The notes under the pieces: generated by a model
What the model saw: the letters and a program-made list of their open reading frames with translations, nothing else
Databases searched by the model: none
Told to the model about the DNA's origin: nothing
Position numbers and translations under genes: made by a program
NCBI RefSeq assembly: GCF_016097415.1
Contig: NZ_JAEHGE010000001.1
Location: 25,001-89,000, forward strand
Length of the DNA stretch: 64,000 nucleotides
Direction of reading: 5' to 3'
Source: a sulfur-oxidizing endosymbiont of Gigantopelta aegis
Lineage (GTDB): Bacteria > Pseudomonadota > Gammaproteobacteria > GRL18
Shown here: one piece after another, positions 1 to 64,000 of the stretch
Layout of the letters: each line of letters starts with the position of its first letter
Position numbering within the stretch: the first letter of the stretch is position 1

Positions 1-209
1 TCATACTGGATCAGATGATTCGACTTTGGCAAAAGCACACGGGTAAAAAGGTGTTGACGATTAATCATGCTAAATTTGTACAAATTTTACGTGCAGACAT
101 AGCTTGTAGCATTCATTATTTGGAAAAAGAAACAAAAAAAGTCACTTTTTTAATTCAGGATAGGGCACAGAACATCATCAGTAAAGGCCAGTTTTATTAT
201 GACTCATAA
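1..209 (+). CDS. ApeI-like 3-hydroxyacyl-ACP dehydratase, 3' part
   Basis: The reading frame is open from the left edge, so only the last 68 or so residues are present. The segment (ILDQMIRLWQKHTGKK, then a hydrophilic beta-rich tail ending QFYYDS) fits the C-terminal half of a hot-dog-fold thioester dehydratase of the kind found in aryl polyene clusters. Such enzymes remove water from the growing 3-hydroxyacyl-ACP. No catalytic residues lie in the visible part, so the call rests largely on context. It overlaps the next gene by 11 bases, as expected in a tightly coupled operon with the acyltransferase, LolA-like and MMPL genes. Confidence 0.55.
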   Translation, partial: ILDQMIRLWQKHTGKKVLTINHAKFVQILRADIACSIHYLEKETKKVTFLIQDRAQNIISKGQFYYDS

Positions 210-1116
210 GCAATCTGATGCTCAATGGAAAACCAGCCGGGATCGTGGCAGTCCCTGGTTAATTAATTTAATTATCTGGATTATTTTAAACTTGGGCAGA
301 ACGACTGGGCGCTTATTGTTATTTCCCATTGTGCTTTATTTTGTCCTTAGTTCAAAAACACGTCGTTATTCGATGCGTTATTTACAACGCAACTTCAAAA
401 CTGCAGGTAAAAAAAGCCCTGGTTTTACCGCTCTTTTTAGTCACTTTTATAGTTTTGCCAATATGTTGTTAGATAGAGTTTTTTTTCTTACTGGGCAAAC
501 TCAGCAGTTTTCCATACAATTGCACAATGAACATTTACTCACTGAGCTAATTTCTCAGGGTAAAGGTGTGGTGCTCCTAGGTTCTCATTTGGGTAATTTT
601 GACGCTTTGAGAGCTTTGGCTAATGAAAAAAAGGATATTAAAATTCGTGCTCTGATGCATGATAATTCGCAACAAAATATAAATCGAGCCTTTGAGCGTT
701 TAAATCCACAATTAAAAAATGATGTCATTCATATTGATACACCAGAATCCATGCTGCAGGTACAAGAAGATATTAATAATGGTTATATTATTGGCATTCT
801 GGCCGATAGAATTGAACAGGATGTTCGGAGTGTCTCTTGTCAGTTTTTAGGAGATGAGGCAAGCTTTCCAAGCGGGCCGTTGATTGTCGCTCATTTACTC
901 AAAGCACCGATTGTTATATGTTTTGCGTTACATCGTGGAGGCAAACAATACGATATTTATTTTCATCAATTGAGTGAACAGCTTGTTTTACCACGCGACA
1001 ATCGTGATCAGGAATTACAAGAGTTAATGCAAGAATATGTCAATATACTTGAGCTATATGCCCTTAAGTATCCGTATAATTGGTACAATTTCTATAACTT
1101 CTGGCATGATAATTAA
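199..1116 (+). CDS. Lysophospholipid acyltransferase-type protein of the APE cluster (LpxL/HtrB fold)
   Basis: 305 residues. A hydrophobic segment lies near residues 20-50. It is followed by an acyltransferase domain with the HX4D catalytic motif in GSHLGNFDAL and a C-terminal YPYNWYNFYNFW, resembling the W-rich ends of LpxL-type enzymes. The family moves an acyl chain from ACP or CoA to a lipid acceptor at the inner membrane. In APE clusters an acyltransferase domain is thought to help attach the polyene to its lipid anchor. The start ATG overlaps the previous gene. E. coli clusters carry this domain fused to a glycosyltransferase; here it stands alone and a separate family 2 glycosyltransferase lies at the end of the operon. 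Confidence 0.8.
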   Translation: MTHKQSDAQWKTSRDRGSPWLINLIIWIILNLGRTTGRLLLFPIVLYFVLSSKTRRYSMRYLQRNFKTAGKKSPGFTALFSHFYSFANMLLDRVFFLTGQTQQFSIQLHNEHLLTELISQGKGVVLLGSHLGNFDALRALANEKKDIKIRALMHDNSQQNINRAFERLNPQLKNDVIHIDTPESMLQVQEDINNGYIIGILADRIEQDVRSVSCQFLGDEASFPSGPLIVAHLLKAPIVICFALHRGGKQYDIYFHQLSEQLVLPRDNRDQELQELMQEYVNILELYALKYPYNWYNFYNFWHDN

Positions 1117-1120
1117 CCTT

Positions 1121-1762
1121 ATGAGCCATCGTAAACTAATATCTCTCAAAATAAAGCTAAATAGTCTACTGCTATTGTTAATACTTTTTTCTATCCCCAG
1201 CCAGGCACAGGATCATAGCCAATTACAACAATTGCTATCACCCTTTAGCGGTATCCCTCATATTAAATTAGCTTATCAGGAAAAACGTTTTTCTATATTT
1301 TTTAAACAGCCTCGCTTATATCAGGGTACGATTGAGTACATTAGCCCTGATACGCTGATTAAGTCAGTAGAGACACCCGATAGAAAAAAATTTGTACTAC
1401 AACAAAATACCTTAAGCATTTATGAACACAATATAGAACCAGACGACACTTCTGACCCTATTAACAAGGTATCCTTGGATGACTATCCACAATTGAAGCA
1501 ACTTAAGACGCTTTTTATTGCTTTATTTCAGGGCGATACTGATCAATTAGTTAAATTTTATCAGTATAAAATTCATCACTTAGCAAACAACACAACACGC
1601 TTGGTTTTAAAATCATTACTCAACAATCCGCTTATTGACGATATTCCTTCATCATTGAGCAAGCAACAAATTGATATTGTTTTTCAGCATCAACGCATTA
1701 TAAAGATCTTGATGAAAGGCTTGGGCGGTGAACGTTCTGAAGTTATTTTTAACTATGAATAG
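1121..1762 (+). CDS. LolA-like outer-membrane lipoprotein carrier family protein
   Basis: About 213 residues from the ATG at 1121, which gives a clean signal peptide (KIKLNSLLLLLILFSIPSQAQ) directly at the start. An ATG at 1106 overlapping the upstream stop is possible. The mature part is beta-rich, with IPHIKLAYQEKRFSIFFKQP and GTIEYISPDTLIKSVETPDRKK, the pattern of LolA-like proteins that bind lipid in the periplasm. LolA-like proteins are standard parts of APE clusters (ApeL in E. coli), where they probably ferry the polyene-lipid toward the outer membrane. The gene precedes the MMPL exporter and overlaps it by 8 bases. Confidence 0.75.
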   Translation: MSHRKLISLKIKLNSLLLLLILFSIPSQAQDHSQLQQLLSPFSGIPHIKLAYQEKRFSIFFKQPRLYQGTIEYISPDTLIKSVETPDRKKFVLQQNTLSIYEHNIEPDDTSDPINKVSLDDYPQLKQLKTLFIALFQGDTDQLVKFYQYKIHHLANNTTRLVLKSLLNNPLIDDIPSSLSKQQIDIVFQHQRIIKILMKGLGGERSEVIFNYE

Positions 1763-4124
1763 GCAGGCAATTTATAGTATTTTTATATTCGCATCTCTCA
1801 GTCTATTGATGCTGTTATTTTTGTCCCAAGCACTGCACATTCGCTCTGACATTAGTTTTTTTCTTCCCCATGATAAAAGTATACTTGATCGTATTATGAA
1901 GCATCAACTCACTCAGGGTGAGGCAGGGAAAATCATCATTATTGCCCTATCGAGCCATAAGCCTACAAAAAGCAATTCTACTTTAAAATTAGCTGAAATC
2001 AATAAGCAATTAGCCAGTGAACTAAAAAGCAATAAGCATTTTTCTACCGTTCAAAATGGTTTTTTATTAGCTAATGAGCTATTAATTCAACCTTATTATG
2101 AATATCGATATTTATTAGACCGACAATCTGATGCCAATTTTAGTACGGAAAGTTTAAAACAAAGTTTTACACAAATACAACAACGTCTACAACAAATCCC
2201 CTCGGCACTGGAACAAAAATTATTTGCAGAAGATCCACAAATGATCTGGCTTGGACTGCTTAAACAATGGCATGCTCAAACACTTAAAAAACAACAGGGT
2301 GTCTGGTTCGATCAATCTGGCAAGCAGAGTTTACTCTTTGTTAAAACACAGGCTGAAGCTTTTGAGTTGGACAAACAACTAGTCAATATTGACATGCTCA
2401 CTATTAGCATAGATAAATATTTAGCCACAGAAAATATTGATTACATCATCACAGGTGCTCCTGTCTTTGCTCTAGCCTCTAAACATGCGATCAGCAGTCA
2501 AATTAAATACATTTCCCTACTGGCTTCTTTATTATTATTCATTTTTCTTTATTGGTTTTTTCGCTCAAGCAAATTAATTGTCCTCACGTTCTTACCCCTT
2601 GGCTTTGCCATCTTAAGCAGTATGACCTGCGTCATACTTCTGGATGGTTTTATTCATGGCATCAGCATTGCCTTTGGCATTACTCTTATTGGTATTGCGG
2701 TAGATTACCCCGTACACTTTTATTCACACCTTTTATACGCTGTAGATAAAAACAAACAGCCGCCTAATCCTAATAATGCCATTAAATCCATTTGGCCTTT
2801 ATTACGACTCGGCTTATTAACAACTTTAGTGGGGTTTTCTGCGCTTGTGCTATCCGATTTTTCCGGGCTACAACAATTAGGTGTTTTTGCTATCAGTGGA
2901 TTATTTGCTGCAGCAATGTTTACTCGCTTTATTTTACCCTTGGTTCCAATAAAACACCCTACTCCATCAATTAGTAGCTTTAATTATTTACTCAAGTTAT
3001 TAAAACGTCCACTCCCAGCAATTTTATATCCACTTGCCATTTTTTTACCGCTACTCGCATCAGGCTATATTTATAGTCAAAGTGATCGCTTATGGCAACA
3101 GGATTTATCAGCTTTAAGCCCTATACCAGAAGAGCTTAAACGTCAGGATTTTAATTTACGCGAGGCCATGGGTTTGCCGGAGTTACGTCATGCAATTATT
3201 TTACAAGCTGATACAATAGAGCAGTTATTACAGCGCTCAGAAGTATTAAAACCCCATTTAAACCAGTTAAAAAAACAGGGTATTATTTCTGGTTATGATA
3301 TGGCAAATCATTATTTACCCAGCATTAAATTTCAATTAGAACAACAACAAAATTTACCAGATAAAAAAGTATTGCTTACGCATTTGAATGCTGCACTTTC
3401 TCAAAGCCCTTTATCTATTGCTGCTTTTTCTAGTTTTTTGCAGGCTGTTGAAAACAGTAAATTATTGACGCCAATAAATTTCCAGAAACTTATGGCTGAT
3501 GATACCAATAGCAACACACATAATATAATCACCCATAAAGTAAACGCTTTACTATTGCAAAAAGACAATCAATGGACTGGAATTATTCCTCTACAAGGCG
3601 TAAATCAAACTATTGAATTAAAAGCCATACAACAACAGCTTAGTTTTCCTTTATTGCTGATGGATTTAAAAAAACAGACAGAAAGCATGTTAAGTGACTA
3701 TCGTAATGAGGCTTTGCTTTGGTTTGTTTTGGGTGCTTTGTTAATTGTTGTCATATTGTTTATTCACACGCACAATGCTAATACCTTGTTCTTGATGATT
3801 TGGCCCTTTAGTGCGGCAGTAGTTTTAACGATTGCCAGCTTATTAGTCATGGATTATCGTTTATCTATTTTTCACCTTGTCACCTTATTATTGGTCATCG
3901 GTCTGGCCATTGACTATAGTATTTTTACTGCAAACAATACGGCAGTCTCTCAGGTTTCTGTTATAATTTGCCTGATATCGACTATTATTATGTTTGGTGC
4001 ATTAAGTTTTTCTGAGTTGCCGATTCTCAAAGCCATTGGTTTAACTGCCTCTTTGGGTGCATTTTATGCCTTTATCATTGCTCATATTTTCAGCCATCAA
4101 CAACTTAAAATTTATAATCAATAG
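1755..4124 (+). CDS. MMPL/RND-family exporter of the APE cluster
   Basis: 789 residues from the ATG at 1755, which overlaps the previous stop (ATGAATAG); a further upstream start at 1728 is less likely. The topology is typical of half-RND/MMPL transporters: one N-terminal membrane helix, a large periplasmic loop, a cluster of helices (about residues 250-400, including GIAVDYPVHFYSH), a second loop, and a C-terminal helix cluster containing GLAIDYSIFT. The acidic GxxxDY motif in both clusters is the usual proton-relay site. In APE loci the MMPL protein (ApeM in E. coli) is the likely exporter of the pigment lipid. Its stop codon lies in the same frame as the following ketosynthase, 12 bases before that gene's apparent start. 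Confidence 0.85.
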   Translation: MNRQAIYSIFIFASLSLLMLLFLSQALHIRSDISFFLPHDKSILDRIMKHQLTQGEAGKIIIIALSSHKPTKSNSTLKLAEINKQLASELKSNKHFSTVQNGFLLANELLIQPYYEYRYLLDRQSDANFSTESLKQSFTQIQQRLQQIPSALEQKLFAEDPQMIWLGLLKQWHAQTLKKQQGVWFDQSGKQSLLFVKTQAEAFELDKQLVNIDMLTISIDKYLATENIDYIITGAPVFALASKHAISSQIKYISLLASLLLFIFLYWFFRSSKLIVLTFLPLGFAILSSMTCVILLDGFIHGISIAFGITLIGIAVDYPVHFYSHLLYAVDKNKQPPNPNNAIKSIWPLLRLGLLTTLVGFSALVLSDFSGLQQLGVFAISGLFAAAMFTRFILPLVPIKHPTPSISSFNYLLKLLKRPLPAILYPLAIFLPLLASGYIYSQSDRLWQQDLSALSPIPEELKRQDFNLREAMGLPELRHAIILQADTIEQLLQRSEVLKPHLNQLKKQGIISGYDMANHYLPSIKFQLEQQQNLPDKKVLLTHLNAALSQSPLSIAAFSSFLQAVENSKLLTPINFQKLMADDTNSNTHNIITHKVNALLLQKDNQWTGIIPLQGVNQTIELKAIQQQLSFPLLLMDLKKQTESMLSDYRNEALLWFVLGALLIVVILFIHTHNANTLFLMIWPFSAAVVLTIASLLVMDYRLSIFHLVTLLLVIGLAIDYSIFTANNTAVSQVSVIICLISTIIMFGALSFSELPILKAIGLTASLGAFYAFIIAHIFSHQQLKIYNQ

Positions 4125-4139
4125 GGACAAGCTACCATT
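4123..4139 (+). promoter_or_regulatory. Shine-Dalgarno and probable ATT start of the ketosynthase gene
   Basis: AGGGA at 4123-4127 is followed, after 9 bases, by ATT at 4137. No ATG, GTG or TTG occurs between the upstream in-frame stop (4122) and the TTG at 4230. Ketosynthase-like sequence (LLSHFTVTTAAGTANQAN) already begins right after the ATT. This ribosome site therefore decides the start in favour of a rare AUU codon. Confidence 0.55.
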
Positions 4140-5336
4140 TCTTTATTACTCTCTCATTTTACTGTCACCACTGCTGCAGGCACTGCTAATCAAGCAAATC
4201 TTCATGCTTTAAAAAATGGCATCAGTGGCTTGCAAAAAAATGATTTCCTAGATATTGAACTGGACACTTGGATTGGGCGAGTTGCAGGCGTGGAAGAACA
4301 AAAACTTCCTGATAGATTCACTGCTTATCATTGTCGTAATAATCAATTAGCCTATATGGCATTACAGCAGGATGATTTTATAGCTGCCATTGAGCAGGCA
4401 AAAAAAAATTATGGTGCTGAACGTCTAGGTGTGTTTTTAGGCACATCAAGCTCAGGTATACTCAGCACTGAACTGGCCTATCAAAGTGAGTGTTTTCTTC
4501 AAGATGGTATCTTACCTGCTGATATTCATTTACGAGAACAACATAATGGTTTTTCTGTTGCTGAGTTTATTCGCAAGCTATTGCAACTTAAAGGCCCTGC
4601 ACAGGTAATTTCAACGGCTTGCTCTTCCAGTGCCAAAGTTTTTGCCAGTGCTGCTCGGTATATTGAGCTGGGTTTATGTGATGCCGCGATTGTCGGTGGC
4701 GTTGACAGTCTGTGTCTGACAACACTCTATGGTTTCAACTCTTTGGAGCTCCTCTCAAAGGAGGTTTGTCGGCCTGCTGACAAGCAACGCAATGGATTAT
4801 CCTTAGGCGAAGCAGCCGCCTTTGTTTTGCTGGAAAAAACGGACAAAGCAAACCAGCCTTCATCGCCCGTTTATCTTAATGGTTATGGCGAAAGCTCCGA
4901 TGCCTACCACATGTCATCCCCTCATCCTGAAGGACGAGGGGCATTTCAGGCCATGCAAAGTGCATTGCAACGAGCAAACATGAGTGCGCAAAGGGTTGAT
5001 TATGTCAATTTACATGGTACCGCCACGGTGATGAATGATCAGATGGAAGACAAAGCACTGGCAAAGATTTTTTCAACACCAATAGCCTGTAGTTCAACTA
5101 AGGGCTGGACAGGGCATACTTTGGGTGCGGCGGGTGCAGTTGAAGCTATCTATAGCGCTTTATGCATCCAGCATGATTTTGTCCCCCAAAGCTTACATAC
5201 GCTTGAACCTGACCCTTATTTTTCACAAACTGTTTTAATGCAAACCAAGTCGGCAAACATTAATACAGTTGCAACTAATTCATTTGGTTTTGGTGGTAAT
5301 AATTGTTGCCTTATTTTGAGCAGCACACCATGTTAG
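4137..5336 (+). CDS. Beta-ketoacyl-ACP synthase of the APE cluster (ApeO-like)
   Basis: 399 residues if started at ATT 4137; the first conventional codon (TTG 4230) would remove about 31 residues of the thiolase-fold N-terminus. The full condensing triad is visible: Cys in VISTACSSSAK (about residue 162), His in HGTATVMND (about 293) and His in KGWTGHTLGAAG (about 327). This is the usual FabF-type layout and length. The enzyme would extend the ACP-bound polyene by decarboxylative condensation with malonyl-ACP in the cytosol. It is followed with a 7-base overlap by a second ketosynthase-like gene, a common pairing in APE loci. Confidence 0.85.
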   Translation: MSLLLSHFTVTTAAGTANQANLHALKNGISGLQKNDFLDIELDTWIGRVAGVEEQKLPDRFTAYHCRNNQLAYMALQQDDFIAAIEQAKKNYGAERLGVFLGTSSSGILSTELAYQSECFLQDGILPADIHLREQHNGFSVAEFIRKLLQLKGPAQVISTACSSSAKVFASAARYIELGLCDAAIVGGVDSLCLTTLYGFNSLELLSKEVCRPADKQRNGLSLGEAAAFVLLEKTDKANQPSSPVYLNGYGESSDAYHMSSPHPEGRGAFQAMQSALQRANMSAQRVDYVNLHGTATVMNDQMEDKALAKIFSTPIACSSTKGWTGHTLGAAGAVEAIYSALCIQHDFVPQSLHTLEPDPYFSQTVLMQTKSANINTVATNSFGFGGNNCCLILSSTPC

Positions 5337-6133
5337 CCGTCTATATAAAAGCCATTGGTATCACTGCACCGGGCATGAATAATTGGCAAGAGGCACAACA
5401 GGTTTTTTGTGAGTCTGAACAATACTCACCGCAATTACTGGCAAAAAAACTGCCAACATTATTAGCTGCCAATGAGAGTCGTCGAGCGAGTCGAGTGACT
5501 CAGTTGGCAATCTCAGCAGCACAGCAAATTGCCAGCAGTGAAGACTTGCAAAATTATTTACAGATTTTCTCCAGCAGCAATGGTGATTTGAATATTTTTC
5601 ATCGTATTAGTCTGGCACTCTCAATGCCGGGTCGTCCAGTATCACCCACCTTGTTTCATAATTCTGTTCATAATGCCCCGGCTGGATACTGGTCTATTGC
5701 TACTGACTCACAAACTGCGAGTACCAGTATTACAGCTTATACTGATAGTTTAGCGGCAGGCTTGCTAGAAGCCGCCGTACAATTATCGAGTAGTGATAAT
5801 TACAATCAAGATGATGCTTTATTGGTCTGTTATGATGAAATTCCTCCAGCGTTTTTTTTGCCACAATTTCCTATCACTGATGAATTTTCCTGTGCATTAA
5901 TATTGAGCACTAAGGCAGATAATGCGCTGGCCAAAATTGAGCTGAGTCTGGGTAATGGCTCAGAAATAATTAACCACTGTTCTCATCCCAAACTTGAGCA
6001 ATTGCGCTGTGCTAATCCACAGGCTATGATATTACCCTTGTTAGAAATACTGGCTCGTAATTTTCACCAATCACAAACAATTAGCCTGCCTTATTTTGAA
6101 CAAGGTTTAAATATTATCGTCTCTCCACCTTAG
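5330..6133 (+). CDS. Ketosynthase-like chain-length-factor protein (APE cluster)
   Basis: About 267 residues from the ATG at 5330, which overlaps the preceding stop; an upstream TTG at 5303 adds nine residues unlike the family. It has the short ketoacyl-synthase N-domain (VYIKAIGITAPGMNNWQ) and the LFHNSVHNAPAGYWSIAT block of Ketoacyl-synt_2 proteins. The nucleophilic Cys of a true ketosynthase is absent from the expected position. Such proteins pair with an active ketosynthase and act as chain-length factor or structural partner. In APE systems a heterodimer with the upstream enzyme is the likely state. Catalytic inactivity is inferred from the missing Cys. Confidence 0.75.
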   Translation: MLAVYIKAIGITAPGMNNWQEAQQVFCESEQYSPQLLAKKLPTLLAANESRRASRVTQLAISAAQQIASSEDLQNYLQIFSSSNGDLNIFHRISLALSMPGRPVSPTLFHNSVHNAPAGYWSIATDSQTASTSITAYTDSLAAGLLEAAVQLSSSDNYNQDDALLVCYDEIPPAFFLPQFPITDEFSCALILSTKADNALAKIELSLGNGSEIINHCSHPKLEQLRCANPQAMILPLLEILARNFHQSQTISLPYFEQGLNIIVSPP

Positions 6134-6146
6134 ACTTATTCCGCTT

Positions 6147-6620
6147 ATGCATTTAAACCATTCTGACATTCTATTATCTCGTTATGACATTCTATTATCT
6201 CGTTATGACATTGCCCAACGACTGCCCCACTCTGGCAAAATGTGTTTATTAGACTGCGTTGTCCAATATGATACCCTCAATTTAACGGCCTTGGCGACGA
6301 GTCATCAGAGCAATGACAATCCATTACGTGTGGGCAATAAAATCGCTACGATTAATGGCATCGAATATGCCGCACAAGCAATGGCGATACATGCCTCACT
6401 TATCGCTGAGAAGACAAGCAATGATGATACGGTAGCAATGGGCTATTTAGCGACTGTGCGTAATATTTGTATCAAAACGCCTTATTTACCGGAAAATTCC
6501 GGCCCTCTTAGCATCCTTGTCACACAGCTCATGAGCGATGGTCATGGTTTTACCTATGAGTTTCAACTAAGCTGTGATCAGACAATAGTTATTTCTGGTA
6601 AAATAACTATTTTTTTATAA
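6147..6620 (+). CDS. ApeP-like 3-hydroxyacyl-ACP dehydratase (hot-dog fold)
   Basis: 157 residues. The core RLPHSGKMCLLD is the ApeP/FabZ-like segment with the conserved His after LP, and NGIEYAAQAMAIHASLIAE follows as the central helix. Family members dehydrate the 3-hydroxyacyl-ACP so that each cycle adds a double bond. The N-terminus contains an exact in-frame duplication of seven residues (DILLSRY twice, bases 6165-6206), placing extra residues just before the conserved LPH segment. Without it the protein would match the usual length of about 150. It lies between the ketosynthase-like gene and the ketoreductase gene, matching APE gene order. Confidence 0.8.
   Translation: MHLNHSDILLSRYDILLSRYDIAQRLPHSGKMCLLDCVVQYDTLNLTALATSHQSNDNPLRVGNKIATINGIEYAAQAMAIHASLIAEKTSNDDTVAMGYLATVRNICIKTPYLPENSGPLSILVTQLMSDGHGFTYEFQLSCDQTIVISGKITIFL
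6165..6206 (+). repeat. 21-bp exact tandem duplication inside the ApeP-like gene
   Basis: GACATTCTATTATCTCGTTA-T occurs twice head to tail (6165-6185 and 6186-6206), followed by a third partial copy of six bases. It preserves the frame and duplicates DILLSRY. The identity of the copies suggests a recent slippage or unequal-recombination event. Confidence 0.95.
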
Positions 6621-6640
6621 TCTCTCTTATTTGGTTGCCC

Positions 6641-7360
6641 ATGAAGTATGCTTTAGTAACCGGTGGCAGTGGTGAAATCGGTCAGGCTATTTGCCAACGA
6701 CTAGCCGCTGATGGCCATCATGTGATAGTCCATGCCAATAAAAATTTTCAAGCGGCGCAAGTATTAGTCGCTCAGATCATTAGTCAGGGCGGTTCAGCCC
6801 AAGCGATACAATTTGATATCACTGACTTTGCCCAAACTACAGCTAAAATCGAAGCTTTGAATCAACTACAGCCCATTCAAATTATCGTTCATAATGCCGG
6901 TATTCATCAAGATGCACCCTTAGCAGGCATGAGTAAGCATCAATGGGATAATGTTATTGATGTTTCTCTGCACGGTTTTTTTAATGTTACCCAACCAGCG
7001 ATGTTACCAATGATGAAAACGCGTTGGGGGCGTGTTATTGCCATTAGTTCTATCGCAGGTATCACTGGGAATCGAGGTCAGGCCAATTATGCCGCCGCAA
7101 AAGCAGGCTTAAGCGGCGCTTGTAAATCACTCTCCATCGAGTTGGCATCACGTGGCATTACGGCCAATGTCGTTGCACCGGGGATCATCAATACCAGCAT
7201 GAGTGAAGCTAATTTTCCCATTGATAAAATACGTCAATTAGTACCCATGCAACGTGCCGGTGAAGCCAGTGAAGTCGCTTCTCTGGTCAGTTTTCTTGCT
7301 TCCGATGAAGCGGCTTATATCTCCGGTCAGGTAATATCAATTAATGGTGGTATGGCATGA
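6641..7360 (+). CDS. 3-oxoacyl-ACP reductase of the APE cluster (FabG/ApeQ-like)
   Basis: 239 residues from the ATG at 6641. It is a short-chain dehydrogenase/reductase with the NADP-binding GGSGEIGQAI near the N-terminus, NNAG-type HNAG, the catalytic Ser in AISSIAGITG, the YxxxK motif in NYAAAKAGL, and the PG motif in VAPGIINT. It reduces the 3-ketoacyl-ACP made by the upstream ketosynthase. The C-terminus GQVISINGGMA is typical FabG. Its last bases overlap the glycosyltransferase start by four (ATGA). The housekeeping FabG would lie elsewhere; operon position marks this copy as the pathway-specific one. Confidence 0.88.
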   Translation: MKYALVTGGSGEIGQAICQRLAADGHHVIVHANKNFQAAQVLVAQIISQGGSAQAIQFDITDFAQTTAKIEALNQLQPIQIIVHNAGIHQDAPLAGMSKHQWDNVIDVSLHGFFNVTQPAMLPMMKTRWGRVIAISSIAGITGNRGQANYAAAKAGLSGACKSLSIELASRGITANVVAPGIINTSMSEANFPIDKIRQLVPMQRAGEASEVASLVSFLASDEAAYISGQVISINGGMA

Positions 7361-8145
7361 GTGCCATTCATGCTGAAGCACTGCAATATATGCTTGTTAT
7401 CCCGGCCTATAATGAAGCAGCCACTATTCATGAATTATTAGAGCAAGTCCTAGCGCAAAAGCCAAAGCAATTATTACTTATCAATGATGCCTCTAATGAT
7501 GACACTGGAAAGATTGTGGATAATTTTATAAACAGTCACAGCACACAGCCTGTAAAGGTCATTCATAATACCGAAAATTTAGGCAAAGCAGCGAGTCTTT
7601 GGCTTGCCTTTGAGCAAGCCATTGCTCAGGGTATGGATGTCGTGATCACGATGGATGGCGATGGCCAACATCCTGCAGAAGATATTCCCGCATTATTGAA
7701 GAGTCACTTAGAACAGCCTGAGCATATTATTATTGGCGCGCGAGAAAGAAATCTAAAAAATCAGCCTATAGGACGTTTTTTAGCGAATCGCTTTGCCAAT
7801 TTCTGGATTTCCTGGGCTGCCGGTTATAGCGTCAGTGACAGTCAGTCTGGTTTTCGCCTCTATCCAGTTTCTTTACTGAAAAAAATACCGTGTTTAAAAA
7901 ACAGCCCCGGCTTTGTGTTTGAAAGTGAAGTGATTATTGAAGCAGCCTGGCAGGGGTACTATACCAGTATTGTTAACATTCCGAGTATTTACCATAAAAA
8001 TCGCCGCCCTAGTCATTTTCAAGCTTGGCAAGATATTAAAAAAATCACCAAAATGGTGGCTGCCCGTCTAGTGATTACCCGTTTTAATCTTAAAGATCTC
8101 TGGGCTGTCCTGAGCAAGAAACCCGCACCGATAAATAACGAGTAA
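7357..8145 (+). CDS. Family 2 glycosyltransferase (DPM1-like) ending the APE operon
   Basis: 262 residues. GT-A fold with VIPAYNEAATIHELLEQVL at the N-terminus, the ND motif in LINDASNDDTG, the metal-binding DGDGQHPAEDI and a DSQSGFRLY acceptor-side motif. No membrane helices are evident at the C-terminus. DPM1-like enzymes transfer a sugar from a nucleotide donor onto a lipid. In this operon it would be the glycosyltransferase half that in some clusters is fused to the acyltransferase. The donor and acceptor are not known. The start overlaps the reductase stop. Confidence 0.8.
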   Translation: MSAIHAEALQYMLVIPAYNEAATIHELLEQVLAQKPKQLLLINDASNDDTGKIVDNFINSHSTQPVKVIHNTENLGKAASLWLAFEQAIAQGMDVVITMDGDGQHPAEDIPALLKSHLEQPEHIIIGARERNLKNQPIGRFLANRFANFWISWAAGYSVSDSQSGFRLYPVSLLKKIPCLKNSPGFVFESEVIIEAAWQGYYTSIVNIPSIYHKNRRPSHFQAWQDIKKITKMVAARLVITRFNLKDLWAVLSKKPAPINNE

Positions 8146-8164
8146 TTTAGCTTGGAAGATTTTT

Positions 8165-8179
8165 GTTACATTAAGTAAC
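8165..8179. promoter_or_regulatory. Palindrome GTTAC-N5-GTAAC, left copy
   Basis: GTTAC ATTAA GTAAC, followed by ACTTT, lies about 150 bases before the cNMP-fold gene. The same arrangement with the same ACTTT tail recurs at 8748-8768 in front of the transporter operon. Two matched dyads flanking a regulator-like gene suggest an operator, but the binding protein is unknown. Confidence 0.45.
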
Positions 8180-8325
8180 ACTTTACACCACTCAACAACA
8201 ACAACAAAATCATTTCCTGACAAAGAAAACAACATTAAATAATTGTTTTTATTTGATTTTTTCTTTTTGGTCTTAATATTGCTCTGCTTATGGCAATACT
8301 CTAATTACATAAGCAATCATACGAA

Positions 8326-8697
8326 ATGACTGATACGACTAAGGCATTGAAGCCTGCTTTAACTTTTTTACAACGCCACATTCCCTTTAAGCAAATGTCA
8401 GCAACGCATCAGGAATACCTTGCTATGCATCTGGAACAGGTATTTTTTGCCGAAAAAGAGTCTATTATTCAACCCATCGACGGCGTGGTTGAGTATTTGT
8501 ATATAGTAAAAAATGGCTGTGTCAGTAGTAAGCTTGAAGCTGGTAGCTGTTTTCCCATTGTGGCATTATTGGAGAAAAGATCAGTCAATACGCCCTACCT
8601 AGCCATAAAAAGTACCATTTGCTATCGACTAAGACAATCTCACTTTGAATATTTAATGCAATACAGCCAGATTTTTCATGAATTTATCACTCAATAG
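8326..8697 (+). CDS. Small cyclic-nucleotide-binding-fold protein
   Basis: 123 residues. The start FLQRHIPFKQMSATHQEYLAMHLE and EKESIIQPIDGVVEYLYIVKNGCV resemble the N-terminal cNMP-binding domain of Crp/Fnr regulators and of the cNMP-CBS-nucleotidyltransferase (DUF294) proteins. It ends after the domain (HFEYLMQYSQIFHEFITQ), with no DNA-binding helix or CBS domain. It could be a stand-alone sensor domain or the remnant of a longer gene. The frame downstream (8698 onward) shows no continuation I could recognise. It lies between two GTTAC palindromes and ahead of the Liv-type transporter. Confidence 0.55.
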   Translation: MTDTTKALKPALTFLQRHIPFKQMSATHQEYLAMHLEQVFFAEKESIIQPIDGVVEYLYIVKNGCVSSKLEAGSCFPIVALLEKRSVNTPYLAIKSTICYRLRQSHFEYLMQYSQIFHEFITQ

Positions 8698-9001
8698 GTC
8701 TTTATATATCCCAACACTGGAAAATAGTGTTACTTTTTTACCCAGTGAGTGTTACCCAAGGTAACACTTTTCAATGATTTCATTAAAGATAAAGGCTAAC
8801 AGACTGTTTTAAATGACAAAGTTAAAATGGCATGGATATCGCACAAGATTTTAGCTTAGGTGTTAAGAGCTAGAACTTAGATATAAAGCAATCACACAAA
8901 CAGTTTATACAAGCACTGGATAAACCATCATCCATAATAATAACCAAGAAAAGTTCGCTCAATCATAAGAGCAATCTTAATAATGACAAGGGAAGTAAAT
9001 A
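8698..9001. other. Intergenic region upstream of the Liv-type operon
   Basis: This 304-base stretch has no gene. It contains a GTGTTAC half-site (8727-8733), the 21-bp palindrome at 8748-8768, and a ribosome site AAGGGAAG just before the ATG at 9002. The promoter of the transporter operon probably lies here, but I cannot fix its -35 and -10 boxes. Confidence 0.5.
8748..8768. promoter_or_regulatory. 21-bp perfect palindrome, right GTTAC-N5-GTAAC copy
   Basis: AGTGTTAC CCAAG GTAACACT is a perfect 8-5-8 dyad. Its core repeats the 8165 dyad with the same 5-base spacer, and GTGTTAC also occurs alone at 8727. It lies about 235 bases before the substrate-binding-protein gene and is a good operator candidate. 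Confidence 0.5.
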
Positions 9002-10354
9002 ATGACTGATAAGAAAAATTCATCAGGCTGGTCACGTCGTGACATTATCAAAGCAGCAGGCGCTTTTTCAGCAGCAGGGGCGATGCCATTGTTTTTCAGC
9101 CGTGGCGCGTGGGCAGAGAACAATTTTTTAAACAATCCTGGTAAAGCAGCCACTGTAAAAATAGGCTTCAACGTACCACAGACTGGAGCCTATGCAGATG
9201 AAGGTGCCGATGAATTACGTGCCTTCAAACTGGCCGTTAAACACCTTAATGGTGAAGGTGATGGCGGTTTAATGAATACCATGAAGCCATTAAGCCTAAA
9301 AGGTAATGGTATTTTAGGTAAGAAAGTTGACTATGTAACCGGTGACACACAGACAAAATCTGACGCAGCACGTGCTTCCGCTAAGCGTATGATCGAAAGA
9401 GACGGTGTTATCATGTTCTCTGGTGGTTCATCTTCAGGTGTGGCGATTGCAGTGCAATCTCTAGCACAGGAAATGGGTGTTATTTTCATGGCGGGTCTGA
9501 CTCACTCCAATGATACAACAGGTAAAGATAAGCGTCGTTATGGTTTCCGTCATTTCTTCAATGCTAAAATGTCTGGCGCAGCTCTGGGTCCCGTACTGAA
9601 AAAAGAAATGGGCACTGATCGTGCTGCTTATCACTTAACTGCTGATTACACCTGGGGTTGGACACAGGAAGAATCCATCAAGGAAACCACTGAAGGTCTG
9701 GGTTGGAAAACAGTTAAGACCGTTAGAACACCTGTTGGCGCAGGTGATTTCTCACAATACATTACGCCTATTTTGAACTCCGGTGCTGATACACTTATTC
9801 TTAACCACTATGGTAAGGATATGATCAACTCTTTAACTCAGGCGATTCAGTTTGGTTTGAAAGACAAGCAAGTCAATGGTAAAGATTTTGAAATCATCGT
9901 GCCTTTATACTCACGTCTGATGGCGCAGGGTGCTGGTAAAAACCTAAAAGGTATTTTAGGTACAACTAACTGGAACTGGGCACTCAAAGATAAGGGTTCA
10001 CAAGCCTTTGTTAAATCATTCGGTAGTGAATATGGATTCCCACCTTCACAAGCAGCACATACTTGTTATGTACAAACACTTTTATATGCCAATGCCTGTG
10101 AAATGGCTGGTACCTTCTACCCACCTGAAGTGATCAAACAATTAGAAGGTTTCAAGTTTGATGGCATGGGTAATGGTGCAACTGAGTACCGCGCTGAAGA
10201 TCACCAGTGCTTCAAAGATGTCTTGGTGGTTCGTGGTAATGAAAACCCAACTAGCCAATTTGATTTATTGGAAATTGTTCAAGAAGTGCCTCGTTCACAG
10301 GTTGAATACGATGCCAAGATCTTTGGTGGTGAATTAGGTCCTTATAAGGTCTAA
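9002..10354 (+). CDS. HAAT-family ABC transporter substrate-binding protein with Tat signal
   Basis: 450 residues. The N-terminus has a twin-arginine signal (WSRRDIIKAAG, hydrophobic run, cleavage near SRGAWAE), so the folded protein is probably exported by Tat. The mature part is a Peripla_BP_6/LivK-type receptor: VKIGFNVPQTGAYADEG, FSGGSSSGVAIAVQ and HLTADYTWGWTQE are positioned as in branched-chain amino acid, amide and urea receptors. It does not carry the typical UrtA opening, so urea is not assumed and the ligand is unknown. It is followed by a terminator-like hairpin and then the two permease and two ATPase genes, suggesting one operon with higher expression of the receptor. Confidence 0.85.
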   Translation: MTDKKNSSGWSRRDIIKAAGAFSAAGAMPLFFSRGAWAENNFLNNPGKAATVKIGFNVPQTGAYADEGADELRAFKLAVKHLNGEGDGGLMNTMKPLSLKGNGILGKKVDYVTGDTQTKSDAARASAKRMIERDGVIMFSGGSSSGVAIAVQSLAQEMGVIFMAGLTHSNDTTGKDKRRYGFRHFFNAKMSGAALGPVLKKEMGTDRAAYHLTADYTWGWTQEESIKETTEGLGWKTVKTVRTPVGAGDFSQYITPILNSGADTLILNHYGKDMINSLTQAIQFGLKDKQVNGKDFEIIVPLYSRLMAQGAGKNLKGILGTTNWNWALKDKGSQAFVKSFGSEYGFPPSQAAHTCYVQTLLYANACEMAGTFYPPEVIKQLEGFKFDGMGNGATEYRAEDHQCFKDVLVVRGNENPTSQFDLLEIVQEVPRSQVEYDAKIFGGELGPYKV

Positions 10355-10370
10355 CACCTTACTCTGTTCT

Positions 10371-10409
10371 AAAAAGCAGTACTCATTTTTATTCGGTACT
10401 GCTTTTTTA
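10371..10409 (+). terminator. Intrinsic (possibly partial) terminator after the binding-protein gene
   Basis: AAAAAGCAGTAC and GTACTGCTTTTTT form a 12-bp stem ending in a T run. It lies between the receptor gene and the permease genes and would lower expression of the latter relative to the receptor. Confidence 0.8.
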
Positions 10410-10532
10410 TATGAGTCGCTTTAAACCTAAATAAAATAGTGAATATTTGTTCATAATTGTTTTTTTGTATAACAAAAAGCCATTATGAACCAATGTTTTT
10501 TAATAACCTTTAATCATAGCGAAGTAATCAAA

Positions 10533-11549
10533 ATGGATGCAATTTTTCTCCAGATTCTCAATGGGCTAGACAAAGGCGGTGCTTATGCATTGATTGCTCT
10601 TGGCCTGACCCTCGTTTTTGGTACCCTGGGGGTGGTCAACTTTGCCCATGGTGCTTTATTTATGTTGGGTGCCTTTTGTTCGGTCAGCTTTTATAAGTTG
10701 CTTACGATTTCCAAACAAGTCAAAGATGAAAGCATTACCTTTTTTGATGCGTTTAAAGAACAGCCTTATCTAGAAATCTGGTTTGGCGATTTTGGCACTG
10801 CTATTATTGATTATGCCGTCCCCTTATCCATATTATTTGCCATCCCCATGATGTTGCTTATTGGTTTAATTATGGAACGTGGTCTTATCAGACATTTTTA
10901 TAAGCGTACACATGCTGAACAAATTCTAGTCACTTTTGGTCTTGCCATTGTAATACAAGAACTTATTAAATCATTCTTTGGCGCTAATCCTATTCCTATG
11001 CCACCACCCGATATTGTCTCTGGTAGCGCACCCATTGGTGTGTTATTAGGTCTGAGTGAATCGGTTGTTTATCCTTGGTGGCGATTAATTTACCTCGCCT
11101 TTGCAGGGCTTATCATTGGTGGTGTTTTTGCATTCCTCAACCTGACCACCTTTGGCATGGTTGTTCGTGCCGGTATGATGGACCGAGAAACCGTAGGTCT
11201 GTTAGGCATTGATGTGGAACGCCGTTTCACTGTAGTCTTTGGTTTGGCCGCTGTCGTCACTGGTTTGGCTGGCGTGATGTATGCACCCATTTTACCGCCG
11301 GATTATCACATGGGTATGGACTTTTTAGTCCTATCCTTTGTGGTCGTGGTTGTGGGGGGAATGGGCTCTCTTGGTGGAGCAGTTGCTGCAGGCTTTTTGC
11401 TCGGCATCTTACAATCCTTTGCTTCCATGAATGAAGTGAAAGCCATTATTCCCGGTATTGACCAAATTATTATTTATCTTGTTGCCGTTGTTATCCTATT
11501 AGTCAGACCGCGTGGTTTACTAGGACGCGAAGGGGTAATGGAGGACTAA
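10533..11549 (+). CDS. LivH-like permease of the HAAT ABC transporter
   Basis: 338 residues from ATG 10533 ([20 protein letters not shown]), the normal LivH beginning. An in-frame ATG at 10485 would add 16 polar residues not seen in the family. Multiple membrane helices occur, with the conserved [18 protein letters not shown] near residue 30 and [16 protein letters not shown] near 280. A hydrophilic insertion around residues 58-82 ([18 protein letters not shown]) enlarges the first periplasmic loop. It forms the translocation channel with the downstream LivM-like protein, one base away. Confidence 0.88.
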
Positions 11550-11550
11550 C

Positions 11551-12684
11551 ATGAAAGCACCTACTATAAAAAACGATATGATTGTTATGCTGATTTTTTC
11601 AGCCGTAATTCTAAGCATGCCCTATTGGCTAGCACCTTTAGGGGCAGGCTATCCTGATCTCTTACAAAAACTTGCCATCTTCGGCATTTTTGCCGTGGGC
11701 TACAATATTTTATTTGGTTTAACCGGTTATTTATCTTTTGGTCATGCGGCATTTTTGGGCATCGGCTCTTATACTGCTGTATGGTCATTTAAATTATTCA
11801 CCATGAATATTTTACCGGCTATTATTTTCAGTACTTTAATGGCTGGCTTATTTGCCATATTGATCGGCTTTATTACCTTACGCCGCTCCGGGATTTATTT
11901 TTCTATTTTAACTTTAGCCTTTGCGCAAATGTTTTATAACCTAGCCTATTCGGTACTAACCCCTATTACCAATGGTGAAACAGGCTTACAACTGTCTCGT
12001 AATGATGCAAGAATTATTGATAATTTCTTATTTGAAGCAGGAGAAGGTCTGCCATCAACAGGACTTTTTGGCATTGAAATGAGTGGCTACTCTGGTTTCT
12101 ATGTCTGTGCCGTATTATTGATTATTGCCTTTTTTATCTCCCAGCGTATCTTTCATTCACCATTTGGCATTAAACTCAAAGCCATCAAGTCAAACCAAAA
12201 ACGGATGAAATACGTAGGCTATAATACTCGCCCTTATTTACTGACGGCTTTTGTCATTTCCGGCATGTATGCCGGACTTGCCGGGGGGCTAATGGCAGCG
12301 ACCGATCCTCTCGCCGGTGCAGAGCGTATGCAATGGACGGCATCAGGTGAAGTCGTACTTATGACTATTTTAGGCGGTGTAGGCACTTTAATCGGCCCAC
12401 TGCTGGGTGTTGGTATTATTAAGTACTTTGAAAATATCTTTTCCTCACTCAATGATCAGGTTCTCTTACAGGCCTATTCATTTATGCCTGACTGGTTAGC
12501 TAATATCATGGTAGCCATTACCTCACCCTTTGTTGGTGAAGGCTGGCATCTCACTCTTGGGGCACTTTTTGTACTCATTGTGGTTTTTTTACCTGGTGGA
12601 ATTATGGAAGGCATTGGTCTAATAAAAAAACGTTTTTCTCGAAAGTCACCTTCTCCAGAAAACATTGAATCGGCTGATAAGTAA
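11551..12684 (+). CDS. LivM-like permease of the HAAT ABC transporter
   Basis: 377 residues, about ten predicted membrane segments. LivM hallmarks are [19 protein letters not shown] near residue 55, [18 protein letters not shown] near 110, and AGLAGGLMA followed by [14 protein letters not shown] in the second half. A polar C-terminal tail ([19 protein letters not shown]) follows the last helix. It pairs with the LivH-like protein and is energised by the two ATPases encoded next. Confidence 0.88.
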
Positions 12685-12702
12685 GCAAGGGTAATAAAAA
12701 CT

Positions 12703-13464
12703 ATGAGTAATATCATTTTAGAAATCGATAATGTACAAAAATCCTTTGGCGGACTTAAAGCACTCAAAGATCTTAATTTGCAAATTGAAGAAGGTAAGGT
12801 ACATGCCATCATTGGCCCTAATGGTGCCGGTAAATCAACCATGCTGAATGTCTGTATTGGTCAGTTAGCACCCGATAGTGGTACGGTCACATTTAATGGC
12901 GAAAACATGATAGGTAAGGCACCGCATGAAATTAATCAGGCCGGTATATCACGTGTATTTCAGACGCCAGAAATTTTCCCTGATTTAAGTTTATTACAAA
13001 ATGTCATGATTCCAGCTTTTGCCAAACGCGAAGGCTCATTCAAAATGAACATTTTTCGTAGCTTGTCTAATGAATCAGAAGTACAGGATGAAGCCTGTCA
13101 TATTCTCGATGACATCGGACTTTCTTGTCATTTACATACCAATGCGGGCAGCCTGTCACGAGGTGACAAGCGGCGTTTGGAACTGGCAATGTGCCTGGTA
13201 CAGCATCCTAAATTGCTCTTGCTCGACGAACCTACTGCGGGCATGGCACGACATGACACCAACAAGACTATTGACTTATTAATGAAAATCAAAGAACGCG
13301 GTATGACAAAAATCATTATTGAACATGATATGCATGTGGTTTTCAGCGTTGCCGATCACATTTCTGTATTAGCTCAGGGTACTATTATTGCCTCCGGTTC
13401 ACCCGATGAAATCAAAGGCAACCCCAAGGTTCAGGAAGCTTATTTAGGGGGAGCGCACTTATGA
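12703..13464 (+). CDS. LivG-like ATPase of the HAAT ABC transporter
   Basis: 253 residues. Walker A is GPNGAGKST near residue 37, the Q-loop lies in SRVFQTPEIFPDLS, the signature motif is degenerate (LSRGDKRRLELAM instead of LSGGQ), and Walker B is LLLLDEPTAGM, followed by the switch His in IIEHDMHVV. The length and the family-specific FGGLKAL after the first strand match LivG. The RGDK signature is a departure from the usual LSYG(E/D)Q form and may reduce or alter ATPase behaviour. Its stop overlaps the LivF-like start. Confidence 0.88.
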   Translation: MSNIILEIDNVQKSFGGLKALKDLNLQIEEGKVHAIIGPNGAGKSTMLNVCIGQLAPDSGTVTFNGENMIGKAPHEINQAGISRVFQTPEIFPDLSLLQNVMIPAFAKREGSFKMNIFRSLSNESEVQDEACHILDDIGLSCHLHTNAGSLSRGDKRRLELAMCLVQHPKLLLLDEPTAGMARHDTNKTIDLLMKIKERGMTKIIIEHDMHVVFSVADHISVLAQGTIIASGSPDEIKGNPKVQEAYLGGAHL

Positions 13465-14264
13465 GCGATAGCAACGTAGACAACAACATAGAAAACAATA
13501 TTAACAACAGCACTGAGCATGTGCCCACAGCACCGACTATTCCTAACACCGGTAATACCCCGGCATTTTTTTCCTGTTGGGATATTCATTCTTATTATGG
13601 TGAAAGTTATATTGTGCAAGGTGTCAGCTTTGATGTTCGTGAAGGTGAAATCATTGCCTTACTTGGCCGTAATGGAGCGGGTAAAACCTCTATTTTACGC
13701 TCAATTGCCCGCGCCTCAGTCCCGGTAGTAAAACATGGTGAAATCTGGTTGGATCACCAGCCGGTGCATAAGATGAAGTCTTATCAAGCTGCGCAACATG
13801 GTATTTCACTGGTACAGGAAGATCGCTGTATTATTGCTGGACTGACGGTAGAAGAGAATATCAAATTAGCACAAATTGAAGAGCCTATTGGCTGGTCAAT
13901 CGAACGGATCTATGAGCATTTCCCTCGCTTGGGTGAACGCCGTAACCAAATGGGAATTACTTTATCCGGTGGTGAACAACAAATGCTGGCCATTGCCCGT
14001 GCTTTGGCAAGAGACATCAAACTACTCTTATTAGACGAGCCTTATGAAGGACTTGCCCCTGTCATCGTTCAGGAAATTGAACGTATTCTCGATAGTATTA
14101 AAAAATTAGGTATTACTACCATAATTGTTGAGCAAAATGCAATTGCTGCTTTAAGACTTGCTGATCGTGCCATTATCGTGGACATGGGACACATTGTATT
14201 TGATGGTCTGGCTCAGGAAGTACTCGATGATGCAGATCTGCGTCAGCAATATCTTGCGATATAA
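13461..14264 (+). CDS. LivF-like ATPase of the HAAT ABC transporter
   Basis: 267 residues, with an Asn-rich extension of about 35 residues (DNNIENNINNSTEH) before the canonical domain. Then follow Walker A (GRNGAGKTS), signature (LSGGEQQML), Walker B (LLLLDEPYEGL) and switch His region replaced by VEQN, as in LivF. The usual family length is about 235, so the extension is a real addition; its low complexity suggests a flexible tail. It completes a five-gene LivKHMGF-type set ending 38 bases before the convergent ligase gene. Confidence 0.88.
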   Translation: MSDSNVDNNIENNINNSTEHVPTAPTIPNTGNTPAFFSCWDIHSYYGESYIVQGVSFDVREGEIIALLGRNGAGKTSILRSIARASVPVVKHGEIWLDHQPVHKMKSYQAAQHGISLVQEDRCIIAGLTVEENIKLAQIEEPIGWSIERIYEHFPRLGERRNQMGITLSGGEQQMLAIARALARDIKLLLLDEPYEGLAPVIVQEIERILDSIKKLGITTIIVEQNAIAALRLADRAIIVDMGHIVFDGLAQEVLDDADLRQQYLAI

Positions 14265-14302
14265 CTGACAGCAACGGTTCTGTGATGAACGATTTAAGTG
14301 CT

Positions 14303-15829
14303 TTATGAATTTTTAAATAATTGTTCTAATTCTGATTGGGGTAGCTTTCCCGTTGCATTTCTGGGGAGGCGCTCGATGATGATTATTTTTTTTGGCAGGA
14401 AGACACTTTCAATCAGTGGTTTCAAATAATTTCTAAGATCTTGTACTAATTGTTTTTTATCAATCCCATTCACTGCATTTATAGATACAGATGCTGGTAC
14501 AACGAAGACTAGCAGTTTTTTCTCTGTTCTAATGTGTTTTGATTCATTGACTAGTTTAGGATTCACTTCGGTCTGAAAAAAACAGCCATCACTTATATGT
14601 TCATAAGATTGTAAGTGATAATTCAAATAGGATAAGGATGTTCTTTTTCCCGCAATATTAATTAAGTCTGACTTCCTGCCTCGTAGAATAAAGTGTTGAC
14701 TGTCTATGAGTTTAATCACATCATTAAAAATAAATTGCTTAATTGAGCGCCTTGTCTTAACTTGTATCTCTTCATCATCTTGCTTATCTTTTTGTTTGCC
14801 CTTGAGCGTATTAGATACCTTAATACACTCAAGTACAATATCATCAAATACCTGCCATTCTTCTGAGTTAATTGTTCTTCGACTCGCGATAGAACCGACT
14901 TCGGTACAACCAAAGACTTCCATCACTCTAGCCTGATATTGTTCCTCACATAAGGCTGCCATTTCTGCCTCTAAGGGTGCCGTAGCTGAAATAAATTGTT
15001 TCACCGCAGGTAATTTTATGGCTGTTTTTAGGCAGGCTTTTAAGTGTAAGGGCGTGGTTATAATGGTTGTTTCACTATACTTGCCTGCTTGCTCTGCTAC
15101 ATGAGATAAATCTTCCAAACATTGAACAATATCCTGTGGAAAAAATGGCTTATTTGAATGTAATAACAAGCCGTTTTGTAAGGCGACGATAATGCTCACT
15201 TCTAAGCCATACATATGCTGGACTGGCACTGTCGCCAAAAGACTCTGTAGGCTGTTATTTTTTGTCTCAAGATGACTGAACAAACGTGCGGTTAAGCATT
15301 CTGCTGATGACAGCAAATCACCCCATTGCTTAATATAAGCTTGGGGATGTCCTGTGCTACCCGAGGTAAAAATGATAGCCACTATTTGCTGTAATTCAAT
15401 ATCAGTGATGAGCTGACTGAGAGCCGTGTAATTCTCAGCGCAATAATCTATTTCATCAACTATTTCTTGTAGCTCAAATAACTGAATATCTCCCTCCATT
15501 GGAGGCATTTCCTGTGCTTCGGACAAGACAATCACATCATCATAGCGCTGATTTAAGTGCGTTATAACAAATGGCGTCACGGTCGAGGGAAACAAACAAA
15601 TTGTTTGTTTTTTTAAGGCAACTAGAAAACCAATTAAAAAATAATAACGGTCTTCATATAAATTAAGTAAATATTGGTGGGATGGTATTTTGTCTGCAAT
15701 TATTTTTACCGTTAATAACAGCTCCCTCAGTGTCACTACTTTATTGTTGTGATAGATAACGGGAGAGTCCATGGCAGCATAATTCAAGACCGGCTTTGCA
15801 ACTTGTTCTACAATGAGATATTCAGACAT
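14303..15829 (-). CDS. AMP-dependent acyl/aryl ligase (ApeH-like)
   Basis: 508 residues. The ANL-superfamily phosphate loop is IIFTSGSTGHPQAYIK (about residue 150) and the A5 motif is MEVFGCTEVGS. The C-terminal domain has the hinge ILRGRKSDLINIAGKR and the catalytic-lysine region LPRNATGKLPQSEL. The enzyme adenylates an acid and loads it onto CoA or a carrier protein. Together with the ACP gene upstream on the same strand and a COG4648-type membrane protein between them, it matches the ApeF-ApeG-ApeH segment of APE clusters, which activates the aryl starter. Here this segment is inverted and separated from the rest of the cluster by the transporter. Confidence 0.8.
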   Translation of the reverse strand: MSEYLIVEQVAKPVLNYAAMDSPVIYHNNKVVTLRELLLTVKIIADKIPSHQYLLNLYEDRYYFLIGFLVALKKQTICLFPSTVTPFVITHLNQRYDDVIVLSEAQEMPPMEGDIQLFELQEIVDEIDYCAENYTALSQLITDIELQQIVAIIFTSGSTGHPQAYIKQWGDLLSSAECLTARLFSHLETKNNSLQSLLATVPVQHMYGLEVSIIVALQNGLLLHSNKPFFPQDIVQCLEDLSHVAEQAGKYSETTIITTPLHLKACLKTAIKLPAVKQFISATAPLEAEMAALCEEQYQARVMEVFGCTEVGSIASRRTINSEEWQVFDDIVLECIKVSNTLKGKQKDKQDDEEIQVKTRRSIKQFIFNDVIKLIDSQHFILRGRKSDLINIAGKRTSLSYLNYHLQSYEHISDGCFFQTEVNPKLVNESKHIRTEKKLLVFVVPASVSINAVNGIDKKQLVQDLRNYLKPLIESVFLPKKIIIIERLPRNATGKLPQSELEQLFKNS

Positions 15830-16149
15830 TAGCGCAATAACTCACGTTGATCTATGGTCATTAATTGTTTGATAAAACGCAGTGGTGAGAACCATTTTTT
15901 AAACCATAACATGCGAAAAACCCATTCACCAATAAATAGGCCTATTTTTACAGTCAAGTAGGATTCAAGGCGGTTTTTTAATTCATTGGGGCTAACTCTT
16001 TTATGACTCTTTTTTTCTTTAAAAGGCTGCATCAAGATAAAGTAAAAAATAGGTAATAATATAGCGGTAACAAAAGGGACTTTATAAGTCACACTGAGAT
16101 GAACGATGAGAGGATAAATAAAAAACTGAAATCGGGCAATAATATCCAA
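15829..16149 (-). CDS. Small membrane protein, ApeG/COG4648-like
   Basis: 106 residues with hydrophobic segments at about 8-45 (FFIYPLIVHLSV, VTAILLPIFYFILMQP) and 68-85 (VKIGLFIGEWVFRML). YPLIVHLSV near the start and GLFIGEWVFR near the end match the two ends of COG4648 membrane proteins, but the protein is shorter than the roughly 180 residues usual for them, as if the middle helices were missing. The function of the family is unknown. It overlaps the ligase start by one base and follows the ACP gene. Confidence 0.5.
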   Translation of the reverse strand: MDIIARFQFFIYPLIVHLSVTYKVPFVTAILLPIFYFILMQPFKEKKSHKRVSPNELKNRLESYLTVKIGLFIGEWVFRMLWFKKWFSPLRFIKQLMTIDQRELLR

Positions 16150-16210
16150 ACTGAAAACACCTATTTTTCAACACGCATAATACACCCGCTATGAAGCTGA
16201 CTTATAGGTA

Positions 16211-16486
16211 TTATTTGGTTTTATTTTCGGCAATATGTTGCGCAAGACTTGTTAGCGAACGAAAAATTTCCTGATTTTTACTACTATCTGAGCGTAATTG
16301 AAAACCAAACTGCTGGGTAATTGCCATTGCTAACTCAAGTGCATCAATTGAATCCAGAGCCAGTCCCTCGCCAAACAAATAGTCTTGAGGAGCAATGTCA
16401 CTGACTTCGATCTCTAAATTTAAGGTATCAATAATCAACTGAGCAGTTCGATTTTCCAGTTCAGTATTGATATTGGCTTGATTCAT
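16211..16486 (-). CDS. Acyl carrier protein of the APE pathway (ApeE/ApeF-like)
   Basis: 91 residues, four-helix acyl-carrier fold with the phosphopantetheine site in EGLALDSIDALELAMAI; Ser46 would carry the prosthetic group. The sequence differs from housekeeping AcpP (which has DSLDTVE), and its position at the head of the ligase operon argues for a dedicated carrier holding the growing polyene. APE clusters often have two carriers; only this one is in view. Confidence 0.85.
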   Translation of the reverse strand: MNQANINTELENRTAQLIIDTLNLEIEVSDIAPQDYLFGEGLALDSIDALELAMAITQQFGFQLRSDSSKNQEIFRSLTSLAQHIAENKTK

Positions 16487-16590
16487 AGTCCACTAACTTT
16501 TTATTTCTTAACAAGACTATCATTATAACATTAATTTTTCCCTGTCTGAACCTACAATTGAGAGAAATTAGTATGAACACATTAGCCCGA

Positions 16591-17889
16591 TTATAGTGAT
16601 GAGATTTCAGCCTCACTGCTCTTTGCTACGGATTCTTCTGGTAAACTATTTCGTGCCTTCAATTGTTCGACTAATGAATCCAGCAGAGTTGTTGAGGCTT
16701 GTTCTAATTGCTTCATTTCATCAGAAAACAACATTTTATTCATGCCCGTTATCAAATCAGCAATACTCTTTCCCGGATCAGCAAACATTTCTGTTGCCAA
16801 TGGCGCTTTAAATAATTGATCCATTTGCTTGATGTATTCATTCATGTCTTTCAGGCTAGCGGCTTCTATCGGCTGAGCGGAATTTTTCGCTATCGGCTGA
16901 GTCTGATAATCATTATAGGTGCTAATAGCAACAGAGCGAGTTTCTTGATAGCCCATGTCCAAGGAAAAACGGGTTAATTCTTCGCTATTGAAGTCCAGTT
17001 TTATGGCTTGTTTAAAAGCCTCCTGAACATTGCCGGAAAAAAATTGTTCTGACACTTTAGCGACATTATTAAGCAATTCATCAATGGCTTTTTGTTCACC
17101 TGAATCCAGCTCACCCTGTACTTGATAACTAATGCCTGTACTGGCTGAGAGACTGCTTGATCGCGTATAAATAGAACCATTCTCAGCCTGACTCATGCTC
17201 TGATTTGACTGTGCGCTTTGCTGCTTAAATAAGTCGATTAATATTTTATCGCCATCATTGGTGGTGATTTCAACACGCGTTTGTTCATCTCGTGAGTAAC
17301 GGCTTTGTAATGATACTTGTTGTACTTTTGGGCTGGCATCGTCGTCAGTATCATTTTCCGTATCGCTATCATTTTCCTGGTCGCGATCACCGCCCTGATT
17401 TTGCGTATTATTAATTCCTTGTTCAAGACGATCCAGACCCTGCTGCAATAAATCATAGGTCGTATTAATATCTTCTTTTACCTGACCATTGAGAACGCTT
17501 AAACTTTCCAGAATATCTCTGGCCTCAGCAAAACCCTTTTCTATACCCTTACGAGCCTGTGCCATTAACTCATTTTGTTTATCATTATCACCTTCAGACA
17601 AAATACGTCCTGAAACAAAGCCGAGTATACGCTCAGATACTTTTTCCGGAGTATAGTCTGCAGCATTCAGGCCTTTGAGCTCAATGCCCTCACCCTGAAA
17701 ATATTTTTCCAATTTATCAGCAATTTCTCGATTTAGGAGTGCCTGAGTTTTTTCTGGGCTGAGAATACCAATCGACACCTTATCTGCCGCAGGCTTGAAC
17801 AATACTGTCTTATCAGGCAAATTTTGTTTCAAAAGATTATTCGTCAATAGTTGCTTACTGACATTAATTGCGGATAATTCACTTTGCAT
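16591..17889 (-). CDS. DUF5610-containing protein
   Basis: About 432 residues from the ATG at 17889, which has GGAG six bases upstream; the ATG at 17901 is the alternative. The segment around residues 60-150 (ADYTPEKVSERILGFVSGRI, GIEKGFAEARDILESLSVL) matches DUF5610. An acidic low-complexity linker (DRDQENDSDTENDTDDDAS) follows, then a Ser/Gln-rich stretch and a mostly helical C-terminus. There is no signal peptide and no membrane helix. Function unknown. Strongly polar composition and the single-gene transcription unit, divergent from the flavin reductase gene, give no further clue. Confidence 0.6.
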   Translation of the reverse strand: MQSELSAINVSKQLLTNNLLKQNLPDKTVLFKPAADKVSIGILSPEKTQALLNREIADKLEKYFQGEGIELKGLNAADYTPEKVSERILGFVSGRILSEGDNDKQNELMAQARKGIEKGFAEARDILESLSVLNGQVKEDINTTYDLLQQGLDRLEQGINNTQNQGGDRDQENDSDTENDTDDDASPKVQQVSLQSRYSRDEQTRVEITTNDGDKILIDLFKQQSAQSNQSMSQAENGSIYTRSSSLSASTGISYQVQGELDSGEQKAIDELLNNVAKVSEQFFSGNVQEAFKQAIKLDFNSEELTRFSLDMGYQETRSVAISTYNDYQTQPIAKNSAQPIEAASLKDMNEYIKQMDQLFKAPLATEMFADPGKSIADLITGMNKMLFSDEMKQLEQASTTLLDSLVEQLKARNSLPEESVAKSSEAEISSL

Positions 17890-18097
17890 GATTAACTCCA
17901 TCTAAATCACATGTTTTTCGGTCATTTTCAAAAATTGTTTATATTTCCACCAAATTTCAAAGCTATTAGCGACTTATAATGGTTTTTCTTTATTTTTTTG
18001 CTGACTTTCTTTTCATTCTACCCAAAATGAGATATATTCTACCATCAAAAATGTATCCCCTTTTTTTGATGCGTCACTAAAGAGTCAGAGGCAAACA

Positions 18098-19105
18098 ATG
18101 CGTCATCAAGTACAAATTCAACCCAGTGAACACAAATTTTATGTTGAAAAAAACGAAACCATACTGAACGCAGCCCTGCGTCAAGGCATCAACTTGCGTT
18201 ATGGATGTCGAAACGGAGCCTGCGGTGCTTGCAAGGGTAAACTGCTGAGTGGCGATATCAGCTATGACAAAGATCCGATGGCACTGAGCGATGACGATAA
18301 AGCAGAAAATCTCGTGCTCTTCTGTGCCGCCTTAGTTGATTCATCACTGGTCATTGAAGTTGATGAAGTTGAATTAGATAGTGCCATTGAAATAAAAACC
18401 CTGCCCTGTCGCATCCACGATATGCATCTATTAGCAGATGACGTGATGCAGATTTTCATTAAATTACCAGCATCCGAACGCTTACAGTTTTTACCCGGAC
18501 AATACATTGATATTTTATTAGAAGATGGTCGCCATCGTAGTTTTTCTATTGCCAATGCGCCTCATAATGATGAATTTTTAGAACTGCATGTCCGTCAGGT
18601 AGAAAAGGGCCTGTTCACCGGTAAAGTTTTTTCCAGCATGAAAAACAAGGATTTACTCAGGATTGAAGGCCCTCATGGTAGCTTCTTCTTCCATGAAGAT
18701 TCTAATAGAGATATCTTACTAATGGCTGGTGGCACTGGCTTTGCACCGATTAAGGGTATTGTTGAACATCTAATAGAAGAACAGGTAACACGTCCTGTTC
18801 ACCTCTATTGGGGGGTGCGAACTGAAGCTGATTTGTATATGGGTGATTTAGCTGAGCAATGGGTGAAAGATTTCCCCAATATTCACTTTGTTCCGGTATT
18901 ATCTGATGCGGGTGATACTTGGTCGGGGCGCACAGGCTATGTGCATGATGCGGTGTTAAGTGATTTTGATGACTTAGCAATGTTTGACATTTATACTTGC
19001 GGACCACCGGCAATGATTAAAGCGGCAGAAACGGCATTTCTCGCCAAGGGTATGCATAAGAAGCAATTCTTTTATGATTCGTTTGATTTTGCGAGTGACC
19101 AGTAG
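18098..19105 (+). CDS. 2Fe-2S ferredoxin/FAD NAD(P)H reductase (CDP-6-deoxy-glucoseen-reductase-like)
   Basis: 335 residues. Domains in order are: plant-type 2Fe-2S ferredoxin with Cys37, Cys42, Cys45 (YGCRNGACGACKG) and Cys76; FAD-binding barrel with RSFSIANAPH; and NAD(P) domain with GGTGFAPIKGIVEHL and CGPPAMI. This is the AscD/RfbI-type arrangement of electron-transfer reductases, passing hydride from NAD(P)H through FAD to the cluster and on to a partner oxygenase or dehydratase. No partner gene is adjacent. The annotation as a deoxysugar enzyme is by family resemblance; a role as a general flavin or ferric reductase is equally possible. Confidence 0.75.
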   Translation: MRHQVQIQPSEHKFYVEKNETILNAALRQGINLRYGCRNGACGACKGKLLSGDISYDKDPMALSDDDKAENLVLFCAALVDSSLVIEVDEVELDSAIEIKTLPCRIHDMHLLADDVMQIFIKLPASERLQFLPGQYIDILLEDGRHRSFSIANAPHNDEFLELHVRQVEKGLFTGKVFSSMKNKDLLRIEGPHGSFFFHEDSNRDILLMAGGTGFAPIKGIVEHLIEEQVTRPVHLYWGVRTEADLYMGDLAEQWVKDFPNIHFVPVLSDAGDTWSGRTGYVHDAVLSDFDDLAMFDIYTCGPPAMIKAAETAFLAKGMHKKQFFYDSFDFASDQ

Positions 19106-19127
19106 CATTCTACTCAAATCACACTTC

Positions 19128-19156
19128 AGCGTGGGCACAAAAAGCGTGCCCACGCT
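19128..19156. repeat. REP-like hairpin between convergent genes
   Basis: AGCGTGGGCAC and GTGCCCACGCT form an 11-bp perfect stem around AAAAAGC. The same core, in the opposite orientation and with the same GAAGTGTG/GAAAGTGTG flank, occurs at 49801. It sits between two convergent genes and probably acts as a bidirectional terminator. Confidence 0.7.
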
Positions 19157-19172
19157 ACTAGCATTTTTAAGA

Positions 19173-20426
19173 CTAGCATTGATTTAAGGCTAACATTGCT
19201 GGTAATTCAGAGTCCAGTCCCACTTTTTCCTTATCCTTCTTTTGCGCACTGAGTAGCAAGCCTTCACGATAACAGTTCATCGCTTCAACAGAGTCTGCCA
19301 ACTGCGTTTCATATAGCTCGCCTAAAACCTGATAGGCTTCAGTACTGGGAGCGACCTTGATACTCTCATTCAGATAATCTCTGGCCTTGCCCCAGAGCTG
19401 ATTAGCAATGCTCAAACGCCCCAGGGTCAACAATAATTCCGCACTACGGCCATTATCACTAAGCCATGATTCCGCAGTTTCTAACTGCTTGGTGACATCC
19501 TGCTCATGAATCATGCCATACAATAAAATCAGCGCTGCATGCCAATGATGCTTAATGCCTTCTTTGATCAACTCCAATGCCTGTTCGTCTTTGCCAATGG
19601 CCAATAATATCTGACAATAATAATTGATCATTTCCGGCTCTGCACGGGTGACTTTAGGCAGGCGATTCCAGATAGCAGAAAGCTCATCGTGCTTATTGTT
19701 TTGTACTGCCTGAGCCATTAATTGCTTGCTCAGTGATTGCTCATACTGACTCAAAACATTAGCAGAAAAAATACTTTGCTTACGCAACTCTGGCAATAAG
19801 TTTTCCAAATCATTCCAACTATTCAATTGCTGATAGACACGGAACAACATTTTTAACACTTGCTTGTGCTTCGGTGCTAGATGACGCAAATGCATCAAAG
19901 TGGCCAATGCCTGCTCTGCCTGACCATCTTTAATTTGCAGCTCTGCCTGAGTCAAACCAATGGCAATATCTGCTTGGGGATCACTTTTATGAGCCTGTGA
20001 CAAATACAAGTCGCGCCGATGGGATGAACCATCTTCCTGAGCAGCACGGGCAGCGGCCAGATAATTTAAAATTGGCATACCACTGCTATTGGCACTTTTT
20101 CGTAAATGCTTCTCTGCTTCACGCCAATTGCCTTCAGCCAGTTCGATATAACCCTTATTACAACTCTTGATCGCTTTAACGGTCTTACGATTATGATTCC
20201 AGGCACCTAATTTTCCGGGCAATTTAATCGTTTTAAGCAGAAAGTAAGCCAGTAACAACAAGCCCGCAATAAAGAAACTTAGTACGCCTAAGAGTAATAC
20301 CAGTGTGCCTTCTACACTCCAGTCACCATGGCTGAGTAAGGCATAGCCGGGGTCTTCCTTGGCAATCAATGCCAGATAAACAGCTACAATTAAAAAACTC
20401 AGGGAATAGAAAAGCAGTTTTATCAT
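19173..20426 (-). CDS. hemY: HemY-type TPR membrane protein
   Basis: 417 residues. Two N-terminal membrane helices (residues about 1-25 and 42-65) are followed by the HemY_N region and tetratricopeptide-like repeats (TQAELQIKDGQAEQALATL, LGRLSIANQLWGKARDYL, YQVLGELYETQL). The gene is always last in the proteobacterial hemCDXY string. Its role in heme synthesis or its coupling to HemX is unsettled, and it is distinct from the protoporphyrinogen oxidase also called HemY in Gram-positives. It overlaps hemX by four bases. Confidence 0.85.
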   Translation of the reverse strand: MIKLLFYSLSFLIVAVYLALIAKEDPGYALLSHGDWSVEGTLVLLLGVLSFFIAGLLLLAYFLLKTIKLPGKLGAWNHNRKTVKAIKSCNKGYIELAEGNWREAEKHLRKSANSSGMPILNYLAAARAAQEDGSSHRRDLYLSQAHKSDPQADIAIGLTQAELQIKDGQAEQALATLMHLRHLAPKHKQVLKMLFRVYQQLNSWNDLENLLPELRKQSIFSANVLSQYEQSLSKQLMAQAVQNNKHDELSAIWNRLPKVTRAEPEMINYYCQILLAIGKDEQALELIKEGIKHHWHAALILLYGMIHEQDVTKQLETAESWLSDNGRSAELLLTLGRLSIANQLWGKARDYLNESIKVAPSTEAYQVLGELYETQLADSVEAMNCYREGLLLSAQKKDKEKVGLDSELPAMLALNQC

Positions 20427-21622
20427 CGGCTTGCCTCTTGCTGCTTTTCTAATTCTTTTTGGTAGCTACGCAAGACTTTTATCGAGCCGGAAATGTCTGG
20501 CATCGTGCTGCTGATGGTCATGCCTTGTAAGGCTTTAAGTTCCGCAACGGCCTGTTTTACCTGCGGGGTTTCCAAGTCAAAAAAAGTTTCCAGCCATTGC
20601 ACTGCTTCTTTGGTACTGTCAATAAACAAGTCTTGTTGACCCATCAATAATGAGCGACGTGCGGTTTCCAACTTAAGTTGCAAGTTTTGCTGTAGGAAAA
20701 ACTGTTCTTTGGGAGTCATCAAGGCCTTAGGTTTTTCTCCTAGCTGTCTCAGTGCCACCAGACTTCTCAATTCATGGAGAAACTCCCTGCCAGCCTGTTG
20801 TAAGTCAGCCGCATCGTGCGAGGCCTGTTTCTCCTTCAGTGCGGCAATTTTTTCTTTTGAATTCACTTGAGTGTATTTTATAGGCAAATTAGCGTTGGCT
20901 TTAATAACACTGCTCAGACGCGCTGCCATACCGACCACATCCGGCTGTTGCAGCGCTTTTAGGCTTTGAATTTCATCACGAATTTTTGTTCTAGATTCGA
21001 TAGTACCCGGATCGCCGGTATCCAAAAGACGTGAATCAGCTGCTTCTAGTGCTGCAATGGCCGTGGCAACATCCTGTTGCAGTTGCAAACTATGATTAGC
21101 AATGAGTAATAGATATTCGACTTCAGACAGAACCCAACCAATACGCTCACGGCCTTTTTGTTTGAACAGGACATCAATGGATTGCAACATTTGTTGGTTG
21201 CTGACGGCTAAAGTCTTAGATAGTTTGCTGGTAGCCTGTTGTTGATTAGCCACCTGAGTTTGAAACTGTTGCTGCGTCGAAGTAACACGGCCTATTTTGT
21301 CTGTCAGGCTGGTGATTTGACCACTGACTTCCCCATCCACTTTAATACTGACCGCTGTCAATTGATCACGGGTATTAGCCAATTGCTGTGCTAAGTCAGC
21401 ACGATTTTTTTCCATACTCTGAAAGAGTAGGAAACTGGCTCCGCCTGCACTGAGAGAGAAAATCAATGCCAGAAAAATAAATGCAGTCCCCATAGATGAA
21501 GCATTCTTTTGTTGACTATGCTCTGCTTGTTCTTCTGCTACCTGAGTCTTAGCCTGTTGAGACTTTGACTTGTTTCCTCTATCCCTATTACCGGCTGTGT
21601 TATTCACCTTATTTTTTTCCAT
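20423..21622 (-). CDS. hemX: HemX family protein
   Basis: 399 residues. A charged cytoplasmic N-terminus rich in K, Q and E is followed by one membrane helix (FIFLALIFSLSAGGASFLLF, about 48-68). A long coiled-coil (SMEKNRADLAQQLANTRDQL and following) and the HemX domain with WVLSEVEYLLLIANHSLQLQ complete it. Although named uroporphyrinogen-III methyltransferase-like, HemX lacks a methyltransferase fold and is probably a membrane-anchored scaffold. It lies between hemD and hemY on the same strand. Confidence 0.85.
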   Translation of the reverse strand: MEKNKVNNTAGNRDRGNKSKSQQAKTQVAEEQAEHSQQKNASSMGTAFIFLALIFSLSAGGASFLLFQSMEKNRADLAQQLANTRDQLTAVSIKVDGEVSGQITSLTDKIGRVTSTQQQFQTQVANQQQATSKLSKTLAVSNQQMLQSIDVLFKQKGRERIGWVLSEVEYLLLIANHSLQLQQDVATAIAALEAADSRLLDTGDPGTIESRTKIRDEIQSLKALQQPDVVGMAARLSSVIKANANLPIKYTQVNSKEKIAALKEKQASHDAADLQQAGREFLHELRSLVALRQLGEKPKALMTPKEQFFLQQNLQLKLETARRSLLMGQQDLFIDSTKEAVQWLETFFDLETPQVKQAVAELKALQGMTISSTMPDISGSIKVLRSYQKELEKQQEASR

Positions 21623-21688
21623 TCAGTTTTCCTACCAACGAATTCTTACAGTCAAACACTGCTATTTTTATTTTTAGTTAATTTATTG

Positions 21689-22543
21689 TTAGCTACTTTT
21701 ATCATTAAGTTTAGCCCATTCCAGCACACTTTCCAGCATCGCTTCATTTGTCGCATTTGAGGCCATCAGAAGCGTATTTGTAAAGCCCATCTGTCGAGCA
21801 TTATCCCGCATTTTTTCAGTGACAAGCAATAAGGGAGTCTGCCATAAACATTGCAATGCCTGATTGCTGATTGCTTTGGGTAGCGTCTCCACCATAGCTT
21901 GTAAATTTTGCAGACCTTCATTAGAGGTCAGACAAATAAGATCCAATGCCGGGTTTTTGTCATCATTTGAAATAAACAAACGCCTTAAAAGGGGCTGTGC
22001 CGCCGTCGCTAACTGCCGTCGATAGACTTCCACATACGCCACCTTAGCACCTCGTTCTCGCAAGGTGTTAGCCAACAACTCCCGACCACCTTCGCCGCGA
22101 AGAATCAGTACTGAAGCTCCATTAATTTGCTCTTCGGACAGCGCTGGCAATGCCAGCAGGGCTTCACTATTGTACTGCTCCAGAGGGTAGATATCCGGCC
22201 TACGCCCTAACAATTGCAACATTTTATCGGCACTGGCCTGACCAATGGTGACCAGCTTTAGAGTATCAGGTATTTTGCCCTGCCCAAGCAAAGCGGCAAG
22301 ACCATGTTCCACCGCATTAGGACTAATAAAAATGGCCAGGGAAACCGTATCAAGCGCCTGGAGTAAGGCTATTTCACTTTGTTTCAGTGGCGTCACAACA
22401 ATATCGATAAGTGGCAAGCAAATAGGCTCTGCGCCCTGTTTTGCCAGCATAGCACAAAAAGCCTCAGCCTGATGTGCCGGGCGAGTCACTAAAATACGGG
22501 CGGCAGCTAATAAATTATCTACATTGTGTGCTTCTGTCATCAT
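21689..22543 (-). CDS. hemD: Uroporphyrinogen-III synthase
   Basis: 284 residues. Two-domain HemD4 fold with ILVTRPAHQAEAFCAML at the start, the AIFISPNAVEHGL segment near 90, GEGGRELLANTLRERGAKV near 150 and LICLTSNEGLQNL near 200. It closes the linear hydroxymethylbilane ring with inversion of ring D. hemC, usually just upstream, is not here; the preceding gene runs divergently. The operon therefore begins with hemD and runs into hemX and hemY. Confidence 0.88.
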   Translation of the reverse strand: MMTEAHNVDNLLAAARILVTRPAHQAEAFCAMLAKQGAEPICLPLIDIVVTPLKQSEIALLQALDTVSLAIFISPNAVEHGLAALLGQGKIPDTLKLVTIGQASADKMLQLLGRRPDIYPLEQYNSEALLALPALSEEQINGASVLILRGEGGRELLANTLRERGAKVAYVEVYRRQLATAAQPLLRRLFISNDDKNPALDLICLTSNEGLQNLQAMVETLPKAISNQALQCLWQTPLLLVTEKMRDNARQMGFTNTLLMASNATNEAMLESVLEWAKLNDKSS

Positions 22544-22681
22544 TCTAGCAACAGCTTCCAGATTACTGATTCCAATTTTTTATCATTGAATAAATTGTAA
22601 CAAATATGGCTTAATTTCTCGCTATTTTCTCTATTTTAAGTCTATACTTTATACCATCATCTTTAATATTACAGGTAAAAA

Positions 22682-23212
22682 ATGTTGTTTTTAACAATAA
22701 AAAACACGCTGCTAATGACGCTTATTTTATTGCTGAGTTTATTAGCGCCACTCATATTAGCCGATCATAAAACCACGACCGAGATGCATCGCCCCTCCAT
22801 AGTGCCAATCAGCAACCTTGCCCAATTGGCGACTCTGGCTAAAAAAAGACAATTACCCATTTTATTATTGTTTAGTACCGAAGGCTGTCCTTATTGCGAA
22901 CAAATAAAGGAAGAATTTCTTGTCCCCATGCTGATATCAGGTGAATATACCCATAGAGTCATTATTCGTGAATTAGAAGTCGCTGATGAAACCGACATTA
23001 TTGATTTTAGCGGCAAAAAAATCACTAGCTATGCATTCAGTCGCCGCTATAAAGTGCGCTTATTCCCCACCACAGCCTTTATCGACCATCAAGGCACTGC
23101 CTTAACAGAAAATATTATTGGCATTAACACCCCCTCTCTTTTCGGCGGGACCCTCGATGACCATATTGATGATGCATTAAGCTTAGTGAAAGGCCAATCA
23201 CCCCTGCAGTAA
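22682..23212 (+). CDS. Periplasmic thioredoxin-fold protein with CPYC motif
   Basis: 176 residues. The hydrophobic N-terminus (TLILLLSLLAPLILA) is a signal peptide. The fold contains FSTEGCPYCEQIKEEFLVPM with a CxxC pair and a cis-Pro region RLFPTTAFIDHQG, as in SoxW-like and other thiol-disulfide proteins. It would act in the periplasm. It lies directly ahead of a two-component pair on the same strand, but the 52-base gap contains no terminator I can see, so co-transcription is possible. The substrate is unknown. Confidence 0.65.
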   Translation: MLFLTIKNTLLMTLILLLSLLAPLILADHKTTTEMHRPSIVPISNLAQLATLAKKRQLPILLLFSTEGCPYCEQIKEEFLVPMLISGEYTHRVIIRELEVADETDIIDFSGKKITSYAFSRRYKVRLFPTTAFIDHQGTALTENIIGINTPSLFGGTLDDHIDDALSLVKGQSPLQ

Positions 23213-23264
23213 TTGCCTTTAAACTAGAGTAGAATGAGTAATTTCACACGCATTTAATGACTTA

Positions 23265-23948
23265 ATGACACATATTTTAGTAGTTGAAGACAATCCGGAT
23301 ATTTTAAGTAATTTACATGATTATTTAAGCTTAAAAGGCTATATCATTGACTGTGCCGATAATGGTCTCACGGCCTTACACCTCATTAGTTCGCAAAGTT
23401 ATGATTTAATTATTCTCGACATCATGTTGCCCGGTGTTGATGGTCTGAGTATTTGCCATAGTCTGAGAAACGATGCACATTTGAACACGCCCGTGATCAT
23501 GCTTACTGCTAGGGATCAACTCGAAGACAAACTCTTAGGTTTTCAAAATGGAGCTGACGACTATCTGGTTAAACCCTTTGACCTCAGCGAATTACTGGTG
23601 AGAGTGGAAGCCATTTTACGTCGTAGCCAAGCCAAGGATTTGCACAGTGAACTACAAGTTGGTGATTTAAAATTCAACCTCAATACCATGAGTGTCAGTC
23701 GTGCAGGTGATACGATCCAACTCAAGCCTGCCGCCTTGAAAATCTTACAAAAACTGATGCAAGCCTCACCCAATGTGGTCAAAAAAGAAACCCTGGAAGA
23801 ATTACTCTGGGGAGATGACTTGCCGGATAAGGACAATTTAAAAGCACATATCTATTTATTACGGAATAAAATTGATAAACCCTATCAACAAAAACGATTG
23901 ATCACCGTACATGGTTTCGGCTACAAACTCATTGCCAATAATGATTAA
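23265..23948 (+). CDS. OmpR/PhoB-family response regulator
   Basis: 227 residues. Receiver domain with the acidic pocket Glu8/Asp9, phospho-acceptor Asp52 (IILDIMLPGVDG), Thr81 and Lys103 (DDYLVKPFD). A winged-helix domain (LKPAALKILQKLMQAS, DNLKAHIYLLRNKID, HGFGYKLI) follows. The downstream histidine kinase gene starts two bases after the stop, so the two form a cognate pair. Targets unknown. Confidence 0.88.
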   Translation: MTHILVVEDNPDILSNLHDYLSLKGYIIDCADNGLTALHLISSQSYDLIILDIMLPGVDGLSICHSLRNDAHLNTPVIMLTARDQLEDKLLGFQNGADDYLVKPFDLSELLVRVEAILRRSQAKDLHSELQVGDLKFNLNTMSVSRAGDTIQLKPAALKILQKLMQASPNVVKKETLEELLWGDDLPDKDNLKAHIYLLRNKIDKPYQQKRLITVHGFGYKLIANND

Positions 23949-23950
23949 GC

Positions 23951-25234
23951 ATGCTTAAACATCAAAAACACAGCCTACACCAAGTTATAAAAAGTGCTTT
24001 TTTTCGCCTCACGGCCGCCGTCAGCATCAGCTTTGCCATCGTGTCCATCAGCCTGATCAGCTTTACTGAAAATAATTTGTTCATCCCCCATATGCAACAT
24101 GACTTTGAGCACATGATACATATTCATGCAATGCACACGGGTTTTGTTGTCGATCATTATAAAGATTCTGTTTTTTATCGCACCGATAAAGAGACTATGC
24201 ATCGTTTGCCCAGCTATTTACAATCGCTGTCTGTGGGTAAACATGAAGTGCTACACAATGACAAAGCATTTCATATTTTAGTGAAACAGGATGGCCAATT
24301 TCGCTATTTTTTTGAGGTCAATGAAAGTGACTTTGAGCAAATGGAACAAATGATTATTGCCATCATTGTTATTGCCATGTTTCTTAGCTGGACCGTGGCC
24401 AGTTTTTCCAGTCGTTTCTTGTCCCGAAAAATACTCGATCCCATTCAAGTGCTTTCCGATAAAATACGTCTGATGGATCAGAACATGAGTAATATCCATC
24501 TCATTGATGAATTTGCCGATGATGAAGTGGGACAGCTCGCCCGTTTTTTTGATGATTATAATCACAAAATCAACACCTATCTCACCCGAGAAAAATTATT
24601 CACCAGTGATGTCAGCCATGAACTACGCACACCGCTAATGGTGATCAGTAGCTCTTGTGAACTACTCTTGGCACAATCCGAAATAGAAACACACTCAGAA
24701 TCAAAACAACAGGCGCAATTATTAAAAATACAATCCGCCTGTCAGGAAATGAAAAGCCTGGTCACTATCTTTTTAGCCCTGGCACGAAATGATGAAGTTA
24801 ATCCCAACCTGACCAGCCTATCGGAGGTTTTAAGTCAGCAGTATGAAAAATATTTGCCCATAGCTGAAGCAAAGGGGCTTAAACTCATTTGTCTGCCCGA
24901 CAATGATGCCAGCCATACAGAAAAACGTTATTCAGAAGAATTTCTCACCATTATTATCGGCAATTTACTGGGCAATGCCATTAAGTACACCTTGCAAGGT
25001 GAAATTGTTATCAGCTTTAATGAGCAAGGTTTTTCCATTCGTGACACCGGCCCCGGCATTCCCGATGAAATTGCTGATTCAGTGTTTGATCCCTTCATTC
25101 AATATAAAACCAATCAAAATGATGGTATTGGCCTTGGCTTATCCATTGTCAAACGCATTTGTGAAAAGAAAGGCTGGGAAGCACACATTGAAAGTGACAA
25201 AGACAAGGGCACGATAGTAAGCATTGTTTTTTGA
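23951..25234 (+). CDS. Membrane sensor histidine kinase
   Basis: 427 residues. Membrane helices at about 17-38 and 128-152 bracket a periplasmic sensor loop of about 90 residues rich in His (EHMIHIHAMHTGFVVDHYKD). A HAMP-like linker, the H-box FTSDVSHELRTPLMVI, an N-box NLLGNAIKYT, a DTGPGIP G1 box and IGLGLSIVKRI follow. It phosphorylates the OmpR-type regulator encoded upstream. The His-rich periplasmic loop could bind metal, but this is only inference. A TlpA-like thiol protein gene follows after a 91-base gap. Confidence 0.85.
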   Translation: MLKHQKHSLHQVIKSAFFRLTAAVSISFAIVSISLISFTENNLFIPHMQHDFEHMIHIHAMHTGFVVDHYKDSVFYRTDKETMHRLPSYLQSLSVGKHEVLHNDKAFHILVKQDGQFRYFFEVNESDFEQMEQMIIAIIVIAMFLSWTVASFSSRFLSRKILDPIQVLSDKIRLMDQNMSNIHLIDEFADDEVGQLARFFDDYNHKINTYLTREKLFTSDVSHELRTPLMVISSSCELLLAQSEIETHSESKQQAQLLKIQSACQEMKSLVTIFLALARNDEVNPNLTSLSEVLSQQYEKYLPIAEAKGLKLICLPDNDASHTEKRYSEEFLTIIIGNLLGNAIKYTLQGEIVISFNEQGFSIRDTGPGIPDEIADSVFDPFIQYKTNQNDGIGLGLSIVKRICEKKGWEAHIESDKDKGTIVSIVF

Positions 25235-25281
25235 TCGGTCAATACGTATTATCAATAGCGTCATTATTTTTTATAATTGCC

Positions 25282-25309
25282 TTAACTATTAACTATTAAC
25301 TATTAACTA
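25282..25309 (+). repeat. Four perfect tandem copies of TTAACTA
   Basis: TTAACTA is repeated four times without a break, ending 16 bases before the start of the TlpA-like gene. This is a slippage-prone track in the 5' region of that gene and might act as a phase-variable or spacing element. Confidence 0.95.
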
Positions 25310-25325
25310 GAGTGGTATTCAGCGT

Positions 25326-25844
25326 ATGAAAATAACATCTCGCCTCATTGTCTCAATATTTAGCTTATTTTTTTTCTTGAGCGCAGCTAACCTTCACGCT
25401 GAAAAAATACCTGAGCTATCATTAATGGGCATTGATGATCAGCAACATGCAATGAGTGACTATATCGGCAAAGGTAAATGGGTGATTGTTAATATCTGGG
25501 GTCCCAAGTGCCCACCCTGTGTTGAAGAAATGCCGGAACTACAAAGCTTTCATGAAGATCACCAAAATAAGGATGCCATTGTCGTTGGTATTGCCATTGA
25601 TTATCCAAGCTTTGGCCCCGGCAATGCACAGGATGTGCGTGAGTTTGCTGAAGACAATTTTATTTCTTATCCCCTACTCTTAGGTGATACACAAAGCAGT
25701 GAACAGCTTGGCGCAGGTCCCTTAAGCGGTACACCGACCACCCTATTATTTACCCCTTCTGGCAAGCTTGAAGGTATGCAAGTTGGCGCCATCACACAAA
25801 AAATTCTCGAAGATTTTATAGCCTCAAACCCAGTCCAGCCTTGA
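25326..25844 (+). CDS. TlpA-like periplasmic thiol-disulfide protein
   Basis: 172 residues. Signal peptide (VSIFSLFFFLSAANLHAE), then a redoxin domain with WGPKCPPCVEEMPELQ and a typical beta-hairpin insertion (GIAIDYPSFGPGN). The active site CPPC matches TlpA/ResA-type reductases that keep cytochrome or other apo-protein thiols reduced. It follows the histidine kinase gene. A second TlpA-like protein is encoded at 49918 and shares little sequence beyond the active site. Confidence 0.8.
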   Translation: MKITSRLIVSIFSLFFFLSAANLHAEKIPELSLMGIDDQQHAMSDYIGKGKWVIVNIWGPKCPPCVEEMPELQSFHEDHQNKDAIVVGIAIDYPSFGPGNAQDVREFAEDNFISYPLLLGDTQSSEQLGAGPLSGTPTTLLFTPSGKLEGMQVGAITQKILEDFIASNPVQP

Positions 25845-26032
25845 ATCTTACAATCATAACCTATGGTTGACCCTAGGTCGCTCTGGGGTACGCTCCGGTT
25901 ACATCACTGATATTATTATCCTAAGCTAGCATTACAAACTTACTCATACTATTTCTTTAAAAATAATGAGTATTCAATAGTAATGAGCTGTTTTTAATAG
26001 AATCAAACTATTTTTATAGATAGGATAAAAAA

Positions 26033-27016
26033 ATGAAAATAATAAAGAACTTCACCCGATTAGCCGCGACCACACTGATGGCAAGTGCCATTTTAAGTGC
26101 GCCAACTTTCGCTGCAAAAGATGCAGGACATGGGCATGACTACCGTACTTTCCACGCTGATAACAAAATCGACTATGGCAACATTGGTGCATCTTATACC
26201 TCTGACCTGGTCATGTATTTAGCTGGTAACCAGTTCATGGTGATGAAAGAATTGATTCAGGATTTTCAAGGCAAAAACTCTGATATTAAAACGATCTATG
26301 TTGAAACCATTCCACCGGGCCAAATCCTAAAAGGACAAATCTTAAAGCAGGGTGAAATTGACGGTCAAAAGACAGCTCAAAACCCTGATTTATATGCCAG
26401 TGTAAACCTTGGACACCTTAAGAAGTTAAAAGCTAAGGGCGTTATGAGTGATTATAAAATATACACTCACAATAAGCTTGAGCTAATGGTCGCTAAGGGC
26501 AATCCTAAGGGTATTAAAGGTGCAAAAGACTTAGGTAGAGATGACCTAGTACAATCACACCCAAATCCTTTAACTGAAGGTATCTTCAAGTTCTATGGTT
26601 CACAAATGCTTAAAGACCTGGGTTTATATGAAAAAGTAACCGCGGGTAAAAAATGTAAGGGTTGTTGGGCAATCGAAGGCAAAACTTGGTTCACTAAGCG
26701 TCATCACCGTGAAACCCCTTACCGTATTGAAAATGGTCAGGCTGATGTTGGTATCGTTTGGACAAGTGAAGTAAAACATGCTCTTGCTGAAGGCCGTAAA
26801 GTTGAAGGTGTTGCCATTGCCGCACCATTCAACATGGGACATAAAGTCGGTTATGCTATCGGCTCTTTAAGCACGGGTAAAAACCAGAAAAACGCTAGCC
26901 GTTTTCTTGCATATTTGAGCACCTCTCAAGCCCAGGATATTTATGCAAAATATGGTTTTGTTAAAGCCACTGCTGAAGATCTAAAACTTAAGCCAATCCC
27001 TAGTAAGAAAAAATAA
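26033..27016 (+). CDS. Periplasmic solute-binding protein, ligand unknown
   Basis: 327 residues with a signal peptide cleaved near TFAAKDAG. The type II periplasmic-binding fold is suggested by YTSDLVMYLAG, KLELMVAKGNPKGIKG, HPNPLTEGIFKFYGS and QADVGIVWTSEV, features shared with molybdate/sulfate and PstS-like receptors. A KKCKGCWAIEG loop holds two Cys that could be disulfide-linked. No transporter genes are next to it. The neighbour is a sensor kinase with its own periplasmic-binding domain, so the protein may deliver ligand to that sensor instead of to a permease. Two hairpins, one a clear terminator, separate it from the kinase gene. Confidence 0.65.
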   Translation: MKIIKNFTRLAATTLMASAILSAPTFAAKDAGHGHDYRTFHADNKIDYGNIGASYTSDLVMYLAGNQFMVMKELIQDFQGKNSDIKTIYVETIPPGQILKGQILKQGEIDGQKTAQNPDLYASVNLGHLKKLKAKGVMSDYKIYTHNKLELMVAKGNPKGIKGAKDLGRDDLVQSHPNPLTEGIFKFYGSQMLKDLGLYEKVTAGKKCKGCWAIEGKTWFTKRHHRETPYRIENGQADVGIVWTSEVKHALAEGRKVEGVAIAAPFNMGHKVGYAIGSLSTGKNQKNASRFLAYLSTSQAQDIYAKYGFVKATAEDLKLKPIPSKKK

Positions 27017-27047
27017 TAATTAGTATCCATCCGTTTATTGCATTTGG

Positions 27048-27083
27048 TTGAGCTTCCCTCTTCTAAAGAAGGGGGAAGCTCAA
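27048..27083. terminator. Strong hairpin after the solute-binding-protein gene
   Basis: TTGAGCTTCCC and GGGAAGCTCAA pair, extended by CTTC/GAAG around TAAA. No T run follows, so it is better described as an mRNA-stabilising 3' hairpin than a full intrinsic terminator. Confidence 0.6.
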
Positions 27084-27140
27084 AGCTGGATTTACGGATG
27101 AACTCTAACAAACAATCATTAAACGCTTTCCTTTTTTAGC

Positions 27141-27176
27141 AAGAAACAGTTCGAATGGGCTGTTTCTTTTTTTTTC
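27141..27176 (+). terminator. Intrinsic terminator
   Basis: AAGAAACAG and CTGTTTCTT form a stem followed by a run of T. It ends transcription from the solute-binding-protein gene before the sensor kinase. Confidence 0.8.
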
Positions 27177-27262
27177 TGTTTTACCCGTATAATTTACTCG
27201 CTTTACGTTATTCTTTTTTATAATATGACCTATTCCTAATGTCCTGAGATCACTCTTAGCAT

Positions 27263-29761
27263 ATGTTGCTGAAAAACTTACTCATTCTAATTTGCCTGTT
27301 GATGCTCCCAATAAGTATCAATCTGGCAAAAGAAGCACCCGAACAGGCATCTCATGTGCCATTAATTCGCATTGGCGTATTGGCCTTTCGTGGCAAAACT
27401 GAAGCCGCACAACGCTGGTCTGCTACTGCTGAATACCTTAAGCAACAAATTCCCAAGTACCGTTTTGAAATTTTACCCTTGAACCTGACAGAGATGTCTC
27501 TGGCAATTGAAGCAAAATACATTCACTTTGCGCTCACAAATCCCGGCAATTATGTTGCACTTGAAGATCGCTATGGCATATCCCGTATTGCTACCTTACA
27601 AACCTTAAGACGCGGACAATTGAGTACCAGTTTTGGTTCATTGATCATCACTCAGGCTAATAATCCCGATATTAAGACGCTGGACGATCTTAAAAACCAT
27701 AGTTTTATGGCCGTTAGCCCTAATGCTTTTGGTGGCTTTCAATTGGCATGGCGTGAGTTAGCCGATCACAATATTGATCCATTTAGCGACTTTTCTGCCT
27801 TACAATTTGTTGGCTTTCCACAGGATAATATCGTTTATGCCGTACGTGATAACAAAATTGATGCCGGTACTATTCGCGTGGAGATTTTGTTGCGCCTCAT
27901 TGATGAGGGCAAAGTTAACTATAATGATTTTCGCATCCTTAATTCAAAATCTAAAGCCAATTTAATAAGCAATGATGCCTACCCTTTAAGCACTCGACTC
28001 TACCCTGAATGGCCATTCTCACGTTTAAAAGAGACCTCCTATAAACTGTCCACACAGGTTGCTTTAGCACTGTATAGTATGCCTCAGGATCACCCTGCCG
28101 CTCGTTCATCGCATACTGCTGGATGGACTATTCCTCTTGATTATTCACCGGTCTATGAATTAATGAGAAGCCTGAAAATTGGTCCCTATGAAGTTTTACG
28201 GCAAACTTCCTTACCCGCCATTATAAAAAAATATGCCTTATGGTTACTGGTGGTGGCTTTGCTGCTGGGCCTATTAGTTATTTTTAATTTTTATGTCTCA
28301 CGTACCAATCGAAAATTACGCAAAATTGGCGCTGTTTTACGCAATGAAATCACTGAACGTGAGCGTTCGCAAAATATGTTGGCACGCTATAAAGACACCT
28401 TGCAAGATAAAATCTATGAGCGTACCAACGAATTAAATCAAACCAATTTATCTCTAAGAAAAAGTCAGGTTGCCTTACAAAAACTCGCTGATATCACCAT
28501 GACCCCTTTGCTCTCACATGATGAAAAATTATTAAAATTACTCGAAGCGGGGCGAGAATATTATCACTTGCCTGTTGCGGTACTTTCCAGCGTCGAAACC
28601 AGCACTGAGAATAGTCATTCTCAAAATAATCAGCCGCTCACCAAAAAAGCACTCATGTGCAAAGTCTCTGGCAGTATTGATACACAAGATCAACCATCAG
28701 GCCCGCTCAACATTGATTGCATTAATCGTGTCGTTGAGCAGATGGGTGAGCCTCTGGATATTCCTGACTTGGATAGTTTCACTTTTAATACCAGCCCCAA
28801 TACAAGCCCTAGGTCAAAACAAAGTCATTGTATGCAAGGCGGATTAAAAAACTACCTTGCTGCGGCCATTCTAGTTAAAGGCAAGGCACATTGTGTACTG
28901 GAATTTGGCGGCATTCAATCACGCGCCGAGGCCTATAGTCATTGGGATCATAATATTCTACGCCTCATGGCACAATGGATTGGCAGTGAATTAGAACGTA
29001 AATATGCCCATGAAGAACAACAACGCCACCAAATCGAATTGGCGCGCATCTCCCGCTTAACTGCCATGGGGGAAATGGCCGCAAGCCTTGCCCATGAATT
29101 GAATCAGCCATTAACAGGTTCTATCAATTATAGTAGCGGCTGTATTCGTATGCTTAAAGAGGGTGACTTTGATACCGACAAATTATTATTAGGACTTGAA
29201 CGCTCTGTTGAAGGGGCAACATTGGCCGCCGATATTATTCGTCAATTACGCGAATTTGTGCAAAAAGGTGAGTCAAAACGAACCGCAGTCATTCTCAATA
29301 AGGCCGTTTCGAATGTCATGGAATTACTAAAACCTGAATTAAGACGACATCATATTGAGGTCAAGCTAAATCTGTTAACCACTATTGACACTGTACTTGT
29401 TAACTTAATTCAAATTGAGCAGGTTATTCTCAATTTTATTCGCAATTCAATTGATGCGATGGAAAATATTAACTCCACACAACGGCAGCTCATCATTTCT
29501 ACCTTTCAAGAAAATGACATTGTCAGCCTTTCGGTGCAAGATAGTGGGGAAGGCATAGAAGAAGATAAACTCAGTTCTATTTTTGACGCTTTTTATACCA
29601 GTAAGGCTGAAGGCATGGGCATGGGCTTATCCATTAGTCGTTCTATAGTAGAGTCTAATAATGGTCGAATTATGGCCAAAAATCTCCCGCAGGGTGGCAG
29701 TCTTTTTGCTTTTGAATTACCTGCTTTTTTTGAAACAAGTTTGCCCGGTAATAAGCAATGA
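27263..29761 (+). CDS. TtrS-like sensor kinase with PhnD-type periplasmic domain
   Basis: 832 residues. In order: a signal peptide or first helix (LLILICLLMLPISINLA); a PhnD-like ligand domain (about 30-310; IRIGVLAFRGKTEAAQRW, KFVGFPQDNI-type loop); and one membrane helix (YALWLLVVALLLGLLVIFNF, about 325-345). A coiled linker, a GAF-like region (about 400-570), a HisKA domain with MGEMAASLAHELNQPLTG and a HATPase with NFIRNSIDAMEN and GMGMGLSISRSI follow. This layout matches TtrS tetrathionate sensors and relatives that sense sulfur compounds. There are no ttrABC genes in view, so the ligand is open. The stop overlaps the regulator start (ATGA). Confidence 0.75.
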   Translation: MLLKNLLILICLLMLPISINLAKEAPEQASHVPLIRIGVLAFRGKTEAAQRWSATAEYLKQQIPKYRFEILPLNLTEMSLAIEAKYIHFALTNPGNYVALEDRYGISRIATLQTLRRGQLSTSFGSLIITQANNPDIKTLDDLKNHSFMAVSPNAFGGFQLAWRELADHNIDPFSDFSALQFVGFPQDNIVYAVRDNKIDAGTIRVEILLRLIDEGKVNYNDFRILNSKSKANLISNDAYPLSTRLYPEWPFSRLKETSYKLSTQVALALYSMPQDHPAARSSHTAGWTIPLDYSPVYELMRSLKIGPYEVLRQTSLPAIIKKYALWLLVVALLLGLLVIFNFYVSRTNRKLRKIGAVLRNEITERERSQNMLARYKDTLQDKIYERTNELNQTNLSLRKSQVALQKLADITMTPLLSHDEKLLKLLEAGREYYHLPVAVLSSVETSTENSHSQNNQPLTKKALMCKVSGSIDTQDQPSGPLNIDCINRVVEQMGEPLDIPDLDSFTFNTSPNTSPRSKQSHCMQGGLKNYLAAAILVKGKAHCVLEFGGIQSRAEAYSHWDHNILRLMAQWIGSELERKYAHEEQQRHQIELARISRLTAMGEMAASLAHELNQPLTGSINYSSGCIRMLKEGDFDTDKLLLGLERSVEGATLAADIIRQLREFVQKGESKRTAVILNKAVSNVMELLKPELRRHHIEVKLNLLTTIDTVLVNLIQIEQVILNFIRNSIDAMENINSTQRQLIISTFQENDIVSLSVQDSGEGIEEDKLSSIFDAFYTSKAEGMGMGLSISRSIVESNNGRIMAKNLPQGGSLFAFELPAFFETSLPGNKQ

Positions 29762-30375
29762 AATCTGAAATGCAACCGACTGTCTACATTATTGATGATG
29801 ACAAATATGCACGTGAATCTTTAGAATGGCTGGTTGACTCCGTTCATCTCCCGGTGAAAGCATTTGAAGGAGGACAGCATTTTCTCGACTTTTATAAAAA
29901 AGGTCTACCCGGCTGTGCCGTGATGGATGTGCGTATGCCGGATATTAATGGCATTGATCTACACATTAAGTTAAAAGAACAAGGGGCTATCTTACCGGTG
30001 ATTATTATGACCGGTCATGCCGATGTGCCCATGGCGATTCGTGCCATGAAAGCAGGCGTCTATGATTTTATTGAAAAGCCTTATAATGATACTCTGATGT
30101 TACAACGCATTCAAAGTGCCATGAACTACGATAGTGATAAACGTCAGGATCAAATTCGTGTCGATGAGATTAAGGCGCACCTTGATGCACTCACACCGCG
30201 AGAAAGAGAAGTTTTAGGTTTTGTCCTACATTCTACCGCCAATAAAATTATTGCCTCAGAACTCAAAATCAGTATCAAAACAGTTGAATTACATCGCGCT
30301 AATCTCATGACTAAAATGCAAACGAAATCTGTAACCGAATTAGTCAGGCTGGCCCTCATTGCTGGCTTGGAATAA
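29758..30375 (+). CDS. FixJ/TtrR-like response regulator (LuxR-type HTH)
   Basis: 205 residues. Receiver domain with phospho-Asp in GCAVMDVRMPDINGID and Lys in FIEKPYND. A LuxR/NarL helix-turn-helix (LTPREREVLGFVLHS, ISIKTVELHRANLMTKM) follows. It is translationally coupled to the sensor kinase. The FixJ-type arrangement fits TtrR. The candidate target could be the neighbouring solute-binding-protein gene, but I see no proven operator. Confidence 0.82.
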   Translation: MKSEMQPTVYIIDDDKYARESLEWLVDSVHLPVKAFEGGQHFLDFYKKGLPGCAVMDVRMPDINGIDLHIKLKEQGAILPVIIMTGHADVPMAIRAMKAGVYDFIEKPYNDTLMLQRIQSAMNYDSDKRQDQIRVDEIKAHLDALTPREREVLGFVLHSTANKIIASELKISIKTVELHRANLMTKMQTKSVTELVRLALIAGLE

Positions 30376-30458
30376 GCTGCGTTTTCCTGCATAATAGCTA
30401 CATTATTTCTTATCCCTTACATCATCAATAATAACAATATTGCACGGAGATCATTTTA

Positions 30459-31001
30459 ATGACAGCAACACGGAAAATTATCTACTCTCTCTCTTTGGCT
30501 ACAATTGCAACATCCCTACTCCTGACTTCCGGTTGCTCAAATAAAACCTTAAGCGACTATGTCACCGTTACCAACAAATCAGAAATTATTACCAATCCTC
30601 CTGGTGCAACGATTGTTGTCGATGATAAAGAAGTCGGTACTTCACCCATGATTTTTGAAGGTGAGAATATTTTCCCTCCACATTGGGAAGGCACTTCTTA
30701 TATGGTCAAGAGTCGTTTGGAAGTTAAAAGAAATGGTTGTAAAACTGAAACCCGTATTATTAAAGATCCTATTCCAAAAAGCATTAATATTAAACTGGAC
30801 TGTCAAGAACAATATAGAGTTGAAGAGCCTACTCATGCACAGCCTATGATGCAACGTCAGTCCGCACCGATGCCAGCACCTGTCATGATGCCAAAAAGTG
30901 TTGAAGATCGCTTGCTACAGATACAAAATTTGTACAAGAAAGGTTTGATCACTGATGCTGAAAATGCTGAATTACGTAAAAAAGCCTTAAAAGATCTCTA
31001 A
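30459..31001 (+). CDS. Lipoprotein with PEGA domain and C-terminal SHOCT helix
   Basis: 180 residues. A lipobox (LLLTSGC) ends the signal peptide, giving a membrane-anchored protein. Residues about 45-80 (TNPPGATIVVDDKEVGTSPM) form a PEGA-like beta-sandwich. A Pro/Met/Gln-rich linker precedes SVEDRLLQIQNLYKKGLIT and AELRKKALKDL, the SHOCT-type short helix. Family members occur as cell-envelope proteins of unknown function. Two dyad hairpins follow the stop. Confidence 0.7.
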   Translation: MTATRKIIYSLSLATIATSLLLTSGCSNKTLSDYVTVTNKSEIITNPPGATIVVDDKEVGTSPMIFEGENIFPPHWEGTSYMVKSRLEVKRNGCKTETRIIKDPIPKSINIKLDCQEQYRVEEPTHAQPMMQRQSAPMPAPVMMPKSVEDRLLQIQNLYKKGLITDAENAELRKKALKDL

Positions 31002-31010
31002 ACAAGCCAC

Positions 31011-31035
31011 GTACTTGGGCATCCTGCCCAAGTAC
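31011..31035. terminator. Hairpin after the PEGA lipoprotein gene
   Basis: GTACTTGGGCA and TGCCCAAGTAC form a perfect 11-bp stem with a three-base loop. A second dyad (TCATGGG/CCCATGA) lies about 12 bases on. Neither is followed by a T run, so termination is likely but inefficient. Confidence 0.55.
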
Positions 31036-31200
31036 CACGATGTCTGTCATGGGTGAAATGCCCATGATCTCAGACTAGATATGACTCTCAAGCACCTCCC
31101 CCCATTAGCTCTTTTCTCCCTGAGTCTTTAGCATTTTTCTGTCAAATTTGTGATTCTTTTCCGTATTTTCAAAAATAAATGCTATTATAGTCAACTTTAT

Positions 31201-31226
31201 GGAATAAAATCTTAGGGACTTACGTC
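31201..31226 (+). promoter_or_regulatory. Candidate ECF-type promoter
   Basis: GGAATAAA (31201-31208), 14 bases, then CGTC (31223-31226). This resembles ECF-sigma promoters with a GGAA-type -35 and CGT-type -10. It lies 29 bases before the ECF sigma gene, suggesting autoregulation. It is a pattern match only. Confidence 0.35.
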
Positions 31227-31254
31227 TTATATAAGCTCGGACTAATTTTAATCT

Positions 31255-31788
31255 ATGTCAATATTACAATTTTGTTTTCGTAATAAGCAGTTAGAACAAA
31301 GACTTGAAACATGCAGAGAACGTTTATATCGCATTGCTTTTGCATGGTGTCACGATGAGATGCTGGCTGATGATTTGGTGCAGGACACCTTGGTCAAGGC
31401 ATTGTTACGCCTGAATCAATTAAAAAACCCCGAGGTGCTTGAATCTTGGGCAATCAGCATACTTAATAATTCTTGGCGGGATTATTTGCGGCGAAAAAAA
31501 GAATTCACCGATATTGATGAATTAGTTTATTGCTCAGATGAAACGCCGGATTATATACACGAGCGTGAACGCACTATCAATCAGGTTCGCCATGCGGTCA
31601 GCCAACTGCCAATGGGACAACGGCAGGTTGTGGCCTTAGTGGATCTGGAAGGTATGACCTATAACCATGTATCTCAAGTACTAGAGATTCCTGTGGGTAC
31701 TGTCATGAGTCGCCTGAACCGTGCCCGTAAAGCCATGTTGAAGCAATTAAGCAATGATACCAATATTGTGAAATTGCATCAGCAATAG
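31255..31788 (+). CDS. ECF sigma-70 family sigma factor
   Basis: 177 residues. Region 2 is LYRIAFAWCHDEMLADDLVQDT and AWA-type helix, followed by SWAISILNNSWRDYLRRKK. Region 4 is LPMGQRQVVALVDLEGMTYNHV and IPVGTVMSRLNRARKAML. This is a compact ECF sigma with no region 1 or 3. The gene is followed by one encoding a short-N-domain anti-sigma protein, 18 bases away, forming a sigma/anti-sigma operon. The signal is probably sensed through the partner. Confidence 0.88.
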   Translation: MSILQFCFRNKQLEQRLETCRERLYRIAFAWCHDEMLADDLVQDTLVKALLRLNQLKNPEVLESWAISILNNSWRDYLRRKKEFTDIDELVYCSDETPDYIHERERTINQVRHAVSQLPMGQRQVVALVDLEGMTYNHVSQVLEIPVGTVMSRLNRARKAMLKQLSNDTNIVKLHQQ

Positions 31789-31806
31789 ATCAATGGAGGT
31801 TAGAAA

Positions 31807-32559
31807 ATGAATCATTCAATTTCAACTGAAATGTTAAACGCCTATATCGACAATGAGCTGGATAAAAAAGAATCTCAGGAAATCGAAAGGGCCATTAAAA
31901 ATGATAGTGAGCTAAGTAGACGGCTGGATGAAATTCAACAGCTTAAGCTGAAAGTCCAAGCGAGCTATGCGACTATTAGAGCACCGCTTCGTCAGGATGT
32001 TCCCATGGCAAAATCAAATTGGTTGCCGACCACAATAGCCGCCTCCTTAACCTTGGCAGTTGGTGTTTCTTCCGGTTGGTATGGCCATCAATATATTGAT
32101 GCTGGAGTTGTTTTGGGTGGTGCTATCGGCTCAGTGAATCAGGATGCCAGTGTCGAGAATCTGCTCGGTGTAAAGTTACAACCGGTGCAGGCACAGGATG
32201 ATAAAATCATTATCCATTTGGCACAAAATGATCGGGCTTTATTTGATAAGGCATTGGCAAAAGCGGAAGCCTTATTGGATCGCTTTGAAAAGATGGAGCA
32301 AAAAGGGTCAATTCAAGTGTTAGCCAACTCCTATGGCATGGATATTTTACGCAATGATAAGAGTCATTATAAAGAGCGCATTACTAAAATGATCAATGAA
32401 AATGACAATATTGAATTTGTTGCTTGTTCTAACACCATTAAACGTATGGAAGAAAGTGGTAAACAGGTTGATTTGATCGAGGGTGTGCAAGTACATGGCC
32501 CTGTAATTGATGAAATTGTGACCCACATGCAGGATGGTTGGACCTATATTAAGATTTAA
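31807..32559 (+). CDS. Anti-sigma-type membrane protein fused to a DsrE-like domain
   Basis: 250 residues in three parts. Residues 1-70 form an anti-sigma-type helical domain (LNAYIDNELDKKESQEIERA) lacking the zinc ligands of ZAS domains. A membrane helix follows at about 73-92 (LPTTIAASLTLAVGVSSGW). Residues about 132-250 resemble the DsrE/DsrF-like fold (DDKIIIHLAQNDRALFDKAL, NDNIEFVACSNTIKRMEES, GVQVHGPVIDEI), with a single Cys in EFVACSN. With the sigma factor inside and the DsrE part outside the membrane, a sulfur- or redox-responsive release mechanism is plausible but inferred. It follows the sigma gene as one operon and precedes a strong terminator. Confidence 0.7.
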   Translation: MNHSISTEMLNAYIDNELDKKESQEIERAIKNDSELSRRLDEIQQLKLKVQASYATIRAPLRQDVPMAKSNWLPTTIAASLTLAVGVSSGWYGHQYIDAGVVLGGAIGSVNQDASVENLLGVKLQPVQAQDDKIIIHLAQNDRALFDKALAKAEALLDRFEKMEQKGSIQVLANSYGMDILRNDKSHYKERITKMINENDNIEFVACSNTIKRMEESGKQVDLIEGVQVHGPVIDEIVTHMQDGWTYIKI

Positions 32560-32582
32560 TATCGACCGTTGCTATTACAAAG

Positions 32583-32618
32583 AAAGGGCGATGAACTGAG
32601 TTCATCGCCCTTTTTTTT
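32583..32618 (+). terminator. Intrinsic terminator of the sigma/anti-sigma operon
   Basis: AAAGGGCGATGAA and TTCATCGCCCTTT form a perfect stem with a short loop, followed by a T run. Confidence 0.95.
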
Positions 32619-32686
32619 GTCTTTGATTTAGTTTTTCATTGCTAACGATTTAGCCTATTTTTTTAATACCCTAATGATTTTAAGGC

Positions 32687-32777
32687 CGTAGGGTGGGCAT
32701 GGCTTTATCTGCCCACGCTGAAGGTTTGATTTATGACCAACAACAGCGTGGGCAGATAAAGCCATGCCCACCCTACG
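32687..32777. repeat. REP/MITE-like 91-bp palindromic repeat
   Basis: CGTAGGGTGGGCATGGCTTT at the left end is the exact inverse of the right end AAAGCCATGCCCACCCTACG, with an internal TCTGCCCACGCTG / CAGCGTGGGCAGA pair. A relative is at 49801-49891 and a partial one at 19128. It contains no coding sequence and has the size and structure of a dispersed palindromic element. Confidence 0.85.
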
Positions 32778-32785
32778 AACCGAGC

Positions 32786-32822
32786 AAAAAAAAAGGTGAA
32801 TAAGCCTAAACTTATTCACCTT
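32786..32822 (-). terminator. Intrinsic terminator of the porin gene
   Basis: On the minus strand AAGGTGAATAAG and CTTATTCACCTT pair around a six-base loop and are followed by a run of T. This ends transcription of the porin. Confidence 0.85.
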
Positions 32823-32858
32823 CAATGATAAATCTTTTTCTAAGAAAAAGTTTTTAGC

Positions 32859-34208
32859 TTAGAAAATTGCAGTAACTTGGAATGATAAGATATCACCGAA
32901 GTCATTTATAATGTCATCGGCAGTATTATTATCATAGGCTTTAGCATCACGAAATGCATAGTTAACCGTTGCACGGGTTTTCTTGTTAAAGAAATACTGT
33001 GCACCAAGAGTCCATGTATCAAAACGGCGCTCATTACCACCACCGTTATTTGTATTCACTGAACCATCAGTACCTCTATTATAACGATCAAAACGTGCTG
33101 CAAGTTCTAATTTAGGTAACACTTTATAGCCAAAATCTAGATACCAACCATCAGCTTCTTCATCAGTTAGAATATTAAAGCCAGCAGCAATCGGTGCACC
33201 ATTTGGTGCCTTTCCTACATTTCCTGGAATAGTACCACCAGTAGTACCATTAAAAATCATACCTTTAGCTTTATTATATTCAGCAGAAGCACGAATTTTT
33301 CCTTTACGGTAGGTTGTTCCTATACCCCAACGTTTTCTGTCAAATTCATCTTCAACATAAGATGCAGGATTACCTTTACCATTATTCGTACTAGTAAGAA
33401 TTTCTCTAGTACCTTTGGTATACCAAGCAAATGTTTTCCAACCATCTCGACGCGCACGCTTACCGGTATAGACCTGTTCAGCAGAGAAATACAAATAATA
33501 ATCTTTATTATTATTATAGTCGCCCTGGTTCAAACCAGTACCATTACCAACCATACCAGAGTAACTAAACTCCCAATCTTCCATACCATCAAAAACGAAA
33601 GTATCAAATACTTGAATACCGGTATCACGAGCGGCACCAAATGCAGTCCATTCATTGCCACTCTTACATGTACTTTGATAGGATGAATTACCAGCTGTGA
33701 GACCATCAATACAAGCTAATTGTCCATCAACATCAAAATGGCGTTCTAATAGCTGTTGATTTGCATAACTGGTAAAATTAATCCAGTCAAATAAGGCAAT
33801 ACCCTGATACACTTCTTCACTCATTGGCGTCTTAAACTGGCCAACACGTACACGAGCACCTTTAATATGGTTAAAAGTCACACTGGCATCGGTTAATTCA
33901 ACCGCTGAACCATATTCTGTAATACCGTTCTTACCAAATTCCGCCAAAATGAAATAGTTGATTTTATCATCTAATGGAAAGCCCGCACCACGAATACCAA
34001 TACGTGCACGACGTAATTGGAATTGTGAGTTACTATCCAGATTTGGACCTATACTATTAAATGCTGCATCTTGACCCTTCCAAGCTCCTGCTGCTAATTT
34101 ATCATTTTCAACACGCTCATACTGAGGCTGTAAGAAACCCCAAACTTTTGCCAAGCCGATAAACAAAAGTGTTGATATTTTTGTATAAAAACACCCATAT
34201 TTGCTCAA
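32859..34208 (-). CDS. Phosphate-selective porin OprO/OprP-like protein, N-terminus rewritten by transposon
   Basis: 449 residues, starting at TTG 34206-34208. The mature part (KVWGFLQPQYERV, QFQLRRARIGIRGAGF, ASVTFNHIKGARVRVGQFKTP, SQQ-type beta strands) is a beta-barrel porin of the OprO/P family ending in a terminal Phe, as outer-membrane proteins do. The native signal peptide is missing: its place is taken by transposon DNA, and the 26-bp terminal repeat itself encodes ISTLLFIGL. This gives MSKYGCFYTKISTLLFIGLA before the natural mature start, which looks like a plausible but unproven signal peptide. Expression would depend on a promoter in or near the transposon. Confidence 0.75.
   Translation of the reverse strand: MSKYGCFYTKISTLLFIGLAKVWGFLQPQYERVENDKLAAGAWKGQDAAFNSIGPNLDSNSQFQLRRARIGIRGAGFPLDDKINYFILAEFGKNGITEYGSAVELTDASVTFNHIKGARVRVGQFKTPMSEEVYQGIALFDWINFTSYANQQLLERHFDVDGQLACIDGLTAGNSSYQSTCKSGNEWTAFGAARDTGIQVFDTFVFDGMEDWEFSYSGMVGNGTGLNQGDYNNNKDYYLYFSAEQVYTGKRARRDGWKTFAWYTKGTREILTSTNNGKGNPASYVEDEFDRKRWGIGTTYRKGKIRASAEYNKAKGMIFNGTTGGTIPGNVGKAPNGAPIAAGFNILTDEEADGWYLDFGYKVLPKLELAARFDRYNRGTDGSVNTNNGGGNERRFDTWTLGAQYFFNKKTRATVNYAFRDAKAYDNNTADDIINDFGDILSFQVTAIF
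34152..34177. repeat. Left terminal inverted repeat of the 6.46-kb transposon
   Basis: CAAGCCGATAAACAAAAGTG-TTGATA. It pairs with 40583-40608 at 24 of 26 positions. It overlaps the porin reading frame on the opposite strand, where it encodes ISTLLFIGL. Confidence 0.9.
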
Positions 34209-37200
34209 AGTAATGAATTTCCAAGTTTAGAAATAGTTTTTAACAATGCTTGTCTTTTGATTTTGTTATCTTCATTATGTGCTACTTCACTTAATGCTGA
34301 TAACTCTTTATGTTTCTTATTATCTGCATCAAATTCTGGTAAATTCATGTGTTTAAACACATTACCCACTTGAATTGAAATATTATGACTATCAATAAAA
34401 GCTTGTACTGTAGAGCTGTTTAGTAAACCACAAAGATAATAGGCTGGCTCTGAATCATAAAAATCAACAAAAAACAATTTGTGGTCGGGAACAAAAACTT
34501 TTTGACCACTGATAGGATCGTTACCTTTTGTAATGACTGCCGCTCTAAATGATTTATTGCCAGGCTGTTCAGGCCATACCACTTTAAATGGTGCGAAAGT
34601 ATAACTGCCAACATTTGAAATACAGAAATAAGGTGCGTGTTCTGTCATTCGTTTGCTATATGTTGATCTTAAAATAAGCTGGTCTTGATAGGTGCTAAAA
34701 AATCCTTCACACTTTGGTTTGTCTTCCATGTCATTTTCACAATCTTCTAATAACTGTTTTGTGATCCCCTTATTAGGCACCAGTACATATAAATCTTTTT
34801 TGATTGAGACATAACATTCCTGTATATCTCCAGCCCCTTAACTAAAGGATATAGAAAATCAGGTTCTATCCAAAACTTTCTTGCTGGTTTTACTTTTCAT
34901 TTCTTCCAAAGTCAGGGCAGGTTTCAATTTGCACCAAATTATTATTTTTATTTGTATCAATAATTTTTACAAAATAAATACCATTTAATTCTGTGGTTAC
35001 TCCTTTTCTGCCGTTAACCCAAGTGCTTGCACCAGTGATCTTTTAAATGCTTTAAAACCACCTTTCGGTGTAATAGCCCATGGTGAATCACCTCCCGTAA
35101 CAGGGGTTGCCTCACACTTATCAATGTCAACTGAATCAAGAGCTTCTTGTTTTGTGAGGTGAGCAGGGATTGCTTTTTATTTCCTTTAGCCGCTTCCCAT
35201 ATAGCATAGGGTATAGGATATTTTATTGTGTTACCTTTGCATTTTTTAGCAATAAAATAGCTGTTTTATTGGCTGCATCAGGAAATGGCTTTAAAGCTTT
35301 TAGATCATCAATCCCTACAGGTTGAATGATCTGATTATTTCCGATATAAAATGATCGAAAACCTGCTGAAGATGGTGATTGAAAATGAGTTTGCGTGATA
35401 ACAAATGCTAAAATTCCGTCTTCATCTTTGAGCCATTTATCTGCAACGGTATAGGTGATCATTCCTGATATATCAAGTTCATTTCCACCATGAAATTTTG
35501 TTTTTGAGAAAATTCCATAATGATCACAGGTTGGCTTTATACGTTCACGGTATAATTCGGGTAATTTTGACCATCTGACCCAAGGTGGATTACCAACAAC
35601 CACATCAAACTTTCCTGCAATAGCAGACCAGAAGAAATTACGCACTATACGAAACCAGATACCATTCCAGTTTCTTTCATGTAAATCCAGAATTTTTTCA
35701 TAAGTATGCTTGAGTGGTGATCTCCATTCTTTCATTTCATTGGATGTAATTAATTTTTTTGTATTAATTTTTTTCTGTCTCACGCCACTGAGTACTTTTT
35801 GAAACTAAATTATCCATTAGTAAAAATACGGAATCTAAACGACTTCTATCAAAAGCCAATTCTGAAGGCAATAAAATTTCAAGATCGGCTACTTCACTAC
35901 CAATTTTATAAGAGACAATCAATTCATCTTTTTAGGATTTCGAGCTGGGGAATACACTGCATCCGCTAAAAGAATCGGTATTTCTATATCTGTTCCTTTG
36001 TTATTGTCTAATAAATCAGAAATAGCGATTAATATATTCACTCGGGCAGTCTGGACTGCTAAAGGATTTAAATCAAAGCCCCAGACATTGTTTATGATGT
36101 GTTTTAACACTTCTAAATCACCCCACCCATCATCTGTTGCTTGTATTTTTATTTTCCTGATTAAAGCCAGTAAGAAAGAAGCTGAACCACATGTTGGATC
36201 AAGAAATCGTTGAGTTAAAAATTTTTTACATTGATTCTATCCAGAGTGACTTCAACCAACCATTCTGGTGTATAAACTTCACCCAGACTTTTCGTAGCTC
36301 ATTTGGCACGAGATCTTGATAAAACGACTTAAGAACATCTTTTGAACGTGCGGAAGTTAATTTATCCGCTCTATACATGGAGAATGAAAGCAAAATACCT
36401 TTTAATCCATCAATTATTTTGGCTTGATGTTGTTTCAATCTTGCAACATCAAGATACCAACTGAAAATAACTTCTTCTCCAAACCCATTTATTCCAGCAC
36501 CAGAAAAGAAATTACCCTGTTCAATTTCATATTCCATTCGGTCAATTAATAATTGACCATCAAGGCTGACTGTTTCTCTGATAAATCCTTTATAAGTGGT
36601 TAGTGCATGTTCGGCAACAACTTCTGCACCAAGAATTTTTATCAAAAGAGAGTTGTAAGTATGTATGACAAAAAGTGCAACAGGGATCTTCAATTCTTCA
36701 GACTTTTTTGTTCAGAGAAATTGACTTGAAATCCAATATTATCAAGAATCCCATTCACTTGGCTGATGGAAAGATTTGATGTTTGTCCATAAAGAGCTTT
36801 CCACTCTTCAAAGATCATTTTTATTTTATTATTATTTTTCTTTTCCAGTCGCTCTGATAATGCGTCAGATAAAGCCTGTAACATATTACAGCCAGCATCA
36901 GAACTATGACCAAAATCAGTGATTAGATTTTCTGATGTAACAGGAACCCATTTACAATCAGTCAGAGCCTTAACTATCAAAGATACACTGGATTCACTTA
37001 ATGGTAATAATGCATCATGAACTATTTTTCCTCGGCTGTACCGTGCAAATGCAATATGCTCTGCATCGGTAACTATTCCAATATAATCCTCATTGTCGAG
37101 GGATTCGAGTTTAGCACGAGTCGGGATATATTTTTTAAGCGATCAAACACCGCATTTTTAAATGCAGAACTGGAAGTACTGCCATTAAATAAGCCCTTAT

Positions 37201-37372
37201 CCTTAAATTCAATAATAACTCTGTTATAACTGGCATCAACTCTTTGCCTCTCCATTTGAAAAGGAATATTTAAAGCATCACCAATAATCTTTATCCATCC
37301 CTGGCGTACTTCTGTTTCATTGAGCCAGTTACCTTTGTCTTTCTTAAGTTGTTTGAAAATTGTTTTATTCAT
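34205..37372 (-). pseudogene. Fused restriction-modification (Eco57I-like N6-adenine) protein, frameshifted
   Basis: About 1,050 residues when frames are joined. The N-terminal part (34 to 100) has WLNETEVRQGWIKIIGDALN and SYNRVIIEFKDKGLF, resembling a PD-(D/E)xK nuclease site (E-x-K in EFK). The methyltransferase part has GEVYTPEWLVE, DPTCGSASFLLALI (motif I), GFDLNPLAVQTARVN and NPPWVRWSKLPE (motif IV), typical N6-adenine methylase. Open pieces lie at 37073-37372, 36690-36980, 36226-36693, 35919-36110, 35223-35783 and 34205-34780, each separated by single-base frameshifts, many in A/T runs. The protein is therefore not made intact. The frame ends 28 bases inside the left repeat. Confidence 0.75.
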
Positions 37373-37384
37373 AATGGCTCATAG

Positions 37385-37857
37385 TTAATTAGGTGAAAAA
37401 TAAATGATGTCTTCTGGACTAACAATGCCTTTTGCCAGACCTAAACGCATAGCGGGTGTTTTTTGTCTTTTCCTGCAATACAATAATTATAATAAACTCG
37501 GAATATATCGAGTAACTTAACAATGTTCTTTGGGTTGTAAGCAGAATACCCATACCACCTTCTGCCAGAACTGCTGGCAGATGAAATAGCTCGCTCTAAT
37601 AATGATAATCTACGTCTAACCTGCATAAAAAATTATCAATCCCATGCATGGAGGCTTTGTTATATAACCATGCCTGATGGTCTTCATCATAGTCACCATA
37701 ATCAGTAAGATAACAAATCGCTTTTTCTGGTTCAGACATATTAGGAAAAGGGTGTAAAAGCCATTTATCTTTCCAGTTTCCAATTTCCTGCATGTTTTCT
37801 AATCGATCTTTTATTATTTTTAATTTTATTTTATTTTTGATAAATCAGGGTGTGATG
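37385..37857 (-). pseudogene. Transposase-like gene, C-terminal part
   Basis: Joining frames across two single-base losses (a T run near 37612 and an A run near 37450) gives EIGNWKDKWLLHPFPNMSEP, CYLTDYGDYDEDHQAWLYNK, GIDNFFMQVRRRLSLLERA, SGRRWYGYSAYNPKNIVKLL, DIFRVYYNYC and GKDKKTPAMRLGLAKG, ending just before the restriction-modification start. I recall this C-terminal block from proteins annotated as transposases, with moderate confidence. It would belong with the zinc-ribbon N-terminal part at 40208-40526. The middle of the gene is missing and two IS3 copies lie in between. Confidence 0.5.
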
Positions 37858-38138
37858 TGTCAACACTTTTCGGACAGTTTTCTAAATATTTTTGGCTGTT
37901 TCAAGTGATTTTGTCATTTTGTATTTCCTATCATTTTAGTTTCTCATGTTAACTTTAAACAGATGAAGAGAAAGGGCTTTGCCCTCTGGAACGATAGAGC
38001 CGTTCCATTCACCCAGGTATTTTCACAACGGTAATGATCCTGTTACAATATCTTCACGGCACAGGCTGAGGAGCCGATGGCCGTCAACGGTAATGGGCGG
38101 CATTTATGTCGCCTTTTACCCCTCTTCAATCAATCGAT

Positions 38139-39003
38139 TTAAGCTATTTCCTGCTGTATTTCATAATCGACTGGTGACAAATAATCATTAGCCGAATGAA
38201 GTCGCTCCCGATTATAAAATACCTCAATATATTCAAATATTGCCTGCTTTGCTTCTACTCTGGTTTTGAATCGACAATGGTGCGTCAATTCAGTTTTCAA
38301 ACTATGAAAGAAGCTCTCTGATACAGCATTGTCCCAGCAATTTCCTTTGCGGCTCATAGACTGAATTATGTTATGATCCGACAATATTTTTCTATGACTA
38401 TCAGAGGCATATTGGCTACCTCGGTCAGTATGCCAAAGCAATCCATCCATTGGTTTACGCTTCCATATGGCCATCAGTAAAGCATCATTGACTAGCTTGG
38501 CTTTCATTCGCTCATCCATCGACCAGCCAACAATTTGCCTAGAGAATAAGTCAATGACAACCGCTAAATATAACCAGCCTTCCTTGGTGGCAATATAGGT
38601 AATATCACCCACATAGTAGCGATCAGGTTGAGAGACAGTAAACTCTCTTTCCAGTAAATTTGGAGATATACGCTTATTATGCTTGGAATTAGTCGTCGCT
38701 TTAAAGCGTCTCTTCGTTTTACAAAACAAACCGGCTTTTTTCATTAATCGACCAATTCTCCGGCGGCTTATATGAACGCCTTTTTCAGCCAGTTTTCTTT
38801 TTAAGACGACGGGTTCCATAAGTCTTGCGACTGTCTTCAAACAGTTTTTTAGCTGCTCAGTAAGCGCTTTCATTTTCTTTCTCTCTATCCGTTTTAGGAG
38901 AGCTAACCCAATCATAATAGCAACTACGGGAAACATCCATAAAACGGCACAGAATCGTTACCGGGTAATCTTTAGCCTGATCAGTTATCCATGCGTACTT
39001 CAC
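38139..39003 (-). pseudogene. IS3-family transposase orfB, frameshifted
   Basis: The catalytic core is intact in one frame: [52 protein letters not shown] and [20 protein letters not shown], which contain the DDE triad. Upstream, the frame is broken in at least two places (near 38888 and 38820-38800): the correct reading of the first part is [20 protein letters not shown], then [20 protein letters not shown]. The C-terminus ends [15 protein letters not shown]-like. The full IS3 OrfB would be about 285 residues. Confidence 0.8.
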
Positions 39004-39057
39004 AAAGTTTCCCTTGCAAAGTACGCTGTGGCCTTTTTAATAAATCACGCTCCTGAA

Positions 39058-39300
39058 TCACTTTTGCCAATTCTTTTTCAGACGTTTTACTTCATCATAA
39101 ATGTGTTCATCACTTCTATTGGCTACCGTCTTCACCGGTTTGGAATATTTACTGATCCAGGTATGTAGAGTATTTACATTAACACCTAGCTCCCTGGCAG
39201 TCTGAGAAACGGGTTGATCCGTCTCATTAGCTAATTTGACAGCTGATTCTTTAAATTCTGATGTATAGCTTTTATTCGGTTTTTTTGTTTGATCATTCAT
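39058..39300 (-). pseudogene. IS3-family orfA, frameshifted near the end
   Basis: 80 residues of IS3-type OrfA: SYTSEFKESAVKLANETDQP, VNTLHTWISKYSKPV, a helix-turn-helix of the transposase subunit. The frame ends early (KRLKKNWQK stop) because one A is missing. Restoring it gives the usual KRLKKELAKVIQERDLLK leucine-zipper start. Full orfA/orfB frameshifting to the OrfAB protein would be blocked. Confidence 0.8.
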
Positions 39301-39366
39301 TTTAGGTCACACTTTTTATCTTTTAGTTATTTTAAGTTGTGTGTCCGGTTAAGTATAGCCGCATTA

Positions 39367-40207
<841 letters not shown>

Positions 40208-40526
40208 CATCATTATCAGGGCATGACACCTCTGGAGTTTCTTTTAAATATTCTTCAATTCGCTGTAATTCATCCCAAATTCCTTGATTGCTCTTAACTG
40301 GGAATAACTCATTACAAGACTTGCAAATCAGTTTAGTAACTGGCTTTCGACTACCACTTGATAATTTGTAGCAGTCTTTTTGTGATTTATGGAGTTTAAC
40401 TTGGCTTTCTGTGCTGGCAGGAACACCATAATTTTGGCACAATGGATTTTTGCAAAAATTAACCTGAATATCGTTAATTTCAACTGGAATTCTTGGTTGT
40501 TTTATATCAGAAGATATTTTATCCAT
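40208..40526 (-). pseudogene. Transposase-like gene, N-terminal zinc-ribbon part
   Basis: About 105 residues from ATG 40526. Two Cys pairs, VNFCKNPLCQNYGVP and KLICKSCNELFPVKSN, form a zinc ribbon typical of some IS transposase N-termini. The frame runs into the truncated IS3 copy at 40207. The C-terminal half is found at 37385-37857. The start lies 57 bases inside the right terminal repeat, as expected for the element's own transposase. Confidence 0.5.
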
Positions 40527-40582
40527 TTAGATATCCCCTTAAATGTTGATTTTACAAGAATAATAGCTTAATTTATCGCATT

Positions 40583-40608
40583 TATCAACACCTTTATTTA
40601 TCGGCTTG
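40583..40608. repeat. Right terminal inverted repeat of the 6.46-kb transposon
   Basis: TATCAACACCTTTATTTATC-GGCTTG, 24 of 26 matching the inverse of 34152-34177. The LysM-type remnant follows immediately. Confidence 0.9.
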
Positions 40609-40609
40609 A

Positions 40610-41116
40610 AATGATCGGGAGGTTTTAGGCTATGAAGCAGTCTATCTGGGTGAAGGTTCTCTGGAACGCAAAGGTGATCCATCCACACTTTATCTGGAAA
40701 AATCTAAATCTGAAATACAAAAGTCACATCGTGTCATTCCGATCAGCAGTGATCGAATCATTGATGCCAACTTTATCCCCAAAGCTTCCTCACTTAAACG
40801 CTCTGCCCGAATCATCGGCGTATTAACCTCAGGCATGCAACCCGGAGTCAATATGGTTGGCGCTTTAGATATTGTCATTATTGATGCCGGAATAAAAGAT
40901 GGCGTTGAAACCGGTGACGTACTGAATATTTATAAGCAGGGGGCACTGGTCAAAGATCCCATTAAACCAAGAAAAATGGTTAAATTACCGAATGAGATCA
41001 ATGGCGAACTCATGGTATTCCGCACCTTCAACCGTCTCAGCTATGCAATCGTCATGAAGGCTCACTCTGACTTGCGCGTTGGCGAAGAGCTTAAATCACC
41101 CTATGCTGGAAACTAA
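40610..41116 (+). pseudogene. LysM-type protein, C-terminal remnant
   Basis: The frame is open from the transposon edge (first in-frame stop 40607-40609, in the repeat) and reads REVLGYEAVYLGEGSLERKG, then RVIPISSDRIIDANFIPK and KDGVETGDVLNIYKQG. This is the C-terminal half of the LysM-domain envelope protein that commonly precedes dprA. The N-terminal LysM domain and signal peptide are missing, removed by the transposon. A late in-frame ATG (40835) exists, but a useful product is unlikely. Confidence 0.7.
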
Positions 41117-41238
41117 ACAACAGCATTAAATAATCACTGTAAAAACTCTGGATGTTTTATTTTAGCGCTGACACTGATATCATTTAGCCTCTAAGCTGTA
41201 TTTAACATCCAACCCCTATCATAATTCAGGAGGCAATC

Positions 41239-42384
41239 ATGGATGATTTGTCATACTGGTTGGCACTGCATAAGACTTCCGGCGTCGGTTCTGCCACCTT
41301 TAATTTATTATTCGAACAATATCCTAAGCCTGCCGAATTATTTGCTTCACCTGATTCAATTCAACAGCTTAAGCTATCCCCCGTACAGAAAAGAGCGGTA
41401 CAAAAAGCCGTTCTTGAGCCCAATTGGGATGCCGTAGAAAAAGAATTACGTTGGGCAGAAGATGCAGAAAATCATATTCTCTTGCTCACTCAGGACAACT
41501 ATCCACAATTATTGAAAGAGATTCATTCTCCACCACCACTGCTATTTGTCAAAGGCCAGTGTGAAGTACTCAATGAGATTCAATTAGCCATGGTTGGCAG
41601 TAGAAACCCCAGTGCCGATGGCCATGAAAGCGCCTGGCAATTTGCCCACCATCTGGCACAATTTGGCATGGTGATCACCAGCGGCATGGCCTTGGGTATT
41701 GATGCACAAAGCCATTATGGTGCGCTTAAAGCGGGAGGTAAAAGCATTGCCGTCGCAGGTACGGGGCTGGATCGTATCTATCCTGCTAAGCACAAAGATC
41801 TTGCTTGGCAACTCATTGAAAACGGTGCCATCGTATCAGAACACCCTCTGGGCACTGGTCCGTTAAAACAAAATTTTCCCCAGCGTAATCGCATTATCAG
41901 TGGCCTCAGTGTTGGTACTCTTGTTGTTGAAGCGGCCCTCAAAAGTGGCTCTTTGATCACCGCCTATGCCGCTTTGGAACAAGCACGTGAAGTGTTTGCC
42001 ATCCCCGGTTCAATCCATAATCCTCTCTCACGAGGCTGTCATCAGCTGATTCGCTCTGGTGCCAAACTGGTCGAAACCGCTGAAGATATTCTGGAAGAGT
42101 TATCCAGCCTGATGTTTGCTTCTCAGACACATAAGCACTCGACTAAACATTCGAGAACGCCTGAAAATCCCGAAAACAATTTAAACATTGATATTGATCC
42201 CCTATTGCCGAAAATTCAGCAAAAAATCTTAAAAAACCTAGGCTATAACCCCATCAGCATCGATATTCTCACCACCCGTTCATCATTAAGCGTGGCCGAA
42301 ATCAATGCCAATGTTGTGCTGCTGGAAGTGGATGACTACATTCAATCCCATCCCGGCGGCATGATTTCACTCAAGCCGCGCTGA
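41239..42384 (+). CDS. dprA: DNA-processing protein DprA
   Basis: 381 residues. N-terminal SAM-like domain (LALHKTSGVGSATFNLLFEQ), then the Rossmann core with LAMVGSRNPSADGHESA, GMALGIDAQSHYGALKAGGK and TGLDRIYPAKHKDLAWQL, and a winged-helix-like C-terminus (DIDPLLPKIQQKILKNLGYN). DprA loads RecA on single-stranded DNA taken up in transformation. A ribosome site (AGGAGG) lies just before ATG. It heads the dprA-smg-tsaC string. Confidence 0.92.
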   Translation: MDDLSYWLALHKTSGVGSATFNLLFEQYPKPAELFASPDSIQQLKLSPVQKRAVQKAVLEPNWDAVEKELRWAEDAENHILLLTQDNYPQLLKEIHSPPPLLFVKGQCEVLNEIQLAMVGSRNPSADGHESAWQFAHHLAQFGMVITSGMALGIDAQSHYGALKAGGKSIAVAGTGLDRIYPAKHKDLAWQLIENGAIVSEHPLGTGPLKQNFPQRNRIISGLSVGTLVVEAALKSGSLITAYAALEQAREVFAIPGSIHNPLSRGCHQLIRSGAKLVETAEDILEELSSLMFASQTHKHSTKHSRTPENPENNLNIDIDPLLPKIQQKILKNLGYNPISIDILTTRSSLSVAEINANVVLLEVDDYIQSHPGGMISLKPR

Positions 42385-42459
42385 TTTTTCCGTGCTTCCT
42401 TATGCCTGATGAATGAATTATAATGACGCTTAATTTAATCAGCAGTGATAAAATATTCT

Positions 42460-42972
42460 ATGAAGACAGAAGTACTGGATATTCTAATGTATCTCTTTGA
42501 GACTTATCTGGAAGATGATGATTCCGATATCCCCAGTGAAGACAGTATTCGCAATGAATTATCAAAAATTGGTTTCCAGGATGCCAAGGTTACCAAGGCT
42601 TTTGACTGGCTGGACGATTTAGCTGTTTTAAAAGATGATTTTTCAGATGAAGTCACATTTAATATCAAGCAAGGTCAACACGCTGAACGATACCAGAAAA
42701 ACCATAGCATACGCATTTTTAGTCCCTTGGAAATTGAAAAATTTGATATTCAGGCGCGTGGTGTATTGATTGACTTAGTCGAACTCAATGTCATTACTCC
42801 CGGTCAGCGAGAGCTTATTATTGATAAAGCCTTAGCACTCGATATTGCGCACATCGATCAGGAACAAATGAAATGGGTCATTTTAATGGTGCTATTCAAT
42901 CTTCCTGACTCAGCGGGTCCTTTCACCTGGATTCAAGATTTACTGTATGAAGAAACCCCTACCGTCCATTAA
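42460..42972 (+). CDS. smg: Smg family protein (DUF494)
   Basis: 170 residues from ATG 42460 (MKTEVLDILMYLFETYLEDD), the usual Smg start; a GTG at 42445 would add five residues. All-helical, no known enzyme motif. Its conserved position between dprA and topA or tsaC is the main marker. Function unknown. It overlaps tsaC by 26 bases. Confidence 0.9.
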   Translation: MKTEVLDILMYLFETYLEDDDSDIPSEDSIRNELSKIGFQDAKVTKAFDWLDDLAVLKDDFSDEVTFNIKQGQHAERYQKNHSIRIFSPLEIEKFDIQARGVLIDLVELNVITPGQRELIIDKALALDIAHIDQEQMKWVILMVLFNLPDSAGPFTWIQDLLYEETPTVH

Positions 42973-43507
42973 TCAAGCCGCACAAATACTTCAGGCTGGC
43001 GGCATTATCGCCTATCCCACCGAAGCAGTTTATGGTCTGGGCTGTCTGCCCGATCACTTAGAAAGCATTGAAAAACTCTTACACCTCAAACAACGCCCTA
43101 TAGAAAAAGGGCTCATTTTATTGGCCTCTGATTTATCTCAGCTCAGTGAATATCTCAGCCCTATTGCGCCCAAAATTCTAGCGAAGCTCCAAGCTTCTTG
43201 GCCAGGCCCTAATACCTGGATACTACCAACACCCGACACGACACCCACACTGATTAAAGGCGACTTCAACACCATTGCCGTACGTATTAGCGCCCACCCC
43301 TTGGTACAACAACTTTGCCAACTCTGCCAGTCCCCCATTATTTCCACCAGCGCTAATATTACCGGCGAGGCGATGTCTTATAGCCCTGCCGATGTACGAT
43401 CTCACTTTGGTGAGCAACTGGATTATATTCTTCCTGGTGAGCTGGGAGATAGTGATAAGCCCACGGTGATTATTGATGCACTTAGTGATGAAGTGATTCG
43501 CCTGTAA
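42947..43507 (+). CDS. tsaC: Threonylcarbamoyl-AMP synthase TsaC (YrdC domain)
   Basis: 186 residues. The YrdC/Sua5 core shows GGIIAYPTEAVYGLGCLPD, LKQRPIEKGLILLASDLSQL, WPGPNTWILP, IAVRISAHPLVQQLCQ and SPIISTSANITGE. It makes threonylcarbamoyl-AMP for the t6A37 modification of tRNAs reading ANN codons. The single-domain length matches TsaC, not the longer Sua5. It ends the operon; a bidirectional terminator follows. Confidence 0.92.
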   Translation: MKKPLPSINQAAQILQAGGIIAYPTEAVYGLGCLPDHLESIEKLLHLKQRPIEKGLILLASDLSQLSEYLSPIAPKILAKLQASWPGPNTWILPTPDTTPTLIKGDFNTIAVRISAHPLVQQLCQLCQSPIISTSANITGEAMSYSPADVRSHFGEQLDYILPGELGDSDKPTVIIDALSDEVIRL

Positions 43508-43555
43508 TCAATTACCTGCAGTATGCGTTCTGAGGGGAAAAAAGATAAATGATGC

Positions 43556-43610
43556 AAAAAAAAGCCTGCAACTCAACTTGTCAAAAAACAAGTTAAGTGC
43601 AGGCTTTTTA
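43556..43610. terminator. Bidirectional terminator between tsaC and groEL
   Basis: AAAAAGCCTGCA...TGCAGGCTTTTT with an inner AACTTGT/ACAAGTT arm. T runs occur on both strands, so it serves both convergent units. Confidence 0.9.
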
Positions 43611-43656
43611 GCGAGCAGGGTTTGCTCGGTGGAAGTATTCTCTTTTAAAAAAGAGT

Positions 43657-45336
<1,680 letters not shown>

Positions 45337-45380
45337 TTAAAGTCAGTGTTTTTTGTTAGCAGTATTTAGTCTAAAGCTGC

Positions 45381-45668
45381 TTATTCAACAACTGCAAGTA
45401 CGTCTTCTTCACGCATAATCAGCAATGTTTCATCACTAACTTTAACTTCACTGCCAGAGTATTTTCCGAAGATGACTTTGTCACCGGTCTTCACTTCCAT
45501 AGCAATCAAATCACCATTGTCAGCAGCACGGCCATTACCAACGGCAACGACTTCACCTTCAGAAGGCTTTTCAGTTGCAGAATCGGGAATATAAATACCA
45601 CCAGCGGTTTTTGTTTCTTCTTCAAGACGACGCACTACAATGCGGTCACCTAATGGGCGAATGTTCAC
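45381..45668 (-). CDS. groES: Co-chaperonin GroES
   Basis: 95 residues from GTG 45666-45668 ([18 protein letters not shown]), the usual length and start. GGAGAG lies eight bases upstream; ATG codons further out (45686 and beyond) would extend the protein into the CIRCE region. The mobile loop ([21 protein letters not shown]) and dome are complete. It caps GroEL and is the first gene of the operon. Confidence 0.95.
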
Positions 45669-45691
45669 TTTAGATCTCTCCATCAGTCTTT

Positions 45692-45718
45692 TTAGCACTC
45701 ACATTATGTGAGTGCTAA
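45692..45718. promoter_or_regulatory. CIRCE operator for HrcA
   Basis: TTAGCACTC-N9-GAGTGCTAA, a perfect match to the CIRCE consensus, 23 bases before the GTG start of groES. HrcA binding here would repress groESL until heat or unfolded protein inactivates it. Confidence 0.97.
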
Positions 45719-45925
45719 TCAACATAGTTAAAAAAACCGGATAGTGTTTTTCAATTATTTCAACGCTTTGCTTTCTCAGTTTCAGCATTAAAACAATCTT
45801 AAAACATCCGGGAATTGTGTTATCAATGATTTGTTAATTTGGGACAGGGCTTTTTTTTTCAAGTACAGCGGTAAAAAAAAAGGTCTTTTTTACCATTAAG
45901 CGGGTATTCAAATGAATTTGAGGGC

Positions 45926-46459
45926 TTATTTCCTAGTTTGATCAGAATCTTCAACCTTGCCTTCACCTTCAATCACTCGATGTTGTTGCAAACGCGCCTG
46001 ATTGCGGGCATGTTGTTGCTCTGGTGTTAAGTCTTCATATTCACCTTCAAAATAATCACCCTGCCCCCTATTGCCATTACCGACATTGAAGCGATTTTTC
46101 ATCAACGCACTGCTCACAAAATAACTGGCAATCAGTGCCCGCAAGGGTGGCACTAGCAACAAAAAGCCTACCCCATCGGTAAAAAAGCCGGGGATTAATA
46201 AGCATAAGGCGGCAAAGAGCAGCATCAAGCCTTCCAACATCTCTGTCGCAGGTAAAACGCCCTGACTCATGGAGGTTTGAGCTTTTTGCAGAGTGGAAAA
46301 GCCTTGTATGCGGATCAGGGTCACACCGAGAACAGCAGTAAAAACAACCGCTAAGACAGTAGGAATGGCACCAATTGCTCCACCAACTTCGATTAGCAGA
46401 TAGATCTCTGCCAAGGGGACACCAATAAAAATAATTAAAAACAGGGGCAATATGGGCAT
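45926..46459 (-). CDS. fxsA: FxsA family membrane protein
   Basis: 177 residues. Hydrophobic segments at about 3-25 (LFLIIFIGVPLAEIYLLIEV), 30-48, 75-95 (LLFAALCLLIPGFFTDGVG) and 97-115, then a polar tail (PEQQHARNQARLQQHR). The four-helix layout is FxsA. In E. coli overproduction relieves phage T7 exclusion by F plasmid; its normal role is unknown. It is often next to groESL, as here. Confidence 0.9.
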   Translation of the reverse strand: MPILPLFLIIFIGVPLAEIYLLIEVGGAIGAIPTVLAVVFTAVLGVTLIRIQGFSTLQKAQTSMSQGVLPATEMLEGLMLLFAALCLLIPGFFTDGVGFLLLVPPLRALIASYFVSSALMKNRFNVGNGNRGQGDYFEGEYEDLTPEQQHARNQARLQQHRVIEGEGKVEDSDQTRK

Positions 46460-46644
46460 AAATATCTCAATTTAGGTTAGATAGCGCTGGATTGAACTTA
46501 TTCGACCCCTTTGGGTCTTAATTTCTAATACAATAAATATATTATCTTGTTTTTTATAGTGATTTAAAAGCATTATATACCAGATATAATATTTGCTTAT
46601 GGGGGCTTCATAACATAAACTCACTGAAATTCATGATATTTGTA

Positions 46645-46784
46645 TATACCCGTGATACTTGGAAATGCAGCGAGGCATTTTGACTAAGAGCCGATTGAGA
46701 CTATAAGCACTACATGCTTGAGGCTTTTAGTTACATCTCTTAACAAAAAGAACGAAGCCTGCATTTCCAAGTATCATGGGTATA
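46645..46784. mobile_element. MITE-like element with 26-bp inverted ends
   Basis: TATACCCGTGATACTTGGAA at the left is matched by the inverse of TTCCAAGTATCATGGGTATA at the right (25 of 26 identical over the full 26-bp ends). The 140-bp element has no coding capacity. It lies between the divergent fxsA and cutA genes. A partial copy of the end (TATACCCGTGATA) occurs at about 51823. Confidence 0.85.
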
Positions 46785-46818
46785 AGTACTAAATGGGTCA
46801 AGGAAAACCTTTTTTCAA

Positions 46819-47157
46819 ATGAAAAATGAAACCAGTGAAGAAATACGCTATCAATTGGTGCTTTGCACTTGCCCTGACGAGGAAACTGCAGTCAATATTG
46901 CCGAAAATGTTGTCGCACAAAAACTAGCCGCCTGTGTCAACGTATTACCGGCAGTGTATTCTATTTTTCAATGGCAGGATAATGTTGAATCCGCTAAAGA
47001 AAATATGATTTTAATAAAAACCAGTGAGTCTAAATACGCCTCATTAGAAAAAGTTATTCAGTCACTACACCCTTATGAGGTGCCGGAAATCATTGCCATT
47101 GATATCAGCCGTGGTTTACCTGAATATCTTAAATGGCTGGGAAATAGTATGAAATAA
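46819..47157 (+). CDS. cutA: Divalent-cation tolerance protein CutA
   Basis: 112 residues. YQLVLCTCPDEETAVNIAEN, AACVNVLPAVYSIFQWQDN and ESKYASLEKVIQSLHPYEVP match the trimeric CutA1 family. The start gives the usual length with no signal peptide. Family members bind copper, but the function is not settled. It precedes dsbD, a common pairing. Confidence 0.92.
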   Translation: MKNETSEEIRYQLVLCTCPDEETAVNIAENVVAQKLAACVNVLPAVYSIFQWQDNVESAKENMILIKTSESKYASLEKVIQSLHPYEVPEIIAIDISRGLPEYLKWLGNSMK

Positions 47158-47308
47158 GCCTTTTTAAAAGCGATACACTTTTTATATACCCAGACATTAT
47201 CCCCGGACATAAGGAGGCAGCGTTTATTGAAAGTAAACACCGTTGTGTCGGGTCTTAATAAAAACAACTAAACACAATAGCAAAACTAATTAATAGTGGT
47301 CTAAATCA

Positions 47309-49681
47309 ATGATAATAAAAACTCTACTCACTCGATTTATTTTATTCTTATGCTTGTCATTTATAGCAACAAGCAGTTTTGCTGAAGAAGAATTTTTACC
47401 CCCTGAAGAAGCTTTTGCCATACAACCTGCCAAGGTGGAAACGTCTGCAAGCGGCAATAAAGTCGTCATTTCCTGGAAAATTGCTGATGGCTATTATGTC
47501 TATCGAGACAAAGTCTCCTTCGATGCCAAAGGCTCAGAACTTAATTTGGGTGAAATGGCCTTATCACCGAGTAAAACTAAAAGTGATCCCTATTTCGGTG
47601 AGATTCAGGTTTATGCTAAAAAACTCATTGCAAAAATCCCCTATACCACAGAAGCAGAAAAAAATGCCTTATTGCATTTAAACGCCAAATCTCAAGGCTG
47701 TGCAGATGGCGGTATCTGTTACCCGCCACTCAAACAAGATGTATCTTTTAGCCATCCGGGAAGCTCTGTAGCCAGTACGCCGATGAATACTCTCGCATCC
47801 TCAGGCAGCTCAACATTCAATAGCAGCAATCAATCACTGTCTGCTTTAGCCGCCTTGGGTAATGAAGCGGACATGCAGGATGAATTTTTAGAAGTGGAAG
47901 ATGCGTTTAAATTCTCCCTTTCGGTCGGCAAAAACAATCAACTTGAAGCCATCTGGACGATTGCTGATAAGCATTATCTGTATAAGGACAAGTTCAAATT
48001 TGAACTCATTAAGGGCAATGGTTTTTCTATCCAAGATCCAATTATGCCTCCCGGAAAAGCCAAGCACGATGAATACTTAGGTGATTATGAAGCCTATTAT
48101 CATAATCTATTGCTCAATATCCCCGTCTCAGGCAAGGGCGATACCAGCAAGCCACTGGCCGTTAAAGTCACTTATCAGGGCTGTGCTGAATCCGGTATCT
48201 GTTATCCCAAGGTGACTAAAAACGTCGAATTAGATGTTTCTAATATCTCCGCAAGTACCGTTGCAACAGCAGCAACCATAGCAACAGCTCAGTCCGACAC
48301 CAAGCAAATTGGTTCCACGGTTGATTTTTCAGCTAGCAATACAGCAATGAATGCTGGCGAGATGCAGTCTGAACAAGATTTTATGGCCGGCATACTCAGC
48401 AATGAAAGCACCCTATTAGCTTTATTAACCTTCTTTGTTATTGGTCTTGGCCTCGCATTTACCCCCTGTGTTTTTCCTATGATCCCCATTCTATCCGGCA
48501 TTATTGCGGGTCAGGGGAAGGATGCTAAGACCAGTGCTTTCACCATGTCGGTTGTTTATGTACTGTCAATGGCCGTTGTTTATACGCTACTGGGTGTCGT
48601 GGCAGGATTATCCGGCAACAATATTCAGGCGATATTCCAAAATCCGTGGGTATTGGGTAGTTTCTCATTGATCTTTGTCTTATTGTCACTGTCCATGTTT
48701 GGCTTTTATAACCTGCAACTGCCTTCTGCATTACAATCAAAAATTTCTGAATTCAGCAATAAGCAGCAAGGTGGAACCTTAATTGGCGTTGCCATAATGG
48801 GTGTCTTATCAGCGCTGATTGTTGGTCCTTGTATGGCACCACCATTGATGGGAATCTTATTGTTTATTAGCCAAACAGGCGACCCACTATTAGGCGGTGC
48901 AGCTTTATTCGCCATGAGCTTAGGCATGGGCGTTCCTTTAGTCATCATTGGAACTTCTGCTGGCAAGTTAATGCCTAGAGCCGGAGTCTGGATGGATACG
49001 GTGAAAGCTGTCTTCGGTGTAGGATTGCTAGCCGTTGCCATCTGGATGCTGGAACGCATCCTGCCTGAGGTCATTACCATGTGGCTATGGGCGATATTAA
49101 TCTTTACTTCGGGTGTCTACATGGGCGCACTAACGCCTATCGCCGAAAACAGCACGGGCTGGTCTCGACTCTGGAAAGCCCTAGGTCTGATTTTCATGCT
49201 GTATGCCAGTTTGATCATCATCGGCGCATCATCTGGAAATACTGACTATATGCAGCCTCTCAAAGGTAACATGATGCAAACCAGTGCCAGTGGTACGGTC
49301 ACTGCTCAGCATGTTGCCTTTGAACGCATTAAGTCGCTTGATGATTTAAATCGTCGCCTGGCTGATGCCAAGAAACAAAACCGCCCGGTAATGTTAGATT
49401 TTTATGCTGACTGGTGTACTTATTGTAAAACCATGGAAAACACCACCTTCAGATCCCCTAAAGTTATCTCTGCCTTGGATAATTTTATTATCTTACAGGC
49501 TGATGTGACCGATATGGATGATATTGACACTGCGCTAATGAAAACACTACAAGTACCCGCACCACCTGCAATGTTATTCTACTCACCTAAAACCGGTGAG
49601 CTGAAAAACTTCCGCGTTGTTGGTTATAAAAATGGTGATGACTTTGCTGCACATGTGAAAAAGTTTTCTGGCACACTTTAG
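47309..49681 (+). CDS. dsbD: Thiol:disulfide interchange protein DsbD with two N-terminal alpha domains
   Basis: 790 residues against about 565 in E. coli. Signal peptide to about 25. There are two successive DsbD-alpha domains (about 30-150 and 195-320), each with its own Cys pair (QGCADGGICYPP and QGCAESGICYPK), then a polar linker. The eight-helix beta domain follows with FTPCVFPMIPIL and IVGPCMAPPLMG. The C-terminal gamma thioredoxin domain has FYADWCTYCKTME. It passes electrons from cytoplasmic thioredoxin to periplasmic proteins. The doubled alpha domain is the unusual point; the extra domain may serve a second set of partners. Confidence 0.93.
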   Translation: MIIKTLLTRFILFLCLSFIATSSFAEEEFLPPEEAFAIQPAKVETSASGNKVVISWKIADGYYVYRDKVSFDAKGSELNLGEMALSPSKTKSDPYFGEIQVYAKKLIAKIPYTTEAEKNALLHLNAKSQGCADGGICYPPLKQDVSFSHPGSSVASTPMNTLASSGSSTFNSSNQSLSALAALGNEADMQDEFLEVEDAFKFSLSVGKNNQLEAIWTIADKHYLYKDKFKFELIKGNGFSIQDPIMPPGKAKHDEYLGDYEAYYHNLLLNIPVSGKGDTSKPLAVKVTYQGCAESGICYPKVTKNVELDVSNISASTVATAATIATAQSDTKQIGSTVDFSASNTAMNAGEMQSEQDFMAGILSNESTLLALLTFFVIGLGLAFTPCVFPMIPILSGIIAGQGKDAKTSAFTMSVVYVLSMAVVYTLLGVVAGLSGNNIQAIFQNPWVLGSFSLIFVLLSLSMFGFYNLQLPSALQSKISEFSNKQQGGTLIGVAIMGVLSALIVGPCMAPPLMGILLFISQTGDPLLGGAALFAMSLGMGVPLVIIGTSAGKLMPRAGVWMDTVKAVFGVGLLAVAIWMLERILPEVITMWLWAILIFTSGVYMGALTPIAENSTGWSRLWKALGLIFMLYASLIIIGASSGNTDYMQPLKGNMMQTSASGTVTAQHVAFERIKSLDDLNRRLADAKKQNRPVMLDFYADWCTYCKTMENTTFRSPKVISALDNFIILQADVTDMDDIDTALMKTLQVPAPPAMLFYSPKTGELKNFRVVGYKNGDDFAAHVKKFSGTL

Positions 49682-49800
49682 GTCAAGATAGCTATTCAAT
49701 CTGAGTTCTGGATAATAATTACGAGCAAGTTAACTTAATAGTGGTGCGCTTCGTTCCTCAGCAGCACCCTACGCTTGTCTGCAAGTGATGTATTGTAGAT

Positions 49801-49891
49801 CGTAGGGTGGGCACGCTTTTTGTGCCCACGCTGAAAGTGTGAATACAATGTATTGAGTCAGCGTGGGCAGATAAAGCCATGCCCACCCTAC
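49801..49891. repeat. REP/MITE-like 91-bp palindromic repeat, second copy
   Basis: GTAGGGTGGGCACGCTTTTT opens it and GCCATGCCCACCCTAC closes it; the inner parts pair as in the 32687 copy. A partial related sequence (GTGGTGCGCTTCGTTCCTCA) lies at 49741. It separates dsbD from the TlpA-like gene. Confidence 0.85.
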
Positions 49892-49917
49892 TTACTTTAG
49901 GCCAAAATAACTAATCG

Positions 49918-50457
49918 ATGACTTCTAATAGTAAAAAAATTGCCATTATTCTCACCATTATGATCACTGCTCTATTGTGGATCTTTTGGCTTCCCGGCAA
50001 TCTTCGCCAGGAACAAAGTGAAATCATCCAGAAGTCACACAGTCTAAAGTTTCAAGACTTCAGCTTGCCTGATCTCAAGGGGCAATCACAGTCTTTTGCA
50101 CAATGGCAGGGAAAAGTCGTACTGCTCAACTTCTGGGCAACTTGGTGTCCACCCTGTCGTTATGAGATGCCTGATTTTGTTGAGGTTTATGATCAATATA
50201 AAGACCAGAATTTTGTCATCATCGGAGTGGGTACTGATGATCCGGCAAAAATTGCGAAATTTGTCGAACAACTCAATGTCAGCTACCCCATCCTTGTTGG
50301 GGGCCGAGAGGCGATGCAGATATCCTATCAATACGGTAACCATAGTGGTGCTTTACCCTATAGTATTATTTTTGACCAACAGGGCAACATTCGTTATCGT
50401 GCCGGTGGGATGATGACAAAAAAACAATTATTAGCACAAATCAAACCCCTTCTGTGA
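49918..50457 (+). CDS. TlpA-like thioredoxin-fold protein
   Basis: 179 residues. The N-terminal membrane anchor (IAIILTIMITALLWIFWLPG) is not obviously cleaved. The redoxin domain has FWATWCPPCRYEMPDFVEVY and a cis-Pro in SGALPYSIIFDQ. It probably receives electrons from the DsbD encoded just upstream and reduces apo-cytochrome or other periplasmic thiols. Confidence 0.82.
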   Translation: MTSNSKKIAIILTIMITALLWIFWLPGNLRQEQSEIIQKSHSLKFQDFSLPDLKGQSQSFAQWQGKVVLLNFWATWCPPCRYEMPDFVEVYDQYKDQNFVIIGVGTDDPAKIAKFVEQLNVSYPILVGGREAMQISYQYGNHSGALPYSIIFDQQGNIRYRAGGMMTKKQLLAQIKPLL

Positions 50458-50783
50458 TTAAGCAAGCAATTAATACCCCTCAGCCCTAACACTTTTTATT
50501 AGAATATGCATAGATTGTGCAGGCATTTGCGGTGATGTGTGATTTCAATAACAAATTACACAAAATTTCTGGACAAAACTCAAAATCTCATGCAAAATAA
50601 TCCCAACATTTACTTTTTTCGCTCAATCGGTGCTAATCGCATCTTTTTCTACTGATTTTCGACTAAATTTAGACTACAAGTTAATTATAATTACTCAAAA
50701 TTCTTGTGTTAGTTTCGTCTATCATGCATCTAAAAAGCGTCATATAACAAAACATACAAGCAAGTTTGAAATGGAAGACTGAA
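50458..50783. other. Non-coding stretch ahead of aroQ
   Basis: 326 AT-rich bases without a gene. It must hold the promoter of the aroQ-accBC-prmA unit. I see no strong dyad or recognised operator. GGAAGA (50773-50778) is the ribosome site of aroQ. Confidence 0.6.
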
Positions 50784-51233
50784 ATGGCGAAGATACTCGT
50801 TTTAAATGGTCCAAACCTCAACTTACTGGGTACTCGTGAGCCAGGTCATTATGGCCATGCCACTCTTGACGACATTAATGAAAAACTGCAATCATTAGCA
50901 GCGCAGTCAAAGCATCAATTAGATTGTCTGCAAAGTAATGCTGAACACCAATTGATTGAAGCCGTTCATCAGGCTTGTCAGGACAAAGTTGACTTTATTA
51001 TTATCAATCCAGCAGCATTCACTCATACCAGTGTTGCTCTGAGAGATGCTTTATTAGGCGTAGATATTCCCTTTGTTGAGTTACATCTGTCTAATGTCTA
51101 TAAGCGCGAAACGTTCCGTCATCAATCCTATTTTTCTGATATTGCGGTCGGTGTCATTAGTGGCTTAGGACATACGGGCTATGAATTAGCACTGCAATAT
51201 GCTTTTGTACATCTTGCTCATGGCTCAAAATAG
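50784..51233 (+). CDS. aroQ: Type II 3-dehydroquinate dehydratase
   Basis: 149 residues from ATG 50784 ([20 protein letters not shown]); a TTG at 50766 is poorly placed. The catalytic Tyr lies in [30 protein letters not shown] and [20 protein letters not shown] complete the type II signature. It converts dehydroquinate to dehydroshikimate. It starts the aroQ-accB-accC-prmA string seen in many gammaproteobacteria. Confidence 0.95.
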
Positions 51234-51355
51234 CACAAGTAACATATAAGTAACATAGCAAATAAGCACAATACGAAGATAGCGCCAAGCCATCTTCACT
51301 TAACAAGTACCACTAAAATGGTACTGATTGTAAATTTTTAAGCAAGGTTCATATT

Positions 51356-51799
51356 ATGGATATCCGTAAAATAAAAAAACTCATTGAACTACTAGATGAA
51401 TCCGGTATTGCAGAAATTGAGATTCACGAAGGTGAAGAATCGGTTCGAATTTCACGCAATAGCTCTGCGCCAGTCATGCAAATGCCTGCACAGGCCTATG
51501 CACCAGCACCTGTGGCCGCACCAGCAGCCGTTGCTGAAGCAGCTCCTGAACCAGAAGTAGTCTCTGGCCATGAAGTCAAAGCACCGATGGTTGGCACCTA
51601 CTATAGTTCACCATCACCGGGTGCAGCCGCCTTTATGGAAATAGGTCAAAAAGTAAACAAGGGCGATACGGTTTGTATCATTGAAGCCATGAAACTACTC
51701 AATCAAATTGAAGCGGATGTCAGTGGCACGATTAAAGCCATTTGCGTAGAAAATGGTGAGCCATTGGAATATGGACAGGTGATTTGCATTATCGAATAA
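51356..51799 (+). CDS. accB: Biotin carboxyl carrier protein
   Basis: 147 residues. The N-terminal part ([20 protein letters not shown]) is followed by an Ala/Pro linker ([20 protein letters not shown]) and the biotinyl domain with [14 protein letters not shown]; the Lys of EAMKL carries biotin. It presents carboxybiotin to the transferase of acetyl-CoA carboxylase. Confidence 0.95.
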
Positions 51800-51881
51800 C
51801 GCCCTGACCACTGACTCATTACTATACCCGTGATAAACGATAAACAATTTATACTAATAGATAAATACCTGGAACCCTCTG

Positions 51882-53222
51882 ATGTTTGAGAAGATAGTCA
51901 TTGCCAATCGTGGTGAAATTGCACTGCGCATACAGCGTGCCTGCCGCGAATTAGGCATTAAAACCGTTGCTGTTCATTCAGATGCCGATAAAACCCTAAA
52001 GCACGTATTGCTCGCGGACGAATCTGTCTGTATTGGTCCGGCGCCCTCTGTAGATAGTTATTTAAATGTCCCCGCCTTAATTAGTGCTGCTGAAGTCACT
52101 GATTCTCAGGCCATTCACCCCGGCTATGGTTTTCTGTCAGAAAATGCCGATTTTGCTGAACGCGTCGAGCAAAGTGGCTTTGTTTTTATTGGCCCTAAGC
52201 CTGAGTCCATTCGTATTATGGGCGATAAGGTTCAGGCCATTAAAGCCATGCTAGAGGCGGGCGTCCCCACAGTGCCCGGCTCCAATGGTGCTTTAGGGTC
52301 TGATCCTGAAACCAACTTACGCATTGGCCGTGAAATTGGTTATCCCGTCATTATTAAAGCTTCCGGTGGCGGTGGCGGTCGTGGCATGCGCGTCGTACGC
52401 TCAGAAGCCAGCCTGCTCAATGCCATTTCATTGACCAAGACCGAAGCCGATGTCACTTTTGGCAATGACGAAGTCTACATGGAAAAGTTTTTAGAAACCC
52501 CACGCCATGTTGAAATTCAAGTCATTGCTGATGAACATGGCAATGCTGTCCACTTAGGTGAGCGCGACTGCTCAATGCAGCGTCGTCATCAAAAAGTAGT
52601 CGAAGAAGCACCCGCTCCAGGCATCAGTGAAGAAGTTAGGAATAGAATTGGTGAACGTTGTGCCGAAGCCTGCCGTCAAATTGGTTATCGCGGTGCTGGT
52701 ACCTTTGAATTTTTATATGAAAATGGTGAATTCTACTTCATTGAAATGAATACCCGCCTGCAAGTTGAGCACCCGGTGACTGAGTTTGTCACCGGTATTG
52801 ATCTCGTACGTGAACAACTACGCGTCGCAGCGGGTTTGCCTTTGAGTTTTGCTCAAAGTGATATCAAAATCAAAGGCCACTCCATTGAGTGTCGTATTAA
52901 TGCCGAAGATCCCAAGACATTTATGCCCAGTCCTGGAAAAATTGAGGCCTATCATGCCCCCGGTGGCCCAGGTGTCAGAGTCGATTCCCATATCTATAGT
53001 GGCTATCACGTACCGCCTTATTATGATTCAATGATCGGCAAGCTCATTACCTTTGGCAACACACGCGAAATTGCTATTGCTCGTATGGATACAGCGCTAA
53101 ATGAGATGGTTGTACAAGGTATTAAAACCAATATACCTCTGCAACAGGAAATTATTACTGATAGCGCATTTAAGGCCGGTGGCACTAACATCCACTATCT
53201 TGAGAAAAAACTAGGGCTATAA
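51882..53222 (+). CDS. accC: Biotin carboxylase
   Basis: 446 residues. ATP-grasp enzyme with [54 protein letters not shown] (glycine-rich loop), [20 protein letters not shown] and [20 protein letters not shown]. It carboxylates the biotin of AccB for malonyl-CoA synthesis, the extender source also for the polyene made by the APE genes. Confidence 0.97.
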
Positions 53223-53244
53223 AAGCTCATTAAGAAGGGTGCTT

Positions 53245-54135
53245 ATGGCCTGGTTGCAACTCACGCTCGAAGCGACTCATAGTAATAGCGAACAATTATC
53301 TGAGCTTTTGAGTCACGCAGGGGCGGCATCTGTCACCCTGCAGGATGCTCATGATGACCCCATCTTTGAACCGCCTCCCGGTTGCACACCTCTATGGAAA
53401 GAACTGCTGCTGACGGGCTTGTTTGAAGCTGACATTGATGTTGACTCAGTACTCGCTTTTATCAAAAAAAGTTATGGTGAATTACCGGGGTATAGCCTCG
53501 AAGCACTGGAAGATCGAGACTGGATTCGTGCCTGCATGGATGACTTTAAACCCATGCAATTTGGTCAACGTGTTTGGATTTGTCCCAGTTGGCACACCCC
53601 ACCGGATGCCTCTGCGGTTAATATCATGCTCGATCCGGGGCTGGCCTTTGGTACTGGCACTCACCCAACCACTTCATTATGCTTACAATGGCTGGATCAA
53701 AACTTCCCTCAAGAGAGTATTGAGGTCATTGATTATGGTTGTGGCTCAGGTATTTTAGGCATTGCTGCTTGTTTATTGGGTGCTAATCAAGTTTATGGCG
53801 TTGATTTAGATCCACAGGCTTTAATTGCTACTCAGGCCAATGCAGAAAAAAATCATGTACTTGAACAACTGCATACATTCTCTGTAGCTGAATTTAAACG
53901 TCAACACGAAACCTTACAATGCCCCCTATTATTAGCTAATATTCTTGCCGGCCCCTTAGTGGAACTTTCGGCCATGCTAGCATCACATGTTGCTCCCGAG
54001 GGAAAGATTGTTTTATCGGGCATTTTGGCTGAGCAGGCAGAAAAAGTCTCAACAGCCTATCAGCAATGGTTCACCATTGAAGAAGTCACTCAGGAAGGCG
54101 ACTGGGTTAGAATTGTCGGCACTAAATTAGAATAA
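53245..54135 (+). CDS. prmA: Ribosomal protein L11 methyltransferase
   Basis: 296 residues from ATG 53245 with AAGAAGGG ahead. The N-terminal substrate domain is followed by the methyltransferase core with DPGLAFGTGTHPTTSLCLQW, DYGCGSGILGIAACLLG and LANILAGPLVELSAML. It trimethylates L11 at three positions. It ends the accBC-prmA unit. Confidence 0.94.
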   Translation: MAWLQLTLEATHSNSEQLSELLSHAGAASVTLQDAHDDPIFEPPPGCTPLWKELLLTGLFEADIDVDSVLAFIKKSYGELPGYSLEALEDRDWIRACMDDFKPMQFGQRVWICPSWHTPPDASAVNIMLDPGLAFGTGTHPTTSLCLQWLDQNFPQESIEVIDYGCGSGILGIAACLLGANQVYGVDLDPQALIATQANAEKNHVLEQLHTFSVAEFKRQHETLQCPLLLANILAGPLVELSAMLASHVAPEGKIVLSGILAEQAEKVSTAYQQWFTIEEVTQEGDWVRIVGTKLE

Positions 54136-54282
54136 TTTACTCAGTCGTCAAATTTTCAAAAATTCAGCCAAAGAGTTCCAACACAGTACAGATTATTTGC
54201 TTGAAAAATGTTAGTATCCCGATAATATTTTTATAATGTATCTGAAGTGTCAGATAGTTGATTCAAGGAACGTTTTCAGCAC

Positions 54283-56391
54283 ATGTATACACACTGCCCA
54301 AACTGCGATACGCATTTTGAAATTTCTCAAGAATACCTGGACATTGCCAATGGCAAAGTGCGCTGTGGCCAATGTGATCACATTTTTAATGCTTTAGATA
54401 ATTTATATGAAAAGCATGAAGAGACCACACAAAGCGCTGAAACAGTCGAGCCTCAGGAAGACACCACTGAAAGTACTAAAACTGACGAGCCTCAAGAAGA
54501 CATCACTGAAAGTACCGAAACTGACGAGCCTCAAAAAGACATCACTGAAAGTACTGAAACTGACGAGCCTCAAGAAGACATCACTGAAAGTACCGAAACT
54601 GACGAGCCTCAAAAAGACATCACTGAAAGTACCGAAACTGACGAGCCTCAAAAAGACATCACTGAAAGTACCGAAACTGACGAGCCTCAAGAAGACATCA
54701 CTGAAAGTACCGAAACTGACGAGCCTCAAGAAGACATCACTAAAAGTACCGAAACTGACGAGCCTCAAAAAGACATCACTGAAAGTACCGAAACTGACGA
54801 GCCTCAAGAAGACATCACTGAAAGTACCGAAACTGACGAGCCTCAAGAAGACATCACTGAAAGTACCGAAACAGACGAACCTCAGGAAGACAGCATAGAA
54901 AGTGCTGAAACAGACGAACCTCAGGAAGACATTACTGAAAATACTAAGCAACCCAGTAGTCTCCTTTCATCATTGACTAGCAGTAGCATCACTATCCCCA
55001 GCACTAACATCAAAGCTAAAATGGAACGCATTGCGGCCTCGCTCTCTGCTGCCACGGCTGAACTTAAAAATGCCCGAACCTCAGCTTTCAGTAAGACAAG
55101 CACCAATACGTCTTCAGATGCTGTAAGCAAGGAAACGATAATCTCTGATGAGACGATAAGGTCTGATACCGCAAATTCAACAGAGATACTTGCAGACCAT
55201 ACACCTTTAGACTCTGCAGAAAGTATCGATACCCGTGAGACTTCAGACAGCAAAGAAAACGCCATTATTGATCAAGCATCAAGCCCTGAGCACCTCGCTG
55301 ATGAAATAGAAATATTAACACCCACAGAAACCAGTAGCACAGATGATGAACCTAGTGCGGTTGAAGAATTTAGTGCGGTTGAAGAACTGGATTTGGTTCA
55401 TTTTGACGAACAAGACACACTCGAAGAAGAACCCATCAGCAGTATCAATGAATTTAAGCCTCAAAATGTTGATGAGGGCGATATTGAGATCCTCAATAGC
55501 CTAATGGATGTATCCGATCAGACCAATGTCAATGATGAATTGCTTGATGAGCTGGATGAGCTGGATGAGCTGGATGAGCTGGATGACATCAATAAAACAC
55601 TCTCAGATAACAATAACTCGCTTGATGATGAATATTCTAATTTAAGCGATGACTTTGATGACTTGGGTAATGGCGATGATTTACTCGCAGAACTCGAACA
55701 ACTAGAAAGTGATTTTCTTAATAGCGATAGCAGTTCTAAGCAATCCCTCAGTGATGAGGATTCTTTAAATCCTGAGTCATCGGAGTACGACTTAAACTCA
55801 AATGAAGCGGAAATAGAGATAACGGCTGTCAATGAATTTGAAAGACCCCCGACAGAAATCCATATTGAGGAAACCGTCCCCTCATTTCTCACCCAAAGCA
55901 ATTCATCCAGCACTAGCCCCGGCGCGATGTTTGCCTGGCTGGCAGGCACGATTGTGCTATTGGCATTGCTTGGCGTTCAGTATTTACACGTCAATAGCAT
56001 TAAACTGTCTCAAGATGTCAGCTTCCGCCCTTTATTAGAAACACTCTGCCCCATCACTGGCTGTTCGTTACCCTTGGTGAAAGCACCACGAAAAATTGTC
56101 ACAGTCAATCATGATGTTCGCTCTCATCCGCGAGTCAATAATGCTTTAGAAATTCAATTAACCTTTAAAAATAAAGCAGACTTTACTCAAGGTTATCCCA
56201 TATTGGAAATTACTTTTTCCAATCCTCGGGGTGCAGTCATTGCCCGTAGAAAATTTCTGCCTGATGAATATCTCAGTGGCGAGATCCCATACGAGCAAGG
56301 CATCAAGCAAAATCAAAGTCAGGAAATTAATCTTAGAATCGTTGATCCTGATCCCGGTTCAGATTTGAGTTTTCAGTTTAATTACTTATAA
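54283..56391 (+). CDS. MJ0042-type zinc-ribbon / DUF3426 membrane protein with 13 tandem 13-residue repeats
   Basis: 702 residues. N-terminus: zinc ribbon with YTHCPNCDTHFEI and VRCGQCDHIF. Residues about 49-217 form 13 copies of an acidic 13-residue unit (TESTETDEPQEDI and E/K variants). A long acidic Ser/Asp-rich region includes the DEL repeats at about 422-433. One membrane helix lies at about 548-567 (FAWLAGTIVLLALLGVQYL). The C-terminal DUF3426 domain reads QLTFKNKADFTQGYPILEIT and RRKFLPDEYLSGEIPYEQ. The family usually has 250-400 residues, so the repeats nearly double it. It lies between prmA and dusB, as usual. Function unknown. Confidence 0.8.
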   Translation: MYTHCPNCDTHFEISQEYLDIANGKVRCGQCDHIFNALDNLYEKHEETTQSAETVEPQEDTTESTKTDEPQEDITESTETDEPQKDITESTETDEPQEDITESTETDEPQKDITESTETDEPQKDITESTETDEPQEDITESTETDEPQEDITKSTETDEPQKDITESTETDEPQEDITESTETDEPQEDITESTETDEPQEDSIESAETDEPQEDITENTKQPSSLLSSLTSSSITIPSTNIKAKMERIAASLSAATAELKNARTSAFSKTSTNTSSDAVSKETIISDETIRSDTANSTEILADHTPLDSAESIDTRETSDSKENAIIDQASSPEHLADEIEILTPTETSSTDDEPSAVEEFSAVEELDLVHFDEQDTLEEEPISSINEFKPQNVDEGDIEILNSLMDVSDQTNVNDELLDELDELDELDELDDINKTLSDNNNSLDDEYSNLSDDFDDLGNGDDLLAELEQLESDFLNSDSSSKQSLSDEDSLNPESSEYDLNSNEAEIEITAVNEFERPPTEIHIEETVPSFLTQSNSSSTSPGAMFAWLAGTIVLLALLGVQYLHVNSIKLSQDVSFRPLLETLCPITGCSLPLVKAPRKIVTVNHDVRSHPRVNNALEIQLTFKNKADFTQGYPILEITFSNPRGAVIARRKFLPDEYLSGEIPYEQGIKQNQSQEINLRIVDPDPGSDLSFQFNYL
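54427..54933 (+). repeat. 39-bp tandem repeat, 13 units
   Basis: Thirteen head-to-tail copies of a 39-base unit, in frame with the gene. The central copies are almost identical, mainly varying GAA/AAA (E/K) at one codon; the end copies are more divergent. The unit has no stop in several frames, creating long false reading frames on both strands. Confidence 0.95.
55546..55581 (+). repeat. 9-bp tandem repeat GATGAGCTG, four exact copies
   Basis: GATGAGCTG four times in a row encodes (DEL)4 within the acidic part of the DUF3426 protein. It is a second, shorter slippage track in the same gene. Confidence 0.95.
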
Positions 56392-57026
56392 ATGAAAATA
56401 GGCGCTTGGGAATTTCATCCGCCTCAGTCAAATACCGCACCCGACGCATCTAGCGCACCGGTTTTTTTGGCTCCTGTTTTTTTGGCTCCTATGGCCGGTA
56501 TCACCGACCGCCCTTTTCGACAGCTCTGTCGTAGACTAGGCGCAGCTCAAGTGACATCAGAAATGGTCACCTCTAAGCCTGAACTACTGAACTCTCTTAA
56601 AACCCGAACACGTCTCAACCATGATGGTGAGGCTGCACCCATTGCCATACAAATTTTGGGCACTGAAGCACAGCAAATGGCTGCCGCTGCGCAGTATAAT
56701 ATGCAACATGGTGCCGATATTATTGATATTAATATGGGCTGCCCAGCAAAAAAAGTCTGTCATGTCTCCGCAGGCTCAGCATTAATGAAAAATGAATCTC
56801 TGGTAAGGGAGATCCTTACTGCGGTGGTCAATGCAGTCCCCATTCCAGTGACACTAAAAATACGCACCGGCTGGGATCAAGTACACAAGAATGCCCTCAC
56901 GATTGCCCAAATTGCCGAACAATGTGGCATTCAGGCTTTAACAATCCATGGACGAACTCGTAGCTGTGGCTACCGTGGTGAGGCTGAATATGACACTATA
57001 AAAACGGTAAAACAACAAGTTAGCAT

Positions 57027-57034
57027 ACCGATCA
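57027..57034 (+). repeat. Target-site duplication ACCGATCA (left copy)
   Basis: ACCGATCA flanks the IS66-like element and is repeated at 58515-58522. Eight bases is the size expected for IS66. Confidence 0.95.
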
Positions 57035-58514
57035 GTAACTTCTCAATAAGTCTGTGCATTTAAACAGCACAAACTTTACCTTTCAGCAACTCAGGCAGAT
57101 ATGGGATCAAATTTCTCTTGCTGATCCGGTCATTAATAAAATCCCAGAATGAAATTCCTTGTTTCAAACAAGTTTTCTTTAAACTGACAAAGGTATCTCT
57201 GCAAAGTTGCCCATCCTTTGAGCGTGTACTACCACTAATTTTACGCTTAATAACATATTCTCGAATATCATTTTCACTCAAATTATTATGAAGAGGAATA
57301 TCAGGCCGTTCCAATACCAGCAGTAATTCTGTTTTATTTCTTGCCAATCGTTTCAGTGCCTGATTCAACGTTTCAAAGCTTCAAAGCTTGTTTTAGTCCG
57401 GCACAATTCATCAAAATGTTCAGCAATCGCTGACTTCAACGGATCATCTGGCTCAAGTTTATATTGTTTGAGATCATAAAATAGTTCCCAAATCTGAGTA
57501 TGTACCCAGTTCAGTTCTTTATCATGTCGCTCATTGAGTGGTAGTATCCGCTGAAACACTCTGTCTGCATGTATCCAACATAATGCGTGCAACAAAATAT
57601 CAAATTGTCCTGCATCATCACTCACAATCACCAAATCCTTGGAAAGCCACTGTTAATTAATGCCCCCAGTAAAGCGCCTTCTGTGGCAATGCGAACATGC
57701 CGTTGTGTTATGATACTATTGTTCTGCAGATAGTATTTCCAGGCTTCTTCATTATCAAAGCAAGTCTGATGACTTTGTTCAATAACGCTCAATGGCTTGT
57801 GAGGTAATTTTTCTGCTCTCATATAATCATCAAGTGCTGCATCGTTGAAAGGCTTAATCAGCAACTCCTGAACAAAATAATCCTGATACCCTAAAAAACG
57901 TGAATGTTCTGGCAGGTTATCTGGTTTGATAACGGTGGTTTTATGAATAGCCAATTTCTTCTTTCGTTTACGACTTTTTGAAAGGCTTACTAGTCCCATT
58001 TCCTGAGTTGTTTTTCTTGCTTCCTGAATGACCTGTCGGATTATCATTGTCATCATCCTTTGGCAATTTACTGGCTCTTATTTTAGGCTTTGGAGGTAGC
58101 TTTTTAAGCTTAGCAACTTCTGTTTAGGGCATCGATTTCAACCTGTTGGTTTTGAATGATTTCCTGTTGTTGCTCCATGAAAGCAAGGAGTAATCGGACT
58201 ACCGGTGTCTTTTCTTCTTCAGGTATCTCTGGAATTGGAGGTAATTTTTTCACTATAATCAATACAGGTTGTTTTCAATAAAACAATTGTATCATGGCTT
58301 TTTAAGGCTCTTTAGTTTGCCCTGTGTTGATCAAACTCCCTCTCAGTTAAGATAATATTCAAAAATATTCTATTTCGATCTGAGACAGATCGACAGGATC
58401 ATTTATAGGGATAAATTACATGGGGCAGTGAAAATGCAATTTTTGTCCTCTAAAATGCTGTCAAGACTTTTTTGTTTTTATTTCAAGTTTTGCACAGACT
58501 TATTGAGAAGTTAC
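57035..58514 (-). mobile_element. IS66-like insertion, internally deleted, inside dusB
   Basis: 1,480 bp. Ends GTAACTTCTCAATAAGTCTG and its inverse CAGACTTATTGAGAAGTTAC start with GTAA, as IS66 elements do. Flanks are the 8-bp duplication. Only a broken tnpC-like gene is present; there is no room for tnpA and tnpB, so it is smaller than autonomous IS66 elements. The clean duplication shows it moved by transposition, presumably helped by another copy. Confidence 0.9.
57060..58253 (-). pseudogene. IS66-like transposase TnpC, frameshifted and internally deleted
   Basis: The N-terminal part starts near 58253 (VKKLPPIPEIPEEEKTPVVR) with a coiled-coil (FMEQQQEIIQNQQVEIDAL). HKTTVIKPDNLPEHSRFLGY and VQELLIKPFNDAALDDYMRA follow; comparison with typical TnpC as I recall it suggests an internal deletion between LLIKP and NDAAL. 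The later pieces are VIVSDDAGQFDILLHALCW and RPDIPLHNNLSENDIREYVI, the IS66 hallmark. Frameshifts occur near 58110, 57985, 57630 and 57366. Confidence 0.8.
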
Positions 58515-58522
58515 ACCGATCA
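58515..58522 (+). repeat. Target-site duplication ACCGATCA (right copy)
   Basis: Matches 57027-57034; dusB coding resumes within it. Confidence 0.95.
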
Positions 58523-59018
58523 TTGCAAATGGTGATATAAATAGTGCAGAGAAGGCACAAGATGTACTACAATACACAGGCGCTGATGCAATAATGATTG
58601 GTCGAACTGCTGTTCAGTCTCCCTGGATATTTGCTGACATTAATCATTTCTTAGCAACTGGAATGCATTTACCGGAACCTTCTTTGCAGGAAAAAAGCGA
58701 CATCATCCTGGGCTTATTAAGCGATTTGTATTCATTTTATGGTGAATCTCATGGCGTCAGAATTGCCCGAAAACATCTTGTCGCAGCGATCAAACCTCTA
58801 CCTGAAGGCGAACAATTATGGAAAAAAATCAGCCGGATCAATGATGCACACCAACAATACGCTATGACTCAACATTTTTTAAGAATTTATTTTAAACGGA
58901 TAATTCTTAATCTAAACTGACTGAAAAATCTTACACGCTTTTTTAAAAATCAGTTTATAATGATGCAAAAAAAAAAAAGACACCAACAATTCACTGACAA
59001 TTATTTAGGTTAAAATCC

Positions 59019-59381
59019 ATGCCCATAGTGCAAGATGTTTTTAATAACATTAAAGAGATAAAAACTGCTGATACTTTTGAATCAAATGCTAGTGCACCAA
59101 TAAATACACCCGCTCATGACAGCGACTCGACCGAAACCGACTCAGCTGACAACGCCATTTTGCGTGATTGTGTGCGTTCTGTGCTAACAAATTACATAAA
59201 TGATTTAGAAGGTCATACTGTGGATGATCTCTATCAATTAGTGCTGGCTGAAGTTGAAGCGCCACTATTAGAAACCATTTTAGGTCATACCAATGGCAAT
59301 CAAAGCAAAGCAGCTCAAATGCTAGGTATTAATCGCGGCACACTACGAAAGAAGTTAAAACAGTATAATATTAACGAATAA
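59019..59381 (+). CDS. fis: DNA-binding protein Fis
   Basis: 120 residues against about 98 in E. coli. The C-terminal core ([40 protein letters not shown]) carries the helix-turn-helix and is intact. About 45 N-terminal residues rich in S/T/D ([20 protein letters not shown]) replace the short beta-hairpin arm. Fis bends DNA and shapes the nucleoid and rRNA expression. It normally shares a promoter with dusB; the IS66 in dusB may force fis to use another promoter. Confidence 0.93.
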
Positions 59382-59754
59382 TTAACCTTCCGTAGTAACT
59401 TCCCGTTCTGACCCTTAAAATCATCCTTTTTAAGTATTGAATTTTTTCAGCACCTAAGTCGCTCTCGCTACGATTCAACTGATTATTTTAGGTTGAAAAA
59501 GTTCAATATCCGCCTCTGCCTCAGCAATTCTCGCTGAGATGAACAATTGAGTTGTAGTGGTGCTTACCAAGCAGAAATAAAAAACTTTTTTCGCAGTAAC
59601 TTTAGCAAAATTAAAAAAATCAAATAAAAAGCTTGCATTTTGAGAAACAAGAGATCAAACTCTTGTTTTTCAATTGGTTGAATGACTTCATGTTAAAAAA
59701 TATTTCCCTTTTATATGCTTGGTACTGTGAATTTTGGCCTCTTTAAGTCAGCAA
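59382..59754. other. Non-coding stretch downstream of fis
   Basis: 373 bases with no gene I can support. AAACAAGAG ATCAAA CTCTTGTTT at 59648-59671 is a hairpin followed by TTC, possibly the terminator of fis or the left border of the element carrying the broken transposase. Confidence 0.5.
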
Positions 59755-61060
59755 AAAAAAACATTTAAGTTTTTCTGCCCTGAAACAGGCCATCTCACTG
59801 CACTTTCATGCAATCAAAGATAGCCGAGTACAAGGAAAGTGTGATTACAGTCAACATGATGTGCTTATGAGTGCTTTTGCCTGCATGTATTTTCAAGATC
59901 CTCTTTAAGTGAATTTCAGAAACAGATGGAAGAGGAACAGAATCAAAATAATTTACGCACTCTTTTTAATGTTGAAAAAATTCCTAAAAATAGTCAACTA
60001 AGAGACATTTTGGATCTCATACCCTCTAAAACATTTGCACCTGCATTTAAAGATTTATTTGAACGACTCAGACGACATAAGCATCTTGAAGAGTATGCCA
60101 TATTACCCAACACATTGCTTTGTGTTATTGATGGCACGCAATATTATTCCTCTAAGCAAATCCATTGTGACTGTTGTCTTCATAAAGAACATAGAACGGG
60201 TGAAATAACCTACAGTCATGCTGTTTTACAAGGTGCCATTATGCACCCCGATAAAAAACAAGTGCTCCCTGTCATGCCTGAAGCAATACAAAATACGGAT
60301 GGTACAAAAAAACAGGATTGTGAAAGTAATGCAGCCAAACGTTTTATAGCCAATCTAAAAAAGCACATCCAAGACAAGGATTTATGATTTGTGGTGATGG
60401 TTTGATGTCACATCAACCTATGATAGAAGATATAATTGAAGAAATGATGCATTATTTATTGGTTGCCAAACCTGGTGATCACACATATTTATTTGAATGG
60501 CTTGAAGCATTTTCTGAACTCCCATCAATGGACTGGATTGACGAAAAAGGGCACCAACATCATTATCGATGGAAAAATAATGTCCCTTTACATGGCGAAA
60601 AAATGCCATTGAAGTTAACTTTTTGAATATACCCCTCACCAATACCGCAGGGAAAATTATCTACCGAAATAGCTGGGTCACCGACATAAAGATCAGTGAA
60701 CATAATATTCAAACAATGACCCAGGCGGGTCGATGTCGTTGGAAAATAGAAAACGAATGTTTCAACACATTAAAGAACCAAGGCTATCACATTGAGCATA
60801 ATTATGGTCATGGGAAGAAGCACCTGAGCTTTAATATGTATCTGTTAACCTTGCTGGCTTTTTATTTCCATCAAATTTTTGAATTAACCGATGGGGCTTA
60901 TCAAGCTTGTCGTAAAAAGTTTGGCTCTAAAAAATTAATGTGGGAAAAGTTCAGAGGGGTTATTACCTTTTTTGTGATGGACTCCTGGGAACATTTAATG
61001 GATTTTTTATTGTACAGAGACGATTATGAGGAGATGAGACCTGTAAAAATAAGAAAATAA
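59755..61060 (+). pseudogene. DDE-type transposase, frameshifted (IS4/IS1634-like)
   Basis: Reading through at least three frameshifts gives FSALKQAISLHFHAIKDSRV, CMYFQDPSLSEFQKQMEEEQ, LLCVIDGTQYYSSKQIHCDC, ICGDGLMSHQPMIEDIIEEM, RYW-type block SWVTDIKISEHNIQTMTQAG and RCRWKIENECFNTLKNQGYH. The last (W-K-I-E-N-E) resembles the YREK-like region of IS4-group enzymes. Open pieces are 59926-60387, 60384-60626 and 60623-61060. I could not place terminal repeats. It lies between fis and purH and is inactive. Confidence 0.65.
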
Positions 61061-61322
61061 ACCTATTTTAGGGAAAATGCGTCGATTAAACGCAGCATCT
61101 CCCGTGCCTGCTATTTAGAAAGAAAGAACAAAAAAAATTTTAAAAAGCATCAGGCAAACAAAAAATGCTGTTTTCAGCTTAATTCATAAGAATAAGTTAC
61201 TTCACCGAGTTTTGCTGCCTCTGCCTTAATAATATTGATTCAAAGCCCGTTTACAATTATCATAGTCCAGTTATAACTCTTTCAAAGACAGCCGTCGCAA
61301 TTAAAATTATGGAGTAGCTTGA

Positions 61323-62894
61323 ATGGCCACAATCAAAACAGCACTGATCAGTGTGTCAAACAAAGACAATATTGTCGAGTTTGCGCAAGCCTTATCAGAG
61401 ATGCAAGTGAATATTTTATCAACCGGTGGTACAGCCAAGTTACTACAAGATAACAACATTCCTGTCACAGAAGTGTCTGACTATACCGGATTTCCAGAAA
61501 TGATGGCTGGGCGGGTAAAAACATTACATCCTAAAGTACATGGTGGCATTCTAGGACGCCGTGGTATTGATGATGAGGTCATGCAAGAACACGGTATTGA
61601 TGCCATTGATATGGTTGTCGTCAACCTTTATCCCTTTGAAGCAACGATAGCTAATCCAGACTGCGACCTAGAAACTGCCATTGAAAATATCGATATCGGC
61701 GGCCCAACCATGGTGCGAGCAGCGGCTAAAAATCATGCCAGTGTTGCCATTGTCGTTAATCCCAGTGACTACGATAAAGTGCTTACTGAAATGCAAGATA
61801 ACCAAGGACAATTGGCCAAAGAAAGCTTATTCAACTTGGCTGTTAGAGCATTTGAACATACGGCAAAATATGATGGTCACATTGCTAACTATCTTGGGGC
61901 AATTAATATTGCCGACCAAAGCAAGGAAACTTTCCCCAAAACCTTTAGTTTGCAGTTCGATAAGTCACAGCAAATGCGCTACGGTGAAAACCCTCACCAA
62001 AATGCCGCGTTTTATGTCGAAACAGCGCCCAAAGAAGCCTGTATCGCCACTTCAACACAAATTCAGGGCAAAGAGTTATCGTATAATAATATTGGTGATA
62101 CCGATGCCGCGTTAGAGTGTGTGAAGCAGTTCAGTGAAGGGCCTGCCTGCGTCATTGTCAAACATGCAACCCCCTGTGGTGTTGCATTGGGTAGCGATCA
62201 ATTAGAAGCCTATGATCGGGCTTTTAAAACCGACCCCACTTCAGCATTTGGTGGCATTATTGCTTTTAACCTGCCATTAAATGCGGCCACTGCTCAAGCA
62301 ATCATCGAGCGTCAGTTTGTGGAAGTCATTATTGCCCCTTCGGTTGATGACGATGCCATTGCCATTCTCGCCGAAAAGAAAAATGTCCGCGTATTAGCCT
62401 GTGGCCAATGGGCTGATATGCCCACACAAACCTGGGATTATAAGCGCGTCAATGGCGGTTTGTTAGTACAGGAACGTGATTTGGGTATGGTTACTGAGGC
62501 CGACTTGAAAGTGGTCACCAAGAAAGCACCCACACCTGAGCAAATGATGGACTTACTCTTTACCTGGAAAGTGGCTAAATTTGTTAAATCCAATGCCATT
62601 GTTTATGCTCGCGATAAGCAAACAATTGGTGTTGGTGCTGGGCAAATGAGTCGTGTTTATTCCGCTAAGATAGCCGGTATTAAAGCAGCCGATGAAAACT
62701 TGGTTGTACCGGGTTCGGTGATGGCATCCGATGCTTTCTTCCCTTTCCGCGATGGTTTGGATGCGGCTGCTGAAGCTGGAATAGCTGCGGTGATTCAACC
62801 GGGTGGCTCAATGCGTGATCAGGAAGTGATCGATGCTGCTGATGAGCATGGCATTGCTATGGTATTTACAGGAATGCGTCACTTCAGACATTAA
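61323..62894 (+). CDS. purH: Bifunctional AICAR transformylase / IMP cyclohydrolase
   Basis: 523 residues. The N-terminal cyclohydrolase (MGS-like) domain has [19 protein letters not shown] and [12 protein letters not shown]. The C-terminal transformylase has [48 protein letters not shown], and [18 protein letters not shown]; it ends [10 protein letters not shown]. The enzyme catalyses the last two steps of de novo IMP synthesis. The start has GGAG five bases upstream. purD is not in view: the next gene is convergent. Confidence 0.97.
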
Positions 62895-62937
62895 GTTTTT
62901 CATTTTACTTTTCATTTTACTTTTCTATAGGCACAAA

Positions 62938-62970
62938 AAAAGCGACCGAGCCGTAGCTCATGGTCGCTTT
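62938..62970. terminator. Hairpin terminator between purH and the phosphohexomutase
   Basis: AAAGCGACC and GGTCGCTTT, with an inner GAGC/GCTC, form the stem. The A run on its left makes a proper T run on the minus strand, so it suits the minus-strand gene best and may also serve purH. Confidence 0.7.
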
Positions 62971-63261
62971 CGTACCTCCGTTCCAAGCCATTTTGTAATA
63001 CGATTAACCAAAAATCCTATTCAGAAAATATTGCATTATAAAACTCCTGCTTGCGGTCACTCCGTAGACCCTGCACTCCATAATCGATCCGTCTTACGTC
63101 GTCCTTAAAATCTTTAATATGGAACCATCTTAGCAGTTATTTTCATTAAACATCAATCACTTATGTGATCGTTTATTCTTAAAAAATGCTCGTATAAAAA
63201 AATAAGCATAAAAATACAATCATGAATAGTGTGAACTAATTAACAGTTTTAACCATAAAAT
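62971..63261. other. Non-coding stretch between purH and the phosphohexomutase
   Basis: About 290 bases. No gene, RNA or repeat recognised. Small open frames here lack any family signal. Confidence 0.5.
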
Positions 63262-64000
63262 TCACAAATTAACAATAATTTTCAATGCCGATTGATTAAT
63301 TGTCTGGGCTTTTTCTACGCTATCCGACTCACTATAACAACGAAATTCGGGGGCATTGCCTGATGGACGAAAATGAATAATATCGTTATTTGCAAAGGTG
63401 ATTCTTAGCCCATCCAAAGCATTCATCTGGCTGATACGACCAAATTGTGGAAAATCAGCCTCAATTGCTTGCTTATTTTCGGCTTCTGTTCCAGCAGTAT
63501 AACGAGACACCAAGGCCTGACTACGCTCAGTGGCAAAGTCTTTAATGCGATCGCTATAGGTGAAACGTTGCGGTAATTGGGCTGATAATTGCGATATTGA
63601 AAGGCCTTGTTCGACACTACTATGGAGCAGGGTCAACAACACAATTATCGCATCTCTGGTCGGTAAAGCCGTTAATAAATATTCATTTCGACGAATCGGT
63701 GTGCCCAGTAAAAAGCCACCATTGGCCTCATAGCCTGCCACTGCGGCATAATGATCTTCAATATAATCATTCATCGCTTCGATAACATAAGGCGAACCAA
63801 TTCGAGTACGTTTCACATCGGCAAAGAAACCGGATGCTTCGACACCCGTATTCGAACTGACCGGCGTCACAATGTGATCGATGTGTAAATATTGCGCACA
63901 TAAAAAACCAACAATGTCACCTCTTAACCAGTCCCCGTTTTCATCACTGATCAAGGGTCTATCGGCATCACCGTCCGTTGACACAATCGCATCTAAGGCA
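63262..64000 (-). CDS. Phosphomannomutase/phosphoglucomutase family enzyme, C-terminal part
   Basis: The frame enters from the right edge (ALDAIVSTDGDADRPLI), so the N-terminal domain with the phosphoserine is outside. Visible are the Mg-binding loop TDGDADRPL, the sugar-contact segment VAGYEANGGFLLG and the phosphate loop RPSGNAPEFRCYSESD. Enzymes of this alpha-D-phosphohexomutase family interconvert hexose 6- and 1-phosphates for surface polysaccharide. The sugar cannot be decided from these parts. Confidence 0.88.
   Translation of the reverse strand, partial: ALDAIVSTDGDADRPLISDENGDWLRGDIVGFLCAQYLHIDHIVTPVSSNTGVEASGFFADVKRTRIGSPYVIEAMNDYIEDHYAAVAGYEANGGFLLGTPIRRNEYLLTALPTRDAIIVLLTLLHSSVEQGLSISQLSAQLPQRFTYSDRIKDFATERSQALVSRYTAGTEAENKQAIEADFPQFGRISQMNALDGLRITFANNDIIHFRPSGNAPEFRCYSESDSVEKAQTINQSALKIIVNL

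Follow-up and report, generated by a model that had tools for sequence, protein, structure and literature searches.

An anti-sigma factor with a DsrE-like domain as a candidate receptor for extracytoplasmic sulfur in sulfur-oxidizing bacteria

The closest described systems are the ECF26 sigma factors RpoE1 and RpoE4 of S. meliloti and SigE of Starkeya novella, encoded in consecutive sigma and anti-sigma genes, with anti-sigma factors of the COG5662 type, and linked to reduced sulfur in the form of thiosulfate and sulfite-generating compounds. RpoE4 and SigE control sulfite oxidation genes and are tied to sulfite-generating compounds (PMC6527743, PMC3511301), their regulons include sulfite dehydrogenase, and mapped transcription starts place a -35 element GGAAT and a -10 element CGTC in their promoters (PMC6527743). 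The same study states that the sensing of sulfite by anti-sigma factors needs further work. Control of sulfur oxidation by sulfane sulfur is represented by SoxR and sHdrR of Hyphomicrobium, which are described as sulfane-sulfur-responsive repressors of the ArsR type. An effect on sox genes has also been published for ECF sigma/anti-sigma pairs of the same type as the one analyzed here, with no mention of DsrE in the main text. How the regulators of sulfur oxidizers sense external sulfur is considered poorly understood (PMC11582611).

The locus analyzed here lies in a stretch of 64,000 nucleotides (hereafter, the window) from a sulfur-oxidizing endosymbiont of Gigantopelta aegis and shares with the ECF26 systems the consecutive sigma and anti-sigma genes, the GGAAT/CGTC promoter, and a proposed link to reduced sulfur, but apparently differs from them in that the anti-sigma factor carries a DsrE-like domain; this likeness to ECF26 is judged by promoter and gene order. 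The comparison cases also differ in provenance, S. meliloti and S. novella on one side and the class of the window on the other. The features of the locus are as follows.

30459..31001, + strand: lipoprotein-like gene (PEGA/SHOCT) upstream of the sigma gene; Pfam PEGA E 0.005, below the cut-off
31201..31229, + strand: predicted sigma-operon promoter, GGAATA-N16-CGTCTTA, an exact match to the strict motif
31255..31788, + strand: ECF sigma factor gene, 177 aa; Pfam Sigma70_r2 5e-13 and Sigma70_r4_2 6e-14, sigma70-ECF superfamily 2e-25
31807..32559, + strand: gene for an anti-sigma factor with a C-terminal DsrE-like domain, 250 aa; from domain matches, model and family alignment
31807..31986, + strand: N-terminal anti-sigma-like domain without zinc ligands, residues 1-60; three model helices, zf-HC2 in relatives
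32023..32100, + strand: predicted membrane helix, residues 73-98; from the model helix and hydropathy
32197..32556, + strand: DsrE-like domain, residues 131-250; 1l1s match, Foldseek and VIA-align, pLDDT 84-95 per block of ten
32425..32427, + strand: codon of Cys207, conserved throughout the family, with no second Cys in the C-terminal part
32586..32618, + strand: terminator-like hairpin with T-run, 3' of the anti-sigma gene; by eye, unscored
32859..34151, - strand: 3' portion of a porin gene, with the ORF call extending to 34208; Porin_O_P 9e-15

The fusion of the two domains is a conserved arrangement. A family profile built from 28 members and searched in 369 sampled genomes of the window's class matched in 101 of them, with the full-length fusion (profile start at or before position 12 and end at or beyond position 240, as read from the rows) in 66, which, by hand count, represent 41 families; a chance open reading frame or a fusion confined to one genome is thereby ruled out. 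In a sample of the phylum, the full-length fusion was detected in 3 of 398 genomes, which include the own genome of the window and belong without exception to its class, and the seven inspected loci from other classes encode DsrE-like proteins with no ECF gene in the short stretch covered. In a phylogenetic tree, a single split, with a support of 0.998, sets all 68 DsrE domains of the anti-sigma factors apart from 53 other DsrE-like proteins, as would be expected if the fusion arose once. The counts of loci given below refer to a set of 66, which consists of the window, 17 relatives (L021-L037), 10 named loci (L057-L066), and 38 of 40 loci picked downward from the head of the class listing, and so not a random choice. 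These 66 loci contain 68 anti-sigma factors, as L126 and L138 each harbor two sigma/anti-sigma-DsrE pairs in tandem. Left out of the counts were the duplicates L049-L056 (contigs of L021-L028) and L111 and L113 (contigs of L057 and L065, as their lengths indicate), along with L067-L069, with a partial match, and L038-L040, which lack the fusion. A single DsrE-like gene of L064 enters the counts as two ORFs.

The AlphaFold2 model of the window protein begins with three helices (residues 7-14, 20-32, and 34-55). The Pfam zf-HC2 domain matches this protein at E 0.0014, under its cut-off, and matches 19 of the 28 aligned family members at E <= 0.1, and the zinc motif HxxxCxxC is absent from the first 60 residues of all 68 anti-sigma factors, in agreement with the initial description of this region, from the sequence, as anti-sigma-type helices devoid of zinc ligands. 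ChrR and RsrA exemplify the zinc-binding redox type of anti-sigma factor, a reading that is ruled out for this family because the motif is lacking throughout. The following helix of the model, residues 73-98, coincides with the most hydrophobic stretch of the window protein, yet its mean KD over 19 residues is 1.15, the family minimum, compared with a family mean of 1.88 (68 anti-sigma factors). In 67 of the 68, no other part of the protein is as hydrophobic as the segment that joins the two domains, its KD is at least 1.6 in 58, and the flank N-terminal to the segment is the more positive side in 60. The single membrane helix of the original annotation is a predicted one, weak in the window protein, and the predicted topology, based on these sequence features, likely places the N-terminus of the anti-sigma factor inside and its C-terminus outside the inner membrane.

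Past the membrane segment, residues 131-249 of the window protein match MTH1491 (PDB 1l1s) at E 8e-9, and the structural model leads to the same protein, with E 6e-9 in Foldseek and with Z 17.6 and rmsd 1.9 over 110 residues in VIA-align. Structures lower in the VIA-align ranking include YchN (Z 13.3), DsrE (2hy5_A, Z 12.1), and TusD (2d1p_A, Z 11.9), whereas the rows from rank 11 on are other folds with Z <= 6.9. The first-pass annotation, which postulated a DsrE-like domain of about 120 residues with one Cys, proposed a profile search as one check, and the outcome of that search is divided: the match to 1l1s and the Pfam DsrE hits in 11 of the 28 family members (E <= 0.1, best 1e-6) support the assignment, but at E <= 1 the same Pfam model (PF02635) has no match in the window protein. 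Fold and family bear out the DsrE assignment, which Pfam does not give for the window sequence, and the size and the lone Cys of the domain are as originally described. The fold is held in common with MTH1491, DsrE of DsrEFH, and TusD, but the window domain differs from all three in sitting behind an anti-sigma domain and a membrane helix, with a single Cys, and differs from TusD also in the lack of a significant sequence-profile match.

Cys207, within the motif EFVACSN, is located in the model at the end of a strand (202-207), ahead of a helix (208-216), and is invariant in the 28 aligned members as well as in all 68 anti-sigma factors. Each of the 68 has exactly one Cys C-terminal of the membrane helix, always in the position of Cys207, so that a disulfide switch inside the C-terminal part of one chain is disfavored; Trp245, near the C-terminus, is likewise present in all 68. 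In the alignment with 1l1s, Cys207 falls on a Cys of MTH1491. In DsrEFH, the conserved Cys78 of DsrE is reported to be the sulfur-binding residue (PMC3397948), and Cys207 is likely the counterpart of this Cys78 of DsrE/TusD. That correspondence rests on fold and position because the sequence profiles fail to reach TusD significantly: a profile of the exported relatives described below yields one 11-column stretch, with Cys on Cys78, at a non-significant probability of 0.4%, and the anti-sigma profile aligns with nothing in TusD. The exported relatives also align weakly with 3pnx, Cys with Cys. As for the chemistry of the fold, DsrE3A treated with tetrathionate is reported to acquire Cys-S-thiosulfonate at its cysteines, and the DsrE homolog DsrE2B took up none of the small sulfur compounds tried (PMC4175335); DsrEFH accepts no sulfur from thiosulfate or glutathione persulfide (PMC3397948).

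An ECF sigma factor gene directly precedes the anti-sigma gene, in the same direction, in 66 of 66 loci found via the anti-sigma factor, an adjacency beyond chance given this count; in the window, where the initial annotation had placed an ECF gene right in front of 31807-32559, the gap between the sigma stop and the anti-sigma start is 18 bp. A DsrE-like ORF is present within the fetched stretch in 41 of the 66 loci, often divergent from the sigma gene, and a porin gene in 32, often behind the DsrE-like gene; the remaining 25 loci, without a DsrE-like ORF in that stretch, include the window, whose own gene is elsewhere in the genome. Inspection of 23 aligned DsrE-like relatives, and of those 23 only, revealed an export leader at each N-terminus (Tat-like in L046), so that the generalization that DsrE/DsrF proteins normally act in the cytoplasm, with which the first-pass annotation started, does not hold exclusively here. 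All 23 carry a Cys equivalent to Cys207, and hhalign of the exported and anti-sigma DsrE profiles gives a probability of 99.5, with Cys on Cys. Pfam DsrE matches 22 of the 23 at E <= 0.1, NCBIfam has no match for any of the 23 at E <= 0.01, and the model of an exported DsrE-like protein from the own genome has a mean pLDDT of 90.7. A lipoprotein-like gene directly precedes the sigma gene in L021-L024, with PEGA over the cut-off in L023. In four of the 66 loci (L021, L024, L066, and L148), soxB is found at a distance of at most about 2.5 kb from the pair; three of these genes score over the SoxB cut-off and the fourth, truncated in L024 where the contig stops, is unscored. An ATP sulfurylase gene is also present in L066, some 3 kb from the pair.

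The upstream regions read TGGAATAAAA...CGTCTWA before the sigma and DsrE-like genes, in both directions of divergent regions. Relaxed to GGAAT-N15-18-CGTC, the motif stands upstream of sigma in 51 of the 66 loci and upstream of 33 of the 47 DsrE-like ORFs, compared with 10 of 493 other genes, and in four further loci (L021-L024) it precedes the lipoprotein gene that heads the sigma operon. The relaxed motif is missing before both the sigma gene and a lipoprotein gene heading its operon in 11 loci, in which a looser look for variant motifs found nothing consistent, and before 14 of the 47 DsrE-like ORFs. The ten other genes with the motif comprise the four lipoprotein genes of L021-L024 and three divergent genes for SoxB-like metallophosphoesterases, which match the SoxB model at E 5e-29 to 5e-53, far under the cut-off, and are possible additional regulon members:

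L114 1-1362, - strand: SoxB-like metallophosphoesterase gene, divergent from sigma, with motif
L120 3086-5260, - strand: SoxB-like metallophosphoesterase gene, divergent from sigma, with motif
L130 4494-6626, + strand: SoxB-like metallophosphoesterase gene, divergent from sigma, with motif

In two loci of one genus, the motif also stands before a gene that looks like DsbD. Altogether, 90 of the 122 occurrences of the relaxed motif in the 66 loci, on both strands, fall within 147 regions upstream of sigma, DsrE-like, and porin genes, where 4.5 would be expected, an excess whose significance is overstated since the loci are homologous. The strict form, GGAATA-N14-17-CGTCTWA, has two exact matches in the 4.9-Mb own genome, compared with three for the reversed control, and 33 matches in 57 genomes, compared with 64 for the control, that is, no enrichment by count. 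It is the location of the matches that is telling: the two in the own genome are before the sigma gene (31201-31229) and before an unlinked gene for an exported DsrE-like protein about 440 kb away, and 19 of the 33, by hand comparison, are before sigma operons, DsrE-like genes, or porin. The motif is informative through place, not number.

The motif was derived here before it was compared with the published ECF26 consensus, so the agreement is independent. Sequences of the form GGAA(T/C)/CGTC resemble ECF promoters generally, which makes the match to ECF26 suggestive rather than unique. With this qualification, because the motif equals the mapped consensus of RpoE4 and SigE, the window sigma factor probably reads a promoter of the ECF26 type. 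The genes behind the promoter differ from the ECF26 regulons with their sulfite dehydrogenase: those with the motif here encode DsrE-like proteins and porin.

A search for further regulon members in the own genome with a looser pattern came to nothing: its 27 matches are 24 copies of one 26-mer, the two known sites, and one match that falls, on the opposite strand, within a secretin-like coding ORF and was taken as chance. The motif-like 26-mer, identical in all 24 copies (for example, G000:C1 476409-476434), is probably a mobile element.

The own genome has three other DsrE-like genes, two of them without the motif, and the locus itself appears rearranged. Many relatives, for example L057-L063, have a porin first, then the DsrE-like gene, sigma, and anti-sigma; behind the sigma/anti-sigma pair of the window comes a porin ORF that lacks a signal peptide. 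The pieces concerned are as follows.

Window 32859-34208: porin part
Window 34152-37693: duplicated stretch
L045 67-3615 and 6447-6530: the other copy of the duplicated stretch and the 5' part of the porin gene
L046 6502-7092, + strand, and L047 6379-6879, + strand: further own-genome DsrE-like genes with export leaders, one of them Tat-like, without the promoter motif

The 5' part of the porin gene is found behind the unlinked DsrE-like gene, 440 kb off, and ends about where the part in the window begins, and a 3.55-kb stretch that begins at 34152 has a counterpart of 99.5% identity close to that DsrE-like gene. In view of the near-identical stretch and the complementary porin parts, it appears that the old locus was split by a duplicated, probably mobile stretch, with the DsrE-like gene retaining its motif. 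The 3.55-kb stretch flanks both porin parts and contains fragments that, by look, resemble transposase and DNA methyltransferase genes.

The connection to sulfur oxidation extends to the genomes as a whole. In the class sample, 65 of the 66 genomes with the fusion and 84 of the 303 without it encode SoxB (best E <= 1e-130; Fisher p 3e-29), a p value that is inflated by relatedness, co-occurrence not being independent of descent; the spread of the fusion over 41 families makes descent alone an unlikely explanation. The genome lists were compiled by hand, and one genome, G121, was scored as SoxB-positive although its contig-cut match lies under the curated cut-off. The own genome contains two dsrA and two SoxB genes, all over their cut-offs.

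The reading that we favor, and consider moderately probable, is that of an ECF26-like pair in which the anti-sigma factor would sense a sulfur species outside the cytoplasm and would govern the exported DsrE-like proteins and the porin. The suggestion of the first-pass annotation that the DsrE part acts as a sulfur reporter gains from the order of the domains, the lone Cys, the motif common to sigma and DsrE-like genes, and the SoxB co-occurrence. Under this proposal, the pair would consist of an ECF26-like sigma factor and a transmembrane anti-sigma factor that would bind it, with the DsrE-like domain in the periplasm, where Cys207 would react with or receive a sulfur group, either sulfane sulfur or a thiosulfonate derived from thiosulfate or tetrathionate. 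The sulfur might reach Cys207 directly or via an exported DsrE-like protein or another periplasmic carrier; its presence at Cys207 would alter the anti-sigma factor and free the sigma factor, and RNA polymerase would then read GGAAT-N16/17-CGTC promoters in front of the own operon and of the genes for exported DsrE-like proteins, the porin being read along with or behind the latter. A bolder and rather doubtful version holds that protein-bound sulfur made in the periplasm by Sox moves on via exported DsrE-like carriers until it reaches the anti-sigma factor at its DsrE domain; what the sigma factor reads would then be the relay itself and not a small molecule. If true, this would define a receptor class for extracytoplasmic protein-bound sulfur across dozens of families of sulfur oxidizers.

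RseB acting on RseA provides an analogy for a different account, in which the DsrE domain is a docking site where the exported DsrE-like protein joins it in a mixed oligomer, and what is read is the amount or loading of that protein, not sulfur. The sigma and DsrE-like genes carry the same motif, so such docking would make a feedback loop, in line with the DsrE-like ORFs in 41 loci and the motif before 33 of 47 of them, and DsrEFH is reported to work as a hexamer (PMC3397948); we nevertheless hold this account to be unlikely, as 25 loci have no DsrE-like ORF in the fetched stretch and an anti-sigma Cys that is invariant would be unnecessary for pure docking. The shared promoter consensus with RpoE4 and SigE could also signify that the ECF26 sulfite response has a counterpart in Gammaproteobacteria, in which sulfite would react with the Cys. 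The genes seen here with the motif, which encode DsrE-like, porin, and SoxB-like proteins, speak against such a sulfite sensor, as does the reported failure of externally added sulfite to induce the S. meliloti reporters (PMC3511301), and we assign it a low probability.

The DsrE fold might also be a mere scaffold for a reactive Cys in a general sensor of periplasmic thiols and oxidants or of thiophilic metals: one Cys per chain could give a disulfide-linked dimer or bind metal, and thioredoxin-like and DsbD-like genes (by look) occur elsewhere in the window. SoxB in nearly all fusion genomes and DsrE-like targets point instead to sulfur, and a second C-terminal Cys is absent from all 68 proteins, so this appears quite improbable. 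Finally, the hydrophobic segment could be no membrane helix at all, the C-terminal part then residing in the cytoplasm and sensing cytoplasmic sulfur carriers. TusBCD is cytoplasmic, and the segment is only weakly hydrophobic in the window protein; DsrEFH, too, is cytoplasmic (PMC3397948). Against this stand the higher hydropathy of the segment across the family, its top rank in 67 of 68 proteins, and the export leaders of the inspected DsrE-like relatives, and we regard a cytoplasmic location as very improbable.

The favored reading, that of an anti-sigma factor sensing extracytoplasmic sulfur, bears a likeness to SoxR and sHdrR in the proposed sulfane-sulfur-responsive control of sulfur oxidation, but those are ArsR-type repressors, whereas here a membrane receptor would act via a sigma factor. 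The initial claim that a sulfane-sulfur-sensing ECF switch would be a new type has to be narrowed, as RpoE1 and RpoE4 (PMC3511301) and SigE (PMC6527743) are already reported to respond to sulfur compounds; sulfur-responsive ECF factors and sulfane-sulfur repressors are known, and the new part is the DsrE receptor domain on the anti-sigma factor. Among the titles and openings of abstracts listed from open-licence PMC full text, with supplements excluded, none describes a DsrE domain in an anti-sigma factor; one apparent mention of DsrE (PMC2729926) is DsRed, and PMC3511301, the second paper with such a word-start match, does not appear among the matches for DsrE as a whole word. With a conserved DsrE-receptor anti-sigma factor, one invariant Cys, and few motif-defined targets, the question of sulfur sensing becomes directly testable, and the exported DsrE-like family, which lacks an NCBIfam name, acquires a functional hint.

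Other parts of the window deserve mention. Thioredoxin-like and DsbD/TlpA-like genes, named by look, flank the locus at 22682-25844 and 47309-50457. Just upstream of the sigma operon, the segment 26033-30375 encodes a ModA/CysP-like substrate-binding protein, a sensor kinase, and a FixJ/TtrR-like regulator; the sensor kinase has a phosphonate-binding-type domain and is TtrS-like (308 bits, compared with a cut-off of 750), and these genes possibly constitute a second sensor of sulfur compounds.
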